A stretch of 64,000 nt of DNA, from NCBI GenBank assembly GCA_002835545.1, contig PIZK01000021.1, positions 1 to 64,000 of the forward strand, given 5' to 3'. The position numbers and the translations under genes were made by a program. Of the stretch, positions 1 through 64,000 are shown piece after piece (position 1 is the first letter of the stretch; every line of letters starts with the position of its first letter). The DNA is from Alteromonadales bacterium alter-6D02 (GTDB lineage: Bacteria > Pseudomonadota > Gammaproteobacteria > Enterobacterales > Psychrobiaceae). The notes under the pieces are model-generated. The model was not told the DNA's origin, did not search any database, and was given only the letters and a program-made list of their open reading frames with translations.

Positions 1-63
1 TGCTAGTGCCTTTCAAGTTACCTAGACTCTTAGTGTCTTAGCGCTCTAGCAGTTGCTTCCCCG

Positions 64-115
64 TGTCAGTGGATGCGCATTATAGGGATCCTCTGACACA
101 TGGCAAGAGCTTTTT
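64..115 (-). promoter_or_regulatory. rRNA-operon type P1 promoter, firing leftwards out of the window
   Basis: Read on the minus strand there is TTGCCA (101-106), a 16-base spacer and a perfect TATAAT (79-84). A GC-rich discriminator GCGC follows, then CACTGACACGG. This matches the E. coli rrn P1 layout as I remember it: TTGTCA, 16 bases, TATAATGCGCC, then CTGACACGG. The DNA upstream (107-125) is A/T-rich, as an UP element would be. Transcription would start near 72-74, and positions 1-70 would be rrn leader. The 16S gene itself lies outside the window, so the downstream operon is inferred. Confidence 0.75.
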
Positions 116-172
116 TAATTAATTTACAAAATAACGTTTAGCTGTTTCATTATTAACCTATACGCTTATAAA

Positions 173-186
173 TTGATTAATATCAT
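173..186 (+). promoter_or_regulatory. FNR/NnrR-like box upstream of nnrS
   Basis: The sequence TTGAT-TAAT-ATCAT matches the FNR/DNR-family consensus TTGAT-N4-ATCAA at 9 of 10 defined bases. A TATAAT-like -10 lies at 217-222, which puts the box roughly 45-50 bases upstream of the expected start. NnrS genes are commonly controlled by NO- or oxygen-responsive regulators, so the site makes biological sense. It is a sequence match only. Confidence 0.45.
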
Positions 187-251
187 CCTGGCCGCCCTTA
201 TCAAGCTGCATACTTATATAATAACCGCCCATTTATTTCTCTAGGCTTTCA

Positions 252-1457
252 ATGATACAGATAACCGATAACGACAAAGCATTAACAATCCCACCTCTAT
301 TCCGTCTAGCCTTTAGGCCTATGTTTCTCGGGGCGGCTTTATTTGCTATCGTTACAATCACATTGTGGGGGTTGGCACTATCAGGCTTAATTTCCTTTGC
401 TCCTTACGGAGATCTCTATTGGTGGCATAGTCATGAAATGATCTTTGGCTTTGCATTAGCGGTAATCATTGGTTTTCTATTAACGGCTATTCAGAATTGG
501 ACTAATGTTCCCGGTGTCAGTGGTTGGCCACTCGCAGTGCTTTTCTTCACTTGGTTAATAGCAAGAATTACTTTAGCTATAGATTTCACACCTAATTACT
601 TCATCGCTCTGATAGATATAACCCCTCCTTTACTGGCTGCTTTTTTTATTGCCCGCAGTGTATTTAAAGTTAAGCAATGGCGAAATTTATTTTTTGTTCC
701 TATATTAATCGTTTTTGCCTTCACTAATTTAGCTAGTCATATTGCGCTCATTGATTCTAATCAGCTTCTAATGAAGTCTCTTAGCCCACTAATGATCATT
801 CTTATCACATTAATTATGTGCATTATTGGCGGGCGAGTTATTCCATTTTTTACTGCTCGCGGTACACAAACTGAAAAAGTAGCAACAAACAACTGGGTCG
901 AGTTTTTTTCTGTTGGCCCACTCATCATTTTTATCACCGTCCACTTACTTTTCTTATTCATTGAGAGCATCAGAACAGATCAATCACACTGGTTATTAGT
1001 TGTTTCTGGTATTGCTAATTTAATCAGAATATTACGTTGGCGCCCTCTTCTCACTATTCCTGTCCCTTTATTGTGGTCCCTACACATAGCCTATCTATTT
1101 ATTACATCCGGCTTGTTAGGCTATGGGTTAGCTAGTATGTTTACCCCACAACATGCGATGTCTCTACTACACCTGTTAACTATCGGCGCAATGGCTGGAT
1201 TAATCGTTGCTATGATGTCTCGGGTTTCACTTGGTCATACAGGCCGACCGTTACTTGTCCATAAACTCATGCCTTTTGCCTTTGTTAGTATTTTTATCGC
1301 AGCATTAGTGCGAGGGTTACTTCCAATAGTTACTCCCTACTTTACTCTTATCAGCTATCAAATCAGTGCGTTGCTATGGGTCATTTGTTTTCTTATATTT
1401 AGTATTATTTATTGGCCTATCTTAACCAAAGCACGAGTCGATGGCCGAGCGGGATAG
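252..1457 (+). CDS. nnrS: NnrS family heme- and copper-containing membrane protein
   Basis: This 401-residue protein is almost entirely hydrophobic, with about twelve predicted membrane segments, the usual NnrS length and topology. The N-terminal motif LFRLAFRPMF and the segment around residues 50-58 (YWWHSHEMIFGFA) are typical of the family, as are GGRVIPFFTARG near residue 193 and HLLTIGAMAG near residue 310. NnrS proteins are linked to resistance to nitric oxide and nitrosative stress; the exact chemistry is unsettled. The ATG follows TAGG by six bases. The gene stands alone, with an FNR-like box upstream. I see no denitrification genes nearby. Confidence 0.88.
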   Translation: MIQITDNDKALTIPPLFRLAFRPMFLGAALFAIVTITLWGLALSGLISFAPYGDLYWWHSHEMIFGFALAVIIGFLLTAIQNWTNVPGVSGWPLAVLFFTWLIARITLAIDFTPNYFIALIDITPPLLAAFFIARSVFKVKQWRNLFFVPILIVFAFTNLASHIALIDSNQLLMKSLSPLMIILITLIMCIIGGRVIPFFTARGTQTEKVATNNWVEFFSVGPLIIFITVHLLFLFIESIRTDQSHWLLVVSGIANLIRILRWRPLLTIPVPLLWSLHIAYLFITSGLLGYGLASMFTPQHAMSLLHLLTIGAMAGLIVAMMSRVSLGHTGRPLLVHKLMPFAFVSIFIAALVRGLLPIVTPYFTLISYQISALLWVICFLIFSIIYWPILTKARVDGRAG

Positions 1458-1538
1458 AATTGTTCTATTAACTGTTCTAGTCTAGAATTAGGACAAGTTG
1501 TTGATATCATCAAACTCAAACATTAGAAGGAACGAACA

Positions 1539-1937
1539 ATGAGAGTTATTCTTTTAATTAGCCTTTTTTTTACGAGCTATACATTTGCCAAAGATATTTA
1601 TCAATGGGTCGACAAAAACGGTGTGACCCATTTTAGCCATAGCAAACCTGAGAATATCGCCCCAGATAAAATTAAGAATATAACCAAAAAGTACCCATCG
1701 TCATTTAAGTCAGTGTCACAGTTAAATAAAGACAAGCCACTGAATGCCGCTCAAGAACTTGAACGTATTGCCATTGAAAACTGTGCTATTGCCACTAAAA
1801 ACATCGAAATTCTACGTGCATTCGATAATATTAATCAACAAGATGCCGAAGGGAACTTATCTCCGCTATCAGCTGATGATAAAAAAAAGCAGCTTGAGTT
1901 AGCGAAGAAACAAGCTGCTTTATTCTGTAAGAAATGA
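1539..1937 (+). CDS. DUF4124 domain-containing periplasmic protein
   Basis: This 132-residue protein begins with a short signal peptide (residues 1-17, ending TFA). It then has the DUF4124 signature YQWVDKNGVTHFS at about residues 21-33. The C-terminal half is charged and probably helical, with two Cys residues (about 82 and 130) that could pair. The ATG follows a good GAAGGA site. Its function is unknown; DUF4124 proteins are small envelope proteins common in gammaproteobacteria. The last part of the coding sequence doubles as the intrinsic terminator of the convergent clpB gene. Confidence 0.75.
   Translation: MRVILLISLFFTSYTFAKDIYQWVDKNGVTHFSHSKPENIAPDKIKNITKKYPSSFKSVSQLNKDKPLNAAQELERIAIENCAIATKNIEILRAFDNINQQDAEGNLSPLSADDKKKQLELAKKQAALFCKK
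1881..1921 (-). terminator. Intrinsic terminator of clpB, inside the DUF4124 gene
   Basis: Eleven-base arms AAAGCAGCTTG (1886-1896) and CAAGCTGCTTT (1911-1921) pair perfectly around a 14-base loop. On the minus strand the stem is followed by eight T residues (plus-strand A run at 1881-1888). It lies about 50 bases past the clpB stop codon. On the plus strand there is no comparable T run, so it should act on clpB only. Confidence 0.8.
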
Positions 1938-1969
1938 CTAACATCTAGTTAGTTTAAAATGAGATGCCT

Positions 1970-4543
1970 TTACTGTTTAGTAAATATGAAGTCGCCCCCT
2001 TCTACATCAACAGTGACCAAATCATTAGCACCAAACTCACCAGAAAGAATATATTGTGCTAATGGATTTTCCAGTTGCTGTATCGCCCTTTTCAACGGCC
2101 GTGCTCCATACACAGGATCAAAACCAATTTCAGCTAATGCATTTAACGCATCCTCTGTTACCACTAGCTCAATTTCTTGTGCCTCAAGACGCTGTTTTAA
2201 ATGCTGCAACTGCAACCCTGCAATAAGCTTAATATTTTCAAGTGCTAGAGCATGAAACACAACATTCTCATCTAGACGATTTAAAAACTCTGGTTTAAAG
2301 TATTGTTTAACCACGGTCATTACTTCAGTTTTCAGTTCGTTCTGATTTAGACTTCCTGCTTTATCTTGGATAATATCTGAACCTAAATTCGACGTCATTA
2401 TAATTACTGTATTTCTAAAATCGACTGTACGGCCCTGCCCGTCGGTTAACCTGCCATCATCCAATACTTGCAGTAATATATTAAAGACATCGGGATGTGC
2501 CTTCTCAATCTCATCTAATAATAATACTGAATAGGGCTTACGGCGAACAGCTTCTGTCAGGTAACCGCCTTCTTCATAGCCGACATAGCCAGGAGGGGCA
2601 CCAATCAGTCTTGCTACAGAGTGTTTTTCCATAAACTCGGACATGTCAATCCGTACCATCGCATTAGTATCGTCAAACATATAGTTTGCCAGTGCTTTAC
2701 ACAGCTCTGTCTTACCAACCCCCGTTGGTCCTAGGAACAAAAAAGAACCAATAGGTCGATTCGGATCAGATAGGCCGGCACGAGAGCGGCGTATTGCATT
2801 GGACACAGCATTAACTGCTTCTTGTTGCCCTATGACTTGTTGATGCAGATAGCTCTCCATTCGTAGCAACTTATCTTTTTCGCCTTCAAGCATTTTACTA
2901 ACAGGAATGCCTGTCGCACGAGCCACCACCTCAGCTATCTCATCGGCTGTTACTTTATGCTTAAGTAAGGTCATTTCATGCATATCAACTTGTGAGGCTA
3001 GATCTAATTGTCGTTCGAGCTCTGGAATACGCCCATATTGAAGCTCCGACATTCGATTCAAGTCAGTCGCACGTTTTGCCACTTCAAGATCCTGCCTCGC
3101 CTGCTCAAGGTCTGTCTTAATATTTTGCGCACCAGAGATTGACGCTTTCTCAGCATTCCATACTTCATCAAGCTCTGAGAACTCTTGTTCAAAACCAGTT
3201 AAATCTTGCTCTAATTTGCTTAAACGTTTTTTAGAGCCTTCATCTTCTTCATTGACGAGTGCTTGCTTCTCTAACTTCAGTTGAATAATTTTTCGCTCTA
3301 ATCGATCAAGAGCTTCCGGTTTGGAGTCTATCGCCATACGAATAGACGATGCAGCCTCATCAATTAAATCAATTGCTTTATCAGGTAACTGTCGATCAGT
3401 GATGTAGCGATGAGATAATAATGCCGCGGCAACAATGCCTGGGTCGGTTATTTCTACGGCGTGGTGTAACTCATAGCGCTCTTTTAAACCACGTAAAATA
3501 GCAATCGTATCTTCAACTGTTGGTTGGTCAACTTGGACTTTTTGGAAGCGACGTTCTAATGCTGCATCTTTCTCTACATACTGGCGATACTCATCCAGTG
3601 TAGTTGCGCCGACACAGTGTAAGTCTCCACGAGCCAGCGCTGGCTTAAGCATATTACCAGCGTCCATTGCACCATCAGATTTACCAGCACCAACCATAGT
3701 GTGTAACTCATCGATGAATAGAATAATCTGCCCTTCTTCTTTGGCTAACTCATTTAAAACACCCTTAAGTCTCTCTTCAAATTCACCACGATACTTCGCT
3801 CCAGCTAATAGTGCGCCCATATCAAGAGACAGTACTCGCTTATTCTTAATTCCCTCAGGAACTTCACCATTAATGATGCGCTGGGCTAAGCCCTCAACTA
3901 TTGCGGTTTTACCCACACCTGGCTCGCCAATTAATACGGGATTATTCTTGGTGCGACGTTGTAGTACTTGAATAGTGCGCCTGATTTCATCATCACGACC
4001 GATTACTGGGTCTAAACGCCCTTGTTCAGCCCGTTCAGTTAAATCAACGGTAAATTTATCGAGTGCTTGACGCTGATCCTCCGCACTTTGATCGTCAACC
4101 TTTTGACCACCACGAATTTTTTCAATGGCCTTATTAAGTACATCTTCTGTTAAATTAGCTTTACGTAAAATTTCACCCAAAGCACTCTTATCGTTTAATG
4201 CAGCAAGAATAAATAACTCACTCGATATATACCGGTCTTTACGTTTTTGCGCCAATTTGTCGCAAATATTTAGAAGAGAAATCATTGCATTTGATAATTG
4301 AATATCACCACTAATACCATCAACGCGAGCCAGCCGATCTAATGACTGAGCTAAACGACTGCGAATAGTACTAACATCACACTGACATTCGACAAGCAAG
4401 GCACGAGTACTGCCACCTTCTTGATTTAATAATGCTGAAAATAAGTGAACAGGTTCAATAAACTGATGGTCTCGCCCCAATGCGATTGACTGAGCATCGG
4501 AAATAGCAAGTTGGAATTTACTGGTTAGCCGATCTAAGCGCAT
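1970..4543 (-). CDS. clpB: ATP-dependent disaggregase ClpB (Hsp100)
   Basis: This 857-residue protein has full ClpB architecture. An N-terminal Clp repeat domain covers about 1-145. AAA+ module 1 has Walker A GEPGVGKT near residue 205 and Walker [10 protein letters not shown] long coiled-coil middle domain spans about 400-525. AAA+ module 2 has GPTGVGKT near 605, [12 protein letters not shown], and a C-terminal ClpB D2 small domain. With DnaK it resolubilises aggregated cytosolic proteins. The ATG follows GGAG. A sigma-32-like promoter lies upstream and a clear terminator downstream, so it is probably a single-gene heat-shock unit. Confidence 0.97.
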
Positions 4544-4577
4544 TTGTGTTCTCCTAATAACAAACTGTTAACTATAG

Positions 4578-4608
4578 AGATGGGCATTTTTATCAAAAAA
4601 CCAAGGGG
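4578..4608 (-). promoter_or_regulatory. Sigma-32 (heat-shock) type promoter for clpB
   Basis: On the minus strand CCCCTTGGT (4600-4608) is followed, after a 14-base spacer, by GCCCATCT (4578-4585). The sigma-32 consensus is CCCTTGAA, 13-15 bases, CCCCATnT, so the -10 matches at 7 of 8 positions and the -35 at 6 of 8. The start codon lies 34 bases downstream of the -10 element. ClpB is a classical RpoH target. Confidence 0.65.
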
Positions 4609-4659
4609 CTCTACTGAATATTTTTTCAACAAACTTGGCGTAATAAATGAGGTTAAAAG

Positions 4660-5382
4660 TTACTCAATCCAAATGACACTAGCCATACGCCCGGTAACAC
4701 CTTCTCGCCGAAAAGAAAAAAATAAATCAGATTGCTCAAAAGTACAATACTCTCCACCACTAATATCGTTGACACCACAACGAGTTAATCTTGCAATGGC
4801 AAGTTGATATAAATTGGCATAATACTTCCCCTTAACGGGAGTAAAGTGTAGCTTGTCCGTTGGACAATGATGACAAAAAGCATCAAAAACATCCTGACCG
4901 ACTTCAAAATGTTTCTGACTAATTGCAGGGCCTAGCCACGCATAAATTTGACTTGTTCTGGCGTTAAAAGACTCTAGCGTTTTTTCAATAATACCATCAG
5001 CCATACCTCGCCACCCTGCATGAATGGCTGCCACTTGTTCGCCATATTGATCAGTTAACAATATCGGCAAACAATCAGCGGTCATCACACAACACACAAC
5101 TTTTCTCACTGACGTTTCACTAGCATCAGCAATAGAAACAGCTTTAGCCGCAGATTTTTCATCGAGCGTTAAAACATCAGTAGTGTGTTGTTGATTTAGC
5201 CACACAGGATTCGTGGGTAGAAGCTCCCTCAACGCTAACCTATTAGCATTAACATCATCAACATTATCATTAACATGTAGCGCCAAATTATTACTGTTAA
5301 AAGGTGGCTTACTCACTCCACCAAAACGAGTAGTACACATTGCTTTGATATGTTTTGGTGCAGGCCAATCAGGAATAATCAA
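4660..5382 (-). CDS. pgeF: Peptidoglycan editing factor PgeF (YfiH family, Cu-oxidase_4)
   Basis: This 240-residue protein belongs to the DUF152/YfiH family. Family motifs are visible: TADCLPILLTD near residue 102, AIHAGWRG near 120 and a late cysteine in GGEYCTFEQ. These supply the His/Cys metal site. In E. coli YfiH removes L-Ser wrongly incorporated into peptidoglycan stem peptides; family members also show purine nucleoside and laccase-like activities. The reading frame opens with TTG at 5382, nine bases after GGAG, and the N-terminus (IIPDWPAPK) aligns with YfiH, so I accept this start. It follows rluD by about 100 bases, a common neighbourhood. Confidence 0.88.
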   Translation of the reverse strand: MIIPDWPAPKHIKAMCTTRFGGVSKPPFNSNNLALHVNDNVDDVNANRLALRELLPTNPVWLNQQHTTDVLTLDEKSAAKAVSIADASETSVRKVVCCVMTADCLPILLTDQYGEQVAAIHAGWRGMADGIIEKTLESFNARTSQIYAWLGPAISQKHFEVGQDVFDAFCHHCPTDKLHFTPVKGKYYANLYQLAIARLTRCGVNDISGGEYCTFEQSDLFFSFRREGVTGRMASVIWIE

Positions 5383-5434
5383 GAGATAGAACTCCTAAAC
5401 TAAAACACCCATTTGAGTGAAGTGTGTGTTAAAT

Positions 5435-5463
5435 CGCTCAAGTATAAAAAGAAAACTTGAGCG
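5435..5463. repeat. Inverted repeat between rluD and pgeF
   Basis: Nine-base arms CGCTCAAGT and ACTTGAGCG flank an 11-base A-rich loop. In transcripts running from rluD to pgeF it would form a stable hairpin, but only a weak ATTTAAC follows on the minus strand. It looks more like a processing or attenuation hairpin than a full terminator. Confidence 0.4.
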
Positions 5464-5486
5464 TCCTAATTCAGTTGATATGCGAG

Positions 5487-6455
5487 TTACTGAGGCTGAT
5501 TATCTAATGTATCTTGACGCAATAATTCAGTCATGCGTTGCATATCTTCTGGCACAGGAGCTTGCCAGCGCATCAGTTCACCCGTGATAGGGTGCTCTAA
5601 TTGCAGTTTAATTGCATGAAGTGCCTGACGTTTAAAGCCACGCATAGCCTCTATCAATTCTTCACTAGAGTGCTTAATTGGACGAGGGCGGCCACCATAG
5701 ACAGGATCACCTAATAAAGCATGACGCATATAAGACATATGAACACGAATTTGGTGAGTACGGCCCGTTTCTAGACGTAAGCGTAATCGTGTATGAGCAC
5801 GAAATTTTTCAGCAATGCGATAACGAGTAATCGCTTCTTTACCTTCAGGGTCTACAGCCATATGTGTTCGTTTGGTGGCATGACGGGCAATAGGCGCTTC
5901 AATTTTACCGCCAGCAGTCATTTGACCAATAGCAATTGCTTCATATTCACGGATAATATTACGTTTTTGAATCATTGCTACTAACTTCGTTTGAGCAGGG
6001 ATAGTCTTAGCAACAACCATTAATCCCGTTGTATCTTTATCTAAGCGATGAACGATACCAGCGCGCGGCACACTCTCAATCTCCGGGAAATGATTCAATA
6101 AGGCATTTAACACTGTGCCATCTGGATTACCTGCTCCTGGATGAACAACAAGGCCTGCAGGCTTATTAATAACTAAAATATGTTCATCTTCATAAACAAT
6201 ATTTAAATCAATTGGCTCTGGCTTATGACGTTCTTCGATTTCGATGATTGCATCGATTTCAATTAACTCTTCACCGAGGACTTTGGCACGGGCTTTAGTT
6301 ACAACCTGACCGTCGACACTGACATAGCCAGCTAAGATCCACTCTTTAAGACGGCTACGAGAATAATCACTAAATAACTCAGCAATTGCTTGATCTAAAC
6401 GTTGATCACATTGCTCAATTGAGACTGTTGCTGATAATTGTATGGCTTGATTCAT
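5487..6455 (-). CDS. rluD: 23S rRNA pseudouridine synthase RluD
   Basis: RluD makes pseudouridines at 1911, 1915 and 1917 in helix 69 of 23S rRNA. An S4 domain occupies the N-terminus (RLDQAIAELF through the SVDGQVV stretch). The catalytic motif HRLDKDTTGLMV is present, as is RTHQIRVHM later in the domain. The longer open frame reaches 6500, but alignment to E. coli RluD starts at MNQAIQLSATVS, so I place the start at 6455, giving about 322 residues. It is divergent from bamD, the usual gammaproteobacterial arrangement, and upstream of pgeF. Confidence 0.95.
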   Translation of the reverse strand: MNQAIQLSATVSIEQCDQRLDQAIAELFSDYSRSRLKEWILAGYVSVDGQVVTKARAKVLGEELIEIDAIIEIEERHKPEPIDLNIVYEDEHILVINKPAGLVVHPGAGNPDGTVLNALLNHFPEIESVPRAGIVHRLDKDTTGLMVVAKTIPAQTKLVAMIQKRNIIREYEAIAIGQMTAGGKIEAPIARHATKRTHMAVDPEGKEAITRYRIAEKFRAHTRLRLRLETGRTHQIRVHMSYMRHALLGDPVYGGRPRPIKHSSEELIEAMRGFKRQALHAIKLQLEHPITGELMRWQAPVPEDMQRMTELLRQDTLDNQPQ

Positions 6456-6586
6456 TAAAATATCTACTGTTAGGGAACTATTGGGCATTGAATTAATCAA
6501 AAAAACCCGCGATTAGTGTCTATTGTATCTTTTATTTTGCTTCAGCTTAATAGATACTTGTCGATTCTGTGAGGATATTGAAAAAA

Positions 6587-7333
6587 ATGATGTATAAAAA
6601 ACGCACCCTATTACCAATTTCTTTAGTTTTAGCCTTAGGTTTATCAGGCTGCGCTAGCAACGTTGAAGAAACAGAAGTACAAATTACTGCGCCAGAGCGA
6701 ATGTACCAAACTGCACAAAAGTCTCTAGATTTAGGAAACATTCTAAAAGCGACTCGAGTGTTAGAAGCATTAGAATCTCGTTACCCATTTGGTCCACAAG
6801 CGACTCAAGTTCAATTAGATCTTATTTACGCTTATTACCGAGCAGGCAATAATGATCAGGCATTAGCAAGTATCGACCGTTTTCTACGTCTAAACCCTAC
6901 TCATCCTGACATTGATTATGTGTATTATATGCGCGGCTTATCAAACATGCAGTCGGATCAGAACATGTTTCATGAAATGTTAGAAATCGACCGTAGTGAC
7001 CGTGACCCACAGTTTGCGACTCAAGCATTTAATGACTTTAAACAATTGCTAATTAGTAAGCCGAACAGCCTTTATGCTGCTGATGCCAAACAACGAATGA
7101 CGGCACTAAAAAATCGTCTAGCAAAACATCATTTAGCAATCGCAAATTATTACTTTGAGCGAAAGATTTATGTGGCTGCAATAAATCGTTCGAAACAAAT
7201 TTTAGAAAGTTTCACTGACACTGGTTCGACTAAAAATGCGTTAGAAATCATGAAAGCATCTTATATTGCATTGAAACAAGATGATCTAGCGACAAAAACA
7301 GATCTTATTCTTAAACAGAACTTTGCAAAATAA
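6587..7333 (+). CDS. bamD: Outer membrane assembly lipoprotein BamD
   Basis: BamD is the essential TPR lipoprotein of the BAM complex that inserts beta-barrel proteins. A lipoprotein signal peptide ends in the lipobox LSGCAS, making the Cys the lipidated residue. Tetratricopeptide-type helices follow (for example RVLEALESRYPFGPQATQVQLDLIYAYY and the YVYYMRGL stretch). Length is about 248 residues, as usual. The frame stays open to a GTG at 6569. I prefer the ATG at 6587 because GAGG at 6570-6573 lies upstream of it, although the spacing (13) is rather long; ATG 6590 and TTG 6578 are alternatives. Confidence 0.93.
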   Translation: MMYKKRTLLPISLVLALGLSGCASNVEETEVQITAPERMYQTAQKSLDLGNILKATRVLEALESRYPFGPQATQVQLDLIYAYYRAGNNDQALASIDRFLRLNPTHPDIDYVYYMRGLSNMQSDQNMFHEMLEIDRSDRDPQFATQAFNDFKQLLISKPNSLYAADAKQRMTALKNRLAKHHLAIANYYFERKIYVAAINRSKQILESFTDTGSTKNALEIMKASYIALKQDDLATKTDLILKQNFAK

Positions 7334-7354
7334 TAGATAGCACAGTAACAAAAA

Positions 7355-7387
7355 AGGCTCAGGGTAATAAGTTGTTACCCTGAGCCT
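7355..7387. terminator. Bidirectional terminator between bamD and glnB
   Basis: Thirteen-base perfect arms AGGCTCAGGGTAA and TTACCCTGAGCCT enclose a 7-base loop. Runs of T follow on both strands (TTTTTTT after 7387; A run before 7355). It should terminate both converging genes. Confidence 0.9.
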
Positions 7388-7438
7388 TTTTTTGACTTTT
7401 TAACTTTGCTTTAAACGCTGCTCACGTTATGCGATTAT

Positions 7439-7795
<357 letters not shown>

Positions 7796-8011
7796 TTAAT
7801 ATTAACGCTATTGTAACACTTCGATAATTAAAGACATCAGTATTTTGACGGATATCCAGCCGATTTAGACTCTTATTTAGCAATACAGAACTTATATAAA
7901 GTGTTATTTATTCCTTACCCTCCTCATCCGTAGTAAAAATTAATGCTCAATTAGGTTTGTATAAAATATAAAAGCAATTAAAATAATTCTTTTATCCTAT
8001 GGAAAACTAAT

Positions 8012-9862
8012 ATGAGGTTTTTAAACCTAGCAGCAATAGCAACTACACTATTGTTTACATCATTTTCACAGGCTAGTAGCCAGAAGAATGATGATTTAAC
8101 TTACGCTAACTATGATCAAGTAAAAGTAACTCACCTCACTCTCGACTTAGATGTCGACTTTGACAATAAAGCGTTAAAAGGGTTTGTTGATTTGAATTTG
8201 TCTTGGACTGCGAGCAACGAATCTCAAGTTATTTTAGATACCCGAGATTTAATCATTGACCGAGTTTATGCTAAATCAGCACAAGGTCACTGGACGCAAG
8301 CACCTTATCAATTAGCGCCTCGTGATGATGTTATGGGTGCTAAGTTAACCATTAAGCCTAAGTTTCAAGCAAAAACGTTACGCATTTATTATCAGTCAAC
8401 AGAAAAAGCGTCTGGCTTACAATGGTTAACCCCCGAACAAACAGCAGGTAAAAAACTGCCATACATGTTTAGCCAAAACCAAGCAATCCATGCGAGGAGT
8501 TGGATTCCTGTTCAAGACACGCCAAGTGTACGCTTAACTTATGATGCGCGAATTCGTACCGATAAATCAGTTCTGGCGGTAATGAGTGCTAATAATGAAC
8601 CGACCACTGAGCGTGACGGTGATTACTTCTTTAATATGCCGCAAGCTATTCCTCCGTACTTAATAGCAATCGCTGTTGGTGACTTGGAATTTAAAGCAAT
8701 GAGTGATATCACTGGTGTTTACGCTGAACCAAGCGTACTTGAGTCTGCTGCGGCGGAGTTCAATGACACTCAAAAGATGATCGACGAAACTGAAAAAATG
8801 TTTGGTCCATATCGCTGGGGCCGTTATGACTTGCTCATCCTGCCACCAAGCTTCCCATTCGGAGGTATGGAAAACCCTCGCCTATCATTTATTACACCGA
8901 CAGTCATTGCTGGTGATAAAAGCTTAGTAAACTTAATTGCGCATGAACTTGCCCATTCATGGTCAGGTAACTTGGTAACTAATGAAAGCTGGCGTGACCT
9001 ATGGTTGAACGAAGGTTTTACTTCGTATGTTGAAAATCGCATCATGGAAGAAGTGTTTGGCCATAAACGTGCAATGATGGAACAAGCACTCGATGCTCAA
9101 AACTTACGTAAGCTGGTTAAAACAATGCCAAGTAATGACACTGTTCTTCACGTTGACTTACAGGGCCGTGATCCAGATGCCGCATTCTCTAGTGTTCCGT
9201 ACACTAAGGGGCAACTATTTCTAATTTACCTAGAGCAGCGTTTAGGCCGTGAAACATTCGATCAGTTTATTACAAAATATTTTAACACTTTTGCATTTAA
9301 GAGCATTGGCACACACCAATTCTATAGTTACTTAGAGAAGAATCTGCTAAATAAATACCCAAACAAAGTTAGCAAATCGGAAATTAAAGAATGGATCTTT
9401 GCTCCGGGCTTACCTAGTTTTACGCCAACGCCGACGTCTCCAGTATTTACATTAATCGACCAACAAATTAGTGCATTTAATCAAGGTGAGTTAAAGGCAA
9501 CTCAATTACCAACCAGTGATTGGACAGTGCATCAATGGTTACACTTTATCAATAACCTGCCACAGAACTTACCACTAGATAAAATGGCAGCCCTTGATCA
9601 AGCCTATCAATTAACCACTAGTGCTAATAAAGAGATTGCTCACGCGTGGTACTTGTTATCATTACGTGCTGGTTACAGTGAAATCTACGATGCATTAGAT
9701 GATTACTTAATTGAAATCGGTCGTCGTAAATTAATTGTTCCACTTTACAAAAAACTCGCGGAAACAGCCACTGGTAAAGAGTGGGCACAAAAAGTTTATC
9801 AACAAGCGCGCCCTGGCTATCACCCACTAGCTCAAGGTACAGTCGACTCAATATTAAAATAA
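8012..9862 (+). CDS. Secreted M1 family zinc aminopeptidase (LTA4H/ColAP type)
   Basis: This 616-residue protein has a signal peptide (residues 1-21, ending SQA) and then an M1 peptidase of the leukotriene A4 hydrolase subfamily. The substrate-anchoring GGMENP motif precedes the zinc site HELAH (His311, Glu312, His315) with the third ligand Glu334 in LNEGF. A C-terminal helical domain follows, as in LTA4H. It should cleave N-terminal residues from peptides in the periplasm or outside the cell. It resembles the cold-active aminopeptidase described from Colwellia psychrerythraea. The ATG follows GGAAA. No operon partner is evident. Confidence 0.9.
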
Positions 9863-10065
9863 TCAACCTAAAGTTGACGGCCTAATATGATACCTATTAG
9901 GTCGCCAATTTTACAAAACTCCTTATCCTAATTATCTTATTTCAAGTCAACAAACTGGCCAAAATCTATGCTATGATGAAGCGTCACTATTGTTATCTCT
10001 AATCAGTTTGTTTTGGATAAATAACGTAACAATAAGTTTATAATGGACTTTTGGGCACGCATTCT

Positions 10066-10590
10066 ATGGTTAAATCATTCGGATTCACTTTAGTTGAATT
10101 ACTCATCACTGTCGCTATCGCAGGAATTTTACTCACGGTTGGTGTACCCAAACTAAGCAGCTTTCTACAAGATAGCGAGTTAATAAACACTTCAAATCGC
10201 ATCAGCACACTCACCACATTTGCGCGCAGCGAATCGATGAAACGCGGCCAACAAGTTGTGGTTTGCCGGAGTTCAAATAGCGAAACTTGTAGCTCGAGTG
10301 GATACTTTTTAATCGTTGGCTTGGATGCAAATGATGACTCGAATATAAACACCGGTGAGACATTACTAAAAATAACTGAACTCGTTGATAGTAATAATGT
10401 GAGTGTGTTTTTTAAATCATTAACCAATAGCCGAATTGTTTTTTCATCTAAAGGTACTCCTGATGAAATTGGCACAATTGAAATTTGCGATTCCCGCGGT
10501 AAAAATTATGCTAAAGCAATCACTTTAAATATTGGTGGGCAATTGCGCCATTATAGCGAGAGTGAGCGGAGTACTATCTCATGCGCTTAA
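10066..10590 (+). CDS. fimT: Type IV minor pseudopilin FimT/FimU (GspH family)
   Basis: A six-residue leader (MVKSFG) precedes the prepilin peptidase site G|FTLVELLITVAIAG, with Glu5 of the mature pilin present. The rest is a GspH/FimT-type globular domain of about 150 residues. The frame opens earlier at a TTG (10051), but ATG 10066 gives a normal class III leader. It is the first gene of the minor-pilin operon and overlaps pilV by ten bases. Minor pilins prime assembly of type IV pili. Confidence 0.85.
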   Translation: MVKSFGFTLVELLITVAIAGILLTVGVPKLSSFLQDSELINTSNRISTLTTFARSESMKRGQQVVVCRSSNSETCSSSGYFLIVGLDANDDSNINTGETLLKITELVDSNNVSVFFKSLTNSRIVFSSKGTPDEIGTIEICDSRGKNYAKAITLNIGGQLRHYSESERSTISCA

Positions 10591-11111
10591 TCAAACAACT
10601 GCCACAGAGTGGTTTTACACTACTTGAAGTCATGATTGCCGTAGCTATCTTGGCAGTCGGGATGCTCGGAATCGCCGGATTGCATATTGTTTCTCTTGAG
10701 AATACTAATGATGCTTTTTTACGCTCTCAAGCAGTAACGATTAGCCAAGACATTATAGAGCGAATGCGTAGTAACCGTGAACAAGTTAGAGCAGGTACTT
10801 TTAATTCTCTATCAACAGATAACATAAGTAATGCCCCTGAAGTAAATTGCTCAGCTAACACCACTGGTTGTAACAATACTCAATTAGCAACTTTTGATAT
10901 TTACCAGTGGGCCTTAACAGTACAAACGGTTAATGATGACAATAAGCGTCGTCAGCTCCCAGAAGCAACAGCAACAGTCACTAGTGATGACAGTCAATTA
11001 TTTGAAGTTAAAATAAAGTGGCAAACCAAACAATGGGTAAAAGAAACTGACACACCATTTCAACGAAAAGCAACAAAAGCCAATTACAGTTTTAAAGTCG
11101 CAATAAACTAA
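10581..11111 (+). CDS. pilV: Type IV pilus modification/minor pilin PilV
   Basis: The protein of 176 residues starts with a leader ending SG|FTLLEVMIAVAILAVGMLGIAGLH, the PilV signature. The following RSQAVTISQDIIERMRSNR segment is typical of PilV (ADRMRANR in relatives). It overlaps the 3' end of fimT, suggesting translational coupling. It acts with PilW, PilX and PilY1 in the tip or priming complex of the type IV pilus. Confidence 0.9.
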   Translation: MRLIKQLPQSGFTLLEVMIAVAILAVGMLGIAGLHIVSLENTNDAFLRSQAVTISQDIIERMRSNREQVRAGTFNSLSTDNISNAPEVNCSANTTGCNNTQLATFDIYQWALTVQTVNDDNKRRQLPEATATVTSDDSQLFEVKIKWQTKQWVKETDTPFQRKATKANYSFKVAIN

Positions 11112-11121
11112 GGGACTATTT

Positions 11122-12219
11122 ATGCGAAAAACTAAACATCCATTACAACGGTCAATCAATCAAACTCACGGCTTTACTTTAGTAGAAGTGATGATCGCAC
11201 TAGTAATCAGCTCAACGCTTATCGGTGGCGTGTTTAGCCTTTATTTAAATACCAAACAAACCCAGAATTATACCCAAAGCAGTTCACGAATTCAGGAGTC
11301 GGGTCGGTTTAGTTTAGAATATCTTAGCCGCGATATTCGTATGATCGGCTATCGCGGGTGTATTAGCTATGATGACCCCATTGTTAATGTTATAGCTAAA
11401 GATATGCCCGCTGGTTTTATGGCTAATCAAAATGAATTAGTTGGTTTTGAAATCGACTCGGGATGGGCATCTGGCTCTATCTATGAAAACTCAACAGCAA
11501 TTACTTCAAAAATAAAAACGGGAACTGACGCCTTTGCTATTGGCCGCATGGCGAGTTTGAGCAACAAATTAAGTGGCAACTTAACATCAGTTAACGCTCA
11601 AGTTCATATTGAAGCGACTCCAGCTCCCAATATAAAACAAAATGACCTCATTTTCTTATCTGACTGCAGTGATGCTGACATTTTTAGAGTTACTAATAAT
11701 CCAAACGCTTCGGGTTCGACAATAAACCTAGCCCACGGAAATGGTTCAAATACCAGCAACAACCTCTCGAAGTTATTTCAAGATGACTCTTCAATTGCTA
11801 AATACCAATCGACGTTCTATTTCGTTGGTGATACCGGTAGGGATAACGCCCTAGGTCACAATGTTTATGCCCTTTATCAAGCAACAAATTTATTCGACTC
11901 TGCCACCCCTACACATCAAGTTGAAGAACTTATTGAGGGGGTTGAAAATATGCAACTCTTATACGGTGAAGTCCTAGCCAATGGTAATACCCGATATTTA
12001 ACAGCAGACAATGTAACTGACATGAATCAAGTTCAAAGCATTCAGTTAGGCTTGCTAATTACTAGCCAAAACCAAGTTCGAACCACTAATGATAGTAAAA
12101 CCTATGAACTGCCAGGTGAAAGTATCGGTATTAGCACCACAGTAAAACATGACAAAGATAAGCGATTACGACACGTTTTTACCACTACTGTAAAAATAAG
12201 AAACCGAGCACTTAATTAA
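11122..12219 (+). CDS. pilW: Type IV pilus assembly protein PilW
   Basis: This 365-residue protein has a class III leader ending HG|FTLVEVMIALVISSTLIGGV and the PilW family region RIQESGRFSLEYLSRDIRMIGYRGC shortly after. The C-terminal domain contains the stretch VENMQLLYGE that is typical of the family. The gene sits ten bases after pilV with AAGGGA as ribosome site. Its product is a minor pilin that helps incorporate PilY1. Confidence 0.9.
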   Translation: MRKTKHPLQRSINQTHGFTLVEVMIALVISSTLIGGVFSLYLNTKQTQNYTQSSSRIQESGRFSLEYLSRDIRMIGYRGCISYDDPIVNVIAKDMPAGFMANQNELVGFEIDSGWASGSIYENSTAITSKIKTGTDAFAIGRMASLSNKLSGNLTSVNAQVHIEATPAPNIKQNDLIFLSDCSDADIFRVTNNPNASGSTINLAHGNGSNTSNNLSKLFQDDSSIAKYQSTFYFVGDTGRDNALGHNVYALYQATNLFDSATPTHQVEELIEGVENMQLLYGEVLANGNTRYLTADNVTDMNQVQSIQLGLLITSQNQVRTTNDSKTYELPGESIGISTTVKHDKDKRLRHVFTTTVKIRNRALN

Positions 12220-12258
12220 TTACTTACCATATAGAAAGCCCAAATAGGTGGATGAACA

Positions 12259-12735
12259 ATGACTAAACATCAAAGTAGAAATATCAAACAACAAGGTGCC
12301 GCACTAGTGATCTGCCTTGTACTACTATTAGTGATTACCTTAATTTCCATTGCTGGTTTAAGTGATGCAGCGGACCAAGAAAAAATGGCCTCCAATGCAC
12401 AACAATATAATCAAACGTTTCAAGCGGCCGAAGGAGCGATGAGCCAAGCTCTAAATATCATCAATGGTGGTAACAGCGCTCAATTATCCGCCGCCATGGC
12501 CGCAGGTTTTGATACCCCTATTGATAAAACGGCTACAGGTCTAGAGACAAGCTATATGGATGTTACGATATCCTATACACATAAAAAGGTCAGCTCGATA
12601 CCAACAGGAATTTCGCTCAATGCTGATGAAAATTCTGTCGTCATCGGGGAAGTTCGCTTTGTATTAGACAGCGAAGCCAAAATGCCACAGTCAGGTGCAA
12701 CCACAAAGCTAAGCCAAGGCATTAGCTACGAATAA
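12259..12735 (+). CDS. pilX: Type IV pilus assembly protein PilX
   Basis: The N-terminal GAALVICLVLLLVITLISIAGL is the PilX_N hydrophobic segment, followed by a family-like stretch QYNQTFQAAEGAMSQAL. Length is 158 residues. The leader before the Gly is 12 residues and the usual Phe is replaced by Ala (QQGAALV), which is normal for PilX. It lies between pilW and pilY1, with a GGTGGA ribosome site, as in Pseudomonas-type minor pilin operons. Confidence 0.87.
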   Translation: MTKHQSRNIKQQGAALVICLVLLLVITLISIAGLSDAADQEKMASNAQQYNQTFQAAEGAMSQALNIINGGNSAQLSAAMAAGFDTPIDKTATGLETSYMDVTISYTHKKVSSIPTGISLNADENSVVIGEVRFVLDSEAKMPQSGATTKLSQGISYE

Positions 12736-12747
12736 AGGAGAAGCAAG

Positions 12748-15700
12748 ATGAACACATGGACACGTAAAATTGCCCTATTCTTTTCAGGAGTGGCTTTGCC
12801 GCTATTAGCTATTCCAACTGCACAAGCTGACGACACTGAAATTTTTTACAAGCATGAAGCCAAAACACCAAAGGTGATGATGATACTTGATACATCACTA
12901 TCTATGTCCGCTCATGTAAAAGACACTGAGAGTCGACTTACCCAAATGAAAAGCGCCATGCGTGAATTTATCCGTGATGCCAAAGAAATCGAAGTCGGCA
13001 TTATGCGAATGAATCAAATCGGCAGTGCAGTGGTGTATCCCGTCTCAGACTTAACCACAACAGTGACTGAAACGCTAAGCGCTATCAACCGCCCAATCAC
13101 TAATAATAGCCATAACGCTTATGAAAAAAGTAATGGTGTGGTCGTCTATGATCATAAAGGGAGCAACACAGCTCTACCAGTGAACAATAGTGAAATGATT
13201 GCTTTACACTTCCCTAACATTACAATTCCACGTGATCAAAGTATAAAAAAAGCTTCTCTTGAGTTTTTTCACCATAATAGCTGTATCAAAATAAAAAATA
13301 ATGGCGACAAACAGAAAATCAATTGTCCCAAGCATGGTAAAAATGCCAAAGTTAAGATTTATGCCCATAAAATAAGTAGTTCACCACAACTAAAAAAGCT
13401 AACCAACAACCTAACAACACGTACAAAAACCTCAAATAATAAAAGTGTTTCGACAGACCTTTGGAACTCTAGCGGTAAAAGGGTGACTACAATTACAGGG
13501 CTTGAAAATATAATCCAAGAAGTCGTTGAACAATCAAAATGGAAAAATGGTAACGATTTAACTCTACTTCTTGACACCTCTGATGCCGCTTCGGATTTAA
13601 AAACCAACGGTATTATCAATGCTGTAGGTCGCTACAGCCCAACGCTTTTTATTGAGTTTGAACCTTACTCACGAACTATAAACACTCGCGAAAAAATGAT
13701 CGAGGAACTTGATAACCAAAAGTTAACCTATCATACCCCTATTATTCCGTCTTTGTTAGAAGCTACCAAATACTTACAAGGAGCGCGCCTTGACAGCCCT
13801 TCAAATCCTGGTTTAACTCTCTCGCGTAGCGCAACAGAAAGAACGGAACTAGACCAAGTACATGAACGCGTTGCTTATCCAACAAGTTATAGTGGTGGTA
13901 GCATTACTTACCCAGTAAACTGCCACAAAGGTAACCTGAATTCAACACTCTGTCGTGGCGTAAAGATCAACCCAATATCAGAAAGTAACATTCCCACTTA
14001 TAAAACGCCTTTAACAGATACTTGTAATGACGATGAAGCCAGTATTGTGCTGTTAACCGATGGGGCAGCTCATCATAAGAAAGATTCTTATAATACCAAT
14101 AAATGGTGGTATAAGATGACCACTGACATAGCCACCTTAACAGGGGCAGAAATGTGTAAAAAGATAACTGGCAACAATGGTAATCCACAAACATGTGGTG
14201 TGGAGTTATCAACACACTTAGCTGAAGGGGTTGCTGTTAATGGAATTAGCGATAAACAAAAAATTTCGCTTTACACTATTGGGTTTAATAATAACGATCC
14301 TTTTTTAACCACACTGGCCGCCCAAGGCGATTTTAACGAAAATGGGGAACCCACAGAGCAAGCCCTAAAGCGTTACAGCACGGCAACAGATAGTGCCAGC
14401 TTATTAAAAGTTTTCCAAAATATCGCCAGTCAAATTCGTAAAGATTCAGCTAGCTTTGCAAATAGCCCAGCTTCAATTAATACAGCTAATCGTCTGACAC
14501 ATAATAACAACCTCTATTTCGCGCTATTTCAACCAGGCGACAATGCGTCATGGGACGGCAATCTAAAACATTACAAGTTAAGCAGCAGTGGCAAGGTTGT
14601 TGATGCCGATGGTAAAGTGGCAACAAATCCATCAACAGGGCAGTTTCTTGATACAGCAAGAAGCTATTGGACAGCAACAGCTGACGGCTCTAAAGTAGCT
14701 AGTGGTGGTGCTGCTGAGCAAATAGAAAAGCATGTTGATGGCGGTAATTCTCGTGCAATCTTTACCAATTTAGGTAACACCAATTTAGACAAACTTGATA
14801 AGAGCGATACAAGTAATTTCACCATATCGGACTTTGCAGTAACGAGCGAGTCTGACAAGGAGACGTTAATTAAATGGATGGTTGATTCTAAACGTATCGC
14901 CGACCCCCTTCACTCGACACCAATAGAGGTTCAGCATAAAAACGGAGACTTGATTTTCTTTGGTGATAATCAAGGCTATATCCATGCAATTGACTCAACA
15001 ACAGGCAAGGAAGTTTATGCATTCATCCCGCAGGAGCTTTTAAAGATACAGAAAGCTGTCAAGGCTAATATCCAATCAACCGATCATATCTACGGTATGG
15101 ATGGCGAGATGGTTAAATGGCAAATATCTAATGATAAAGTTTATATCTATAGTGGTATGCGCCGAGGTGGCTCGAGTTACTACGCACTCGATGTCAGTGA
15201 CCGTACTAAACCTAAGTTATTATGGCGCATCCATAAAGGAAAAAGTGGATTCAGTGATTTAGGTCAAACCTGGTCTAAACCAATAAAAACCAAAATTCAG
15301 TGGGGGAGCTCGGAAAAAGATGTCTTAATCTTTGGCGGTGGCTATGACAAAACGCAAGATGCTAAGTCGACTCGAGCTGGTGATACTAAAGGTGATGGGG
15401 TTTATATTGTTGGCGCAGAAGATGGAACGCTAATTTGGTCCAAAACAAACATGGGCTACAGTATTCCTTCAGACATCAAAGTCATTGATATCAACGGTGA
15501 TAAAAAAGCTGATCAATTTTATGTTGGCGACATGGGTGGCCAAGTCTGGCGTTTTGATTTACCACAAGATAACAAGAAAACCGTTGGTGGTGGCGTAATA
15601 GCTTCTATTTCAGGCAGTACCGCTAGTAGCAACCGCCGCTTTTATCACGCACCGGATATCTCCGTTCTTGAAGGCAGCGCCGGCCAAACCCTTGCTGTAG

Positions 15701-16311
15701 CAATAGGTAGCGGCTACCGTGCCCACCCTAATAACACAGTGATAGCAGATAGCTTCTATATGTTTAAACAGCCACTAGATAACAGTGCTAAGACTTATAC
15801 GAAGATAACGCTTTCTGATTTATATGATGCGACGTCTAATCTATTAGGCAGTGGCTCTGATGCACAAAAAAACATAGCGCTCAATTCACTGAAAGCTTCA
15901 GAAGGCTGGCAAATCAAGCTAACAAACTCAGGAGAAAAGGTACTCGCCTCCAGCATTACGTTTAATGGCGCTATTTGGTTTACCACATACCAACCCCGCC
16001 TTGGCGCCAATGTCTGTCAAAACTTACGTGGAATTTCTAGGCTCTATCGGGTAAACGTTTATGATGGCACTCCTGACTATAAAAATGTATTACCCGATGT
16101 TGATACCTCTGGTAATTTAGATGAAAGCAAAGACTGTGATAAAGTCAGCTGTGATGCAACAGACCGTAGTGTGCATTTAAAGAATACCACCTTGCCACCT
16201 CGCCCGACCTTATTAAACATTGATGGTAAGCGAATGATAGGTGTTTCAACTGAGTTTTATCCTGCAGTTAAAAATAAAACGACGACCATGTATTGGGCAG
16301 AGAAAGAGTAA
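12748..16311 (+). CDS. pilY1: Type IV pilus tip adhesin/assembly factor PilY1
   Basis: This 1187-residue secreted protein has a signal peptide (residues 1-27, ending AQA). A von Willebrand A-like region follows with the metal-binding DTSLSMS motif at about residue 48. The C-terminal third is the PilY1 beta-propeller with repeated G-x-x-G-Y-D-type blades (HSTPIEVQ, GMRRGGSSYYALDVSD, FGGGYDKTQD). A calcium-loop candidate DINGDKKAD lies near residue 913. PilY1 tips the pilus with the minor pilins and can mediate adhesion and surface sensing. It is preceded by AAAGGAGAA. Confidence 0.93.
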   Translation: MNTWTRKIALFFSGVALPLLAIPTAQADDTEIFYKHEAKTPKVMMILDTSLSMSAHVKDTESRLTQMKSAMREFIRDAKEIEVGIMRMNQIGSAVVYPVSDLTTTVTETLSAINRPITNNSHNAYEKSNGVVVYDHKGSNTALPVNNSEMIALHFPNITIPRDQSIKKASLEFFHHNSCIKIKNNGDKQKINCPKHGKNAKVKIYAHKISSSPQLKKLTNNLTTRTKTSNNKSVSTDLWNSSGKRVTTITGLENIIQEVVEQSKWKNGNDLTLLLDTSDAASDLKTNGIINAVGRYSPTLFIEFEPYSRTINTREKMIEELDNQKLTYHTPIIPSLLEATKYLQGARLDSPSNPGLTLSRSATERTELDQVHERVAYPTSYSGGSITYPVNCHKGNLNSTLCRGVKINPISESNIPTYKTPLTDTCNDDEASIVLLTDGAAHHKKDSYNTNKWWYKMTTDIATLTGAEMCKKITGNNGNPQTCGVELSTHLAEGVAVNGISDKQKISLYTIGFNNNDPFLTTLAAQGDFNENGEPTEQALKRYSTATDSASLLKVFQNIASQIRKDSASFANSPASINTANRLTHNNNLYFALFQPGDNASWDGNLKHYKLSSSGKVVDADGKVATNPSTGQFLDTARSYWTATADGSKVASGGAAEQIEKHVDGGNSRAIFTNLGNTNLDKLDKSDTSNFTISDFAVTSESDKETLIKWMVDSKRIADPLHSTPIEVQHKNGDLIFFGDNQGYIHAIDSTTGKEVYAFIPQELLKIQKAVKANIQSTDHIYGMDGEMVKWQISNDKVYIYSGMRRGGSSYYALDVSDRTKPKLLWRIHKGKSGFSDLGQTWSKPIKTKIQWGSSEKDVLIFGGGYDKTQDAKSTRAGDTKGDGVYIVGAEDGTLIWSKTNMGYSIPSDIKVIDINGDKKADQFYVGDMGGQVWRFDLPQDNKKTVGGGVIASISGSTASSNRRFYHAPDISVLEGSAGQTLAVAIGSGYRAHPNNTVIADSFYMFKQPLDNSAKTYTKITLSDLYDATSNLLGSGSDAQKNIALNSLKASEGWQIKLTNSGEKVLASSITFNGAIWFTTYQPRLGANVCQNLRGISRLYRVNVYDGTPDYKNVLPDVDTSGNLDESKDCDKVSCDATDRSVHLKNTTLPPRPTLLNIDGKRMIGVSTEFYPAVKNKTTTMYWAEKE

Positions 16312-16314
16312 AGA

Positions 16315-16710
16315 ATGAAAAAAAAATCACTAGGGTTCACCCTGATAGAATTAATGATTGTCGTAGCTATTTTAGGCATCTTAGCTAGCGTTGGTTACCC
16401 TAGTTACCAAGAGCATGTACGTAAGTCTGAACGTGCAGTGGCGCAAACTGCTTTACTCGGCCTGAGTAGTGCGATGGAGCGATTTTATAGTGAGAACAAT
16501 ACCTATACTGGAGCAGCGGTGCCCGCTATTTTTCCAAATACCGTACCTACCGATGGCGGTACCACAACCCACGCGCTTTCGGTAAAAATAACAGATAGCG
16601 GTGCGGGTTATGAATTGAAGGCAGACCCGGTACTGAGCTCTGAGAAGGATCTCACGATTACTCATACCGGACTAAAAAAGTATGGAACCACTGTTGGCTG
16701 GCGTGATTAG
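16315..16710 (+). CDS. pilE: Type IV minor pilin PilE
   Basis: This 131-residue pilin has leader MKKKSLG, then FTLIELMIVVAILGILASVGYPSYQEHVRKSERA, the classic ComP/PilE start. It ends GTTVGW(RD), similar to the usual GW ending of PilE minor pilins. Unusually it contains no cysteine, so the D-region disulfide common in these pilins is absent. It starts four bases after pilY1 and is the last gene of the operon before a shared terminator. Confidence 0.88.
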   Translation: MKKKSLGFTLIELMIVVAILGILASVGYPSYQEHVRKSERAVAQTALLGLSSAMERFYSENNTYTGAAVPAIFPNTVPTDGGTTTHALSVKITDSGAGYELKADPVLSSEKDLTITHTGLKKYGTTVGWRD

Positions 16711-16740
16711 AATTAACTATATACCCAATTAAACAAAGAA

Positions 16741-16767
16741 AAACAGCGACTATTTAGTCGCTGTTTT
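16741..16767. terminator. Bidirectional terminator between pilE and ybaN
   Basis: Arms AAACAGCGACTA and TAGTCGCTGTTT pair almost back-to-back, so the innermost pairs must open as the loop. A T run follows on the plus strand (16764-16770) and an A run precedes. The ybaN stop codon lies inside the left arm. Confidence 0.85.
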
Positions 16768-17148
16768 TTTATCAAGCGTCGGACGAGATAATAAGTAGTA
16801 ACTGACACAGGTTGCAATAATGATTAGCATCACCTTAGCCCAAAAAAAGCTAACAAAGAAAATAACCGAAGAACCTATAGAAAGCCATAACAGAAAAATT
16901 GTCGATATTTTCACTTTCATCGGAATTCCACGTCCAGAACGATAGTTTTCGATGTATTCACCGAACCATGGGTGTGTTATTAACCATTGATAAAAGCGAT
17001 CTGAGCTCTTAGCAAAGCATGCCGCAGATAATAATAAGAAAGGAGTAGTGGGTAACAACGGTAAAATAATACCTATAACCCCAAGAGCCACTGAAGTGAC
17101 TCCGATTGTAATTAAGCTATATTTCTTAAATTTACTTAACGTACTCAA
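16750..17148 (-). CDS. ybaN: YbaN family inner membrane protein (DUF454)
   Basis: This 132-residue protein carries the DUF454 signature: a membrane segment with GIILPLLPTTPFLLLSAACFAKSS at about residues 24-47, followed by HPWFGEYIENYRSGRGIP. A second hydrophobic hairpin fills the C-terminus. The function is unknown. The start is TTG at 17148, eight or so bases after GGGAAAA; no ATG precedes the conserved part. Convergent with the pilus operon and apparently monocistronic. Confidence 0.82.
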   Translation of the reverse strand: MSTLSKFKKYSLITIGVTSVALGVIGIILPLLPTTPFLLLSAACFAKSSDRFYQWLITHPWFGEYIENYRSGRGIPMKVKISTIFLLWLSIGSSVIFFVSFFWAKVMLIIIATCVSYYLLSRPTLDKKTATK

Positions 17149-17207
17149 TGATATTTTTTCCCGTCATAAGTATTACCTTAAGTTAACGCTTAACTAGTGA
17201 TAGTACA

Positions 17208-17238
17208 ACAAAAAGCCGACTTAACGTCGGCTTTTTGT
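17208..17238. terminator. Terminator after the S4 gene and lysine operon
   Basis: Thirteen-base arms ACAAAAAGCCGAC and GTCGGCTTTTTGT enclose TTAAC. It sits directly after the stop codon of the S4-domain gene on the minus strand. T runs are contained in the arms on both strands, so it is probably bidirectional. Confidence 0.85.
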
Positions 17239-17523
17239 TTATGACTCTTCGTCTTCTTTACCATCAACACTAACTTTTAGCAGCTGGCCTTGATATTCAA
17301 CCACATCGCCATGGTACACTTTTTTGCGCTTACGGGTTTCGATTAAGCCATTGAGCATTACCTCACCCTGACTAATACGAATTTTAGCTTCGCCACCACC
17401 TTCAACAAGGTTTTCAATTTTTAATACCTTGTAAAGCTCAATCGGCTCAACATTGACTTCAACGATTGTTTCTAATGGCTCAAGCACAACTGCTTTAGGT
17501 TTTTTACGCCGACCAATAACCAT
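17239..17523 (-). CDS. Small S4-domain RNA-binding protein (YbcJ-like)
   Basis: This 94-residue protein has an N-terminal basic extension and then an S4 fold (LYKVLKIENLVEGGGEAKIRISQG, VMLNGLIETRKRKKVYHGD). The core aligns with E. coli YbcJ, a small ribosome-associated-type RNA-binding protein, but is about 20 residues longer at each end combined. The ATG follows AGGTCGAG. It lies about 60 bases after the lysine-operon deacylase gene in the same direction with no terminator between, so it may be co-transcribed. Confidence 0.8.
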   Translation of the reverse strand: MVIGRRKKPKAVVLEPLETIVEVNVEPIELYKVLKIENLVEGGGEAKIRISQGEVMLNGLIETRKRKKVYHGDVVEYQGQLLKVSVDGKEDEES

Positions 17524-17583
17524 AACTCGACCTATTTAGTTATCATGAATAATTAGCCGCAAGCTTACCGACTTTCGTTTCAG

Positions 17584-18693
17584 TTATAAAGTGAAATAAT
17601 TAGTAAACACTTTATAAAGCTCCGTTCCTTGATTCACACTCGCCGAAGCAAAATGTAAAATTGGTATGCAGTCAGCAGGTGCATAAACTAACTCAACGGC
17701 ATCATCATGACCATAACGATCCATGCGCAAGATACGCGCTAATGGCTGACCAGCTTTAACTTCCTCTCCAAAAGGTACTAAGTATTCCACTAAACCACTT
17801 TTAGGAGCATACAATGCACGATAATCGTTAAGGTAACAGGCATAACGTGTCATTTTTGACGGTGAAAATAGACCCGGCTCAATAACCTTCTGATGACTTA
17901 AATAGCTTAAGACGCTATGACAGTCTTTTTTCGCTTCTTCAAGACATAACCACTCTTGCGAGCCAAGTTCAAGCGTAAACGCATCAATAGCAACATCAAT
18001 CTCACGCCCTTGCGCTTGGTAAGCTAATTGCAGTTGCCACCATGGGCAAAAAGCGGCTTCATCTAAAGCGCCATCAAAGTCGCTAGGAATAAACATTGTG
18101 TGTGGAATATCAAATAACACCGCGCGTTCTTTCGCGTACTCCGGGCAATAGAGGTGACGAGAAGAAATTGGTCCCGTGTGCAAGTCCAACACAATATCCG
18201 CTTCAAACGCCATGCGCTGTAAGTTGGCACATAAATGTTGTGCGGTATTTAACCCGTAAGGGTTGCTTAACCTTGCATCCAAATCACTAATAATTAGCTG
18301 ACGAAACCTAGCTACGATTTCACCTTGCTCTAAATCAGGATACTGTGCGGCGAACTCCGCAGGTAAAGATGGATTAAAGTGGTAACCTCGGTTCCAGTTG
18401 GTGCCAGTGATAGGGTCAAAGCGCCCTAACGTAAACTCACCACTCTTTTGATTGGTACCTATTGGGTTAGCTAAAGGTACCAGCGTAATATCACCATAGC
18501 AATCGAGCTGTTTTAATTGCTCTAGCAGTTGATAAATTACTGCATTACCTTGTACTTCAGCACCATGCATATTCGCTTGGATATACACCTTAGGCCCATT
18601 GGCACTGCCTTTGATTTGATAAATTGGCACACTCATCTCTTGGCCATTGGCCATATGTGCAACTACTTGAGATGACGTTAAAATTTGTGACAT
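17584..18693 (-). CDS. M14 succinylglutamate desuccinylase/aspartoacylase-family deacylase
   Basis: This 369-residue protein belongs to the AstE/ASPA branch of M14 zinc enzymes. Zinc ligands are visible in HGAEVQG (His and Glu, about residue 44) and DLHTG (third His). The catalytic Glu is in TLELGS. A substrate Arg is suggested by NWNRGY. The C-terminal part (SGLVEYLVPFGEEVKAGQPLARI) is a barrel-sandwich domain. Such enzymes hydrolyse N-acyl groups from amino acids. Its place at the end of a lysine-riboswitch operon containing DapD suggests that it removes succinyl from a lysine-pathway intermediate; that substrate is inferred. Confidence 0.75.
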   Translation of the reverse strand: MSQILTSSQVVAHMANGQEMSVPIYQIKGSANGPKVYIQANMHGAEVQGNAVIYQLLEQLKQLDCYGDITLVPLANPIGTNQKSGEFTLGRFDPITGTNWNRGYHFNPSLPAEFAAQYPDLEQGEIVARFRQLIISDLDARLSNPYGLNTAQHLCANLQRMAFEADIVLDLHTGPISSRHLYCPEYAKERAVLFDIPHTMFIPSDFDGALDEAAFCPWWQLQLAYQAQGREIDVAIDAFTLELGSQEWLCLEEAKKDCHSVLSYLSHQKVIEPGLFSPSKMTRYACYLNDYRALYAPKSGLVEYLVPFGEEVKAGQPLARILRMDRYGHDDAVELVYAPADCIPILHFASASVNQGTELYKVFTNYFTL

Positions 18694-18732
18694 GTAACTA
18701 CTCTAATAAATACAGACTTGCTAGCACCAAGG

Positions 18733-19935
18733 CTAGCATAAATAAGATGAAGCAGGCTGTGCTTGACGCACAACTTCGAAACGCCCTTGAGAAAAGACAA
18801 CTTCCGCAGGTAACTCATGACATAAGAAAAATGGCATTGCTTCGGTAAAGCCATAAGCACCACATTGAGCAAACACCAACTGATCGCCAACACTGACATC
18901 TTTCGGTAAGGGTAACTCACCAAGTTTATCCAAACTGGTACATAACGGTCCATGAATATGGAACGACTGAGCCGATTCAGCCGAGTCACGTAACAAGCTT
19001 ACCGGAAATGGTTGGTCGGTGATCGCAGGGCGTAATAAATGATTAATCCCCCCCTGTAATACAAGTAGCTCTTGCTCATAATTAGTTTTACGGTCAATCA
19101 CTTCACTAACATAATAACCATATTCACCGACAGCAAAACGCCCAAGTTCTAACCACAACTCATTAACCTTAGCTTGGCGTTTTATTTCAGATAATGCACC
19201 AGCAAGGTATGGCCAAAGTAATTGCTGTTCACTTTCATGATAAGGAATGCCTAAGCCACCACCGAGATCCAGTACTTTTAACTCAAAGTCTAGCGCTTGA
19301 GCCAATGCAGTTAATGGCGCGATCATCGCTTGCCATAAACTAATTAGCTTATCGGCATCTAGCATGTTACCCCATTGGAAAATATGTAAACCAACTACAT
19401 CAACCTCAGGGTAATCAGCTAAACAAATCTCTGACCATTCTTGAGCGCCCAAGCCAAACGGCGTTAAGCTGTTGCCACCAAGCGGGTTGTCGTCCCCTTG
19501 CTCAAAGCGCAACTGAACACGTAACAACACTTGAGGGCGTTTATTGTGCGACTGACTTAACTCGTTTAATAGCGCTAATTGATTGACACTTTCAACAACA
19601 AAGGTGTTAACACCGCGCTGTAAGAAGTGGCTAAGCTGCTGACGAGATTTAGCCGGTCCGGTATTTAAAATACGATCGCTACCAATGCCTTGAGCTAACA
19701 CTTGCTCTAACTCACCCGTACTTGCGACATCAAAGTTCATACCTTGCTTATCCAAGGTTTGAATGACACGTGATAATGGGTTAGCTTTAACCGCAAACCA
19801 CAGCTTGATTTCATCGCTTGCAAGGCTCGCTATATGCTTGCTTAAACCATCTAAGTCATACACAAAAAATGGTACTTGCTGACTTGCGCTAAACTCGGCT
19901 AGCTGTTCTCTCAAAGGCGTTGGCATTTTTTGCAT
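18733..19935 (-). CDS. LysA-like fold-type III PLP decarboxylase
   Basis: This 400-residue enzyme has the alanine-racemase-like barrel: PLP lysine in FAVKANP (Lys50), glycine loop LGGGLGIPY, GRF in place of the usual EPGR (here ELGR), and GINHLLRPA. The cross-subunit cysteine motif is GPLCTSLDKLG; standard diaminopimelate decarboxylases have GPxCESxD, so the Glu is replaced by Thr. The GAYG motif continues TEAMPFF instead of the usual S-x-x-YN. It could be a diaminopimelate decarboxylase variant or act on an acylated relative, as siderophore decarboxylases do. The ATG overlaps the dapD stop (TAATG). Confidence 0.72.
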   Translation of the reverse strand: MQKMPTPLREQLAEFSASQQVPFFVYDLDGLSKHIASLASDEIKLWFAVKANPLSRVIQTLDKQGMNFDVASTGELEQVLAQGIGSDRILNTGPAKSRQQLSHFLQRGVNTFVVESVNQLALLNELSQSHNKRPQVLLRVQLRFEQGDDNPLGGNSLTPFGLGAQEWSEICLADYPEVDVVGLHIFQWGNMLDADKLISLWQAMIAPLTALAQALDFELKVLDLGGGLGIPYHESEQQLLWPYLAGALSEIKRQAKVNELWLELGRFAVGEYGYYVSEVIDRKTNYEQELLVLQGGINHLLRPAITDQPFPVSLLRDSAESAQSFHIHGPLCTSLDKLGELPLPKDVSVGDQLVFAQCGAYGFTEAMPFFLCHELPAEVVFSQGRFEVVRQAQPASSYLC

Positions 19936-20684
19936 TATCTTAGTGCCTGTTCTAACTCAAGAGCTGCATCACTTTGCTCATCACGATACTTAACAATAAC
20001 TGGACATTGCATGCTTAGACCTTGCTTTTGTGCCCACTCACTTTGCATAGGGCGCGTGCCTGGAATCACAATCGCATTGCGTGGAATCGGTGCGCCCTTT
20101 TCTAACATCACTTCATTAACCGCATCATAAACAGGAATAGAAGCCGATAACGTCACACTTGGTGCTAACACCGCGCCTTCACTAACCACAACACCTTCAA
20201 CTAAGATACAGCCGGCACTGATAAATGCATTATCTTCAACAATCACAGGGCTTGCACCAATTGGCTCTAATACACCACCGATTTGTACGCCAGCAGATAA
20301 ATGTACGTTTTTACCTATCTGAGCACATGAACCAACCAGTGCGTGAGAATCAACCATCGTACCTTCATCAACAAAAGCACCGATATTAATATAAGCAGGA
20401 GGCATAATAATAACGCCCGGCGCAACATAACTTCCGCGGCGCACCGATGAACCACCTGGCACTAGGCGTACACCGTCTTGTGGTGAGAATTGGCGAGGAG
20501 CCAGATTGTTTTTATCAACGAAGCCACCATATGCGCCATCAAAAGCGACGTTTTCGCCCGCTTTAAATGCCGCTAAAATTGCTTGTTTCACTTCAACATT
20601 GGCATGCCACACACCATTGTCATCTTTGGTCGCCGAACGCAATTGTCCTGCTTCTAATTGTTCAAAAACTTGTTGCCAGTTCAT
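19935..20684 (-). CDS. dapD: 2,3,4,5-tetrahydropyridine-2,6-dicarboxylate N-succinyltransferase
   Basis: DapD transfers succinyl from succinyl-CoA to tetrahydrodipicolinate in lysine synthesis. The left-handed beta-helix hexapeptide repeats and the family motif INIGAFVDEGTMVDSHALVGS-CAQIGKNVHLS are intact, followed by GGVLEPIGA. Length is 249 residues against about 274 for E. coli DapD; the missing part is N-terminal. A good AAGGT ribosome site supports the start. Relatives of this short type include the tabtoxin protein TabB. It is 33 bases after dapA and overlaps the decarboxylase start by one base. Confidence 0.87.
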   Translation of the reverse strand: MNWQQVFEQLEAGQLRSATKDDNGVWHANVEVKQAILAAFKAGENVAFDGAYGGFVDKNNLAPRQFSPQDGVRLVPGGSSVRRGSYVAPGVIIMPPAYINIGAFVDEGTMVDSHALVGSCAQIGKNVHLSAGVQIGGVLEPIGASPVIVEDNAFISAGCILVEGVVVSEGAVLAPSVTLSASIPVYDAVNEVMLEKGAPIPRNAIVIPGTRPMQSEWAQKQGLSMQCPVIVKYRDEQSDAALELEQALR

Positions 20685-20717
20685 GTGTTACCTTAAATTT
20701 ATACTACGTAAATAAAA

Positions 20718-21611
20718 TTATTGTTGGTTCGTAAACCATTGATTAATTGACTCGTTTGCTGCCATCAGCGGTGCAAATTCCGTTAACTCGCTATGGGTTA
20801 ACGGCAGTCTTAATTGCGGGTGTCCAATTTGCTGGGTGTGGTGTAATAACACCTTGACTGGAATTGGGTTAGCTACGCTGAATAATGGTTCGATTGCTGC
20901 CTTCCACAGGTTAAACTCCATACGATGAGGTGTATCAAGGCACTGCTGTACATAGAGGTTAGTCGGTTGTGGCCAAGCATTGGCACATACAGAAACTAAA
21001 CCTGATGCTCCCAACAATGAGAATTCAGGTAGTAACGCATCATCACCGCTGTAAATAGCAACGCCCGGCAGTGCTTGCTTAAATTCATTAAATTTAACCA
21101 CGCTGCCACTGGCTTCTTTAACTGACCAGAACATCGCCTCGTCAGTTAGATTAGCTAAGGCTTGAGGTGAGAGCTCAACGCCACTGCGAGAAGGCACGTT
21201 ATAAAGCATGCAAGGGAATTTACTGCGCTCAAGTAAGCTTCTAAACCATTGTTCTTGCCCCTTAGGGCCAGGTTTGGCATAAAGCGGAGCTGCAAGTAAG
21301 TAAGCATCAATTGGTAGCTGGTTGCAAAACTCTAACCATTCGAGTTGACTCTCTAAATTATACCCACCAACAGCCACCATAATCGGTGCTTGAGGTTGAT
21401 GCTGACAAACGAAACGAATAATTTTTTTCTGCTCATTGAGCGATAGCGCTAGCCCTTCACCGGTGCTACCTAGCATTAAAATACCATTTCCAGCTGCCGC
21501 TTGTTGATCCAATAATGTTGCTAATGCATCATAATCGACCCGACCACGCTCATTAAACGGAGTGACTAGTGCAGTCCATAATGGGTAATCTTTCACGTTA
21601 AATGAGCTCAT
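20718..21611 (-). CDS. dapA: 4-hydroxy-tetrahydrodipicolinate synthase
   Basis: DapA condenses pyruvate with aspartate semialdehyde. This 297-residue protein has the aldolase-barrel residues: GSTGEG near 49-54 (usual GTTGE), Tyr137 in LYNVPSRSG with Arg142, and Schiff-base Lys165 in SVKEASGS. These match E. coli Tyr133, Arg138 and Lys161 by spacing. The substitution of Ser for the first Thr of the GTTGE motif is mild. Its ATG overlaps the lysC stop (TAATG), indicating coupling. It may be one of two dapA copies in the genome; a lone dapA-bamC locus is usual elsewhere. Confidence 0.87.
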   Translation of the reverse strand: MSSFNVKDYPLWTALVTPFNERGRVDYDALATLLDQQAAAGNGILMLGSTGEGLALSLNEQKKIIRFVCQHQPQAPIMVAVGGYNLESQLEWLEFCNQLPIDAYLLAAPLYAKPGPKGQEQWFRSLLERSKFPCMLYNVPSRSGVELSPQALANLTDEAMFWSVKEASGSVVKFNEFKQALPGVAIYSGDDALLPEFSLLGASGLVSVCANAWPQPTNLYVQQCLDTPHRMEFNLWKAAIEPLFSVANPIPVKVLLHHTQQIGHPQLRLPLTHSELTEFAPLMAANESINQWFTNQQ

Positions 21612-22984
21612 TAGGCAACACCTTCTCTGTTATTTTCAAACATCGAGCTATGCAGGCGACTCACTACACTTGCAGCAACCTCTTCATCAACAAGGAAACA
21701 TAAGTTATGTGAGCTTGCGCCCTGACAAATCATTCGCACATTGACGTCTTCCAACGTTGAGAACAAGCGGGTACCTACACCGTAACTGCTATCAATACCA
21801 TTACCAATCAAAGCCACCAGTGCTAAGCCATTTTCAATGGTAACCTGACACACTTCGCGTAGCTCAGCTAATAGCTCATCACTCAATTGGTGTTGACCCG
21901 ACGAATTAGAACCTGTGTTATCTAGCGTTAATGCAACACTAATTTCTGAGGTGGTTACCAAATCAACACTTAAATTATATTTAGCTAAAATAGTAAACAC
22001 GCGTGCTAAGAATCCCGGCGCATGTAACATATCCATGCTAGTCACGGTTAGTAAAGTTTGTTCACGACGAAGTGCGATAGCACGGTAAACAGGTTTTGAC
22101 TCTGTTTCATTACGCACGATGGTGCCACCAGCTTGTGGGTCCCTAGAGGAACCAACAAACACGGGAATGTTTTTGCGCATGGCAGGGATCAGTGTTGATG
22201 GGTGAAGTACTTTAGCGCCAAACGTCGCCATTTCAGCGGCTTCATTAAAACTAATTTCTTCTAACGCATACGCTTGGTTAGTGATACGCGGATCAGTTGT
22301 AAAAATACCTGTAACATCTGTCCAAATGTTAATTTGCGCAGCATTAATTGCCTCGCCCAGTAACGCCGCCGAATAATCACTGCCACCGCGACCAAGGGTA
22401 GTTGTTTCGCCTTGCGAGTTGCTACCAATAAAGCCTTGAGTAACAACAATATTGTCATTTAGTAGTGGCTGTAATCGCTCCTCAACTAACGGCGCGATAT
22501 CATCAACTTGAGGAATTGCTTTTCCGTGTTGACCATCAGTTTTTAAAACATCACGAACATCAAAACACACTGATTGTGCACCACGAGCAATGAGCACTTG
22601 GCTAAATAGTGTTGATGATAAACGTTCACCAAAAGAGAGTAATTTATCCGTTAATGCCGCAGATGGTCCGTTAGCAATGGCTAAGCTGGTGTCATTCATT
22701 TGTACCAACAAATGACGAACACGCTCTAATACTTCATTACTAAGTGCTAAGTGCTCAACGATACGTTGTTGGATTTGAGCAATATCATCTAACGCTTGCA
22801 GACGATCCACTTCAGATAAGGTACCGTGACTCAACGCCACTAATAAATTGGTCACACCGCTACTTGCGCTAACGACAACAAGGCGTGTATTAGGATCAGA
22901 TAAGACAACGTCAGCACAACGCTGCATCGCTGCAAAATCAGCTAGGCTAGTTCCGCCAAATTTGGCTATATTTGATTGATTCAT
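21611..22984 (-). CDS. lysC: Lysine-sensitive aspartate kinase (aspartokinase III)
   Basis: LysC phosphorylates aspartate, the first step to lysine. Start KFGGTS, the catalytic region TTTLGRGGSDYSAALLGEA, FGAKVLHPSTL and two C-terminal ACT domains (around VDLVTTSEISVALTLD and VRMICQGASSHNLCFLV) match E. coli LysC along its length. The open frame extends to 23086, but that extension overlaps the riboswitch aptamer. I place the start at ATG 22984 (MNQSNIAKFGGTS), seven bases after GAGAG, giving about 457 residues. That ribosome site is inside a switch hairpin. First gene of the lysine operon. Confidence 0.95.
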   Translation of the reverse strand: MNQSNIAKFGGTSLADFAAMQRCADVVLSDPNTRLVVVSASSGVTNLLVALSHGTLSEVDRLQALDDIAQIQQRIVEHLALSNEVLERVRHLLVQMNDTSLAIANGPSAALTDKLLSFGERLSSTLFSQVLIARGAQSVCFDVRDVLKTDGQHGKAIPQVDDIAPLVEERLQPLLNDNIVVTQGFIGSNSQGETTTLGRGGSDYSAALLGEAINAAQINIWTDVTGIFTTDPRITNQAYALEEISFNEAAEMATFGAKVLHPSTLIPAMRKNIPVFVGSSRDPQAGGTIVRNETESKPVYRAIALRREQTLLTVTSMDMLHAPGFLARVFTILAKYNLSVDLVTTSEISVALTLDNTGSNSSGQHQLSDELLAELREVCQVTIENGLALVALIGNGIDSSYGVGTRLFSTLEDVNVRMICQGASSHNLCFLVDEEVAASVVSRLHSSMFENNREGVA

Positions 22985-22989
22985 TATGT

Positions 22990-23020
22990 TTCTCTCGAAC
23001 AAATTTCGTTCGGAGAACTT
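22990..23020 (-). promoter_or_regulatory. Ribosome-site-sequestering hairpin of the lysC leader
   Basis: On the minus strand TTCTC-CGAAC (23008-23017) pairs with GTTCG-A-GAGAA (22990-23000), ten base pairs with one bulged A, burying the GAGAG ribosome site (22992-22996). The alternative partner is the riboswitch P1 3' strand: AAGTTCTCC (23012-23020) can pair with GGAGAGCTT (23073-23081) over nine bases with one G-U. Lysine binding would stabilise P1 and so favour sequestration. Confidence 0.7.
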
Positions 23021-23066
23021 GAGGCATTTGAACAAAGCAATAGCAACCAGCCATTGCTTATACAAA

Positions 23067-23239
23067 GGCCAGAAGCTCTCCACCAATAATTAGGTGACAG
23101 TCATTAAGGATTCAGCCTTAATGCCCAGAGTAATGATTATCCAAAAATCACTTCCCCTCGGCGCTAGTCCCCATCATTGCAAGTCATGGAAGTTTGGACT
23201 TCTCTTTGCAATTACCTGGCTAACGCTCCTCTTCTGGCC
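23067..23239 (-). ncRNA. Lysine riboswitch aptamer (L box)
   Basis: P1 is formed by GGCCAGAAG (23231-23239) and CTTCTGGCC (23067-23075), nine perfect pairs. Between them are conserved L-box strings as in E. coli lysC: AGAAGAGGAGCGTT, CTAGCGCCGAGGGGAAGTGA, a hairpin holding GGCTGAATCC, CTGTCACC and GGTGGAGAGCTTCTGG. It precedes lysC by 82 bases. It should repress the whole lysC-dapA-dapD-decarboxylase-deacylase operon when lysine is plentiful. Confidence 0.95.
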
Positions 23240-23291
23240 TTTCTCTGTTAAGTCACTTGTGTAACTCAACAGTAAAAGAAAGGTTGCGCGC

Positions 23292-23321
23292 ATTAAATCA
23301 TTTTCGCCCCGTCAAGGTCAA
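23292..23321 (-). promoter_or_regulatory. Promoter of the lysine operon
   Basis: On the minus strand TTGACC (23316-23321), an 18-base spacer and TTTAAT (23292-23297) form a good sigma-70 promoter. Transcription would start near 23285, about 45 bases before the riboswitch aptamer. Confidence 0.6.
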
Positions 23322-23459
23322 GTAAGATCTTTACCAATAGACTAAAGTGCGATAAAGATTCTATCGACAACCCCTTGCCGATAAAATCACCTCAATGCTA
23401 TTGTCGAGTCTAACCATAACCTTGCACCGCAAAATGCCCAATAGCTGAAGTTTCACATT

Positions 23460-24920
23460 ATGAACCCTCTTTTACAGATCACTGATTTACATTTTGACAT
23501 CGATCCACAGCATCAACTATCAATTGATTCTCTCACTATCAATAGCGGTGGGTCCTATTTATTTTGTGGTGATAACGCCAGTGGTAAGTCATTACTGGTA
23601 CAGCTAATTGCACAAGATAATTCAGACGTTCAAGGAACAATCACTCGGCCAGTGAAGACAAGCCTAGTCGGATTTAGTGTTGAAGATGAGATATTGGCCA
23701 TTGATCGCTATTTTGACCGCAGTGAAGATATCGAAGGGGGTATCGATTGGGGGCGCAGTGCCCAAGATGTAATTGGTCATAATGAGATAGCTAAACAGAT
23801 AACTGAGATGCTCAAGATAGAGCCGCTACTTAGTAAACCTTTTAAGGTACTATCAACGGGAGAAACACGTAAGGTATTACTTGCTCGAGCTTTAGTACAG
23901 AAACCTGACTTACTAATTCTAGATGAGCCTTATGCTGGGCTCGACATTGCATCACAACAGCACTTGACTGACACTTTAAACACCTTAATTTCACAAGGGT
24001 TAAGTGTAATCATTGTTGATTTCTACCATCAAGATTTACCGCAAAACCTCACTCACTTTTTACTAATGGCTAACGGAAAAGTTGTGACACAAGGCTTAAA
24101 ACAACACGTGATGGAGACTAAGCTATGGCAACAAGCCAACCAGCAAAAAGTGACTTTGCCACATCACTTACCAGACTGTCATGATTATCAACACCTAGAT
24201 TCAGATATTGCCTTTGTTATGATGAATAATGTCAGTGTCAGTTATGAAGATAACCAAGTGTTTAATAATTTTTCTTGGCACTTCAACTCTGGGCAACACT
24301 GGCGCTTAGCAGGACCAAACGGTTGCGGTAAATCAACACTTTTAAGTCTGATTAATGGCGATAACCCAAAAGCCTACGGTAAAGATATTCACTTATTTGG
24401 TGTCAAACGAGGTAGTGGCGAAACAGTTTGGGATATTAAAAAGCATTATGGTGTAGTCAGTGCTCAACTTCACCGAGACTATCGTGCAGGAGTGTCAGTG
24501 TTAGGGGCGGTATTATCAGGCTTTTTTGATACCATTGGCTTGTATGATCAACCCAGTGAACACCAAATTGATATTGCTAAACAATGGCTTGATTTATTAC
24601 AACTGAGCGAGCAAGCGAATAAACCGTTTTCTCAAATATCTTATGGTGAACAACGTTTAGTATTAATTGCTCGCGCTGTAGTCAAGTTACCGCTAATTTT
24701 AATTCTTGATGAACCTTGCCTAGGCTTAGATAACCAAAATAGAGCACAAATTTTAGCGTTAATTGATTACATCACTCGCCATAGTAATACCCACATTTTG
24801 TTTGTCAGTCACGATGCCAGAGATAAGTTACAATGTTTAACTCATCAACTGGACTTTATAAAGGAACACAAGGGTTATTCAATCAAACAAACTCAGTTAG
24901 CCAAGGACAATGATGAATAA
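23460..24920 (+). CDS. modF: ModF-like ATPase with two ABC domains
   Basis: This 486-residue soluble protein has two tandem ABC ATPase domains. Domain 1 has Walker A CGDNASGKS (degenerate), signature LSTGETRK and Walker B LLILDEPYAGLD. Domain 2 has AGPNGCGKST, HLFGVKRGSGETVWDIKKHYG and LILDEPCLGLD. Length and the RRGSGE-type stretch match E. coli ModF (490 residues), usually listed as a molybdate-linked ATPase though its role is unproved. No modABC genes are close by. The ribosome site is weak. It overlaps the DUF2970 gene. Confidence 0.88.
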   Translation: MNPLLQITDLHFDIDPQHQLSIDSLTINSGGSYLFCGDNASGKSLLVQLIAQDNSDVQGTITRPVKTSLVGFSVEDEILAIDRYFDRSEDIEGGIDWGRSAQDVIGHNEIAKQITEMLKIEPLLSKPFKVLSTGETRKVLLARALVQKPDLLILDEPYAGLDIASQQHLTDTLNTLISQGLSVIIVDFYHQDLPQNLTHFLLMANGKVVTQGLKQHVMETKLWQQANQQKVTLPHHLPDCHDYQHLDSDIAFVMMNNVSVSYEDNQVFNNFSWHFNSGQHWRLAGPNGCGKSTLLSLINGDNPKAYGKDIHLFGVKRGSGETVWDIKKHYGVVSAQLHRDYRAGVSVLGAVLSGFFDTIGLYDQPSEHQIDIAKQWLDLLQLSEQANKPFSQISYGEQRLVLIARAVVKLPLILILDEPCLGLDNQNRAQILALIDYITRHSNTHILFVSHDARDKLQCLTHQLDFIKEHKGYSIKQTQLAKDNDE

Positions 24921-25107
24921 AAAGAAACCGTCAATTTTGCAAGTTGTTTTTAGTGTATTTGCCGCGTTAGTCGGTATTCAGAGTGACCGCAACAGGCAAC
25001 GCGATTTTACACAAGGACATATTGTTCAATATATTATTGCAGGTGTCCTTATCACTATATGCGTCATCGCTTTTCTCATATTCATAGTGAGCCGTATTGT
25101 TCCTTAG
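24910..25107 (+). CDS. DUF2970 family small membrane protein
   Basis: This protein of 65 residues has the DUF2970 pattern: SILQVVFSVFAALVGIQSDRNRQRDF followed by one C-terminal membrane segment. Function unknown. It overlaps the end of modF by eleven bases. Two adjacent ATG codons (24910 and 24913) follow AAGGA; the second has the better spacing. The overlap suggests co-translation with modF. Confidence 0.8.
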   Translation: MMNKKKPSILQVVFSVFAALVGIQSDRNRQRDFTQGHIVQYIIAGVLITICVIAFLIFIVSRIVP

Positions 25108-25233
25108 TTTAATTACTTCGGGAAAAAACCGATTACTCCACATTATTTACTTCCAACTCAGTGGTGAAGCACACTACCTTTTGCTCTGCGTGTAAAAAGA
25201 CAAACTAAAGTCTAAACAATACCTTCATAATTA

Positions 25234-25262
25234 TTGTTATATTATAACACTTGCTTTATATT
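25234..25262 (+). promoter_or_regulatory. Sigma-70 promoter of the ABC/TonB receptor operon
   Basis: TTGTTA (25234-25239), a 17-base spacer and TATATT (25257-25262) give five of six matches in the -10 and a fair -35. Transcription would start near 25269. Two Zur-like palindromes overlap the -35 and the start region. Confidence 0.6.
25235..25249. promoter_or_regulatory. Zur-like box 1
   Basis: TGTTATA-T-TATAACA is a perfect seven-base inverted repeat and matches the gammaproteobacterial Zur core TGTTATAnTATAACA at every defined base. The outer bases also fit partly (ACTT on the right). It overlaps the -35 element, a position suited to repression. Confidence 0.75.
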
Positions 25263-25263
25263 A

Positions 25264-25278
25264 TGTTATAACATAACA
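25264..25278. promoter_or_regulatory. Zur-like box 2
   Basis: TGTTATA-A-CATAACA matches the Zur core at 13 of 14 defined bases. It begins two bases after the -10 element and covers the expected transcription start. Its centre is 29 bases from that of box 1. Part of it also forms a perfect 16-base palindrome at 25261-25276. Confidence 0.65.
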
Positions 25279-25291
25279 AGTAGAGCCCATT

Positions 25292-26041
25292 ATGATTAAA
25301 ATAGACAAGCTAAGTAAGTCCTTTGCCGGTAACTTAGCACTTAATAATTTAAATTTAACGGTAAAAGAACAAAGCGTAACCTGCCTCCTCGGGGAAAATG
25401 GGGCAGGAAAGAGTACAACCCTCAACCTAATTCTTAACTTTATCTCTCCGGACAGTGGAACAATTACTGTTGATGGCATTGATACACAAAAGCAGCCACA
25501 AAAAAGTAAAGAAAAGCTGATTTATCTTCCTGAAAATATAAATTTATACCTTGAATTTAACGCCTTAGAGAACTTGAGCTACCTAGCAAAGCTTACCGGT
25601 GAGTCTCCAAGCACCAATGATATCGAGCAAGCCCTAAGACAAACAGGATTACAAGAGTCAGCTTGGCAAGAGCCACTAAGTAATTACTCAAAAGGGATGA
25701 GGCAAAAGGTCGGTATTGCGCTAGCTATTATTAGGAAAGCAAAAATTTTACTACTTGATGAACCAACATCAGGACTAGACCCAAGCGCAACGCTTGAGTT
25801 TATTCGGGTTATCAAGATGATGGTAGCCAATGGCGCTGCCGTATTAATGGTAACACACGACCTGCATTGTGCTCATGCCCTAGCAGACCAAATTGGCATT
25901 ATGAAACAGGGCTCATTGTGTGACTTATTCGAAACACAGTACCTATCAATGCAAGATGTTGAGTACAAATACCACCATCACATCATCAAGCCAATCGAAA
26001 GCCAGCACAATGCTGAAACAGTCTTAATTCAAGCAATATAA
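25292..26041 (+). CDS. ABC transporter ATP-binding protein, Zur-box operon
   Basis: This 249-residue ATPase is of the ABC-2/CcmA type. Walker A is GENGAGKST (34-42), the signature YSKGMRQK, Walker B ILLLDEPTSGLD and the switch histidine VTHDLH. The C-terminal tail contains YKYHHHIIK, a small histidine cluster that might bind metal. It is the first gene downstream of two Zur-like boxes and is followed by a TonB-dependent receptor and two permeases. It should energise the complex formed by those permeases. Substrate not known; zinc or a zinc-carrying ligand is inferred from the promoter. Confidence 0.85.
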   Translation: MIKIDKLSKSFAGNLALNNLNLTVKEQSVTCLLGENGAGKSTTLNLILNFISPDSGTITVDGIDTQKQPQKSKEKLIYLPENINLYLEFNALENLSYLAKLTGESPSTNDIEQALRQTGLQESAWQEPLSNYSKGMRQKVGIALAIIRKAKILLLDEPTSGLDPSATLEFIRVIKMMVANGAAVLMVTHDLHCAHALADQIGIMKQGSLCDLFETQYLSMQDVEYKYHHHIIKPIESQHNAETVLIQAI

Positions 26042-26074
26042 CTACTTAATACGTAGCAGGAACCTTAAAGTAAC

Positions 26075-28078
26075 ATGAACAACTTCCAACAGAACAAACT
26101 GACGACCACGCTTATCGCTATTTTAGGTTTAGGTGTTTTAAATACCGCCGTAGCCGAAAGTAAACAGAACGACTCAACCATAACCATTGGCGAAGTGATC
26201 AATGTCACCACGAGTAAGCATGTTCAAAAACAAACTAGCTTAGTTGGCGCAATTGATATAATCAGTCGCGACCAATTACAAAACCAACACACCAATGTCA
26301 CGGTTGATTTGTTAAAGAAGACACCTGGGCTGTATTTCTCACGTTTCAATCAAGGTATTGTATCTACCGATGTTGCGATGCGTGGTTTTAACGCTGAAGG
26401 GTCAATGCCTCATGTAAAAATGTTAATCGATGGCATTCCAAGTAATTTACATGTTGGCCTTTCAGAGATGGATGCACTGTTTCCAATGGAAGTGGAATCA
26501 ATCGAAATTGTTAAAGGAAACCACGATGCTCGATATGGACTGCACAATCTAGCAGGCAACATTAACTTAACCAGTCGACGTGATGATGCTAAAGAAATAG
26601 AACTCCTTGTCGGCAGCTTTAACACATCTGAAGCGCAAGCCTACTTTGGTGATGTTCAAGATAACTTCTCGCAACATTACTTTGTCGGCACACGAAAAAC
26701 AGATGGCTATCGCGATAATAGCGATCTGAACAAGCATACCCTTTCCGCTAAGTGGTTTTATCAGCCTAGCGATACTATGGAGCTTGGATTAATCGCTCGA
26801 TATTTCGACTACGAAGCAGATGCACCAGGTTACCTAACCGAGCAAGTAGCAAAGCAAGCACCAGAATCATCGGCTGATTATGCAGCCTATGATAAAGGCA
26901 GTAAACAAACAAGACACTTAAGCGCGCATTTAAACAACCAAATCAATGATATTTGGCACGTGAGTGCCAAAGTTTACTGGCAACAATTTGATCGCCATCG
27001 CTATGCACAATTTACAGCATCTTCAACACAACAAGAGCGTAATGAGCAAGATATTCATAGTGGTATAATTTTACAAGCTAGTGGTGAGTTAAGCCCTAAC
27101 TGGTTACTAACGTTAGGTTTAGATTACCAATCTCAAGAGAATATAAACCAACGCTTCACAACCGTGAAGCGCGTACGCCAAGGTAATCGTAGAGATTGGC
27201 AGTTCGACTATGATAATTATGGCGGCTTCACTCAATTGCAATACCGTCAAGGGCCTTTACTCATTAGTGGTGGTTTAAGATTTGATGGATTTAGTGGTGA
27301 TCTAACTGACGGTATCAAAGGGCAAACTAAACGACTCAACGATAACGATATCACCGTCCAACCAAAGCTTAACTTTTTATACGATATCAATGACTCTTTA
27401 AACTTTTTCGCCAACTACGGGGAAAGCTTTCAAGCACCTATTGGAAGCAAGGCATATGTCGGGCCAGACAACAAACACTATAAGCTTTCAATTAACACTG
27501 GGGTTGAAGCAGGCTTCACATGGATGCCGACGTCAACTGCAACGGCACGTTTATCAGTTTGGCAACAGGACGCACGTAACGAGCTAACACCAAAAACCGA
27601 TGGCAGCGGTGACTTTGAAAACTTGGGTAAAACCAAGCGCGAAGGTTGGGAACTTAGTTCTTATGTTGATCTGAATGACTCTTGGACTATTTTTGGCTCT
27701 TACGCTCAGCAGCAAGCTGAACTTCTTGAACCAGGAGAAAAACAAGCAGCCAGTAAGGGAAATACGTTAGCCGGTGTTCCTGATTACACCGCTACATTAG
27801 GACTTAGTTACCGTGTAACTGATGACTTCGTTATTTCTACATTCGCTAACAAACAACAAGCTTATTATGTAAGTAACGTCTATCAGGAGCGAAAATACGG
27901 TGCCGTTGACACAGTGGATCTCTCGCTAAGTTACGCGCTTGATAATATGGATTTGGGACTTAGCGTCACTAACTTGTTCGATACATACCAGGATTATGTC
28001 TACCTACTTGGCCAAGAAACTATTCACTCCCCTAGTGATGGTCGTGCAATTAGCGCCAATATTTCGTACCAATTTTAA
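26075..28078 (+). CDS. TonB-dependent outer membrane receptor, Zur-box operon
   Basis: This 667-residue protein has a signal peptide (about 1-27, ending AVAE), a plug domain (about 45-165: VDLLKKTPGLYFSR, DVAMRGFN, IEIVKGNHDARYGLHNLAGNINL) and a 22-strand barrel ending in the outer-membrane signal ISYQF. A TonB-box candidate is ITIGEVINV near 33-41. It should import a ligand too large or scarce for porins. Its gene lies 33 bases after the ATPase gene in one operon. ZnuD-like zinc receptors are one comparison, but I do not see a defining His-rich loop, so substrate assignment rests on the promoter. Confidence 0.87.
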   Translation: MNNFQQNKLTTTLIAILGLGVLNTAVAESKQNDSTITIGEVINVTTSKHVQKQTSLVGAIDIISRDQLQNQHTNVTVDLLKKTPGLYFSRFNQGIVSTDVAMRGFNAEGSMPHVKMLIDGIPSNLHVGLSEMDALFPMEVESIEIVKGNHDARYGLHNLAGNINLTSRRDDAKEIELLVGSFNTSEAQAYFGDVQDNFSQHYFVGTRKTDGYRDNSDLNKHTLSAKWFYQPSDTMELGLIARYFDYEADAPGYLTEQVAKQAPESSADYAAYDKGSKQTRHLSAHLNNQINDIWHVSAKVYWQQFDRHRYAQFTASSTQQERNEQDIHSGIILQASGELSPNWLLTLGLDYQSQENINQRFTTVKRVRQGNRRDWQFDYDNYGGFTQLQYRQGPLLISGGLRFDGFSGDLTDGIKGQTKRLNDNDITVQPKLNFLYDINDSLNFFANYGESFQAPIGSKAYVGPDNKHYKLSINTGVEAGFTWMPTSTATARLSVWQQDARNELTPKTDGSGDFENLGKTKREGWELSSYVDLNDSWTIFGSYAQQQAELLEPGEKQAASKGNTLAGVPDYTATLGLSYRVTDDFVISTFANKQQAYYVSNVYQERKYGAVDTVDLSLSYALDNMDLGLSVTNLFDTYQDYVYLLGQETIHSPSDGRAISANISYQF

Positions 28079-28088
28079 CACTAAACCT

Positions 28089-28125
28089 AGGTAGCAGCGA
28101 TTATAGGCTGCTACCTTTTATTTTT
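28089..28125 (+). terminator. Intra-operon terminator/attenuator after the receptor gene
   Basis: Ten-base arms AGGTAGCAGC (28089-28098) and GCTGCTACCT (28107-28116) enclose an 8-base loop. TTTTATTTTT follows. It looks like a standard intrinsic terminator and is only 12 bases before the GTG of the first permease, whose ribosome site (AAGGA) abuts the T run. Some read-through must occur if all four genes form one system. Confidence 0.8.
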
Positions 28126-28136
28126 AAGGAACGAGT

Positions 28137-29582
28137 GTGAATAGTCATTCCATCTGTTTGGCAGTTTGCCAGCAAGAACTCAAGCAAAAAGTTAAAAACA
28201 AAAGCGTATGGATTATGTTTGCGCTTTTACAGCTGTTGCTCGCCATTTCATTAGCCACCAGCTGGCAACAATTTAAGCAAAGCCATACGACCCAAGAAAC
28301 ATCACAAGCAATCGTTGAGCAACAATGGGTCGCTCAGCCAGATCGCCACCCTCACCGCGTTGCGCACTTTGGGCATTTTGCTTTTCGAGAGCCGAGTGTA
28401 TTAAGTTACTTTGACATAGGCATAAACAATTGGGTTGGCCATAGTGTCTTTTTAGAGGCACATAAACAAAATAGTGCTAACTTTGCCAATGATGATAACA
28501 CGAGTGAACTATTGCGCTTTTCAGAATTATCGGTCGCCAATATATTACTCGTCATTTGGCCAATGTTATTAATCACAATGGCGTTTGCTACGATTAGCGG
28601 TGAGAAAGAACAAGGGACATTAAAGAAAATATTAGCAATGGGCGTATCATTTCCAAAAATACTGACAGGTAAGATCTTCGCCTATCTGATCATTTCCGTT
28701 TCATTTATCTTACCCATATTCATCGCGACCGCTTTATTGGGAAGTTTTTTTCAATTAAGCTTCACTAGTGACACCGCGATGCGAATCGGCTTACTGTTTG
28801 CCCTTTATTTAGCTTACTGCTTATTTTGGATTGTAATCATTTTATGTTGCTCAAGCTTAAGTGCCTCATCTAAAGTCAGTTTAAGCACGCTAATCACCTT
28901 TTGGTTTATCGGTATCATTTTAGCACCGCGAGTACTCACTGATGTCGCACAGTCAATGCACCCAACTCAAACACGTTACGCTTTTATTAATGCCGTCAAA
29001 ACCGATGTAAAAAAAGTCGGTAATGGTCACAACCCTCAAGACCCTTACTTCAAGGCATTTAAAGAGAAAGTGTTAGCGAAATACAACGTCAAAAACGTTG
29101 CAGATCTACCCGTTAATTACCGTGGCCTAGTCATGAAAGAAGGTGAACGTGTTACTGCTGAAATCTATCAGCGCCATTATAAAAAGCAGCTAGACGCTTT
29201 CCAAGCACAACAAGATTTTCTCAGAAACTTTTATTGGTTTACACCATTACTCGCGACTCAGCACATATCAATGGCACTGACAGCTAGTAATAATAAACAC
29301 TTCTTTGATTTTGAAATGCAGGCTGAGCAGCATCGTTACGATCGTATTCAGCAACTAAATAACATACATATCGAAGAAATTAACTTTGCCCACGACAGGG
29401 ATGAAAAAGCATCTGCTGAACTTTGGAAAACCTTTCCATCATTTCATTATCAGCAACCCAGCTTAAAGCAATCGCTTGAGCCTTACTTATCAAGTGCTGC
29501 TATTTTCACCTTTACACTAACAGCATTAATTTTTGGTTTGTTTAGCTCATTTTTGAAACGGAGAGTCTATGTTAGCGCTTAA
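28137..29582 (+). CDS. ABC-2 type permease with large periplasmic domain (DUF3526-like)
   Basis: This 481-residue protein has a first membrane helix at about 24-42, a periplasmic region, five membrane helices between about 138 and 275, a large second soluble region (about 290-445) and a final helix near 455-472. This is the layout of COG1277/DUF3526 permeases. The first periplasmic part has a histidine-dense motif RHPHRVAHFGHFAF (70-83) and FLEAHKQN later. The start is GTG at 28137 after AAGGA. It overlaps the next permease by 14 bases, and the two probably form a heterodimer with the upstream ATPase. Confidence 0.78.
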   Translation: MNSHSICLAVCQQELKQKVKNKSVWIMFALLQLLLAISLATSWQQFKQSHTTQETSQAIVEQQWVAQPDRHPHRVAHFGHFAFREPSVLSYFDIGINNWVGHSVFLEAHKQNSANFANDDNTSELLRFSELSVANILLVIWPMLLITMAFATISGEKEQGTLKKILAMGVSFPKILTGKIFAYLIISVSFILPIFIATALLGSFFQLSFTSDTAMRIGLLFALYLAYCLFWIVIILCCSSLSASSKVSLSTLITFWFIGIILAPRVLTDVAQSMHPTQTRYAFINAVKTDVKKVGNGHNPQDPYFKAFKEKVLAKYNVKNVADLPVNYRGLVMKEGERVTAEIYQRHYKKQLDAFQAQQDFLRNFYWFTPLLATQHISMALTASNNKHFFDFEMQAEQHRYDRIQQLNNIHIEEINFAHDRDEKASAELWKTFPSFHYQQPSLKQSLEPYLSSAAIFTFTLTALIFGLFSSFLKRRVYVSA

Positions 29583-30942
29583 ATATGAATTTAAACGACT
29601 ATTTAGTGGCACAGTCTATAACATAAGTATTTTAGTTTTTTTACTCAGTGGCTTACTAGCTATCCATCTAGGGGGAGAGAGCTTTAATCGTATACAACAG
29701 GCTCAACAACAATCTATCATTGCTTTTGATAAACAAACGGCGCAACTAAAACTTGCACCGAAACTGCCAGAAATGGGATCGATCGCTTACTATGCGACAG
29801 CGCCTACAACTTGGCAATTAAATGGTTGGGCGGCTTTATTTAAAGGTCAGAGTCAAAACAACCTCACTTCAATGTCTGTTAATGCGCTTGCTTTACAAGG
29901 ACAAATCTATAATAAGGAGTTTATTAATCCTGATAAACATCGAGCTGGAGGATTTGATTTAGGCTTTGTTTTAGCTTATATGCTGCCGTTATTGATTGGT
30001 GTCTTATCGATTAATCTGCTAAGCGATGAAAAACAATCTGGGCGCTGGTCCTTGCTAAGCTCTTTTCCTGGAAATGCTGCTCAACAGATGATTATTAGGC
30101 TATTAGGGTTGCGCTTTGCACTAGTATCACTATTAGTTATCATATTGTTTTCCTATGCGGCGATATCATTATCATTACCAATAGATTATCAATTTACCAC
30201 CTTGCTATTCTTAAGCATCTTGTATTGCTTATTTTGGTTTGTTGTCGCAACGATTATCTTAAGCCTTAATAAAGGCAACCTGATTAATACGTTATTATTT
30301 ATCAGCACATGGTTAGTATTTGCAATTTTAATCCCTGGCACGATTCACTTAGCCATGAGTGAAAAGTTTAATCACAATGCGCCATTGAAAGCGAGTACTC
30401 AGCAAAGAATGGTATTAAATGATGGTTGGGATCAAGACAAGCATCAAGCTTTAACTGAGTTTTCACAACTGTATCCAGAGTTTAGCGAAAAGCTAACATT
30501 TGAAGGACGTTTTCATTGGAAGTGGTATTATGCGATGCAGCATTTAAGCGACCTGTCTGTCGCTCATCACTGGTCTGCGCATACTGAGAATATTTATAGC
30601 AAGGAGCGTTGGCTTAATAAGGTAAGTTGGTTATCTCCAAATCTTTCTTTCCAGCGATTGCTAAACAAGAGCGCTAATACTAACAGTTTATCTCACTTAG
30701 AATATTTGAAACAGGTTGAGTCATATCACACTGAAATAAGAGAGTTCATTTACCCTTACTTATTTAACGACACGCCAGTGACCGTTGAGGATGTTGACAA
30801 GTTTCCACGCTTTGAGGCTCGACAAGTAACACTTACGACAACGAGTATGAATTACCTACCGCATGGTTTATTCTTTTTGATACTGATTGTATTACTGACA
30901 GGCTGGGTCAAGCTTCGATTCAAAAAATTAGCCGTTTGCTAA
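29569..30942 (+). CDS. ABC-2 type permease, second subunit (DUF3526-like)
   Basis: This 457-residue protein has the same layout as its neighbour: one N-terminal helix, a periplasmic part, a five-helix block (about 140-265, including GFVLAYMLPLLIGVLSINLLSDEKQSGRWSLL), a soluble domain and a final helix (about 430-450). It is more divergent and lacks the His-dense motif. ATG 29569 follows GGAGAG and overlaps the end of the first permease gene. A strong terminator follows the gene. Together with the ATPase and the receptor it forms a four-gene unit without a periplasmic binding protein. Confidence 0.76.
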   Translation: MLALKYEFKRLFSGTVYNISILVFLLSGLLAIHLGGESFNRIQQAQQQSIIAFDKQTAQLKLAPKLPEMGSIAYYATAPTTWQLNGWAALFKGQSQNNLTSMSVNALALQGQIYNKEFINPDKHRAGGFDLGFVLAYMLPLLIGVLSINLLSDEKQSGRWSLLSSFPGNAAQQMIIRLLGLRFALVSLLVIILFSYAAISLSLPIDYQFTTLLFLSILYCLFWFVVATIILSLNKGNLINTLLFISTWLVFAILIPGTIHLAMSEKFNHNAPLKASTQQRMVLNDGWDQDKHQALTEFSQLYPEFSEKLTFEGRFHWKWYYAMQHLSDLSVAHHWSAHTENIYSKERWLNKVSWLSPNLSFQRLLNKSANTNSLSHLEYLKQVESYHTEIREFIYPYLFNDTPVTVEDVDKFPRFEARQVTLTTTSMNYLPHGLFFLILIVLLTGWVKLRFKKLAVC

Positions 30943-30978
30943 TTAAAGTTACTGTTCACTGACAAGTAACACCGCTAT

Positions 30979-31013
30979 AAAGCGGTTAAGTGATCAACTT
31001 AACCGCTTTTTTA
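30979..31013. terminator. Terminator of the ABC/TonB operon
   Basis: Thirteen-base arms AAAGCGGTTAAGT and ACTTAACCGCTTT enclose GATCA, followed by TTTTTTA on the plus strand. A weaker run faces the convergent SCO1 gene. Confidence 0.88.
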
Positions 31014-31029
31014 TTCCATCATAGTATAA

Positions 31030-31713
31030 TTATGCACCATCTGAGGTGGCAACAATATCAGCAAAAGAGTCAGCCATCACCTTCATATCGACAATCGGCA
31101 CCTCGCCCACTTGATGAACAGGCTTAAACTGCGCATGAAGCTTACCTTGAGGGTTAATTAAGGCAATTGAAGCGCTGTGATTAACCTGATAATCATCGCT
31201 CTTCTTCGTTGCAATAATTCCATAAGGCAAAAAAAGACTTTGTGCAAACGGAAACAATTTATCGTGATTCGCCGTTAAACCTAAGAAGCTACTATCAAAG
31301 AAGTTTACATATTGCGCCAATCGTTCAACATCATCACGTAATGGATCTGCAGAAACGAATATGACCTGTACTGCTGCAATATTTTTCAACTGTGGATACA
31401 CCGCTTTTATACGGGTTAAAGTCGTCGGGCAAATATCGGGACAATAAGTATAACCAAATGAAACAAAAGTCCATTTACCAATTAAGTCCTGCTCAGTAAA
31501 GCCTTCAATACCACTGCGCTGTAATTCAAACTTTGGTAATTTTTTGGCTGGTTCAAATAAACGATAGCTGCCTTTATCTTTTACTACCGTTTGCTCTGGC
31601 ACACTGCGCTCAACTTGCTGGGCAGTAATACTGTCCGAAGAGAAATACATATTGGCCGTAATCCCACCAGCAATAGCGACTATAGCGGCACTGGTTAATA
31701 AGACTTTATTCAA
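31030..31713 (-). CDS. SCO1/SenC/PrrC family copper chaperone
   Basis: This 227-residue protein has one N-terminal membrane anchor (about 5-25) and a thioredoxin fold. The copper motif YCPDICP (CxxxC) and the distal histidine in NHSASIALI are both present, so it should deliver copper to the CuA site of cytochrome oxidase subunit II or reduce it. It is the last gene of the cox assembly group, six bases after ctaB. Length and motifs are typical. Confidence 0.9.
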   Translation of the reverse strand: MNKVLLTSAAIVAIAGGITANMYFSSDSITAQQVERSVPEQTVVKDKGSYRLFEPAKKLPKFELQRSGIEGFTEQDLIGKWTFVSFGYTYCPDICPTTLTRIKAVYPQLKNIAAVQVIFVSADPLRDDVERLAQYVNFFDSSFLGLTANHDKLFPFAQSLFLPYGIIATKKSDDYQVNHSASIALINPQGKLHAQFKPVHQVGEVPIVDMKVMADSFADIVATSDGA

Positions 31714-31719
31714 AATAAC

Positions 31720-32634
31720 TCACATTAGGTAATGGTCAAATAACAGAATAATAAACAATATCATAAGATGATAGATTGAGTACTTAAAAACCGCCATCGG
31801 TGAACGCTTTTTTGGCGAAAATTTAAGTTGCCATGCGACATAAAAAAATCCCCAATTGATCAAACTCGAACCAACAAAATAAAACCAGCCAGACATTCCG
31901 GTCAAAAAAGGTAACAAGCCTACAGCCATTAACAAGATGGTATAAAGTAAAATCATGGTTTTAGTAAATTCTACACCATGAGTAACCGGCAACATCGGTA
32001 GCCCTGTTTTTTTATAATCACCTACCCGATCAATCGCTAACGCCCAAAAATGTGGCGGTGTCCAAGTAAAGATTATCATCACCAGCAATAGTGCGTTACC
32101 ATCTAATTGACCTGTCATTGTTGTCCAACCTAACAATGGTGGTGCAGCCCCTGCAATCCCACCAATAACAATATTTTGTGGAGTCGCTCGCTTTAGCCAT
32201 AAGGTGTAAACGACGGCATAGCCTAACATGCTAACGAAAGTTAACGCAGCTGTTAGCGGGTTAACTAAAAACCATAATACTAGCGAGCCAACAAGCGACA
32301 GTAATACACCAAAGACTGCGGCTTGATATAAGCTCACTTTACCTTGTGGAATAGGGCGTCGCTTTGTTCGGGCCATTTTGATATCAAGGTTATGATCGAT
32401 ACAATGATTAAAAACGGCCCCTGCCGAGGACAACATACCTATCCCTAGACACCCCCAAATCAATAACGAAATATTTGGCAACTTAGGGCTTGCTAAGCAC
32501 ATGCCAACAACCGCAGTTAACAACAGCAATAAGATAACCTTAGGTTTAGTTAATTGATAATAAGCATGCCACTGGTATTTAATAGTAGTTAAAAGAGGGA
32601 CTGTATTATTATTAATCGTTGACGCTCTAGTCAT
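31720..32634 (-). CDS. ctaB: Protoheme IX farnesyltransferase (heme O synthase)
   Basis: CtaB/CyoE adds farnesyl to heme b to make heme O. The protein has about nine membrane helices, the prenyltransferase motif NHCIDHNLDIKMARTKRRP and a second acidic site around TWTPPHFWALAIDRVGDYKKTGLPMLP. The open frame reaches 32652 (TTG), but ATG 32634 has AGGGGA eight bases upstream, so I use it (304 residues). It starts ten bases after the SCO-like gene and leads into SCO1. Confidence 0.92.
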   Translation of the reverse strand: MTRASTINNNTVPLLTTIKYQWHAYYQLTKPKVILLLLLTAVVGMCLASPKLPNISLLIWGCLGIGMLSSAGAVFNHCIDHNLDIKMARTKRRPIPQGKVSLYQAAVFGVLLSLVGSLVLWFLVNPLTAALTFVSMLGYAVVYTLWLKRATPQNIVIGGIAGAAPPLLGWTTMTGQLDGNALLLVMIIFTWTPPHFWALAIDRVGDYKKTGLPMLPVTHGVEFTKTMILLYTILLMAVGLLPFLTGMSGWFYFVGSSLINWGFFYVAWQLKFSPKKRSPMAVFKYSIYHLMILFIILLFDHYLM

Positions 32635-32644
32635 AATTATTCCC

Positions 32645-33202
32645 CTAGCCAATTCTTGATAGTTTCAATAACTGCTTAATGTCTAACAACATGTCATGAG
32701 CCAGTATTTGCTGTTGCTCTTTGCTACGGTTGAGGTCATAGCGCATGACTAAATTTCCGAGAGGATCAACAATCACAACCTGCTTATCTAACATACTGGT
32801 AATATTTTGGCTTGGCTTGATAAAGCTAAACAGTTTGAGATCTATCTCAGCCGCCTGCCCTACCGCCGGTGACACGCTGCTAGGTGAAACTACGATTAAA
32901 CCAATCCGCTGCTGTAAGCGGCCAAGCGCTTTATATGTTTGCTGCAAATGATAGAGCTGAAGCAGGCATGAGTTATTACACTGAGAGTTTGAGAAATAAG
33001 CAATGTGCCACTGTCGCTCAGGGTTATATTCATGTAAAGCGATAAACGGCTTTAACTCCCCTGAAACTAACTCGCCGCCGTGAGTTTCAACCTCGCCCTT
33101 AAAGCCAGACACCAAGAGTAGCTTTGCTGCAATCACCGGAACAATAAATACGCCCAATAGCAAAATTAATTGCCAGCGCTTCATATGATTAGTTTGCTTC
33201 AT
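32645..33202 (-). CDS. SCO-like thioredoxin-fold protein of the cox locus
   Basis: This 185-residue protein has an N-terminal membrane anchor (about 9-30) and a thioredoxin-like domain with CNNSC at about residue 75. This is spaced as in the CxxxC of SCO proteins. It includes VVSPSSVSP and VVIVDPLGNLVMRYD, similar to SCO chaperone strands, but the usual distal His of SCO1 is not evident. It is a recurrent hypothetical gene between SURF1 and CtaA/CtaB in marine gammaproteobacteria. Its ATG has a strong AAGGAGAGG and overlaps the SURF1 gene by 14 bases. Role in oxidase assembly is inferred. Confidence 0.72.
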   Translation of the reverse strand: MKQTNHMKRWQLILLLGVFIVPVIAAKLLLVSGFKGEVETHGGELVSGELKPFIALHEYNPERQWHIAYFSNSQCNNSCLLQLYHLQQTYKALGRLQQRIGLIVVSPSSVSPAVGQAAEIDLKLFSFIKPSQNITSMLDKQVVIVDPLGNLVMRYDLNRSKEQQQILAHDMLLDIKQLLKLSRIG

Positions 33203-33932
33203 GTCCTCTCCTTAGTGTGCGACGAAAAAAATGGACCGATAAAATGAATAAAGTGAGCGCTAAGGCAAACCATTGAACGGCATAACCGTGATGTTTCGCT
33301 ACAGTCATGCCATTAACCCAGCGCCATTGCTTGCTATAACCTATCGGTTGAGATGCTTTGACCCGCACAATTGCAGGGTAAAGTATCTGTTGCTGCTTTT
33401 CTGCATGAAGCCAAGTTTCAACGACACTAAAATCAACTTCCCCAATGATCTTAGGCCAGCCCAGTAACTGTGGCTCAACAGATAAAAATGGATTGTCACT
33501 GGGTTGATGTATATACCCCTCAACTTGTAACTCCCCTGACCATTGTGACAATTGTGGTAATACATCACGATTTAAGTTTGCCTTAACCCAACCTAAATTG
33601 ACTAAGACTAGCTGCTGTGATGATTCACTCAATTGCATAGGAACCAACACTTGGTAGCCTACGACGCCTTGTTCAACAACGTTATCAAGCAACAACGTAT
33701 AATCATGTAATAAAGTGCCCGTTAAATTAACTGCCTGCTTATTTAATTCCACGTTTTGGCTTGTCGGTAGTGTCGATAATGAAACGGTCTGCCGCTGAGC
33801 TAACCTTTCAAGGTAATCCTGTTTATAGCCTGCTCGTTCGAGCTGCCATAAGCCTAGGCGAACTAGCATCAGTAGCAATGCTATAATCACGAGTAATGGC
33901 AGTAGTAATCTTGCATAATTCCGTTTGACCAT
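33189..33932 (-). CDS. SURF1 family cytochrome oxidase assembly protein
   Basis: This 247-residue protein has the two-helix SURF1 plan: helix at about 9-27, a periplasmic domain, and a C-terminal helix near 220-238. Motifs include LGLWQLERAGYKQ at the start, LVNLGWVKANLNRD, and YAVQWFALALTLFI at the end. SURF1 helps heme a insertion into subunit I. It overlaps the downstream SCO-like gene and is divergent from a DUF2909 gene 52 bases away. Confidence 0.9.
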   Translation of the reverse strand: MVKRNYARLLLPLLVIIALLLMLVRLGLWQLERAGYKQDYLERLAQRQTVSLSTLPTSQNVELNKQAVNLTGTLLHDYTLLLDNVVEQGVVGYQVLVPMQLSESSQQLVLVNLGWVKANLNRDVLPQLSQWSGELQVEGYIHQPSDNPFLSVEPQLLGWPKIIGEVDFSVVETWLHAEKQQQILYPAIVRVKASQPIGYSKQWRWVNGMTVAKHHGYAVQWFALALTLFILSVHFFRRTLRRGHEAN

Positions 33933-33984
33933 ATAGCCTCAAATATAGCGATAAATAACTACAACCGTTCACAGGGAGATCATC

Positions 33985-34194
33985 ATGTCAGTGATTAAAA
34001 TAATTATTATTGGGTTGTTTATATTTGTTTTCTTCAGTTTATTTCAAGCATTGCGCATGATGCGCACCCCTGAAAAGTCTGTACTAATGAGTCGCTTCAT
34101 TGCTCGCCGTTTACTATTTTCTGTTATTATTTTTATTGTTATTTTACTCAGTGTTGCCTTTGGTTTGATTACTCCCAACCCTAGGCCTTATTAA
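33985..34194 (+). CDS. DUF2909 twin-transmembrane protein
   Basis: This 69-residue protein has two membrane helices (about 3-23 and 42-62) joined by a basic loop (RMMRTPEKSVLMSRFIARR). DUF2909 genes are usually embedded in cytochrome c oxidase loci in the opposite direction, as here between SURF1 and subunit III. The ATG follows CAGGGAGATC. Function unknown; location suggests a small oxidase-assembly or accessory factor. It ends four bases before the convergent ctaE stop. Confidence 0.8.
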   Translation: MSVIKIIIIGLFIFVFFSLFQALRMMRTPEKSVLMSRFIARRLLFSVIIFIVILLSVAFGLITPNPRPY

Positions 34195-34198
34195 ATCG

Positions 34199-35074
34199 CT
34201 ATAAAATATAAACAAAGAAAAATAAGCCCAGCCACACCACATCGACAAAATGCCAATACCAGCTACTCGCCTGAAATGCAAAATGACGGTCAGGGCTAAA
34301 ATGCCCTTTAATCACCCGCCATAACATCACAAATAGCATCAAGGTGCCGATAGTCACATGCAAACCGTGAAAGCCTGTTAATAAGAAAAAGGTGTTTCCA
34401 TAAACGCCAGAGCTTAAGGTCAGTCCCATATGACGATAAGCTTCAACATACTCTTGCGCCTGAAGTAACATAAAGATAACCCCAAGCACCACAGTAATAG
34501 CGAGAAATGATGTGAGCTGCTTACGATTATTTTTTTCTAAACCGATATGAGCAAAATGGAGAGTAACGGATGACGTAAGTAAGATGACGGTATTGATAAG
34601 TGGTAATCCCTGCCAGCCCATCGCTGTGGTTGTATCACCCGAGGGGGTCGTCACTAAAGGCCACACGGCTTCAAACTCTGGCCATAATACCTGTCCAGTC
34701 ATCTGATTATTTGACGCCCCTCCCAACCAAGGAATGGCGATAGTACGGATATAAAACAACGCACCAAAGAATGCAGCAAAGAACATCACTTCAGAGAAAA
34801 TAAACCAGCTCATTCCCTGTCTAAATGAACGATCCATTTGTGCACTATAGAGTCCTTGATCTGACTCTTTAATCACATCATTAAACCAACCAAACATCAT
34901 TGCAATAATAATCACAACACCAATGGTTAATAGCCAACCTCCGCTTTGCGCTTCAGATCCTAGTTGCTGCACGGCCATTCCTGCACCGATAGCAATAAAC
35001 AATAAACCAATGGCACCAACAATCGGCCAATGGCTTTGTGACGGAACATAATAATGTGTAGTTTGCTCAGCCAT
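34199..35074 (-). CDS. ctaE: Cytochrome c oxidase subunit III
   Basis: This 291-residue membrane protein has seven helices and the subunit III motifs PSQSHWPIVGA, GMSWFIFSEVMFFAAFFGALFY, FFLLTGFHGLHVTIGT and the C-terminal WYWHFVDVVWLGLFFFVYIL. It is part of an aa3-type oxidase with CtaC and CtaD. A good AGGAGTG site precedes the ATG. It follows ctaG by 13 bases in the order ctaC-ctaD-ctaG-ctaE. Confidence 0.95.
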   Translation of the reverse strand: MAEQTTHYYVPSQSHWPIVGAIGLLFIAIGAGMAVQQLGSEAQSGGWLLTIGVVIIIAMMFGWFNDVIKESDQGLYSAQMDRSFRQGMSWFIFSEVMFFAAFFGALFYIRTIAIPWLGGASNNQMTGQVLWPEFEAVWPLVTTPSGDTTTAMGWQGLPLINTVILLTSSVTLHFAHIGLEKNNRKQLTSFLAITVVLGVIFMLLQAQEYVEAYRHMGLTLSSGVYGNTFFLLTGFHGLHVTIGTLMLFVMLWRVIKGHFSPDRHFAFQASSWYWHFVDVVWLGLFFFVYIL

Positions 35075-35087
35075 GAAACACTCCTAT

Positions 35088-35657
35088 TTATAAAGCGGCC
35101 TGTAAGTTATGTGATTCAGCCTCAGTGACATCAGTGACATTAAATAATGTATATGAAAGTGTTAGTGTTGAAATATGCTCAGGAATGTCAGGTGAAATAA
35201 AAAACACCAAGCCCATTTCAACTGATTCGCCACCCGCTAGAGGTTGCTGGTTAAAGCAAAAACACTCGGTTTTATTAAGATACAGTCCAGCTAAACCAGG
35301 TGACACTGACGGTATCGCCTGCCCAACAATTGCCTGTCCACTTAAGTTTTTCGCACTAAATTTAACCACCTTGTTTTCCCCGGGGTGTACATCTATATAA
35401 TGCTGATTTGGCTTGAACTGCCATGGCATTCCCGGCGACACTGAAGTGGTCAGTTGTAAGCGAACCACTCTGGATGAATCAATACTCTGGCTTTGCTGTT
35501 CTGCTTTTATCGTATTACGGCCATTTAGCCCCGTGAACTCACAAAACACATCGTATAAAGGCACTAGCGCAAAGCCAAAACAAAACATCCCACCAATAAT
35601 CAATAGTAGCTTTTGAACCAAGCGCCTGTTTTGCTGTGTTAGTTGTTCACGGTTCAT
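35088..35657 (-). CDS. ctaG: Cytochrome c oxidase assembly protein CtaG/Cox11
   Basis: CtaG delivers copper to the CuB centre of subunit I. A single N-terminal anchor is followed by a beta domain with the copper motif TECFCFNQQPL. LYDVFCEFTGLNGR just after the anchor is typical. The frame extends to 35747 inside ctaD; I take ATG 35657 (MNREQLTQQNRRLVQ), which gives the usual 189 residues and begins five bases after the ctaD stop. Confidence 0.92.
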   Translation of the reverse strand: MNREQLTQQNRRLVQKLLLIIGGMFCFGFALVPLYDVFCEFTGLNGRNTIKAEQQSQSIDSSRVVRLQLTTSVSPGMPWQFKPNQHYIDVHPGENKVVKFSAKNLSGQAIVGQAIPSVSPGLAGLYLNKTECFCFNQQPLAGGESVEMGLVFFISPDIPEHISTLTLSYTLFNVTDVTEAESHNLQAAL

Positions 35658-35662
35658 AATGA

Positions 35663-37255
35663 TCACTTCACAATAGGTGGTGTGGTATGACTGTGATAAG
35701 GCGCGGGCGATGGCATCTCCCACTCCAAGCCTTCTGCACCTTCCCACGGTTTAGCTGGAGCCGGCTTACCACCACGAGCACATTTGATCACCACAACCAA
35801 AAAGATCAGTTGCGATAAACCAAAGGCGAAGCCACCAATGCTAACTAACTGATTAAAGTCTGCAAATTGCAGCGCATAATCAGGTACTCGGCGCGGCATC
35901 CCAGCAAGACCTAAAAAGTGCATCGGGAAGAACAAAATATTAACGGAGATAAGGGATGCCCAAAAATGCAGTTTGCCCAGACCCTCGTGATACATATGCC
36001 CCGTCCATTTCGGCAGCCAATAATAAGCCGCTGCCATAATAGAGAATATAGCACCAGTAACCAGCACATAATGAAAATGTGCAACCACGAAATAAGTGTC
36101 ATGGTATTGAAAGTCCACCGGGGTGATGGCAAGCATTAACCCCGAAAAGCCACCGATGGTAAACAACACAATAAAAGCGATCGCAAACAGCATTGGCACT
36201 TCAAAGGTCAACGAGCCTCGCCACATCGTAGCAACCCAATTAAACACCTTAACTCCAGTAGGCACTGAAATAAGCATAGTGCAATACATAAAAAACAGTT
36301 CTGCGGCAACCGGCATACCCGTGGTAAACATATGATGCGCCCACACTAAAAAAGATAACAGCGCAATCGACGCCGTGGCGTAAACCATTGATGAATAGCC
36401 AAAGAGTTTCTTGCGAGAGAAGGTTGGAATGATTGCAGAAATAATACCAAATGAAGGTAAAATCATTATATATACTTCCGGGTGACCAAAGAACCAAAAA
36501 ATGTGTTGAAACAATACTGGATCACCGCCACCTGCTGCTGCAAAGAAACTCGTCCCAAAATATTTATCAGTGAGTACCATAGTTACTGTTGCTGCTAACA
36601 CAGGCATCACCGCAATGAGTAAAAACGCGGTAATTAACCAAGTCCATACAAAGAGTGGCATCTTCATATAGGTCATCCCCGGTGCGCGCATATTAACAAT
36701 AGTCACTACAACATTAATGGCACCAAGAATTGATGATATCCCCATAATATGGACAGCGAAAACAAACAATGCCGTACTATCAGGAGAGTAGGTTGTTGAA
36801 AGTGGTGCATAAAATGTCCAGCCGAAGTTAGGGCCACCACCTTCCATAAACAATGAAGCAAGCAGAATTGAAAACGCCATTGGCAAGATCCAAAAGCTCC
36901 AATTATTCATTCGCGGCAGCGCCATGTCAGGCGCTCCAATCATCATTGGAATCAACCAGTTAGCCAAGCCAGTAAATGCAGGCATCACCGCACCAAACAC
37001 CATAATTAAACCATGAACTGTTGTCATCTGGTTGAAAAAGTTAGGTTCAACTATTTGTAGCCCGGGTTGATATAGCTCAGCGCGAATGACCATAGCCATC
37101 GCCCCACCAATTAAAAACATTAAAAAGCTAAAGCCTAAATACAAACTACCAATGTCTTTATGATTTGTGGTTAAAACCCAGCGCATTAAACCTTTTGGTT
37201 TATGGTCGTGGTGTTCAGCGCCATGTTGTTCAGGAGTCGTTGTCGCCGTATTCAT
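35663..37255 (-). CDS. ctaD: Cytochrome c oxidase subunit I
   Basis: This 530-residue, twelve-helix protein is the catalytic subunit. Heme and CuB ligands appear in TTVHGLIMVFG, FGHPEVYIMILP (His cross-linked to Tyr), WAHHMFTTG and VAHFHYVLVTG. It reduces O2 to water and pumps protons. The ATG overlaps the ctaC stop (TAATG). The sequence resembles the A-type oxidases of other marine gammaproteobacteria. Confidence 0.97.
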   Translation of the reverse strand: MNTATTTPEQHGAEHHDHKPKGLMRWVLTTNHKDIGSLYLGFSFLMFLIGGAMAMVIRAELYQPGLQIVEPNFFNQMTTVHGLIMVFGAVMPAFTGLANWLIPMMIGAPDMALPRMNNWSFWILPMAFSILLASLFMEGGGPNFGWTFYAPLSTTYSPDSTALFVFAVHIMGISSILGAINVVVTIVNMRAPGMTYMKMPLFVWTWLITAFLLIAVMPVLAATVTMVLTDKYFGTSFFAAAGGGDPVLFQHIFWFFGHPEVYIMILPSFGIISAIIPTFSRKKLFGYSSMVYATASIALLSFLVWAHHMFTTGMPVAAELFFMYCTMLISVPTGVKVFNWVATMWRGSLTFEVPMLFAIAFIVLFTIGGFSGLMLAITPVDFQYHDTYFVVAHFHYVLVTGAIFSIMAAAYYWLPKWTGHMYHEGLGKLHFWASLISVNILFFPMHFLGLAGMPRRVPDYALQFADFNQLVSIGGFAFGLSQLIFLVVVIKCARGGKPAPAKPWEGAEGLEWEMPSPAPYHSHTTPPIVK

Positions 37256-38382
37256 TATTTAACCTCCCTATTTATTATTTCACTGACTTGAATAACGTCT
37301 TTAGTATCATTACCCCAAGCATTTCTTTCATACGTTATAACTGTAGCAATCTCTTTCGCAGTCAACTGATTTGAAAATGCCTGCATAGCAGTACCAGCCT
37401 TGCCATGTAACACAATATCAATATGAGCTTGCTTATCATTTAGAGCCATCGGGCTATTTTTAATTGGGGGGAATGCACCTGGAATGCCTTGGCCATTTGG
37501 TTGATGGCACATAGCACAGCGCGCTAAGTAAACTTGTTTACCTAGCGTCATTGATTCTTCATAAGTCAGTGTCGAGGCCAATGCTTTCGTTTCAGCTTGT
37601 TTGGCAACTTCAACTTGGGCAAGTTGCTCTTTAAGCCACGCATCGTACTCGTTTTGCGGTAACACTTTGACCACAATTGGCATGAAACCATGATTCTTAC
37701 CACAAAGTTCAGCACATTGTCCGCGATATATCCCCGGCTCATTAACACGCGTCCAAGCCTCATTAATAAAGCCCGGATTTGCATCTTGTTTTACTGCAAA
37801 CGCAGGCACCCACCACGAATGAATCACGTCATCGGCAGTGATCAAAAAGCGAACCTTTTTTCCAGTTGGTATGACTAAAGGCTTATCTACTTCCAGCAAA
37901 TAGTTTTCACTCTTTTGCGCTTGGTTAGAGATTTGTTCACTGGGTGTTGATAATAAGCTAAAGAAACCAAAATCATGTTCAAAATATTGATAGTGCCATT
38001 TCCACTGTGATGCAGTAATTTTAATGGTGATATCAGATTGAGAGTTATCCTCCATCTCAATCAATGTGCTCGTTGCAGGAATAGCCATTGTGACCAAAAT
38101 AACAAATGGAATAATAGTCCAAATAATTTCAACTTTGGTGCTTTCATGAAATTGGGCTGCAGTTGCCCCTTTAGATTTTCGATGTTTGATAATGGCATAA
38201 AACATTACACCAAAAACAACCACCCCTATGGCAATACAAATGTACAAAATAGTCATGTGCAAGTCGTAAACACGATGACTAATATCGGTGACACCTGTTG
38301 TTAAGTTGAACGGACTTCCGCCGCTCGCTGTGGCTAAAAACGACATCGCGCTCAGCACAGCTACTGAGATTAATTTATGCAC
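37255..38382 (-). CDS. ctaC: Cytochrome c oxidase subunit II with C-terminal cytochrome c domain
   Basis: This 375-residue protein has a signal peptide, two membrane helices, the CuA cupredoxin domain (HSWWVPAF, then CAELCGKNHGFM) and a C-terminal cytochrome c domain with CAMCH near residue 290. The fused c domain defines a caa3-like oxidase. It is the first gene of the operon; about 450 bases of non-coding DNA precede it. Confidence 0.95.
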   Translation of the reverse strand: MHKLISVAVLSAMSFLATASGGSPFNLTTGVTDISHRVYDLHMTILYICIAIGVVVFGVMFYAIIKHRKSKGATAAQFHESTKVEIIWTIIPFVILVTMAIPATSTLIEMEDNSQSDITIKITASQWKWHYQYFEHDFGFFSLLSTPSEQISNQAQKSENYLLEVDKPLVIPTGKKVRFLITADDVIHSWWVPAFAVKQDANPGFINEAWTRVNEPGIYRGQCAELCGKNHGFMPIVVKVLPQNEYDAWLKEQLAQVEVAKQAETKALASTLTYEESMTLGKQVYLARCAMCHQPNGQGIPGAFPPIKNSPMALNDKQAHIDIVLHGKAGTAMQAFSNQLTAKEIATVITYERNAWGNDTKDVIQVSEIINREVK

Positions 38383-38830
38383 GAACTCACCCTATCTTCT
38401 TTGATAAAATCGCAGAGTAGAGTCTTAAAACATCACCCCAAATAACTCAGTTCTGCACAGGATCGTTTACTGTCAATCATTTATATCCAAACGATATAAC
38501 CCTAAGTATAGAAGCTATTTTCAAAATGCAAAAAAAACACCCAAAAAATGAAAAATAATTTTCGATAAAAAACAATCATGTCAAGCTTATTTTGCTAATT
38601 AATTAGTTTAACACTTGCATTAGTGTGAAAATTAACCGATAAATATAAAGGACACTGTTAGCGATAAAGTTGCTTAACGAGGATGAGGGCTGTGCTGTAG
38701 ATAAATAAGCGATGATTGCTAACCTAGATCTTTCTTAATGGATTTTTCTTAAAGGTCGGTATCTAGAGTGTTTTTAATTAACGATTTAACAGGTAGTTAG
38801 GTACTTAATCAATTAAAACAAGGTGGCAAC
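38383..38830. other. Divergent control region between ctaC and the Yip1 gene
   Basis: This 448-base A/T-rich stretch should hold promoters for both directions. The only structured element I see is the inverted repeat ACACT-TGCATT-AGTGT (38611-38626). It overlaps a possible plus-strand -35 TTGCAT (38616-38621) with a poor -10 about 18 bases on (TAAATA). I see no convincing RNA gene or open frame with a ribosome site. Confidence 0.4.
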
Positions 38831-39430
38831 ATGATTTTATCGCATATTTGGGGCATCTATACACACCCGAAACAAGAATGGAAGACCATTGCAGATCGCC
38901 ATGAGTCTTTAATCAACTCTATAACTCACACATTATTTATCGCATTAATTCCAACAGTCTGTTCCTATATCGCATCAGTGCATATTGGTTGGAGCATCGG
39001 TGCAGGAGAACTCATTAAACTAACGCCACAAAGTGCTCTGGCAATGGCCATGCTAATGTATGGTGCACTCGTCGGTGGTGTCATTGCATTAGGATTAATG
39101 GCACACTGGATGGCCCATAGTTTTGGCGCAAATCCGAGCCATGTTCAAGGCATAGAAGTTTCGGCATATACCGCAACACCACTTTATATGGTTGGCTTTG
39201 CAACATTATACCCTGAGCTCTGGTTTGTCATGTGTGTCGGCTTAGCAGGTATCGCATACTCAGTGTATATGCTCTATACCGGTGTTCCTATCGTGATGGG
39301 AATCGATGAAGAGCGTGGTTTTATTTATGCCAGTAGCTTAGTTACAGTAGGGTTAGTGTTTCTAGTGAGTATGCTTGGCTTAACCGTTTTTGCCTGGAGC
39401 TCAGGCATTGGTCCAGCGTTTATTCACTAG
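38831..39430 (+). CDS. Yip1 family membrane protein
   Basis: This 199-residue protein has a short N-terminal amphipathic part (IWGIYTHPKQEWKTI, characteristic of bacterial Yip1/DUF1282 proteins) and five membrane helices between about 35 and 195. The motif SAYTATPLYMVGFATLYPELW lies between helices two and four. The role is unknown; some relatives are linked to membrane or LPS stress. A good AAGGTGG ribosome site precedes the ATG. It is a single gene with its own terminator. Confidence 0.8.
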   Translation: MILSHIWGIYTHPKQEWKTIADRHESLINSITHTLFIALIPTVCSYIASVHIGWSIGAGELIKLTPQSALAMAMLMYGALVGGVIALGLMAHWMAHSFGANPSHVQGIEVSAYTATPLYMVGFATLYPELWFVMCVGLAGIAYSVYMLYTGVPIVMGIDEERGFIYASSLVTVGLVFLVSMLGLTVFAWSSGIGPAFIH

Positions 39431-39519
39431 CTCAATCAATATTTGAAAGAGAACAAATTTAAAGGCAAAACAATACCAGTTTCAATAATAAGAACAACAA
39501 GTACACAAACGCTCTCTTT

Positions 39520-39562
39520 GCGACGAATCATTTCCCCCTTTTAATGATTCGTCGCTTTTTAT
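39520..39562 (+). terminator. Terminator after the Yip1 gene
   Basis: Thirteen-base arms GCGACGAATCATT (39520-39532) and AATGATTCGTCGC (39543-39555) with a ten-base loop are followed by TTTTTATTTTT on the plus strand. The minus strand lacks a strong T run, so ctaA may not use it. Confidence 0.85.
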
Positions 39563-39564
39563 TT

Positions 39565-40608
39565 TTATCGCTTTAACTCTTCACCTGCTGCCTTACTCCA
39601 CAAATAATAGTTAGTACCCACTAAACCACCAAATAATATGGCACCCATTACATTATGAGCAACAGCATTAAAGAGCGGTAAATAAAAATAGACATTGGCT
39701 AAGCCAAGACTCAACTGAATAAACAGCAGCCCCGCTAAACCTAAAACTAGGCGATAGTACCTCGCTCTAACTAAGCTAATCAGCAATATGCCAATCACTA
39801 TTGTGACTAAAACTGCACCAATGCGATGGCTGATATGAATTGCAATACGTGCACCAGCATCCAGTTGGCCGCCTAAATAATTTGGCCCCACTTGCTGGAA
39901 TACATTAAAAGCTTGGCTGAAATCATTAGAGTCTAAATGTGATAAGTCACACCAGGGGAGTTGAGTACAAGCGAGGGCCGCATAATTAGACGTAGTCCAG
40001 CCTCCTAAACCAATTTGGAATAATGTGATTAGCAAGGCCGCCAAAGCTAACCAACAGAGTGTTTTATGTTTACCCCTAACTACATTGCTTTCCCCACTAA
40101 TAATCACCCTTTTATTGAGCCGTAACCACAATAACAACAGCAAACTAAAAGTAAAAAAGCCACCAAGTAAGTGAGTAGTTACTACCTGAGGCCAGAGCTT
40201 CAAAGTAACGGTCCACATTCCAAACAAGCCTTGGAGTATAATAAAAAACAACAACAATACACTATGTTTAAGTGGCGCCTGCCCTATTCGTTTTTTTTCG
40301 CGGTAACATAAAAGCACGATTGCAATGCAAAATAAGCCAAGACTAGTGGCAAGGTAACGGTGAGTCATTTCAGGCCACGTAATAGACAGATCAACTGGCG
40401 CATCAGGAAATGCTAGGTTAGCTTTGATAATATCAGCACTTTCAACTGGAGCCCATAAATGACCATAACACAAAGGCCAATCAGGACAGCCTAACCCAGC
40501 ATGCACTAGCCTCGTATAAGCACCTAAGGCAATGACAAAAAGGGAGAACAGAGTAGCGATTAAAACTAAACGGCTTAGGTTGCTAGAGGATTTATTCTTC
40601 TGCTGCAT
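39565..40608 (-). CDS. ctaA: Heme A synthase
   Basis: This 347-residue, eight-helix protein is CtaA/COX15, which oxidises heme O to heme A. Heme-ligand histidines appear in MTHRYLATS, VTTHLLGGF, IHISHRIGAV and AVAHNVMGAI. LVHAGLGCPDWPLCYG in the first periplasmic loop is the family signature with its cysteine. It is separated from the rest of the cox genes by the Yip1 gene but faces the same way. Likely its own transcription unit. Confidence 0.93.
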   Translation of the reverse strand: MQQKNKSSSNLSRLVLIATLFSLFVIALGAYTRLVHAGLGCPDWPLCYGHLWAPVESADIIKANLAFPDAPVDLSITWPEMTHRYLATSLGLFCIAIVLLCYREKKRIGQAPLKHSVLLLFFIILQGLFGMWTVTLKLWPQVVTTHLLGGFFTFSLLLLLWLRLNKRVIISGESNVVRGKHKTLCWLALAALLITLFQIGLGGWTTSNYAALACTQLPWCDLSHLDSNDFSQAFNVFQQVGPNYLGGQLDAGARIAIHISHRIGAVLVTIVIGILLISLVRARYYRLVLGLAGLLFIQLSLGLANVYFYLPLFNAVAHNVMGAILFGGLVGTNYYLWSKAAGEELKR

Positions 40609-40718
40609 TCACTGCTCCTTGCTAATGACAGTCCAGTTTAATGAACTAATATAAACAAGCTAGCAAATAAATCTTAATCCAACAATACGAACCTAGAGAG
40701 ATTAATAGCGGGTGAGTA

Positions 40719-40907
40719 CTATTGTTTAGAACGATAGTTCCGACCCGTAGCGATGCGCTGTATTAGCATAATGATAAGTGCGAGGGCACACCATGACACT
40801 AGCAGCATCACGACTAATAAAGGAAATGGGAGAATATTCATTACCATTAGCACAATGAAAACAGCAACTAATAAAACGAATAAATAATGCGTCTTAGGTC
40901 GATTCAT
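40719..40907 (-). CDS. Small two-helix membrane protein, unknown
   Basis: This protein of 62 residues has two membrane helices (about 8-26 and 28-50) and a basic C-terminus (RIATGRNYRSKQ). I do not recognise a family. Its ATG has a clear AGGAGT site, and it starts ten bases after the pgpA stop, so it is probably a real co-transcribed gene at the end of the ribD-to-pgpA group. Confidence 0.6.
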   Translation of the reverse strand: MNRPKTHYLFVLLVAVFIVLMVMNILPFPLLVVMLLVSWCALALIIMLIQRIATGRNYRSKQ

Positions 40908-40917
40908 TTGGCTACTC

Positions 40918-41415
40918 CTAACCTAATGGCCAAATGTAATAATGAATACCTTGCAGACAAAGCGCCGCAAATACACCAGCTAACACATCGTCAATCATGA
41001 TGCCAAAGCCGCCATGAACATGACGGTCAAGTAGCTTAATTGGCCAAGGCTTTAAAATATCAAAAAAGCGAAATAACACAAAACCAACAATCACTGCAGT
41101 AAGGCTCACCGGTGCAGCAATTAAGGTAATCAACATTCCGGCAACCTCATCCCAAACAATCGCACCATGATCATGAATCTGCATATCTTTAGCGGTCTTG
41201 TCACAGATCCAAAAACCAGCGACAGTAATGATTATCGTAATGATGACAAAGCTAAATAAGCTCAAGTCCATCATCAAAAAATACAACGGTAATGCCGCCA
41301 ACGTGCCGAAAGTTCCCGGCGCTTTAGGAGCAAGGCCAGAGCCAAAACCTAACGCAAGAAAGTGCCATGGGTTTGCTAAAGATAATTTTGCTAATGCAGG
41401 ATCTTGATGTTTCAA
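40918..41415 (-). CDS. pgpA: Phosphatidylglycerophosphatase A
   Basis: PgpA dephosphorylates phosphatidylglycerophosphate in phospholipid synthesis. The 165-residue protein has NPWHFLALGFGSGLAPKAPGTFGTLAALP at the start and the metal-binding DEVAGML and DD in IDDVLAG, with four membrane helices. It begins at a TTG that overlaps the thiL stop (TTGA); no other start precedes the conserved region, and E. coli PgpA has a similar N-terminal length. Coupled to thiL, as in E. coli. Confidence 0.92.
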   Translation of the reverse strand: MKHQDPALAKLSLANPWHFLALGFGSGLAPKAPGTFGTLAALPLYFLMMDLSLFSFVIITIIITVAGFWICDKTAKDMQIHDHGAIVWDEVAGMLITLIAAPVSLTAVIVGFVLFRFFDILKPWPIKLLDRHVHGGFGIMIDDVLAGVFAALCLQGIHYYIWPLG

Positions 41416-42374
41416 AAGTGAACAAAGCCTCTAAATGTATCGCTAATTGGCTTATTATCGAGTCTAAACTCAATGCCTTCACCAGTTTGCATCTGACCAA
41501 TACACGTAAATGTGGTATTGGTATGTTTAAGCGCCGTTTCAACACTCCCTAACATTTGTGGAGATACAGTAAAACACAATTCATAGTCTTCACCACCACT
41601 AAGTGCAAGTTTTAATGCTTGCTCACTAGTGACATGATCACGAAGTTGCGCGGATAAGGGCAAGCTCCCGACATCAACAATTGCTTTACAACCCGATTGT
41701 TTAGCAATGTGCTTCAGGTCTGAGGCTAAGCCGTCAGAAAGATCAATCGCCGATGATGCAATATTGCGTAATGCTTGCCCAGCCAATAATCGTGGGGTTG
41801 GGTAGTATAAGCGTTTTAGCACTGGCTCTAACGTCTCACTAGGCAATTCAGTTCGTTGGTATAGCGACTCAAGTGCAAGTGCTGCATCACCTAATTGACC
41901 AGTAACACAAACCCAATCACCAATCCGAGCTTTATCACGGGTTATTTGCTGGCCTTTTGGCACTTGGCCCTGCACAGTCAGAGTAATACTCAATGGACCA
42001 CGGGTAATGTCACCACCAATTAGCTCAATACCATAATAGTCAGCAGCTTTAAAGAAGCCTTCACTAAAGGCAGCTAACCAAGGTTCATCAATTTCAGGCA
42101 GTGTTAACGCAAGAGAAACCCAGCTTGGGCTTGCCCCCATTGCAGCAAGATCACTGAGATTAGCTACTAATGCCTTATAACCTAAGGCATGAGCAGGCAT
42201 ATCTGCAAAAAAGTGCACACCACAAACAAGGGTGTCAGTCGACACAGCAACAAGCTGTTCTGGAATAGGTTCAAGGAGTGCGCAATCGTCACCGATTGAT
42301 TTTACAACGTCAAAACGTTGAGCTTGTCGATTGCTAAAATAGCGTTCGATAAGCTCAAATTCACCACAAGCCAT
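41412..42374 (-). CDS. thiL: Thiamine-monophosphate kinase
   Basis: ThiL phosphorylates thiamine phosphate to the diphosphate cofactor. The 320-residue protein starts MACGEFELIERYF as in E. coli, and has DDCALLEP, VSTDTLVCGVHF, ALVANLSDLAAMGASP and SGGEDYELCF, the AIRS-kinase motifs. It is 12 bases after nusB and overlaps pgpA. Confidence 0.95.
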   Translation of the reverse strand: MACGEFELIERYFSNRQAQRFDVVKSIGDDCALLEPIPEQLVAVSTDTLVCGVHFFADMPAHALGYKALVANLSDLAAMGASPSWVSLALTLPEIDEPWLAAFSEGFFKAADYYGIELIGGDITRGPLSITLTVQGQVPKGQQITRDKARIGDWVCVTGQLGDAALALESLYQRTELPSETLEPVLKRLYYPTPRLLAGQALRNIASSAIDLSDGLASDLKHIAKQSGCKAIVDVGSLPLSAQLRDHVTSEQALKLALSGGEDYELCFTVSPQMLGSVETALKHTNTTFTCIGQMQTGEGIEFRLDNKPISDTFRGFVHF

Positions 42375-42386
42375 GGGGTATAAGGC

Positions 42387-42803
42387 CTATTTTAGTTTAC
42401 GAATACGAGCAACAGTTTTATCTAAAACACCGTTAACAAATTTGTGACTATCATCTGCTGCAAAAGCTTTTGCAAGTTCAATTGCTTCATTAATAATCAC
42501 TTTGTATGGCGTATCTTGCTGCTCTTTTAACTCATAAGTAGCTAAACGTAAGATAGCACGATCGATTTGATCCACCTCTTCCGCGTTACGGCTTAAATAT
42601 GGGCGGTAAGCATCATCAATTTCAACACAAGAATGAGCGACACCCGTTAGCAACGCGCGGAAGTACTCAACATCAACCCCTTTGATATCTTGATTTGTCA
42701 AAAATTCATGCTCAATCAGGCCAACGTTATTGCCAGATAGCTGCCATGAATAAATCGCTTGCAGGGCAAGGCGACGGGCTTTACGACGTTCAGATGGTTT
42801 CAT
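42387..42803 (-). CDS. nusB: Transcription antitermination factor NusB
   Basis: This 138-residue all-helical protein binds boxA RNA with S10 in rRNA antitermination. [22 protein letters not shown] at the start and [31 protein letters not shown] near the end are the family signature. It follows ribH by 17 bases, the usual gammaproteobacterial arrangement. Confidence 0.95.
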
Positions 42804-42820
42804 ATCTTTCTTACTTCCTA

Positions 42821-43291
42821 TTATGCGTCTAGTAGACGCATTACATTAATCATTTCAAGGGCACTTAGTGCCGCTTCGCCACCTTTGTTACCCGCTTTAG
42901 TGCCAGCACGTTCGATAGCTTGTTCAATAGTGTCTGTAGTTAAAACACCAAAGGCCACTGGTACACTGTATTGCATAGCAACTTGTGATAAGCCTTTATT
43001 ACATTCGCCGGCAACAAAATCAAAATGAGGTGTGCCACCACGAATTACCGCACCTAGCGTGATAATTGCGTCAAACTCGCCTTTAGCTGCCACTTTTTGT
43101 GTCGCAACAGGTAGCTCTACTGCACCAGGTACACGAACGATAGTGATATCATCTTCGCTCATACCGCCAGTACGTACTAGCGTATCAACTGCACCAGACA
43201 CTAAAGAGTCAACGATAAAGCTGTTAAAGCGTGAAACAACAATTGCCACCTTGGCATCAGTAACCTGAAGATTACCTTCAATAATTTTCAT
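42821..43291 (-). CDS. ribH: 6,7-dimethyl-8-ribityllumazine synthase
   Basis: RibH condenses the ribityl-diaminouracil with dihydroxybutanone phosphate. The 156-residue protein has [45 protein letters not shown] (catalytic His) and [23 protein letters not shown]. It follows ribBX after 174 bases containing a hairpin, and precedes nusB. Confidence 0.95.
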
Positions 43292-43394
43292 GATTTGACC
43301 TTATAAAGAATTTAATTTGGAGAAGCCGCCAAAAAAGTGCGGCAATGATAACACAGGCACTAGCCAAAACGCATTATCATTCTGTAGAAACAAT

Positions 43395-43430
43395 AATGAT
43401 GACGATCACTTTATTGTCATCGTCATCATT
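43395..43430 (-). repeat. Hairpin between ribBX and ribH
   Basis: Twelve-base perfect arms AATGATGACGAT (43395-43406) and ATCGTCATCATT (43419-43430) enclose a 12-base loop. On the transcribed minus strand only ATTATTGTTT follows, so termination would be partial. It could separate ribBX expression from ribH-nusB-thiL. Confidence 0.5.
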
Positions 43431-43465
43431 TTTCCGTTAGCAAAACAAACGCAGGATTGCGACTA

Positions 43466-44569
43466 TTACTCGCTAATGTAATTTACAACCTCAAGACCGA
43501 AGCCTGAAAGAGCATGGTAGCGCTTAGGAGAACTTAATAAGTTCATCTTACCGACGCCTAAATCCGCTAATATTTGTGAACCAACACCCACTCGGCGTGA
43601 AGTGCCTTGCCACTTAGCCGCAACAGGCTTTTCACCTTTATCTTCTAATTCAAACGCACGTAACTGGGCTAATAAATTGTCATTTGATTCGTTATTAGCC
43701 AGTAACACTAATACACCACCTTGCTCAGCGATACGTTGCATCGCTTTATCAAGTGGCCAACTACGGTTTTGTGCACGCTCACTGGCTAACAAATCGTTGA
43801 AGGTGTTTTGTAAATGAACACGTACATTAGTTTCGTTTTCGTGGTTAATATCACCTTTGACCATTGCGTAATGTAACTCATCGTCAATAGTGTCTCGGTA
43901 GGTTACTAAATCAAATTCACCATACTTAGTCGGTAATTTACACTGCGCTTCTTTAACAATCGTTGTTTCGTTAGCGTTGCGGTATTCAATTAAATCGGCG
44001 ATTGTGCCCATTTTAATATCGTGTTCTTGAGCAAAGACTTCTAAATCAGGACGGCGCGCCATAGTGCCGTCTTCTTTTAGAATCTCAACAATCACACTAG
44101 CAGGTTCAGAACCAGCAAGACGCGCTAAATCACAACCTGCCTCAGTGTGACCTGCTCGCGTTAATACGCCGCCATCTTGTGCCATCAATGGGAAGATATG
44201 ACCCGGTTGCACGATGTCTGCTGCGCAACCTTTAACTGCCGCTTCAACAGTGCGTGAACGATCAGCGGCTGAGATACCAGTCGTAACCCCAGTCGCAGCT
44301 TCAATAGATACAGTAAAGTTTGTAGAAAATTGTGCTTTATTGGCATCGACCATTAAAGGTAAATTCAAGTGTTCGCAACGTTCTTTCGTTAAGGTTAAAC
44401 AAATTAAGCCACGGCCATGAGTTGCCATAAAGTTAATCGCTTGCGGCGTGATTTTGTCCGCTGCAATGATTAAATCACCTTCATTCTCACGATCTTCGTC
44501 ATCCATCAGGATAACCATTTTGCCTTGCTTAATATCTTCGATTATTTCTTCAATCGTATTTAATGCCAT
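43466..44569 (-). CDS. ribBX: 3,4-dihydroxy-2-butanone 4-phosphate synthase with inactive-looking GTP cyclohydrolase II-like domain (RibBX)
   Basis: Residues 1-200 are a complete RibB domain ([28 protein letters not shown]). Residues about 205-367 resemble GTP cyclohydrolase II, but the zinc cysteines and GDxFxSxRCDCG region are missing; the matching stretch is [20 protein letters not shown]. This matches the RibBX variant described in Proteobacteria, in which the second domain is not a cyclohydrolase. A separate ribA should exist elsewhere. The N-terminal domain makes the four-carbon unit for lumazine. No FMN riboswitch is seen upstream. Confidence 0.87.
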
Positions 44570-44688
44570 GATAAAGCCTTAACGTTTGTGCAAGCCAATG
44601 GATTTGGCAAGCTGAGTAATAATATACATGTGTTTAATACCGTTAAATTCAAGGGTAAAAACATTTTATTTATAAATTTTTTTGATTC

Positions 44689-45342
44689 TTACTTAAGAAA
44701 GCCACTGCGTGCTAATAAATCCATACTGATATCTTTCTTTTGCTCAGATTGGTTCCCTAACATTAACCGTTCGAGGTAACGAGCAATTTGGTCAACTTCA
44801 AGATTAACTTTGCTGCCAACAACAAATTGACTAATAGTTGTTTCACCACTGGTATGTGGCACGATAGTTAAGCGAAAACTCGAGTCTTCAAGCCCATTGA
44901 CGGTTAAGCTAATACCGTCAACACTAATTGAGCCTTTGTAAGCAATATACTTCATTAATTCTTGTGGGGCGCTAATCCAATAATCAGTGCTACGGCCATT
45001 GGCTTGGATACGCTCAACAACGCCTACCCCATCAACATGCCCACTCACCATATGCCCGCCAAGACGTGTCGTTGGTGTTAGCGCTTTTTCTAAGTTAATC
45101 GACTGACCAACCTTGTAATGTGTAAAACCAGTGAGGCTAACGGTTTCATTAGATACATCAGCGCAAAAACTGTCTTTATTTAGCGTTACAACGGTTAAAC
45201 ACACCCCGTTACTGGCAATACTATCACCGAGTTTCACGTCACTAATATCTAAAGAGTTTGTTTGAATTTCAACATGGTAATCACCACCTTGCTGTTTGAG
45301 CTGGGTTAACGTACCAACCGCTTCTATAATTCCAGTAAACAT
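44689..45342 (-). CDS. ribE: Riboflavin synthase alpha chain
   Basis: RibE (RibC in E. coli) dismutates lumazine to riboflavin. The 217-residue protein starts MFTGIIEAVGTL and shows the internal duplication of two lumazine-binding barrels (GDSIASNGVCLTVV and YKGSISVDGISLTVNGL). GGHMVSGHVDGVG is present. It begins directly after the ribD stop codon (TAAATG). Confidence 0.95.
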   Translation of the reverse strand: MFTGIIEAVGTLTQLKQQGGDYHVEIQTNSLDISDVKLGDSIASNGVCLTVVTLNKDSFCADVSNETVSLTGFTHYKVGQSINLEKALTPTTRLGGHMVSGHVDGVGVVERIQANGRSTDYWISAPQELMKYIAYKGSISVDGISLTVNGLEDSSFRLTIVPHTSGETTISQFVVGSKVNLEVDQIARYLERLMLGNQSEQKKDISMDLLARSGFLK

Positions 45343-46473
45343 TTAACTTTGCTTCCTTTGTGGTGAGGCAATAACACGTATATCTTGCCCAACCATACGT
45401 AAATCTTTGATCGTTAAATCGACTAACTGTTCTATCCCCTGAACACTCGGCATCGAGAACAGCCCTTTATTATTTGAGCCCATCAACTTTGGCGCTTGAT
45501 AGATAATAATCTCATCGACTAAATTTGCTTCGAGCAAGCCACCAGATAATGTCTGCCCTGCTTCAACCCATACAAGGTTAATATCGCGTTTAGCTAACAC
45601 ACTCATCAGTTGTGTTAAATCTATAGCTCCCTGTCCTGGAATCACTAACTGCTCAACATGACTAGGCCACGATAAGGCATCCTGTGTTCGACGAACTAAT
45701 AAAATGGAAGACTCAATTGAAATCATTTTATGACTTGGTTTGACTCGATTTTTGCTGTCGAGAACAATTCGGATTGGCTGGCGTAATTGCTGCTCAGTAA
45801 TACTACTTTTGACTTTACCAAGTTCATCCCAACGTAAGTTGAGGCTTGGGTTGTCTGCTAAAACGGTGTTTGAACCGGTCAAAATAGCACAACTTTGTGC
45901 CCTAAATGCTTGTACATCCACACGTGAATCGGCACTGGTTATCCACTGACTCTGTCCATGACTCAACGCTGTGCATCCATCAAGCGTTGACCCTAGTTTA
46001 ACTTGAACAAATGGGCGTTTACGTTCCATTCTGCTCAAAAAGCCAGGGTTTAATGCGCGAGCCTGTGCCTCTAGCACATTAGATGTCACGCTAACGCCTG
46101 CGGCCTCAAGCATTTTAATGCCTCTGCCAGCTACTTGCGGGTTAGGGTCAACCATTGCAATCACAACTCTAGCAACACCCGCATCAATCAACCCTTGAGC
46201 ACAGGGTGGTGTTCGCCCAAAGTGGCTACATGGCTCTAATGTTACATAAGCTGTGGCTCCTTGAGCTAATTCACCGGCTTGCGCCAAAGCGTTAACCTCA
46301 GCATGGCCAAGTCCTGCTTTTTGATGGTAGCCTTGACCAACAACTTGGTTGTCATTGACGAGAACACAGCCAACATTTGGGTTAGGCGTTGTGGTATAAC
46401 GCCCAAGCTTTGCCAAGTTTATAGCTTGCTGCATAAATTCAATATCGACAACAGATGACCACTTAGAACTCAT
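45343..46473 (-). CDS. ribD: Bifunctional riboflavin deaminase/reductase RibD
   Basis: This 376-residue protein has an N-terminal cytidine-deaminase-like domain with zinc motif HAEVNAL and the PCSHFGRTPPC pair, then a reductase domain (VKLGSTLDGCTALSHGQSQWITSADSRVDVQAFRAQ). It performs the second and third steps of riboflavin synthesis. The N-terminus carries about ten extra residues compared with E. coli. It follows nrdR by 29 bases. Confidence 0.95.
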   Translation of the reverse strand: MSSKWSSVVDIEFMQQAINLAKLGRYTTTPNPNVGCVLVNDNQVVGQGYHQKAGLGHAEVNALAQAGELAQGATAYVTLEPCSHFGRTPPCAQGLIDAGVARVVIAMVDPNPQVAGRGIKMLEAAGVSVTSNVLEAQARALNPGFLSRMERKRPFVQVKLGSTLDGCTALSHGQSQWITSADSRVDVQAFRAQSCAILTGSNTVLADNPSLNLRWDELGKVKSSITEQQLRQPIRIVLDSKNRVKPSHKMISIESSILLVRRTQDALSWPSHVEQLVIPGQGAIDLTQLMSVLAKRDINLVWVEAGQTLSGGLLEANLVDEIIIYQAPKLMGSNNKGLFSMPSVQGIEQLVDLTIKDLRMVGQDIRVIASPQRKQS

Positions 46474-46502
46474 AAACCTTTCCTATTCACCAGCACTTCA
46501 AT

Positions 46503-46955
46503 CTAGTTATTGTCTAGTTTCGCAATCTCTTTGCCAAACTCTTCAACGTCTTCAAACGCACGATAGACGGACGCAAAACGGATGTAAGCTACTTTGTCTA
46601 AGCGTTTTAATTCATCCATCACTAAATTACCAACCAACGTCGATAATACTTCTCGCTCGCCAGTCGCTCTTAGCTTGGATTTGATTTGGTGTAATGAGTT
46701 CTCGATTTCATCGACTCCCACTGGGCGACGCTCTAATGCACGAGCCATACCGCTTCGTAACTTTTCATCATCAAAAGGTTCACGTGAGCCAGTTGTTTTT
46801 ATTATTTTTGGCATCACCAATTCAGCCTGCTCGAACGTAGTAAAACGTTCCAGACACTGTAAACACTGGCGTCGTCTTCTTACCTGATGCCCATCCGATA
46901 CAAGCCTTGAATCAATTACTTTCGTTTCACAAGTACGACAAAAAGGACAGTGCAT
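46503..46955 (-). CDS. nrdR: Transcriptional repressor NrdR
   Basis: NrdR represses ribonucleotide reductase genes when dATP is high. The 150-residue protein has an N-terminal zinc ribbon (CPFC ... CLQC) and an ATP-cone domain ([36 protein letters not shown]). It heads the rib gene group, as in most gammaproteobacteria. No NrdR box was recognised in this window. Confidence 0.96.
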
Positions 46956-47108
46956 AAATCACCTTTAAACTTAAATTAATCACCTAAATAGCCCGTTTAA
47001 TTTACTTATTAACGCGCAAAGCCACTTAGGTAATTAAACTAATTTATCAGCCACTACTTTCAAAGCAACCCAATTAGGCTAATAGTATTAGATAGAGGCA
47101 TCAAGCAT

Positions 47109-47130
47109 AAAAAAGGCCGCAAAGGCGGCC
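47109..47130 (-). terminator. Terminator of glyA
   Basis: On the minus strand GGCCGC-CTTT-GCGGCC is followed by six T residues. It lies 26 bases after the glyA stop codon, so nrdR and the rib genes have their own promoter within 46956-47108. Confidence 0.9.
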
Positions 47131-47156
47131 ATTATATCTGGAATTAATGCAAATGA

Positions 47157-48407
47157 TTAGCCATATACAGGTAATCGAGCACAAATTTCTAGTACATTTT
47201 GCTTAACACGTGCAATCGTTGCTTCATCATTGATATCGTCAAGCACGTCACAGATCCAGCCAGTTAGGGCTTTAGTGTCAGCAACAGTGAAACCACGGCG
47301 CGTAATTGCAGGTGTACCTAAACGTAGACCAGAAGTTACAAACGGAGAACGAGGATCGTTTGGTACTGAGTTTTTGTTTACTGTGATGAAGGCGCGGCCT
47401 AAAGCAGCGTCAGCATCTTTACCTGTGATGTCTTTATCGATTAGGTCAAGTAACAACAAATGGTTAGACGTACCGTTAGAAACAACTTTATAACCGCGTT
47501 CTTGTAATACTTCAACCATTGCATTAGCGTTATCTAACACACCCTGTTGGTATGCTTTAAACTCTGGTTGTAATGCTTCTTTAAATGCTACCGCTTTTGC
47601 CGCGATAACGTGCATTAATGGACCACCTTGGCCACCAGGGAAAACAGCAGAGTTCAATTTCTTTTGAACCGCTTCATTTTCACGCGCAAGGATTAAACCA
47701 CCACGAGGACCAGCAAGTGTTTTATGTGTTGTTGTAGTTACAACATCAGCTACTGGCACTGGGTTAGGGTAAAGACCCGCAGCTACTAGACCAGCGATGT
47801 GAGCCATATCTACGAATAAGTAAGCACCTACTTTGTCAGCGATATCGCGGAAACGTTGCCAATCAACGACACCAGAGAATGCAGAGAATCCAGCAATAAT
47901 CATTTTTGGTTTGTGCTCTAAAGCCAACTCTTCAACTTCAGCGTAGTTAATATCACCCGCTTCATCTAAGCCATATTGCTTAGCGTTGTATAGTTTACCT
48001 GAGAAGCTTACGTGTGAACCGTGAGTTAAGTGACCACCGTGTGCTAGGCTCATGCCTAATACCGTGTCGCCATGCTCTAATAAAGCTAAGAATACCGCTG
48101 AGTTAGCTTGTGAACCTGAGTGAGGTTGAACGTTAGCGTAATCAGCACCAAATAATTCTTTTGCGCGATCAATTGCTAATGTTTCAGCTTTATCAACGTA
48201 CTCACAACCACCGTAGTAACGTTTACCTGGGTAGCCTTCAGCGTATTTATTGGTTAACTGAGAGCCTTGAGCTTCAAAAACACGCGGGCTAGCATAGTTT
48301 TCAGAAGCAATAAGCTCAATGTGCTCTTCTTGACGGGTCGTTTCTTGGTTAATTGCTTCAAACAATTCTGGATCGAAATCGGCAATGTTCATATCACGTT
48401 TAAGCAT
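47157..48407 (-). CDS. glyA: Serine hydroxymethyltransferase
   Basis: GlyA converts serine and tetrahydrofolate to glycine and methylene-tetrahydrofolate with PLP. The 416-residue protein has [15 protein letters not shown], the PLP lysine in [16 protein letters not shown] and [14 protein letters not shown]. The frame reaches GTG 48419, but [12 protein letters not shown] matches E. coli and ATG 48407 has GGAG eight bases upstream. A likely promoter is TTGATA (48499-48504), 17 bases, TAGGAT (48476-48481). Confidence 0.97.
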
Positions 48408-48933
48408 TATAGGCTCCACTGATAGCGTTAATAAATTAAAAAAATTTCGGGTATTCTACATGTCTAGACGGCTAAATCCTAGCCATATCTGTGACTTTTA
48501 TCAAACTTTTGTTGCCTTACAACGAGTCCATTTTTCCTGATACCACTTTTGTTATCTTGAACAATAAAAAGTGCATAATGCAATCAATGATTCGTTCTTG
48601 TAATAGTCAGTATCCCCAGAATGAAAGCTTATAAGATAAAGCTGTAAAGTGCTGAATTAATTGTTTCTTGTTTGTGGGGCAATACACCCCCTCCCTGATA
48701 GCCCCCTCTTTAATTAAAGTCAGCTCAATTTATAACTCAACACCTAACCCTCCGTATTTTTAACACTAGATGGGTATTTTGAAAACAGCGCACACAAAAT
48801 TATGTTAAACCGCTCTGGGAACACTTACTTTATACTCAATTGTTGGATAGTATATAAACAATAATTTAACAACAATAAGAAATTTAAACGTCTCAAGTAC
48901 GGTCATTATTGATAGAGATATGAACTGAACAAA
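48408..48933. other. Intergenic region between glyA and the diguanylate cyclase
   Basis: This region contains the glyA promoter candidate at 48476-48504 (minus strand) and presumably promoters for the diguanylate cyclase unit on the plus strand. An imperfect inverted repeat CACTTTT...AAAAGTG (48545-48574) has no T run. No tRNA or open frame with a convincing ribosome site was found before 48934. Confidence 0.35.
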
Positions 48934-48987
48934 ATGAAAGCTGTGAAGCAATTATATAGCCTCATGACTAGCCATAAGGAGAGATAA
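48934..48987 (+). CDS. Possible leader minigene 1 (17 codons)
   Basis: ATG at 48934 opens MKAVKQLYSLMTSHKER and stops at TAA 48985-48987. The stop overlaps the ATG of a second minigene (TAATG). The ribosome site is weak. No homology is expected at this size; it is reported because of the overlapping chain leading into the diguanylate cyclase. Confidence 0.3.
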   Translation: MKAVKQLYSLMTSHKER

Positions 48988-49016
48988 TGTTAACTAGTAA
49001 ATTGAGGGCACTATGA
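48987..49016 (+). CDS. Possible leader minigene 2 (9 codons)
   Basis: ATG 48987 follows a strong AAGGAGA and encodes MLTSKLRAL. Its TGA stop overlaps the ATG of the diguanylate cyclase gene (ATGA at 49013-49016). It could couple translation of the cyclase to that of the minigene. Confidence 0.4.
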   Translation: MLTSKLRAL

Positions 49017-50305
49017 CGCCTATTGAGCTACTTGAACTATTAAACAGTCAACCTGATGGAATAGCAAAGCTTTCACCAATTGATGGGCGATACCTATTTG
49101 CCAATGATCGAGAGTTAATCTATCGCGACATTTCACGTGATGAGTTAAGGTCGGTATCTATATTTAACTTCTTTACAGCTGATGAAAACGCAGAACTCAA
49201 GCAACTCTTTTTGACTTGTGTTAACACCCCTGACACAGCCCCTATTTTCTTTACCTACCAAAGCGGAGCACTGCTATTTGAGATGACACTGGTGAAAACT
49301 AAAGATAATTGCATCGCCAGCACCTTAAAGGATATCACCAAACAGCATAGTCTTGAGCAATTACAGAAAGAGCAACAAGAAAGCATTAAATGTCTCAATG
49401 ACGCAGTGACTAGCGCCAACGTTGGATGTTGGGATTTTTATCCAAAGCAAGAGAGGATTCTAGCTAATAAGACCTGGGTCACTCAAAAAGGCTACAAGGA
49501 TTCAGACTATAGGGTAGATACTAAAGACTTTTCAGAGGTCAGTGGTGGCCTATCCAAATGGGCTTCGATTGTTCACCCCGATGACTTAGAAAAAACATCA
49601 GCATTAATTACCCAACACCTAAATGGCGAAACCCCAGTCTATGACGCTATTTTCCGTATGAAATTTGGTGATGGTCAGTGGCACTGGATTCATGACATAG
49701 GAAAAGTAACCTCCCGTGATAGTAAAGGGAGTGCATTGCGAATGAATGGTGTACATATTGACATTACCAGCTCAAAGAAACTAGAACTTGAAATAGAACG
49801 AATTTCATCAACAGATACATTAACGGGTATTTTAAACCGTCGTAATTTTGAATCTATATTTAAGTCAGCAATTAACGCATCTAGGCAACATCAGACCTTA
49901 ATTTGCTTCCTTATTATTGATATCGACCTATTTAAAGAATTCAACGATACTTATGGCCACCAAGAAGGTGATCGTATTCTTGAAAGCGTTGGTGCAGCAC
50001 TTAATAGCTCGCTATCCCGTCACGGCGATTACTGCTTTAGATTAGGTGGAGAAGAGTTTGGAGTTATTTTTAACGCTGATACTCATCAAAGTGCGATAAG
50101 TTTCTCCGAGAAAATAAAGTCTAATATAGAAAGAGTTAACCTCACTCATCAAACAAATGGTTCCGACCGTTTTATCACAGTTTCTATGGGCTTACAGTGT
50201 AAAGGGCACAAAGAAAAAACAACCTCGGTAAAAGAGATGTATAGGCAAGCCGATGAGTTACTATATCAAGCTAAAAGAAATGGGCGAAATCAAATCTGCT
50301 ATTAA
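49013..50305 (+). CDS. PAS-sensing diguanylate cyclase
   Basis: This 430-residue protein has two PAS-like domains (about 1-115 and 125-255; the second ends with the PAC-type GDGQWHWIHDIGKVTSRDSKG...MNGVHIDITSSK) and a C-terminal GGDEF domain. The active site is GGEEF (345-349), with an intact RxxD inhibitory site (RHGD, 336-339), so it should make c-di-GMP and be feedback-inhibited. No membrane segment is visible, so it is cytosolic. ATG 49013 follows GAGGG. The signal sensed by the PAS domains is unknown. Three PilZ genes lie within 9 kb downstream. Confidence 0.9.
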   Translation: MTPIELLELLNSQPDGIAKLSPIDGRYLFANDRELIYRDISRDELRSVSIFNFFTADENAELKQLFLTCVNTPDTAPIFFTYQSGALLFEMTLVKTKDNCIASTLKDITKQHSLEQLQKEQQESIKCLNDAVTSANVGCWDFYPKQERILANKTWVTQKGYKDSDYRVDTKDFSEVSGGLSKWASIVHPDDLEKTSALITQHLNGETPVYDAIFRMKFGDGQWHWIHDIGKVTSRDSKGSALRMNGVHIDITSSKKLELEIERISSTDTLTGILNRRNFESIFKSAINASRQHQTLICFLIIDIDLFKEFNDTYGHQEGDRILESVGAALNSSLSRHGDYCFRLGGEEFGVIFNADTHQSAISFSEKIKSNIERVNLTHQTNGSDRFITVSMGLQCKGHKEKTTSVKEMYRQADELLYQAKRNGRNQICY

Positions 50306-50444
50306 GGGCACTTTTACTTAACAACATTAAGGGAATTGCTTCTTGCCCTTACCAAGAGCTATTGCATGTTAGCCATATCGCCATTGCGTTTTTTTGTTTA
50401 CACTATGGGCATAATTATCAGCTCATTAATTTTAGGATTATCCA

Positions 50445-52109
50445 ATGGCTCAATTTATTTATTCAATGAACCGTGTTGGCAAAGTGGTACCGCCAAAGCG
50501 TCATATTCTTAAAGATATCTCTCTTAGTTTCTTCCCTGGTGCAAAAATCGGTGTGCTTGGTTTAAATGGTGCAGGTAAATCAACTCTGCTAAAAATCATG
50601 GCTGGTCTTGATACCGATATCGAAGGTGAAGCACGCCCATTAGCCGATATTCGCATCGGTTACCTGCCTCAAGAACCTATTCTTGATAATGAAAAAACCG
50701 TTAAAGAATCAGTAGAAGAAGCGTTTGCTGAAGTGAAAAACGCCCTAACCCGTCTTGATCAGGTTTATGCAGAATACGCAGAAGAAGGAGCTGACTTTGA
50801 TGCCCTTGCTAAAGAGCAAGGAGAGTTAGAAGCATTAATCCAAGCGCAAGAAGGTCATAACTTAGACCATGCTTTAGAGCGTGCTGCTGACGCACTTCGC
50901 CTGCCAGCGTGGGATGCAAAAATTGGTGTTCTTTCTGGTGGTGAGCGCCGCCGTGTTGCGTTGTGTCGCCTCTTACTAGAAAAACCTGACATGCTGTTAC
51001 TTGATGAACCAACCAACCACCTTGATGCAGAGTCAGTGGCTTGGTTAGAGCGCTTCTTACATGATTATACGGGTACTGTTGTGGCAATTACCCATGACCG
51101 TTATTTCTTAGATAATGTTGCAGGCTGGATCTTAGAGCTTGACCGTGGCCAAGGTATTCCTTGGGAAGGTAACTACTCAAGCTGGCTAGAACAAAAAGAT
51201 GCCCGCTTATCACAAGAAAAATCACAAGAAAAAGCACGTCAACGCTCAATAGCCAAAGAGTTAGAGTGGGTACGTACTAACCCTAAAGGCCGTCAAGCGA
51301 AGAGTAAAGCGCGTATGGCTCGCTTTGAGGAGCTTAACACCAACGATTACCAAAAGCGTAATGAAACAAACGAGCTATTTATTCCACCGGGGCCACGCCT
51401 AGGTGATAAAGTGCTTGATGTGACTAACCTGAAAAAGTCATTTGATGGTCGTGTATTAATCGACGACTTAAGCTTTAGCATTCCAAAAGGCGCTATTGTT
51501 GGGATCATCGGTGCCAATGGTGCAGGTAAGTCGACTTTATTTAAAATGATTACGGGTGCAGAGCAACCTGATTCAGGTGAAATCACTCTTGGTGAAAGCG
51601 TAGTTTGCGCAAGTGTTGATCAGTTCCGTGATGATATGAATGAAAACAACACTGTTTTCCAAGAAATCGCCGAAGATCAAGACATCTTAACCGTTGGTAA
51701 TGTCCAAATCCCATCACGTGCTTATGTGGGCCGCTTTAACTTCAAAGGCAGCGATCAGCAAAAACGTATTGGTGAGCTGTCTGGTGGTGAGCGTAACCGT
51801 GTTCATTTAGCTAAGCTCTTAAAAGCGGGCGGTAATATGATCCTGCTTGATGAGCCAACCAATGATTTAGACGTTGAAACACTGCGTGCATTAGAAGATG
51901 CCTTATTAGAGTTCCCTGGCTGTGCCATGGTTATCTCGCATGACCGTTGGTTCTTAGACCGTATCGCGACTCACATCTTAGATTACCGTGATGAAGGTCA
52001 AATCAACTTCTTCGAAGGCGCATACACCGATTATGAGAAATGGTTAAAAGAAACCATCGGTGAAGCAGCAGCTAACCCTCACCGTATTAAATACAAGCGT
52101 ATTTCTTAA
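50445..52109 (+). CDS. ettA: Energy-dependent translational throttle protein EttA (ABC-F)
   Basis: EttA binds the ribosomal E site and gates the first peptide bond according to ADP/ATP ratio. The 554-residue protein has two ABC domains (GLNGAGKST and GANGAGKST; signatures LSGGERRR and LSGGERNR) joined by an ABC-F linker rich in charged residues, with the arm that binds L1. Length and the N-terminal AQFIYSMNRVGKVVPPKR match E. coli EttA (555). Confidence 0.96.
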   Translation: MAQFIYSMNRVGKVVPPKRHILKDISLSFFPGAKIGVLGLNGAGKSTLLKIMAGLDTDIEGEARPLADIRIGYLPQEPILDNEKTVKESVEEAFAEVKNALTRLDQVYAEYAEEGADFDALAKEQGELEALIQAQEGHNLDHALERAADALRLPAWDAKIGVLSGGERRRVALCRLLLEKPDMLLLDEPTNHLDAESVAWLERFLHDYTGTVVAITHDRYFLDNVAGWILELDRGQGIPWEGNYSSWLEQKDARLSQEKSQEKARQRSIAKELEWVRTNPKGRQAKSKARMARFEELNTNDYQKRNETNELFIPPGPRLGDKVLDVTNLKKSFDGRVLIDDLSFSIPKGAIVGIIGANGAGKSTLFKMITGAEQPDSGEITLGESVVCASVDQFRDDMNENNTVFQEIAEDQDILTVGNVQIPSRAYVGRFNFKGSDQQKRIGELSGGERNRVHLAKLLKAGGNMILLDEPTNDLDVETLRALEDALLEFPGCAMVISHDRWFLDRIATHILDYRDEGQINFFEGAYTDYEKWLKETIGEAAANPHRIKYKRIS

Positions 52110-52133
52110 TACACTCTTAGATTGACCGTATAT

Positions 52134-52173
52134 AAAAGGCCCCGTTTTATCTAAATAAAACGGGGCCTTTTTA
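52134..52173 (+). terminator. Terminator of ettA
   Basis: Seventeen-base arms, AAAAGGCCCCGTTTTAT and ATAAAACGGGGCCTTTT, enclose CTAA, followed by TTATTT. It lies 25 bases after the ettA stop. Confidence 0.92.
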
Positions 52174-52346
52174 TTTAACTAATTAAAAATTTCAGTACAA
52201 GTTAAACGCCAGAGCACTATAGTTTGTATTTCATCGCGAGATTAGTTGATAGTATTTTTAGCGTTGTAAGCTCTCTAAGTAGTGTAGACACTTTATTCTT
52301 GTCCATTATCACAACCTGCAATTTATGCGTGCTAAAAAGAGCACAA

Positions 52347-52396
52347 CTTAACTTAACTTAACTTAACTTAACTTAACTTAACTTAACTTAACTTAA
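52347..52396. repeat. Tandem pentanucleotide repeat (CTTAA)x10
   Basis: Ten exact copies of CTTAA fill 50 bases with no interruption. The repeat lies about 240 bases upstream of the PilZ gene start. Slippage at such a tract would change spacing by five bases per copy. Confidence 0.97.
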
Positions 52397-52438
52397 TTAT
52401 TACCCTCTAACTCAATGATAAAATAAATTTAATACCAG

Positions 52439-52458
52439 GGTAATTTGGCTATTATAAA
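52439..52458 (+). promoter_or_regulatory. Promoter-like motif shared with the second PilZ gene, copy 1
   Basis: GGTAATTTGGCTATTATAAA is identical at 17 of 20 positions to 53360-53379. It contains a -10-like TATTAT. It lies about 180 bases before the PilZ start at 52637. Confidence 0.4.
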
Positions 52459-52636
52459 AAATACTTATTCATCCCTTTGTCTGATTATTTGATAAAAACC
52501 TTGAATCAATGAATATTTTTCTTTTCTTGAATTGATTTACGTCAGGTTTAGTCTAAATTACAAACTACAACACCAACTTTAGCTATCGCTAATGTTACAA
52601 TCCTCTTTACCTTAAATTATTATTAATAGGGCTATT

Positions 52637-53281
52637 GTGAATATCGATGAATTAGGTGACTTGGTTGGAACCAGTGTTTTACTTAGAACCACTATATCTC
52701 AAAGAAAATATAGGGCTAACTTTATAGGCTATAAAAAAGATAAAAGTATCATTTTGACTAAGCCCAGTTCTCACTGTGGTGGGGAAGAAAATAGCTTACT
52801 TGCTGGCGAAGAAGTGATTGTTCACTTTTTATCGAACGCTAAAGCTTGCGCCTTTAAGGCTGGTGTTATGCATATTGCTTCTGCTCCATATCCTTATATA
52901 CATTTAACCTACCCTCGCCATATTCAATTTGAACAATTCCGTCATTATAATCGTATTAAGATAAAAGACGCCTCCGCCACATTATTAATTCCAGAGAATG
53001 AACCTATGGAAGTCTCTGTCATTGACATGAGTATGGGTGGACTCCAACTAGAATGTTGCTCATCATGCCTTGATGATGGCGCGCATATCAATATTGAGTT
53101 CGCTTTACCTGAAGAGTTAGATATTGAGCCGGTTGTTTTACCCGTTACCGTGCAAAACCATCACCATGGTCAAGGTGGCATCGAGCTTTATGGGTTAAAA
53201 TTCGATCCTCTTAAGCCAGATAAAACGGCAAGATTACAACAGCTTTTAGGGTACTTTGTCTCCCTACCAGCCGAGAACTAA
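52637..53281 (+). CDS. PilZ domain c-di-GMP receptor with YcgR-like N-terminal domain
   Basis: This 214-residue protein has an N-terminal barrel similar to the YcgR flagellar-brake domain (VGTSVLLRTTISQRKYRANFIGY) and a C-terminal PilZ domain. Both c-di-GMP motifs are present: RHYNR (RxxxR) near residue 101 and DMSMGG (D/NxSxxG) near 136. It should bind c-di-GMP and modulate motility or surface behaviour; no flagellar gene is nearby, so the target is unknown. The start is GTG at 52637, after TAGGG. Preceded by the CTTAA repeat region. Confidence 0.85.
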   Translation: MNIDELGDLVGTSVLLRTTISQRKYRANFIGYKKDKSIILTKPSSHCGGEENSLLAGEEVIVHFLSNAKACAFKAGVMHIASAPYPYIHLTYPRHIQFEQFRHYNRIKIKDASATLLIPENEPMEVSVIDMSMGGLQLECCSSCLDDGAHINIEFALPEELDIEPVVLPVTVQNHHHGQGGIELYGLKFDPLKPDKTARLQQLLGYFVSLPAEN

Positions 53282-53359
53282 TCTTGTTTATCAGCAAATA
53301 TACAATGCTCTGGCATCCTTTAACGTGGAAAATTAAGTTGTAATTCAGGTTAATAATAC

Positions 53360-53379
53360 GGTAATTTGACTATACTAAA
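53360..53379 (+). promoter_or_regulatory. Promoter-like motif before the second PilZ gene, copy 2
   Basis: GGTAATTTGACTATACTAAA contains a -10-like TATACT (53371-53376) and shares 17 of 20 bases with 52439-52458. The start codon at 53405 is 25 bases downstream, so the mRNA would have a leader of about 22 bases. Confidence 0.45.
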
Positions 53380-53404
53380 GAGAGCGTTAAAAACTAAAGA
53401 GAGA

Positions 53405-53761
53405 ATGATGGAAGATAAAAGACTTTTTCAGCGGGTATTATTTAGCCATGACGCAAAATTAATCATCGCTGAGCAGCAATGGTCAACACAAATCCTCGAC
53501 TTATCACTGCATGGTTTCTTGTGTACTGAACCAAGCCTTTTTCCCGCGGACACAGGAGATCATGTTCAGTTAGAGTTAAAATTAGGCGACGAGCACATTA
53601 TTAAAATGAATGCCATCATTGCTCATGTCGACAAACACATGCTTGGCATGAAATGTCATCACATTGACCTTGATAGCATTGCTGAATTAAAACGCTTAAT
53701 GCAGTTAAATATTGCTAACGAAGAATTACTAAATCGAGATATAACACAACTGGCTCGCTAA
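53405..53761 (+). CDS. Single-domain PilZ protein
   Basis: This protein of about 118 residues is essentially one PilZ domain. The N-terminal MEDKRLFQRVLFSHDA holds the Arg residues expected to bind c-di-GMP, and DLSLHG is the second motif. The open frame reaches 53366 but lacks a ribosome site there. ATG 53405 follows AAAGAGAG, so I use it (53408 is an adjacent alternative). Its stop overlaps the convergent radA stop region by four bases. Partner proteins are unknown. Confidence 0.82.
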   Translation: MMEDKRLFQRVLFSHDAKLIIAEQQWSTQILDLSLHGFLCTEPSLFPADTGDHVQLELKLGDEHIIKMNAIIAHVDKHMLGMKCHHIDLDSIAELKRLMQLNIANEELLNRDITQLAR

Positions 53762-55125
53762 AAAATCGCCTCAATGGCTTGTGAAAGCTTTTTAACGCCG
53801 ATGATTTCCATCCCTTTTGGGATTGTTTTTGGTACATTTCCCATCGGTACAATGGCGCGAGTAAAGCCGTGTTTAAACGCTTCATTTAAACGCTCTTGCC
53901 CACTCGGCACAGGGCGAATCTCCCCCGCTAAACCAACTTCGCCAAACACGACTAAGTTATGACCTAAAGCTTGATTTTTAAAGCTAGAAACCATCGCTAC
54001 TAATAAGGCTAAATCTGAAGCAGTTTCAGCTACTTTTACTCCGCCAACCACATTAGCAAAAACATCTTGATCGGACATTTGAAGTCCTCCATGACGATGT
54101 AATACAGCAAGTAGCATGGCTAGCCTGTTTTGTTCTAAGCCAACGGCTATTCGACGCGGGTTTGGCATCTGAGAATAATCCACCAGCGCTTGAAGTTCGA
54201 CCAATAATGGGCGAGTCCCTTCCCAAATAACCAACACAACAGAGCCCGGGCTTTCTTCATCATCACGAGATAAGAAAATAGCTGACGGGTTAGTCACCTC
54301 CTTGAGCCCTTTCCCTGTCATCGCAAAGACACCCAATTCATTAACCGCACCAAAGCGGTTTTTATGACTGCGCATGGTTCTAAAACGGCTATCAGTCGAG
54401 CCATCTAATAAAATAGAACAATCAATACAATGCTCTAAAACTTTTGGCCCAGCTAAGCTGCCGTCTTTTGTTACATGGCCAACAAGAAAGATAGCCACGC
54501 CAAACTGCTTTGCAAAACGAGTCAGAAAAGCTGCTGATTCACGTACCTGAGCCACACTCCCAGGTGCAGATTGAATATCAGCAACATGAACCACTTGAAT
54601 AGAGTCAATAACCATAATCTTAGGTTGTTCTTGCTTGGCAATATCACAAATCGTTTCAACAGACGTCTCAGATAGCATTTTGAGCTTGTCGGTTGGCAAG
54701 CCTAAACGACTAGCTCGCATCGCAACTTGTTGCAATGACTCTTCGCCAGTAACATACAAAGCCCCCATTTGATTAGCCAGTCCACACATCACTTGCAGTA
54801 ATAATGTACTTTTACCTGCACCGGGATTACCACCAATAAGAATAGCTGATCCGGGTACGATACCACCACCTAACACACGATCTAACTCTTGATAACCACT
54901 GCCTAAGCGCGGTAACTCATCTAATGAAATTTGTTCTAATGTTTGAACTTTGCTTTGTGTGTTCCCAGCATAACCTGAGAAGCGAGCACTGCGAGCATTT
55001 ACAGCGGTATCAAGACGAACTTCGGTGATAGTATTCCACGCTTGGCAGGCATTACACTGTCCTTGCCAGCGTGAGTGTTCCGCACCACAGTCATTACAAA
55101 CGTAAGAAGTTTTAGATTTTGCCAT
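53758..55125 (-). CDS. radA: DNA repair protein RadA
   Basis: RadA is a RecA-like branch-migration helicase that processes recombination intermediates. The 455-residue protein has an N-terminal zinc finger (CNDCG ... CNAC), Walker A GGNPGAGKST, the KNRFG motif (HKNRFG) and a C-terminal Lon-like domain (ASDLALLVAMVSSFKNQAL, FGEVGLAGEIRPV). All are intact. It stands between two PilZ genes in the opposite direction. Confidence 0.96.
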   Translation of the reverse strand: MAKSKTSYVCNDCGAEHSRWQGQCNACQAWNTITEVRLDTAVNARSARFSGYAGNTQSKVQTLEQISLDELPRLGSGYQELDRVLGGGIVPGSAILIGGNPGAGKSTLLLQVMCGLANQMGALYVTGEESLQQVAMRASRLGLPTDKLKMLSETSVETICDIAKQEQPKIMVIDSIQVVHVADIQSAPGSVAQVRESAAFLTRFAKQFGVAIFLVGHVTKDGSLAGPKVLEHCIDCSILLDGSTDSRFRTMRSHKNRFGAVNELGVFAMTGKGLKEVTNPSAIFLSRDDEESPGSVVLVIWEGTRPLLVELQALVDYSQMPNPRRIAVGLEQNRLAMLLAVLHRHGGLQMSDQDVFANVVGGVKVAETASDLALLVAMVSSFKNQALGHNLVVFGEVGLAGEIRPVPSGQERLNEAFKHGFTRAIVPMGNVPKTIPKGMEIIGVKKLSQAIEAIF

Positions 55126-55304
55126 AATAAATTTTAACCACCGACATAATAGGCATATAAATTGCTTTATAAATAATAGTCCTAGCCATTACACAAACAG
55201 TGTATGGTTTGGAGTTTGTTGCGGTTATTCTACCTCGATATGGTAAGATTACTTAGCGCATCGTCGATTTATTTTTATAGCAAAATAGGAAAGTGTTCAC
55301 CAAT

Positions 55305-57749
55305 ATGCCTGTAGATACTGACCACGCTTTAATAAGCAGTATTATTCCTTATTTTCACGATCAAGATTTTAACCAACGATTTGAAGATCTCACGCTTCAA
55401 CTGTCAAAGTCTCGACGCTTTTTAGTTAAAATGGAAGTTAATCGTCTCTATTCTGAATGCTCTCGTGCGATTGACCTAAGGGGGCGTGTGGATGGTGAAT
55501 GTAGAGAGTTTCAATTTGAAGGACTTACCCATCACCTTGATGATTTAGCCATTGAAACGTTCAATGAAGCTATCTCTGTATACTCTAAATACACCACTGG
55601 TGTTTTTGAAGAAGTCTCTCAAACAAAAAATTCTTATCGCGAGCAACAAGATGATGTAGATCAGCTGCGCCGTGAATCAATAGAAGAGGCTGCCAAACAG
55701 AAGAGACGAACACCAGCAAAGATGGAAAGTGTTACGGCACAAGTACCAGTCCACCATGCAAAAATCATCGATCTCGCGCAATTTCACTTAAGAAAAGAAG
55801 AGCGAATCAATACTCTATCACCAGTCACCGTTCGCTTAGCCAATGGCAGAACGGCTAACGGTATCACCTCTAATTTATCAGTTCATGGCGCCAAAGTTAA
55901 ACTTGCGAGTCAACATGCCATTCGTGTGGGTGATACACTTTATGTAAAGCATAATGAAATCGAGCAATTGCCCGATAGTGAGCCAGTCAATCTAGAGCTC
56001 GCTTATACCGTGTTGAATATTCAGACAAAAAATGAAGCTTCTTGGTATCAATTAGAACGTCAACACCTCGATGAAAAAATTGATAGCGTTCTTCAAGCAC
56101 ACTTAAAAATTCAAAAAAACCAAGTAACCACAGATGTTGAACACGTCATTGATATGTTAACAACCTTTGGTTATCAACAACTCTACAGCAGCAAGTTTGT
56201 TGGCCTACCCATTTTCTTTAGTCAGAACGATGATCAGTATCATGCTGAATATGCTTTATGTAACCCGGCAAATCGTCACATCATAAACTATTGGCAAAGC
56301 AGTAATAACATTCTGCGGGTCACTGGCCTACTAAGAAGTAAACGACTGACTCGTATTCTGAAACTATTACAATCTAAGCCAAACCAATTATTATACTGTT
56401 TCACCCATATTGCCAAAGGCAAAAAATACTTTTACAGCGCCACAGATTATGAATTAAAGCATACTGGATTAACGGACTTGTTCATGCAGTTTGGTGCAAA
56501 AAAAGAAGGCTGGCGGGTTTATCAATTACAATTGGCGCCGATTACTGATCACCAATGGCGTTTACCCAATGTACTACCTAAGCACTTAACCGCCAAAGAC
56601 AGCGCAAAGCCAGAACAACATCAATATTTAGAATCCCTATCAGAGCTCGATCTCATGGGCTATCTTATTGATATTACTTCAGAGCAAGGTAGAAGCTTTT
56701 ACCAGCAACGGCAGCCCAAAAAAAATGAACTCGCTAAACTGAAAGTTTTTTGTCACAGCGACACAGCACAAGCCGGGCTCAAATTGATTGACACTAATTA
56801 TCAATCATTACGCCAAGAAGACCGCTTTAATTATCAAACACCGGTGATTATCCATCACAATAAACAAACCTTTAAAGGCTCAACGGTCGACTTTTCTGTC
56901 CACGGTATGCAAATTCTAATGAAGCAATCTGTACCGATAACGGCTTCAGACATCATTAAACTGGAGTTTCCATTGTTAGCCAAAGTTAGCGGAAACCCTG
57001 AACTGGCATTTTTACAATACCAAGTTATGCGTGCAACTCCTGATGGAAAGCAGCTCAATTTAAAGATAGAAATCAATGATGAGACAGAGCATGGACCAAA
57101 GCTTATTTATAAAATAATCAAGAATAATAAACGTAAACTGACCGCACAAATAGCTCCTCCCGCGGACTTTAATAAACTGTTAAAAACCTTACATTGCGAA
57201 AAAAATGATACCTTACCAATCATCATATCGAAGAAAGGAAATACCTATAAAGTATCTCACCTGGTTCAAACTCGCGAAGAGAATCGGCTGCTCAACTTAT
57301 TCTCTGCTCAATCGACAATGTTAGGGTATGGAGATACGGCATGTATCGCAAAAAACAATTTATTTAATCAGATATTTGCTAATTCACTAAAGAAAATATC
57401 TCCGACGTCTCCAGCGGTGTCACAAGAAATTTATATCCAATTAAGCACACCAGCCGATAGTCATGACTATCATACCTCAACGCGCTTATTTGAAGAGTTT
57501 GAAACGAAAGAAGACCACCAAGCATTTATCACTTTAGCAAAGCAACAAGGTGAGTTTTTCGCTATTAGAATTTACATTAGTAGAACCAATAAGGTCGATT
57601 ACAAAGCGTTCTCCCGAGAGCTTATCTATGCCGCTAAGCAATCAAGTTTCAAAACTCGTCAGCTTCAAGCCCAGCTTGATTCAGTGATCGGAATAGCCGA
57701 GATGACTGACATTAGTGAAGAAGTTTTACAACGGTTTGATTTAATCTAA
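55305..57749 (+). CDS. Large protein with two PilZ-like domains
   Basis: This protein of 814-818 residues has an N-terminal helical region (1-170, including a charged coiled-coil-like segment near 120-150). PilZ-like domain 1 (about 185-275) has RKEERI and NLSVHG; domain 2 (about 505-610) has RQEDRFNYQTP and DFSVHG. Domains of unknown function lie between and after them. No membrane segment or signal peptide is visible. The open frame begins at GTG 55293, but AGGA is only two bases from it, so I favour ATG 55305. Similar large PilZ proteins occur in related marine bacteria as hypothetical proteins; the function is unknown. Confidence 0.75.
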   Translation: MPVDTDHALISSIIPYFHDQDFNQRFEDLTLQLSKSRRFLVKMEVNRLYSECSRAIDLRGRVDGECREFQFEGLTHHLDDLAIETFNEAISVYSKYTTGVFEEVSQTKNSYREQQDDVDQLRRESIEEAAKQKRRTPAKMESVTAQVPVHHAKIIDLAQFHLRKEERINTLSPVTVRLANGRTANGITSNLSVHGAKVKLASQHAIRVGDTLYVKHNEIEQLPDSEPVNLELAYTVLNIQTKNEASWYQLERQHLDEKIDSVLQAHLKIQKNQVTTDVEHVIDMLTTFGYQQLYSSKFVGLPIFFSQNDDQYHAEYALCNPANRHIINYWQSSNNILRVTGLLRSKRLTRILKLLQSKPNQLLYCFTHIAKGKKYFYSATDYELKHTGLTDLFMQFGAKKEGWRVYQLQLAPITDHQWRLPNVLPKHLTAKDSAKPEQHQYLESLSELDLMGYLIDITSEQGRSFYQQRQPKKNELAKLKVFCHSDTAQAGLKLIDTNYQSLRQEDRFNYQTPVIIHHNKQTFKGSTVDFSVHGMQILMKQSVPITASDIIKLEFPLLAKVSGNPELAFLQYQVMRATPDGKQLNLKIEINDETEHGPKLIYKIIKNNKRKLTAQIAPPADFNKLLKTLHCEKNDTLPIIISKKGNTYKVSHLVQTREENRLLNLFSAQSTMLGYGDTACIAKNNLFNQIFANSLKKISPTSPAVSQEIYIQLSTPADSHDYHTSTRLFEEFETKEDHQAFITLAKQQGEFFAIRIYISRTNKVDYKAFSRELIYAAKQSSFKTRQLQAQLDSVIGIAEMTDISEEVLQRFDLI

Positions 57750-57817
57750 GAGAAGCAGTAAACATCTTATATATCAGGGGCCTTAATGTTATCAAGAGCC
57801 CCTTTCATAACCGCCTT

Positions 57818-58855
57818 CTATCGTTTTAACAACGCAATAATCGCCGCTAAATTACCTTGGTTAATCGCTACACTCGCCTGCTCTTGTACCAACGGTTTAG
57901 CATGATAAGCAACGCCGAGCGCTGCCTGCTCCATCATCACCAAATCATTGGCACCATCACCTATTGCGATGGTTTGAGATAAAGGAATGTCATATTTTTC
58001 AGCTAGGGCAACTACAGTCTCAGCTTTAACTTTTGCGTCAACAATACGCCCAACTACTTGCCCAGTAAGCTCACCAGCTTCATGCTCGAGCACATTTGAA
58101 ACAGCATCATCTAACGCTAATAAATCTTTTAAATTATCAGCAAAATAAGTAAAACCGCCAGATGCAATCGCCACTTTCCATTGATGAGCCTTAAACTGCT
58201 TCACCAACTCCGTCATACCGGGCATTAATGGTAAGTCTTTAGCAATGACATCGAGTAATTCAAGCTTTATCCCTTTTAATTTTCCCACGCGAGCACGCAA
58301 GCTTTCTGCGAAGTCTAATTGACCTTGCATCGCTAATTCAGTAATTTCAGCAACTTGCTCACCGACACCAGCAAGCTTAGCAATCTCATCAATACACTCG
58401 ATTTCAATACTGGTAGAGTCCATATCCAGAACAACTAGCCCCGGTTGTGCTAAGTCTGGAAAATTGCTAATACGATTTACATCCACATCATAATTTGATG
58501 CAGCTTGATTAACCTCTTCAATCGACACAACTTGATTCAATAACAGCTCTAACGATTGGAAACCCGCGATAGAAATAACGGGTTTAATCGCCAATAGGCT
58601 GCCTGAAAGCTTATTAATTAAAGTGTTAACTAATTCTTCTGAGATGCGAGGCGCCGTCACCACTAGGTGCTCTGTACTCACAGGGGCAGCCACAGAAGAA
58701 GTAACTAGCTCAAAGTCATTACTAGGAGCATTAGATGCTAATACATTAACATGACCTGCAGTATTGAATAACACATAACAAGATGGGTCAGCAACTGACG
58801 AAATAAACTCAAAGATATTTAAACGTGATGAAAAATAAACATTAAACTGTGACAC
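57818..58855 (-). CDS. serB: Phosphoserine phosphatase
   Basis: SerB dephosphorylates phosphoserine, the last step of serine synthesis. The HAD motifs are intact: DMDSTSIEIECIDEIA (nucleophile Asp), ASGGFTYF and GDGANDLVMM. An N-terminal ACT-like region of about 130 residues precedes them, as in other gammaproteobacteria. The start is GTG at 58855 after AGGA. It is divergent from ahpA, the conserved neighbourhood in E. coli (serB/ytjB). Confidence 0.95.
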   Translation of the reverse strand: MSQFNVYFSSRLNIFEFISSVADPSCYVLFNTAGHVNVLASNAPSNDFELVTSSVAAPVSTEHLVVTAPRISEELVNTLINKLSGSLLAIKPVISIAGFQSLELLLNQVVSIEEVNQAASNYDVDVNRISNFPDLAQPGLVVLDMDSTSIEIECIDEIAKLAGVGEQVAEITELAMQGQLDFAESLRARVGKLKGIKLELLDVIAKDLPLMPGMTELVKQFKAHQWKVAIASGGFTYFADNLKDLLALDDAVSNVLEHEAGELTGQVVGRIVDAKVKAETVVALAEKYDIPLSQTIAIGDGANDLVMMEQAALGVAYHAKPLVQEQASVAINQGNLAAIIALLKR

Positions 58856-59057
58856 AACACATCCTATTACAGGTGAAAAATTAATTTATGTCGTTAAACT
58901 AGCAAAAAACGCCCGAGTTTGAAATTAGCATTTTTGTCAATATGGAATAAAATTACAACAATTGAACAGCTATAATAAATGAAGAAACCATTAAATCTTA
59001 CTTGCTCGATTAAATTTATCGTTTATTATCAATAACAGGGAAGAAAAAGGTTAGTTC

Positions 59058-59696
59058 ATGAAGCAAAGTTCATTAATAAAACAAGTAATAATAAAACGTC
59101 TAAGCCAGTTATCCTTAGCGTTACTATTAGTTATTTTACTCGGTGTTTTATTATGGCACTCGAATCAACAGTCAAAAGAGATGCGTCAACAGCAACAACA
59201 AGCGATTGCTAGCACCCTTAAACAGCAATTAGCCTTAGCCGCCACCATGGGATTAAAGCTTAATGAGCAACAACAGTTGCAATGGCTAGCTCAAACCCTC
59301 ACAGAATCACCTCTGATTAATGGTATTTGGATCCATCAAGCCAATGGTACATTAATGGCCGAATCATTAGAGAATGGCATTGGAGACGAATCTAAATCAG
59401 TTATTTTAGCGGCTGAGATACGCCAAGATGAATTATTAGGTTATCTACGATTAAGCTTAGATAAAGATGAATTTGTACAGCCGATTATTGCCATTCAAGA
59501 TGAACAATTAAAGTGGCAACGTTGGTCACTAGGACTAGCCGTGCTGATAGGTTTTTTATTAGCGAGAGCCCTTTCTCAAAAGCGCGCAAACTATTTATTA
59601 CGAGACTTGGTCAAACGATACACCAAAGCACAGTATCAAGAAGCTAAGGAAGAAAAAGAACAACAAGCGCAACAAAAAAAGGCTGAAACGAAGTAA
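59058..59696 (+). CDS. ahpA: AhpA/YtjB (Smp) family inner membrane protein
   Basis: This 212-residue protein has two membrane helices (about 13-33 and 153-170) enclosing a periplasmic domain with Gln-rich start (QSKEMRQQQQQAIASTLKQQLA) and a basic, Gln/Lys-rich cytoplasmic tail. It matches the SMP/YtjB family found opposite serB. Its role is unclear; Vibrio AhpA has been linked to hemolysin regulation. Its 3' end forms part of a shared terminator. Confidence 0.82.
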   Translation: MKQSSLIKQVIIKRLSQLSLALLLVILLGVLLWHSNQQSKEMRQQQQQAIASTLKQQLALAATMGLKLNEQQQLQWLAQTLTESPLINGIWIHQANGTLMAESLENGIGDESKSVILAAEIRQDELLGYLRLSLDKDEFVQPIIAIQDEQLKWQRWSLGLAVLIGFLLARALSQKRANYLLRDLVKRYTKAQYQEAKEEKEQQAQQKKAETK

Positions 59697-59712
59697 TCAA
59701 TTCAGCCTTTTT
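59676..59712. terminator. Bidirectional terminator between ahpA and deoD
   Basis: Twelve-base arms AAAAAGGCTGAA (59676-59687) and TTCAGCCTTTTT (59701-59712) enclose 13 bases. The left arm lies within the ahpA coding sequence. T runs are present on both strands. Confidence 0.85.
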
Positions 59713-59733
59713 CAATATGTAACAACGCTAGTG

Positions 59734-60444
59734 CTAATCGATAAGTAATGATTCTAACGTCAGTTTAATCATCTCATTAAAGGTTAACTGACGCTCTTCA
59801 GCCGTTGTTTCCTCACCTGTGCGAATGTGGTCCGAGACAGTCACAACACATAATGCTTTCGCCCCAAACTCAGCAGCAACGCCATAAAGTCCCGCAGCTT
59901 CCATTTCAACACCTAACACATTCATTTTTTCAATAGTATCGAACATGCTTGGGTTGGGAGTATAGAATAAATCAGCCGTATAGACATTGCCTACAGCCGC
60001 TTTAATACCGTGAGCTTTTGCAGCAGTGACAGCATTAGCCATTAATCCAAAATCAGCAATTGCCGCAAAATCTTGGCCTTGGAATCTTGCACGGTTGACG
60101 CCCGAATCGGTACATGCGCCCTGTGCAATAATCACATCACGGACTTTTACGTCAGTTGAAACAGCGCCACAGCTACCGACACGAATAAGGTTTTTAACCC
60201 CATATTCCGTGATCAGCTCTTTTGCATAAATTGAGATCGAAGGGACCCCCATTCCTGTTCCCATCACAGAGACGCGCTTGCCTTTATAGATACCAGTGAA
60301 GCCAAGCATATTGCGAACATCATTAACCTGAACAACATCAGTTAAGAAGGTTTCTGCGATGTATTTTGCACGTAGAGGATCACCTGGTAATAAAATTGTT
60401 TCTGCGAAATCACCCGCTTGTGCATTAATGTGTGGAGTTGCCAT
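59734..60444 (-). CDS. deoD: Purine nucleoside phosphorylase DeoD
   Basis: DeoD splits purine (deoxy)nucleosides with phosphate. The 236-residue protein has [67 protein letters not shown] and the catalytic Asp in VSDHI. It is the last gene of the deo operon, 33 bases after deoB. Confidence 0.96.
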
Positions 60445-60477
60445 AAAATAACCTTTAAAACTGTTTATATAAAATAA

Positions 60478-61692
60478 TTAGAGAAATGATTTTCCGTACG
60501 CTAGGGCCGGTAAATTTAAATAGGATGCAATCGATTGCCCGATATCGGCAAACGTTTCGCGCTTACCGACACTGCCACCAGCAAGTGATGGGCTATAGAA
60601 AATAACAGGAATATGCTCACGGGTATGATCACTGCCTGGCCAACTTGGATCACAACCGTGATCGGCGGTCATTACCAATAAATCATCATCAGCCATTTGC
60701 GCTAAAAACTCTGGTAAGCGCGTATCAAAGTACTCAAGCGCAGCTGCGTAACCAGCAATATCTCTACGATGTCCATAAGCTGAGTCAAAATCAACAAAGT
60801 TGGTAAAGACAATACTCTGCTCCGGTGCATTCAGGTGGGCAGCAAGTGTTTTATCAAATAACTCAGTGAGCCCAGTCGCTTTTATCTTTTGAGTAATTCC
60901 TTGTTCGGCATAAATATCTGATATCTTACCGATGCTAATGACTTCCTTACCAGCATCTTTAGCGAAGTCTAACAATGTCTTTGCTGGCGGTAATACGGAT
61001 AAATCACGTCGGTTTCCCGTACGTATGAAGTTTGCTGACTCACTGCCAATAAATGGACGAGCAATCACACGCCCGATATTATATTTATTTAATATTTCAC
61101 GAGCGACAGCACATACATCCAGTAACTTATCTAAGCCAAATGTTTCCTCATGCGCTGCAATCTGAAAAACACTATCAACAGAGGTATAACAAATTGGCAT
61201 CCCTGTACGTATATGCTCTTCACCTAAACGTACTAAGATGTCGGTGCCAGAGCCATGACAGTTACCCAAAATACCCGGCAACTCACAGCGCTCAACTAAC
61301 TCATCAATCACCGATTGCGGGAATGAGTTTTCTTTATCGCTGAAATAGCCCCACTCAAATAAGACAGGGGCCCCGGCTATTTCCCAGTGACCGCTGGGTG
61401 TATCTTTTCCAGAACTAATTTCTTGGGCAAAACCATATTGAGCCATTGGCACAACCGATGAGTCTAACCCTTGCGGAAAGTAGCCAGAACTATCAGCACA
61501 AGCATGACCTAAACCTAACTTGGTTAAGTTAGGTAATTTCAGTGGTCCTTGGCGATTAAGATTCGCCGTTCCCTTAGCACATGCCTTTGCAATACTGCCT
61601 AAGGTATTAGCACCTACATCGCCAAACTTATCTGCATCCTCACTGGCACCAATGCCCAGTGAATCAAGCATCATAATAGTCACTCTTTTCAT
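60478..61692 (-). CDS. deoB: Phosphopentomutase
   Basis: DeoB interconverts (deoxy)ribose 1- and 5-phosphate. The 404-residue protein is of the alkaline phosphatase fold: [22 protein letters not shown] at the start, [11 protein letters not shown] (phosphorylated Thr), [13 protein letters not shown] and [18 protein letters not shown] metal sites. It starts immediately after deoA. Confidence 0.97.
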
Positions 61693-63024
61693 TTACCCAT
61701 CCTCACGAATAATATCTAACACTTCATCATTCATACTTGGCATATCTAACCCAATGCTAATGGCTTGCTGTAACATTTCATTGGCTCTAGCAAAATCGTC
61801 TTCACTATCGGCGTGAATCGTTGCCACTGGTGTTTGCAAGTCAACTTGGCTACCCAAGGTTAAAACATCTGACAACCCAACCGCATAATTGATTTTGTCA
61901 TCTGCACGGCGGCGACCACCACCAAGTTCGACTACTGACAAGCCAACATTGCGCGTATTAATCTGGGTGATAATACCCGATTCAGTGGCATAAACAGGGC
62001 GAACTATCTTCGCGTTTGGTAAGTAGTGTTGATAGTTTTCAACAAAGTCCGTCGGGCCGCCAAGTTTAGCAACCATCTTGCCAAATAACTCAGCCGCCTG
62101 ACCGTTTACTAATACTTGATTAACCTTTTCACGAGCGTGCATTTCATTGTCGGCAAGGCCTGTGATGGTTAGCATTTCTGCGGCTAGAGCAACGGTCACT
62201 TCATGTAAGCGAGGGTTATCCAATTCATTACGCAAATACTTAACTGCATCAACCATTTCAACCGCATTACCCGCACTTGCAGCAAGTAATTGATCCATGT
62301 CGGTAATTAGGGCGCTAGTTTTGACCCCAGCCCCATTAGCTACGTGAACGATACTGTGCGCTAGCTCTTGTGCTTGAGGGAGTTCACTCATGAATGCACC
62401 ATTGCCTGTCTTAACATCCATCACTAAAGCATCAAGACCTGCTGCCAACTTCTTCGCTAAGATAGAGGCGGTGATCAAAGGCACTGACTCAACGGTTGAT
62501 GTCACGTCTCGAATGCCATAAAACCGCTTATCCGCAGGAGCTAAATCTCCAGTTTGACCAATAATAGCAACGCCAAGCTCTTTAACGGTATCACGAAATA
62601 GTTGATTGCTCGGTACCGTGGTATAACCAGGAATGGAGTCGAACTTATCAAGTGTTCCTCCAGTATGTCCTAAACCACGTCCAGTGATCATTGGGACATA
62701 ACCACCACAGGCAGCAACGATAGGGCCCAACGTTAAGCTGACCATATCACCCACACCACCCGTTGAGTGTTTATCAACCACAGGGCCATTTAAGTTAAGT
62801 GACTGCCAATTTAACACAGTGCCGGAGTCCCGCATGCCTTTGGTTAAAGCAATACGCTCGTTCATGGTCATATTTTGAAAATAAGTTGCCATTGCAAAGG
62901 CACCGATTTGCCCTTCACTAATTGAATCATTAGTAATGCCATCAACAAAAAAAGCAATTTCTTGCTCTGTTAGCTCTTGGCCATTGCGTTTACGGCGGAT
63001 AATTTCTTGTGGGAGAAATTCCAT
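61693..63024 (-). CDS. deoA: Thymidine phosphorylase
   Basis: DeoA phosphorolyses thymidine and deoxyuridine. The 443-residue protein has [17 protein letters not shown], the phosphate-binding [22 protein letters not shown] and KTGNGAFM. It begins three bases after deoC and abuts deoB. Confidence 0.97.
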
Positions 63025-63027
63025 TAA

Positions 63028-63798
63028 TTAGTATCCTTGTTGCTCTGAAGCTTGGCCTTTACCTAAAGTGCTTAGCAGGTTATCTAACAAGCTACTTGCA
63101 CCAAAACGGAAGTTCTCTGGTTTAATCCAGTCACTTGAAAGCAACGTTTCAGTCAATGTTAAATAATCTGCTACATCTTGTGCATTCTTCACGCCACCAG
63201 CGGCTTTAAAGCCACATTCACCACCAGTTTCTACAATTGCCTGTAGCATTTGCTCTGCTGCCTCTAAAGTTGCATTCACTGCTACCTTACCAGTCGATGT
63301 CTTAATAAAGTCAGCGCCTGCGGCAATAGCGATTAAGCTAGCTTCTTTGATTAACTCAGGGGATTTAATTTCACCAGTTTCTAAAATCACTTTTAAAATT
63401 GCTTTATCACCACAAGCTTCTTTACACGCTTTAACTAACTCATGGCCAACTTCACGATCACCCGCTAAAAATGCGCGATAAGGGAAAACAACATCAACCT
63501 CATCAGCGCCTAAAGCGACAGCCTGCTCGGTTTCTTTAACCGCTGTTGCAACATCGTTATTACCATGCGGAAAATTAGTTACTGTCGCGATAAGAATATC
63601 TGTGGACTTCAAGTCTTTAAGGGCTTGCTTTGCGGCAGGAATAAATTGAGGAAAAATACACACGGCAGCGGTTTTACCACCAGCACTTACCGCTTTTTGA
63701 CAAAGTTCAACAACCTTTTGGTCAGTATCATCTGCGCTCAATGTGGTTAAGTCCATTAACTGAATACCGTAATAAGCTGCGCGTTCTAGGTCTGTCAT
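63028..63798 (-). CDS. deoC: Deoxyribose-phosphate aldolase
   Basis: DeoC splits deoxyribose 5-phosphate to acetaldehyde and glyceraldehyde 3-phosphate. Schiff-base Lys lies in [14 protein letters not shown] and the second Lys in GFKAAGGVK. The frame extends to 63873, but [18 protein letters not shown] matches the family and ATG 63798 has GGAG eight bases upstream, giving 256 residues. It is the first gene of the deo operon deoC-deoA-deoB-deoD, the same order as E. coli. Confidence 0.96.
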
Positions 63799-63899
63799 CA
63801 GACGCTCCATAAATTTGTAAAAAACAGATAAATAACAACAATAATTATCGCTGCCAATAAAGTGGTGAGTCAAATCTAGCGGTATTTAGCTAACGTTAC

Positions 63900-63975
63900 T
63901 TTTGCCGTGATCACATTTGTTATAAAAAGAATAACTAAGCGATGATTTTGCCTAAATAGTTTAAGCTTGATCACA
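63900..63975 (-). promoter_or_regulatory. Two CRP-like sites upstream of the deo operon
   Basis: Sites at 63900-63915 and 63960-63975 each hold one perfect CRP half-site (TCACA on the plus strand, both within TGATCACA) and a weak second half; I count 7 and 8 of 10 matches to TGTGA-N6-TCACA. Centres are 60 bases apart. In E. coli deoP2 two CRP sites about 53 bases apart flank a CytR site. No CytR repeat was recognised here. Confidence 0.4.
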
Positions 63976-64000
63976 AAGCAAAAAGTGCACGGGATTGTTG

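Follow-up and report, generated by a model that had tools for sequence, protein, structure and literature searches.

The locus analysed here lies in the window, the 64-kb stretch of DNA under study, and consists of four genes on the plus strand. The first one (25292-26041) encodes a ZnuG-like ABC-2 ATPase of 249 aa and is followed by the gene for a 667-aa TonB-dependent receptor (TBDR; 26075-28078). The last two genes encode ABC-2/DUF3526 permeases: permease 1 (28137-29582; 481 aa, ZnuH-like) starts with GTG, and permease 2 (29569-30942; 457 aa, ZnuI-like) overlaps it by 14 nt. Domain matches bore out the gene set proposed in a first-pass annotation, namely an ATPase, an outer-membrane receptor and two ABC-2/DUF3526 permeases, and the four genes encode no periplasmic binding protein, as had been claimed. 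The receptor is siderophore-receptor-like, with a TIGR01783 match of 159.8 bits that falls below the cut-off of 223.5, and its solved relatives are YncD/PqqU, Fiu and FecA; the ZnuD model NF038289 was absent among the 16 models that it matched at E 0.001. Two further elements, both on the plus strand, were missing from the first-pass annotation. A strong stem-loop followed by TTTATTTTTA occupies the gap between the receptor and permease 1 genes (28089-28116; z -4.73 for 28079-28130) and is a possible intra-operon terminator or attenuator, while a terminator-like site with a 13-pair stem and a T run lies past the last gene (30979-31009). Terminator-like sites in 25900-31100 numbered 7, with 4.4 expected.

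Upstream of the ATPase gene, a sigma-70-like promoter was recognised by consensus match (9/12) on the plus strand at 25234-25262, with TTGTTA (25234-25239) separated by 17 nt from TATATT (25257-25262). Four promoter-like sites were found where 1.1 were expected; three of them were on the plus strand, each matching 9/12, and the one on the minus strand scored higher (10/12). The TTGTTA-17-TATATT site was the only plus-strand one located entirely upstream of the ATG. A pattern scan reproduced the previously reported pair of Zur-type palindromes (both unstranded), one perfect, TGTTATATTATAACA (25235-25249), and one with a single mismatch, TGTTATAACATAACA (25264-25278). With this promoter, their proposed placement also holds: palindrome 1 covers the -35 and palindrome 2 starts 2 nt downstream of the -10, before the ATG. 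These were the sole matches to the Zur core with up to one mismatch in the window, whose shuffles gave a mean of 0.05 matches and never reached two (0/100), ruling out a chance origin of the pair. At lower stringency there was no signal, as shown by 8 matches versus 7.16 expected with up to three mismatches in the window, and by 39 sites with up to two mismatches in the whole genome and likewise 39 in the reversed control. Chance therefore stays a sufficient account for most matches with 2-3 mismatches.

A Zur protein, whose presence had been set beforehand as a check on the proposal, is encoded in this genome (L012:1465-1908); its best NCBIfam match is Zur NF008646, at 159 bits just under the cut-off of 167. 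Genome-wide, 10 Zur-core sites with up to one mismatch were located at 8 promoter regions. Outside the window, these sites precede genes for ZrgA, DUF1826-MerC, COG0523 and an ATPase/FtsX/M1 operon, families known from Zur regulons. A further such site lies upstream of a TBDR and a His-rich protein, and others, less clear cases, upstream of M3 and S41 peptidase genes. Sites with two mismatches were found upstream of type-B L31 and of a ZnuD-like TBDR. This separate ZnuD-like receptor is encoded on C34 and reached 371.7 bits against a cut-off of 950.

Boxes before related units had likewise been chosen in advance as a check, and Zur-like boxes were present at most of the sampled DUF3526 units of the order. 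With up to three mismatches, they were found upstream of 17 of 19 units versus 1 of 23 control regions (11/19 versus 0/23 with up to two mismatches), where each unit, here and among the named loci below, was given the best score of one upstream region (72/99 loci) or two (27/99) and each control that of a single region. Of at least 213 confirmed loci, the best 80 make up the named set; their phylum labels were assigned by eye, gene starts were set mechanically and the phylum counts are no census. Among them, boxes with up to three mismatches preceded 12 of 32 units of Pseudomonadota versus 1 of 53 controls, and in Bacteroidota there was no excess (2/37; controls 6/80). Single boxes with three mismatches were weak in L065, L073, L075 and L078 (p 0.03-0.06), and L064 lies at a contig edge. 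The contig of L063, a divergent unit of G096, stops about 150 bases upstream of the ATPase frame, and this locus was kept outside the box assessment. In Thalassotalea (L084), which carries two TBDR genes, two overlapping sites with two mismatches lie upstream of the gene run, although they were not unusual against whole-locus shuffles. The sites of L084 and those of G302 (L072), which have three mismatches, precede a longer gene run than the ABC-2 unit alone. Taken together, the Zur gene, the core before genes of Zur-regulon families and the boxes of relatives argue for the Zur regulation claimed initially, and the four-gene operon is very probably derepressed under zinc shortage.

Relatives were found in Pseudomonadota, Bacteroidota, Acidobacteriota and Gemmatimonadota among the matches listed. 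A TBDR was encoded within 3.5 kb of the unit in 16 of 19 cases in the order, 24 of 32 among the named Pseudomonadota and 36 of 37 among the Bacteroidota, counts obtained by phmmer with four receptors, which misses some (e.g. the second TBDR of L084). The closest relatives vary in this respect, and within this distance none was found in G302 and in two Pseudoalteromonas loci. The zinc role previously suggested for the operon is in line with the location of relatives among zinc genes. In Methylophaga, a related unit is located behind zur, with no box near the unit, and in 4 of 8 genomes of family f66, AztC and AztD genes adjoin it.

The system kind is already known from Caulobacter, and its ABC-2 inner-membrane part is a putative zinc importer. 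C. crescentus znuK-znuGHI is reported to be a Zur-repressed system, for which derepression by zinc depletion or loss of zur, as well as Zur binding, were described (PMC4176598). ZnuGHI is counted as an ABC-type zinc uptake system in a review (PMC6103462), and this review and two other papers (PMC12838275, PMC12058595) cite or restate the Caulobacter work. In the accessible parts of the literature on znuGHI/znuK, no ZnuGHI transport experiment was found, and a search on DUF3526 returned no paper. Judged from the sequences, the operon is a distant relative of znuK-znuGHI (CC1517-CC1520). In both, a Zur operator lies at the promoter and the genes for an ABC-2 ATPase and a pair of ABC-2 permeases are linked to one for a TBDR, and the published C. 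crescentus operator is present verbatim in the C. vibrioides locus L107. The ATPase is 44% identical to that of L107 over 210 aa, permease 1 is 35% identical to the ZnuH-like C. vibrioides protein over 449 columns and permease 2 is 24% identical to the ZnuI-like one over 395 columns, with DUF3526 in both permeases. The receptor shares 26% identity with the Caulobacter one, over part of its length only, and is no more than a possible orthologue. The layouts also differ: in Caulobacter the TBDR gene diverges from znuGHI with one operator between them, whereas here one co-directional run (ATPase-TBDR-permease-permease) has two operators. Zur control of the operon and its kinship to the Caulobacter system both appear well supported.

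Known zinc-uptake families were also searched for in this genome. ZnuA had no match at E 0.001, ZIP and nicotianamine synthase (NAS) had none either, and the single ABC-3 match was FecCD, leaving no ABC-3 zinc permease in the genome. ZnuABC and AztABCD, whose permeases are of the ABC-3 type and whose binding protein belongs to the ZnuA family, resemble the operon in their Zur regulation and in the AztC and AztD neighbours of some relatives, but neither of those two components was found in this genome. The operon itself, with ABC-2 permeases and no ZnuA-type protein, lacks any ZnuABC likeness, as the first reading of the sequence had stated. ZnuD-type receptors are Zur-linked TBDRs as well, whereas the operon receptor is of siderophore type. 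ZnuA was found in 5 of 19 genomes with a DUF3526 unit versus 278 of 375 in the order (Fisher p 3.2e-5) and in 5/19 versus 282/359 in the phylum draw (p 3.8e-6), in tests that take genomes as independent although the ZnuA pattern tracks lineage. For this reason, the ZnuA deficit constitutes support and not proof. Among the matches listed, families f7 and f8 seem mostly to have no ZnuA, whether the unit is present or not. Strict complementarity with ZnuABC was rejected, as the deficit follows lineage; in each draw, 5 of 19 genomes have both.

Predicted structures of the permeases have a NosY-like fold, and their sequence profile is also NosY-like. Permease 1 carries a His/Glu loop encoded by the codons of residues 68-84, PDRHPHRVAHFGHFAFR (28338-28388, plus strand), and of residues 107-112, EAHKQN (28455-28472, plus strand). 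H73, H77, E107 and H109 were invariant in 78 of 78 sequences, Bacteroidota included, in an alignment (A3) of the window and 77 of 104 permease-1 stretches. Permease 2 was aligned (A4) with 64 of 95 stretches and with L063, which scored below that list; near duplicates, overlong frames and the second pairs of Gemmatimonadetes were dropped from both alignments. The conserved loop may bind metal. Its value as a zinc marker is weakened by this invariance, and the loop alone is no proof of zinc because it is shared by Bacteroidota relatives, in which boxes are not in excess.

The reading that we favour, with a probability of about 0.56, is that the operon takes up zinc, free or complexed with a ligand, under repression by Zur, and that the receptor feeds a NosY-like ABC-2 importer. 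Zinc or its complex as substrate, import as direction and repression in vivo are what we infer. In zinc-replete cells, Zur would occupy the two operators over the promoter and block transcription, and when zinc is scarce the operon would be derepressed. The TBDR would then carry zinc or a zinc-ligand complex through the outer membrane, and the ATPase with its two DUF3526 permeases, a putative NosY-like (type V fold) ABC-2 transporter, would drive it through the inner membrane, where the role of a separate binding protein might fall to the conserved His/Glu loop together with the DUF3526 domains. The ligand seems to be self-made in some relatives, and in this bacterium it could be scavenged or of another kind.

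The complex is included as a substrate because biosynthesis-like, NAS and MFS genes were found beside relatives, and the same genes give weight to an alternative in which a ligand that binds zinc is secreted through the ABC-2 pair and its complex is retrieved by the TBDR. In two close Pseudoalteromonas relatives (L082 and L083), genes for a NAS-like protein, which matches PF03059 at 141.8 bits (cut-off 27.1), and for an MFS transporter lie directly upstream of the ABC-2 unit, with boxes of 2-3 mismatches upstream in both; in G302, the neighbours encode a GHMP kinase, a PLP enzyme, a divergent ATP-grasp ligase and DUF364 (putative heavy-metal chelation). The Pseudoalteromonas loci thereby resemble the opine zincophore loci, those of pseudopaline and staphylopine, in that a single run with Zur-like boxes joins an NAS-family gene and an MFS gene to a transporter unit, and differ in their ABC-2 permeases. 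No opine dehydrogenase was recognised in L082, and no literature combining NAS, metallophore and Pseudoalteromonas was found. That type V/ABC-2 transporters are mostly exporters, together with the siderophore-like receptor, also favours ligand secretion, which the first-pass annotation had raised. Nevertheless, here the operon holds no biosynthesis gene, the genome no NAS, and a phmmer search with the enzymes of L072 and L082 found nothing in the window or in 18 stretches of its own genome. In addition, the AztC and AztD genes next to other relatives point toward uptake, and in Pseudoalteromonas the neighbouring MFS protein could itself be the exporter, so that export by the ABC-2 pair is no more than a possibility. 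We consider this alternative unlikely.

The NosY likeness brings in another explanation, which we regard as quite improbable, in which the ATPase-permease complex transports nothing and spends ATP on periplasmic partners, for example to load or unload zinc carriers. NosDFY, whose NosFY part serves copper-centre assembly, is the model of such a mechanotransducer, with ATP used on periplasmic partners and no passage across the membrane. NosFY and the operon share permease fold and sequence profile, but NosY chains of about 250-275 residues leave no room for a DUF3526 insert, NosDFY is differently regulated and no NosD-like partner is present among the four genes; moreover, the genome would be left without a recognised inner-membrane zinc importer. 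Finally, a transporter of lipid, peptide or another metal that is merely co-induced with the starvation programme would suit a wide family whose boxes are not constant (Bacteroidota and 11 other non-proteobacterial loci) and whose divergent members adjoin PepSY-like proteins (L185; recognised by eye), but the constant TBDR linkage and the zinc genes near the unit in Methylophaga and in family f66 make it the least probable of these explanations.

Returning to zinc uptake, a broader proposal can be put forward tentatively and remains on balance doubtful: that the NosY-fold ABC-2 transporter, its His/Glu loop and DUF3526 domains replacing the binding protein, is an energised importer of zinc or zincophore-bound zinc and, in bacteria that have neither ZnuABC nor ZIP, the principal path for zinc across the inner membrane, with a self-made, MFS-exported nicotianamine-like zincophore in Pseudoalteromonas and feeding by AztC and AztD in some alphaproteobacteria. 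ABC-2 permeases with a NosY-like fold are an unusual architecture for a metal importer. Should zinc or a zinc-ligand complex be imported by the unit, zinc uptake would have a second design that is widespread, and DUF3526 would gain a function; if not, these bacteria would use a zinc route still unnamed. The nicotianamine-synthase neighbours in Pseudoalteromonas offer a direct handle on the identity of the ligand.

The first-pass annotation had placed two Zur-type palindromes in front of a four-gene unit, and a pattern search of the window confirmed both of them, at 25235-25249 (site 1) and 25264-25278 (site 2). Their claimed position on the promoter was also borne out: site 1 lies over the -35 of a promoter-like site (TTGTTA-17-TATATT, 25234-25262) and site 2 begins shortly after its -10. 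Of three plus-strand promoter-like sites (each 9/12), this is the only one that precedes the ATG. At up to one mismatch, these two sites were the sole matches in the window (0.05 expected; two reached in 0/100 shuffles). Looser searches gave no signal, neither at up to three mismatches in the window (8 matches vs 7.16 expected) nor at up to two mismatches genome-wide (39 matches vs 39 for the reversed control). The operon consists of four co-directional genes encoding an ATPase, a TonB-dependent receptor (TBDR) and two permeases (P1 and P2) with ABC-2 and DUF3526 domains, the two permease genes sharing a 14-nt overlap. A terminator-like site is located 3' of the last gene. Between the TBDR and P1 genes, at 28089-28116, there is a strong stem-loop followed by a T tract (-19.5 kcal/mol, z -4.73 for 28079-28130). 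This stem-loop could allow receptor mRNA to exceed permease mRNA, uncoupling the receptor from the permease level. Upstream of the operon, positions 23460-24920 encode a protein with two ABC-ATPase halves, which we take to be ModF-like.

This kind of system is already known, because a published relative exists in Caulobacter. The products of C. crescentus znuK and znuGHI are a TBDR and an ABC-2 system of one ATPase and two permeases; the genes are repressed by Zur, whose binding was demonstrated by EMSA (PMC4176598; reviewed in PMC6103462). The C. vibrioides locus L107 carries the published operator verbatim at 7205-7223. When compared to this locus, the ATPase of the window showed 44% identity over 210 aa, the permeases 35% over 449 columns and 24% over 395 columns, and the TBDR 26% over 240 columns plus one short stretch. 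No transport test of znuGHI was found in the passages and Discussion of PMC4176598 or in the passages of PMC6103462.

The host genome (3.99 Mb, 45 contigs, completeness listed as 100%) contained two Fur-family matches, and a 147-aa protein on contig C45 had Zur (NF008646) as its best match, with 159 bits, slightly below the model cut-off of 167. Genome-wide, 10 sites with up to one mismatch were found in eight promoter regions, while about three sites would be expected by chance when the window shuffle rate is extrapolated. Besides the four-gene unit, these regions preceded DUF1826-MerC, a COG0523 GTPase, ZrgA (together with an amidohydrolase and other genes) and an ATPase/FtsX/M1-peptidase operon, opposite which a DUF3299 gene is transcribed divergently. 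In another of these regions, a one-mismatch box stood before a TBDR and a His-rich protein of 434 aa that contains an HDHDHDH run and matched no Pfam family (L016:4270-8041, contig C12), possibly a zinc-binding protein. In the remaining regions, one-mismatch boxes had an M3 peptidase (L018:4145-6304) and an S41, Tricorn-like peptidase (L020:4177-7401) downstream, and these genes are possibly Zur targets, possibly chance matches. Sites with two mismatches preceded two further genes, one for type-B L31 (NF002462, 122.6 bits) and one for a ZnuD-like TBDR. Families such as ZrgA, DUF1826-MerC and ATPase/FtsX/M1 belong to Zur regulons. Ribosomal paralogues and COG0523 are named in a Zur context in the Discussion of PMC4176598. 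A 20-bp perfect palindrome, TGTTATGTTATAACATAACA, was observed downstream of a divergent DUF3526 unit in the sampled genome G096 (L063:928-947), and the same form occurs in the host genome at C19:98042-98061.

DUF3526 was present in 19 of the 394 sampled genomes of the order, with two copies per genome. A box was located upstream of 17/19 of these units at up to three mismatches and 11/19 at up to two, compared to 1/23 and 0/23 control regions, respectively. Among the named loci, which are the best 80 of at least 213 confirmed, a box was found in 12/32 from Pseudomonadota (control 1/53); no excess was seen in Bacteroidota (2/37, control 6/80) and none of the 11 others carried one (control 0/8). 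A TBDR lay within 3.5 kb of the unit in 16/19 cases in the order and, among the same best 80 loci, in 24/32 from Pseudomonadota, 36/37 from Bacteroidota and 3/11 others. Five loci from Gemmatimonadetes MAGs (L093, L104, L108, L120 and L140) had two permease pairs per cluster, arranged P1-P2-P1-P2.

The clade of the window unit (P1 identity 38-51%) comprised two Pseudoalteromonas loci, Thalassotalea, the sampled genome G302 and two Methylophaga loci. Both Methylophaga loci (L085 and L086) presented a single run of COG0523, DUF1826, ZrgA, Zur, ATPase, TBDR, P1, P2 and COG0523, with an FtsX-type permease farther on (phmmer for both, Pfam for L085), so that the unit, in the gene order of the window, stands immediately behind zur. 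L085 held no box of up to three mismatches anywhere in the locus, and the ATPase/FtsX pair of L086 had a one-mismatch box upstream. The Thalassotalea run (L084) was TBDR, TBDR, ATPase, P1 and P2, with two overlapping two-mismatch sites (2691-2710) upstream of the first TBDR; these speak by their place and not by their number, because 150/200 shuffles of the locus gave at least two matches when up to three mismatches were allowed. The Pseudoalteromonas loci (L082:4405-10773 and L083:4488-10773) carried, in this order, a gene of the nicotianamine synthase (NAS) family (PF03059; 141.8 bits for the L082 copy), an MFS gene, a 150-192-aa gene without Pfam match, a two-mismatch box, ATPase, P1 and P2. 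Sites with two to three mismatches also preceded the NAS gene (L082 in total, 3 matches vs 1.75 expected), and this run is a candidate zincophore locus. G302 (L072:453-9857) combined a GHMP kinase, a PLP enzyme, DUF418, ATPase, P1 and P2 in one run. Divergent from it are genes for an ATP-grasp ligase and for a DUF364 protein with a putative role in heavy-metal chelation, and overlapping three-mismatch sites (2645-2664) lie between the two groups. G302 thus has a second metallophore-like locus, of a chemistry differing from that of Pseudoalteromonas. Therefore, three of the six close relatives pair the unit with what look like metallophore-synthesis-type genes. The enzymes of L072 and L082 gave no phmmer matches in the window or in 18 stretches of the host genome, and no NAS was found in that genome as a whole.

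Across the wider family, relatives of the zinc-regulon queries occurred in the fetched flanks of 15/122 loci, a count that includes COG0523 and FtsX, which are broad families, and a locus (L162, from G593) that is itself the source of three queries. Within f66, a family in the survey, DUF3526 was found in 8/391 genomes and the permeases constituted a divergent subtype. AztC, AztD and Zur genes adjoined the unit in four of these eight (G593, G991, G1038 and G1051), with boxes of one to three mismatches; AztD was split into two frames in G1038 and partial in G1051. G1025 had Zur and COG0523 near the unit, and the flanks fetched from the remaining three contained no matches to the zinc-regulon queries. 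No ABC-3 permease was recognised among the proteins scanned beside the G593 unit, and a second ZnuA is encoded elsewhere in that genome. At L162, L181, L182 and L183, AztD-AztC-Zur adjoins both a TBDR and an ABC-2 unit of the DUF3526 type, placing zinc-binding proteins beside such a unit.

Regarding other zinc importers, neither ZnuA nor, at E 0.001, ZIP was found in the host genome, and its single ABC-3 match (20.2 bits) proved to be a FecCD permease. ZnuA was present in 5/19 genomes with DUF3526 vs 278/375 without it in the order, and in 5/19 vs 282/359 in the phylum draw (Fisher tests); this deficit tracks lineage and is not exclusive. ZIP matches occurred in 11/19 DUF3526 genomes of the order, above the cut-off in 6, and five of the 19 (G000, G041, G271, G339 and G374) lacked both ZnuA and any ZIP match. 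The transport step of the NosY-fold ABC-2 permease pair merits attention, because the host genome combines two strong operators with no recognised ZnuABC or ZIP, and relatives of the unit lie in zinc islands and, in its nearest clade, beside metallophore-type enzymes.
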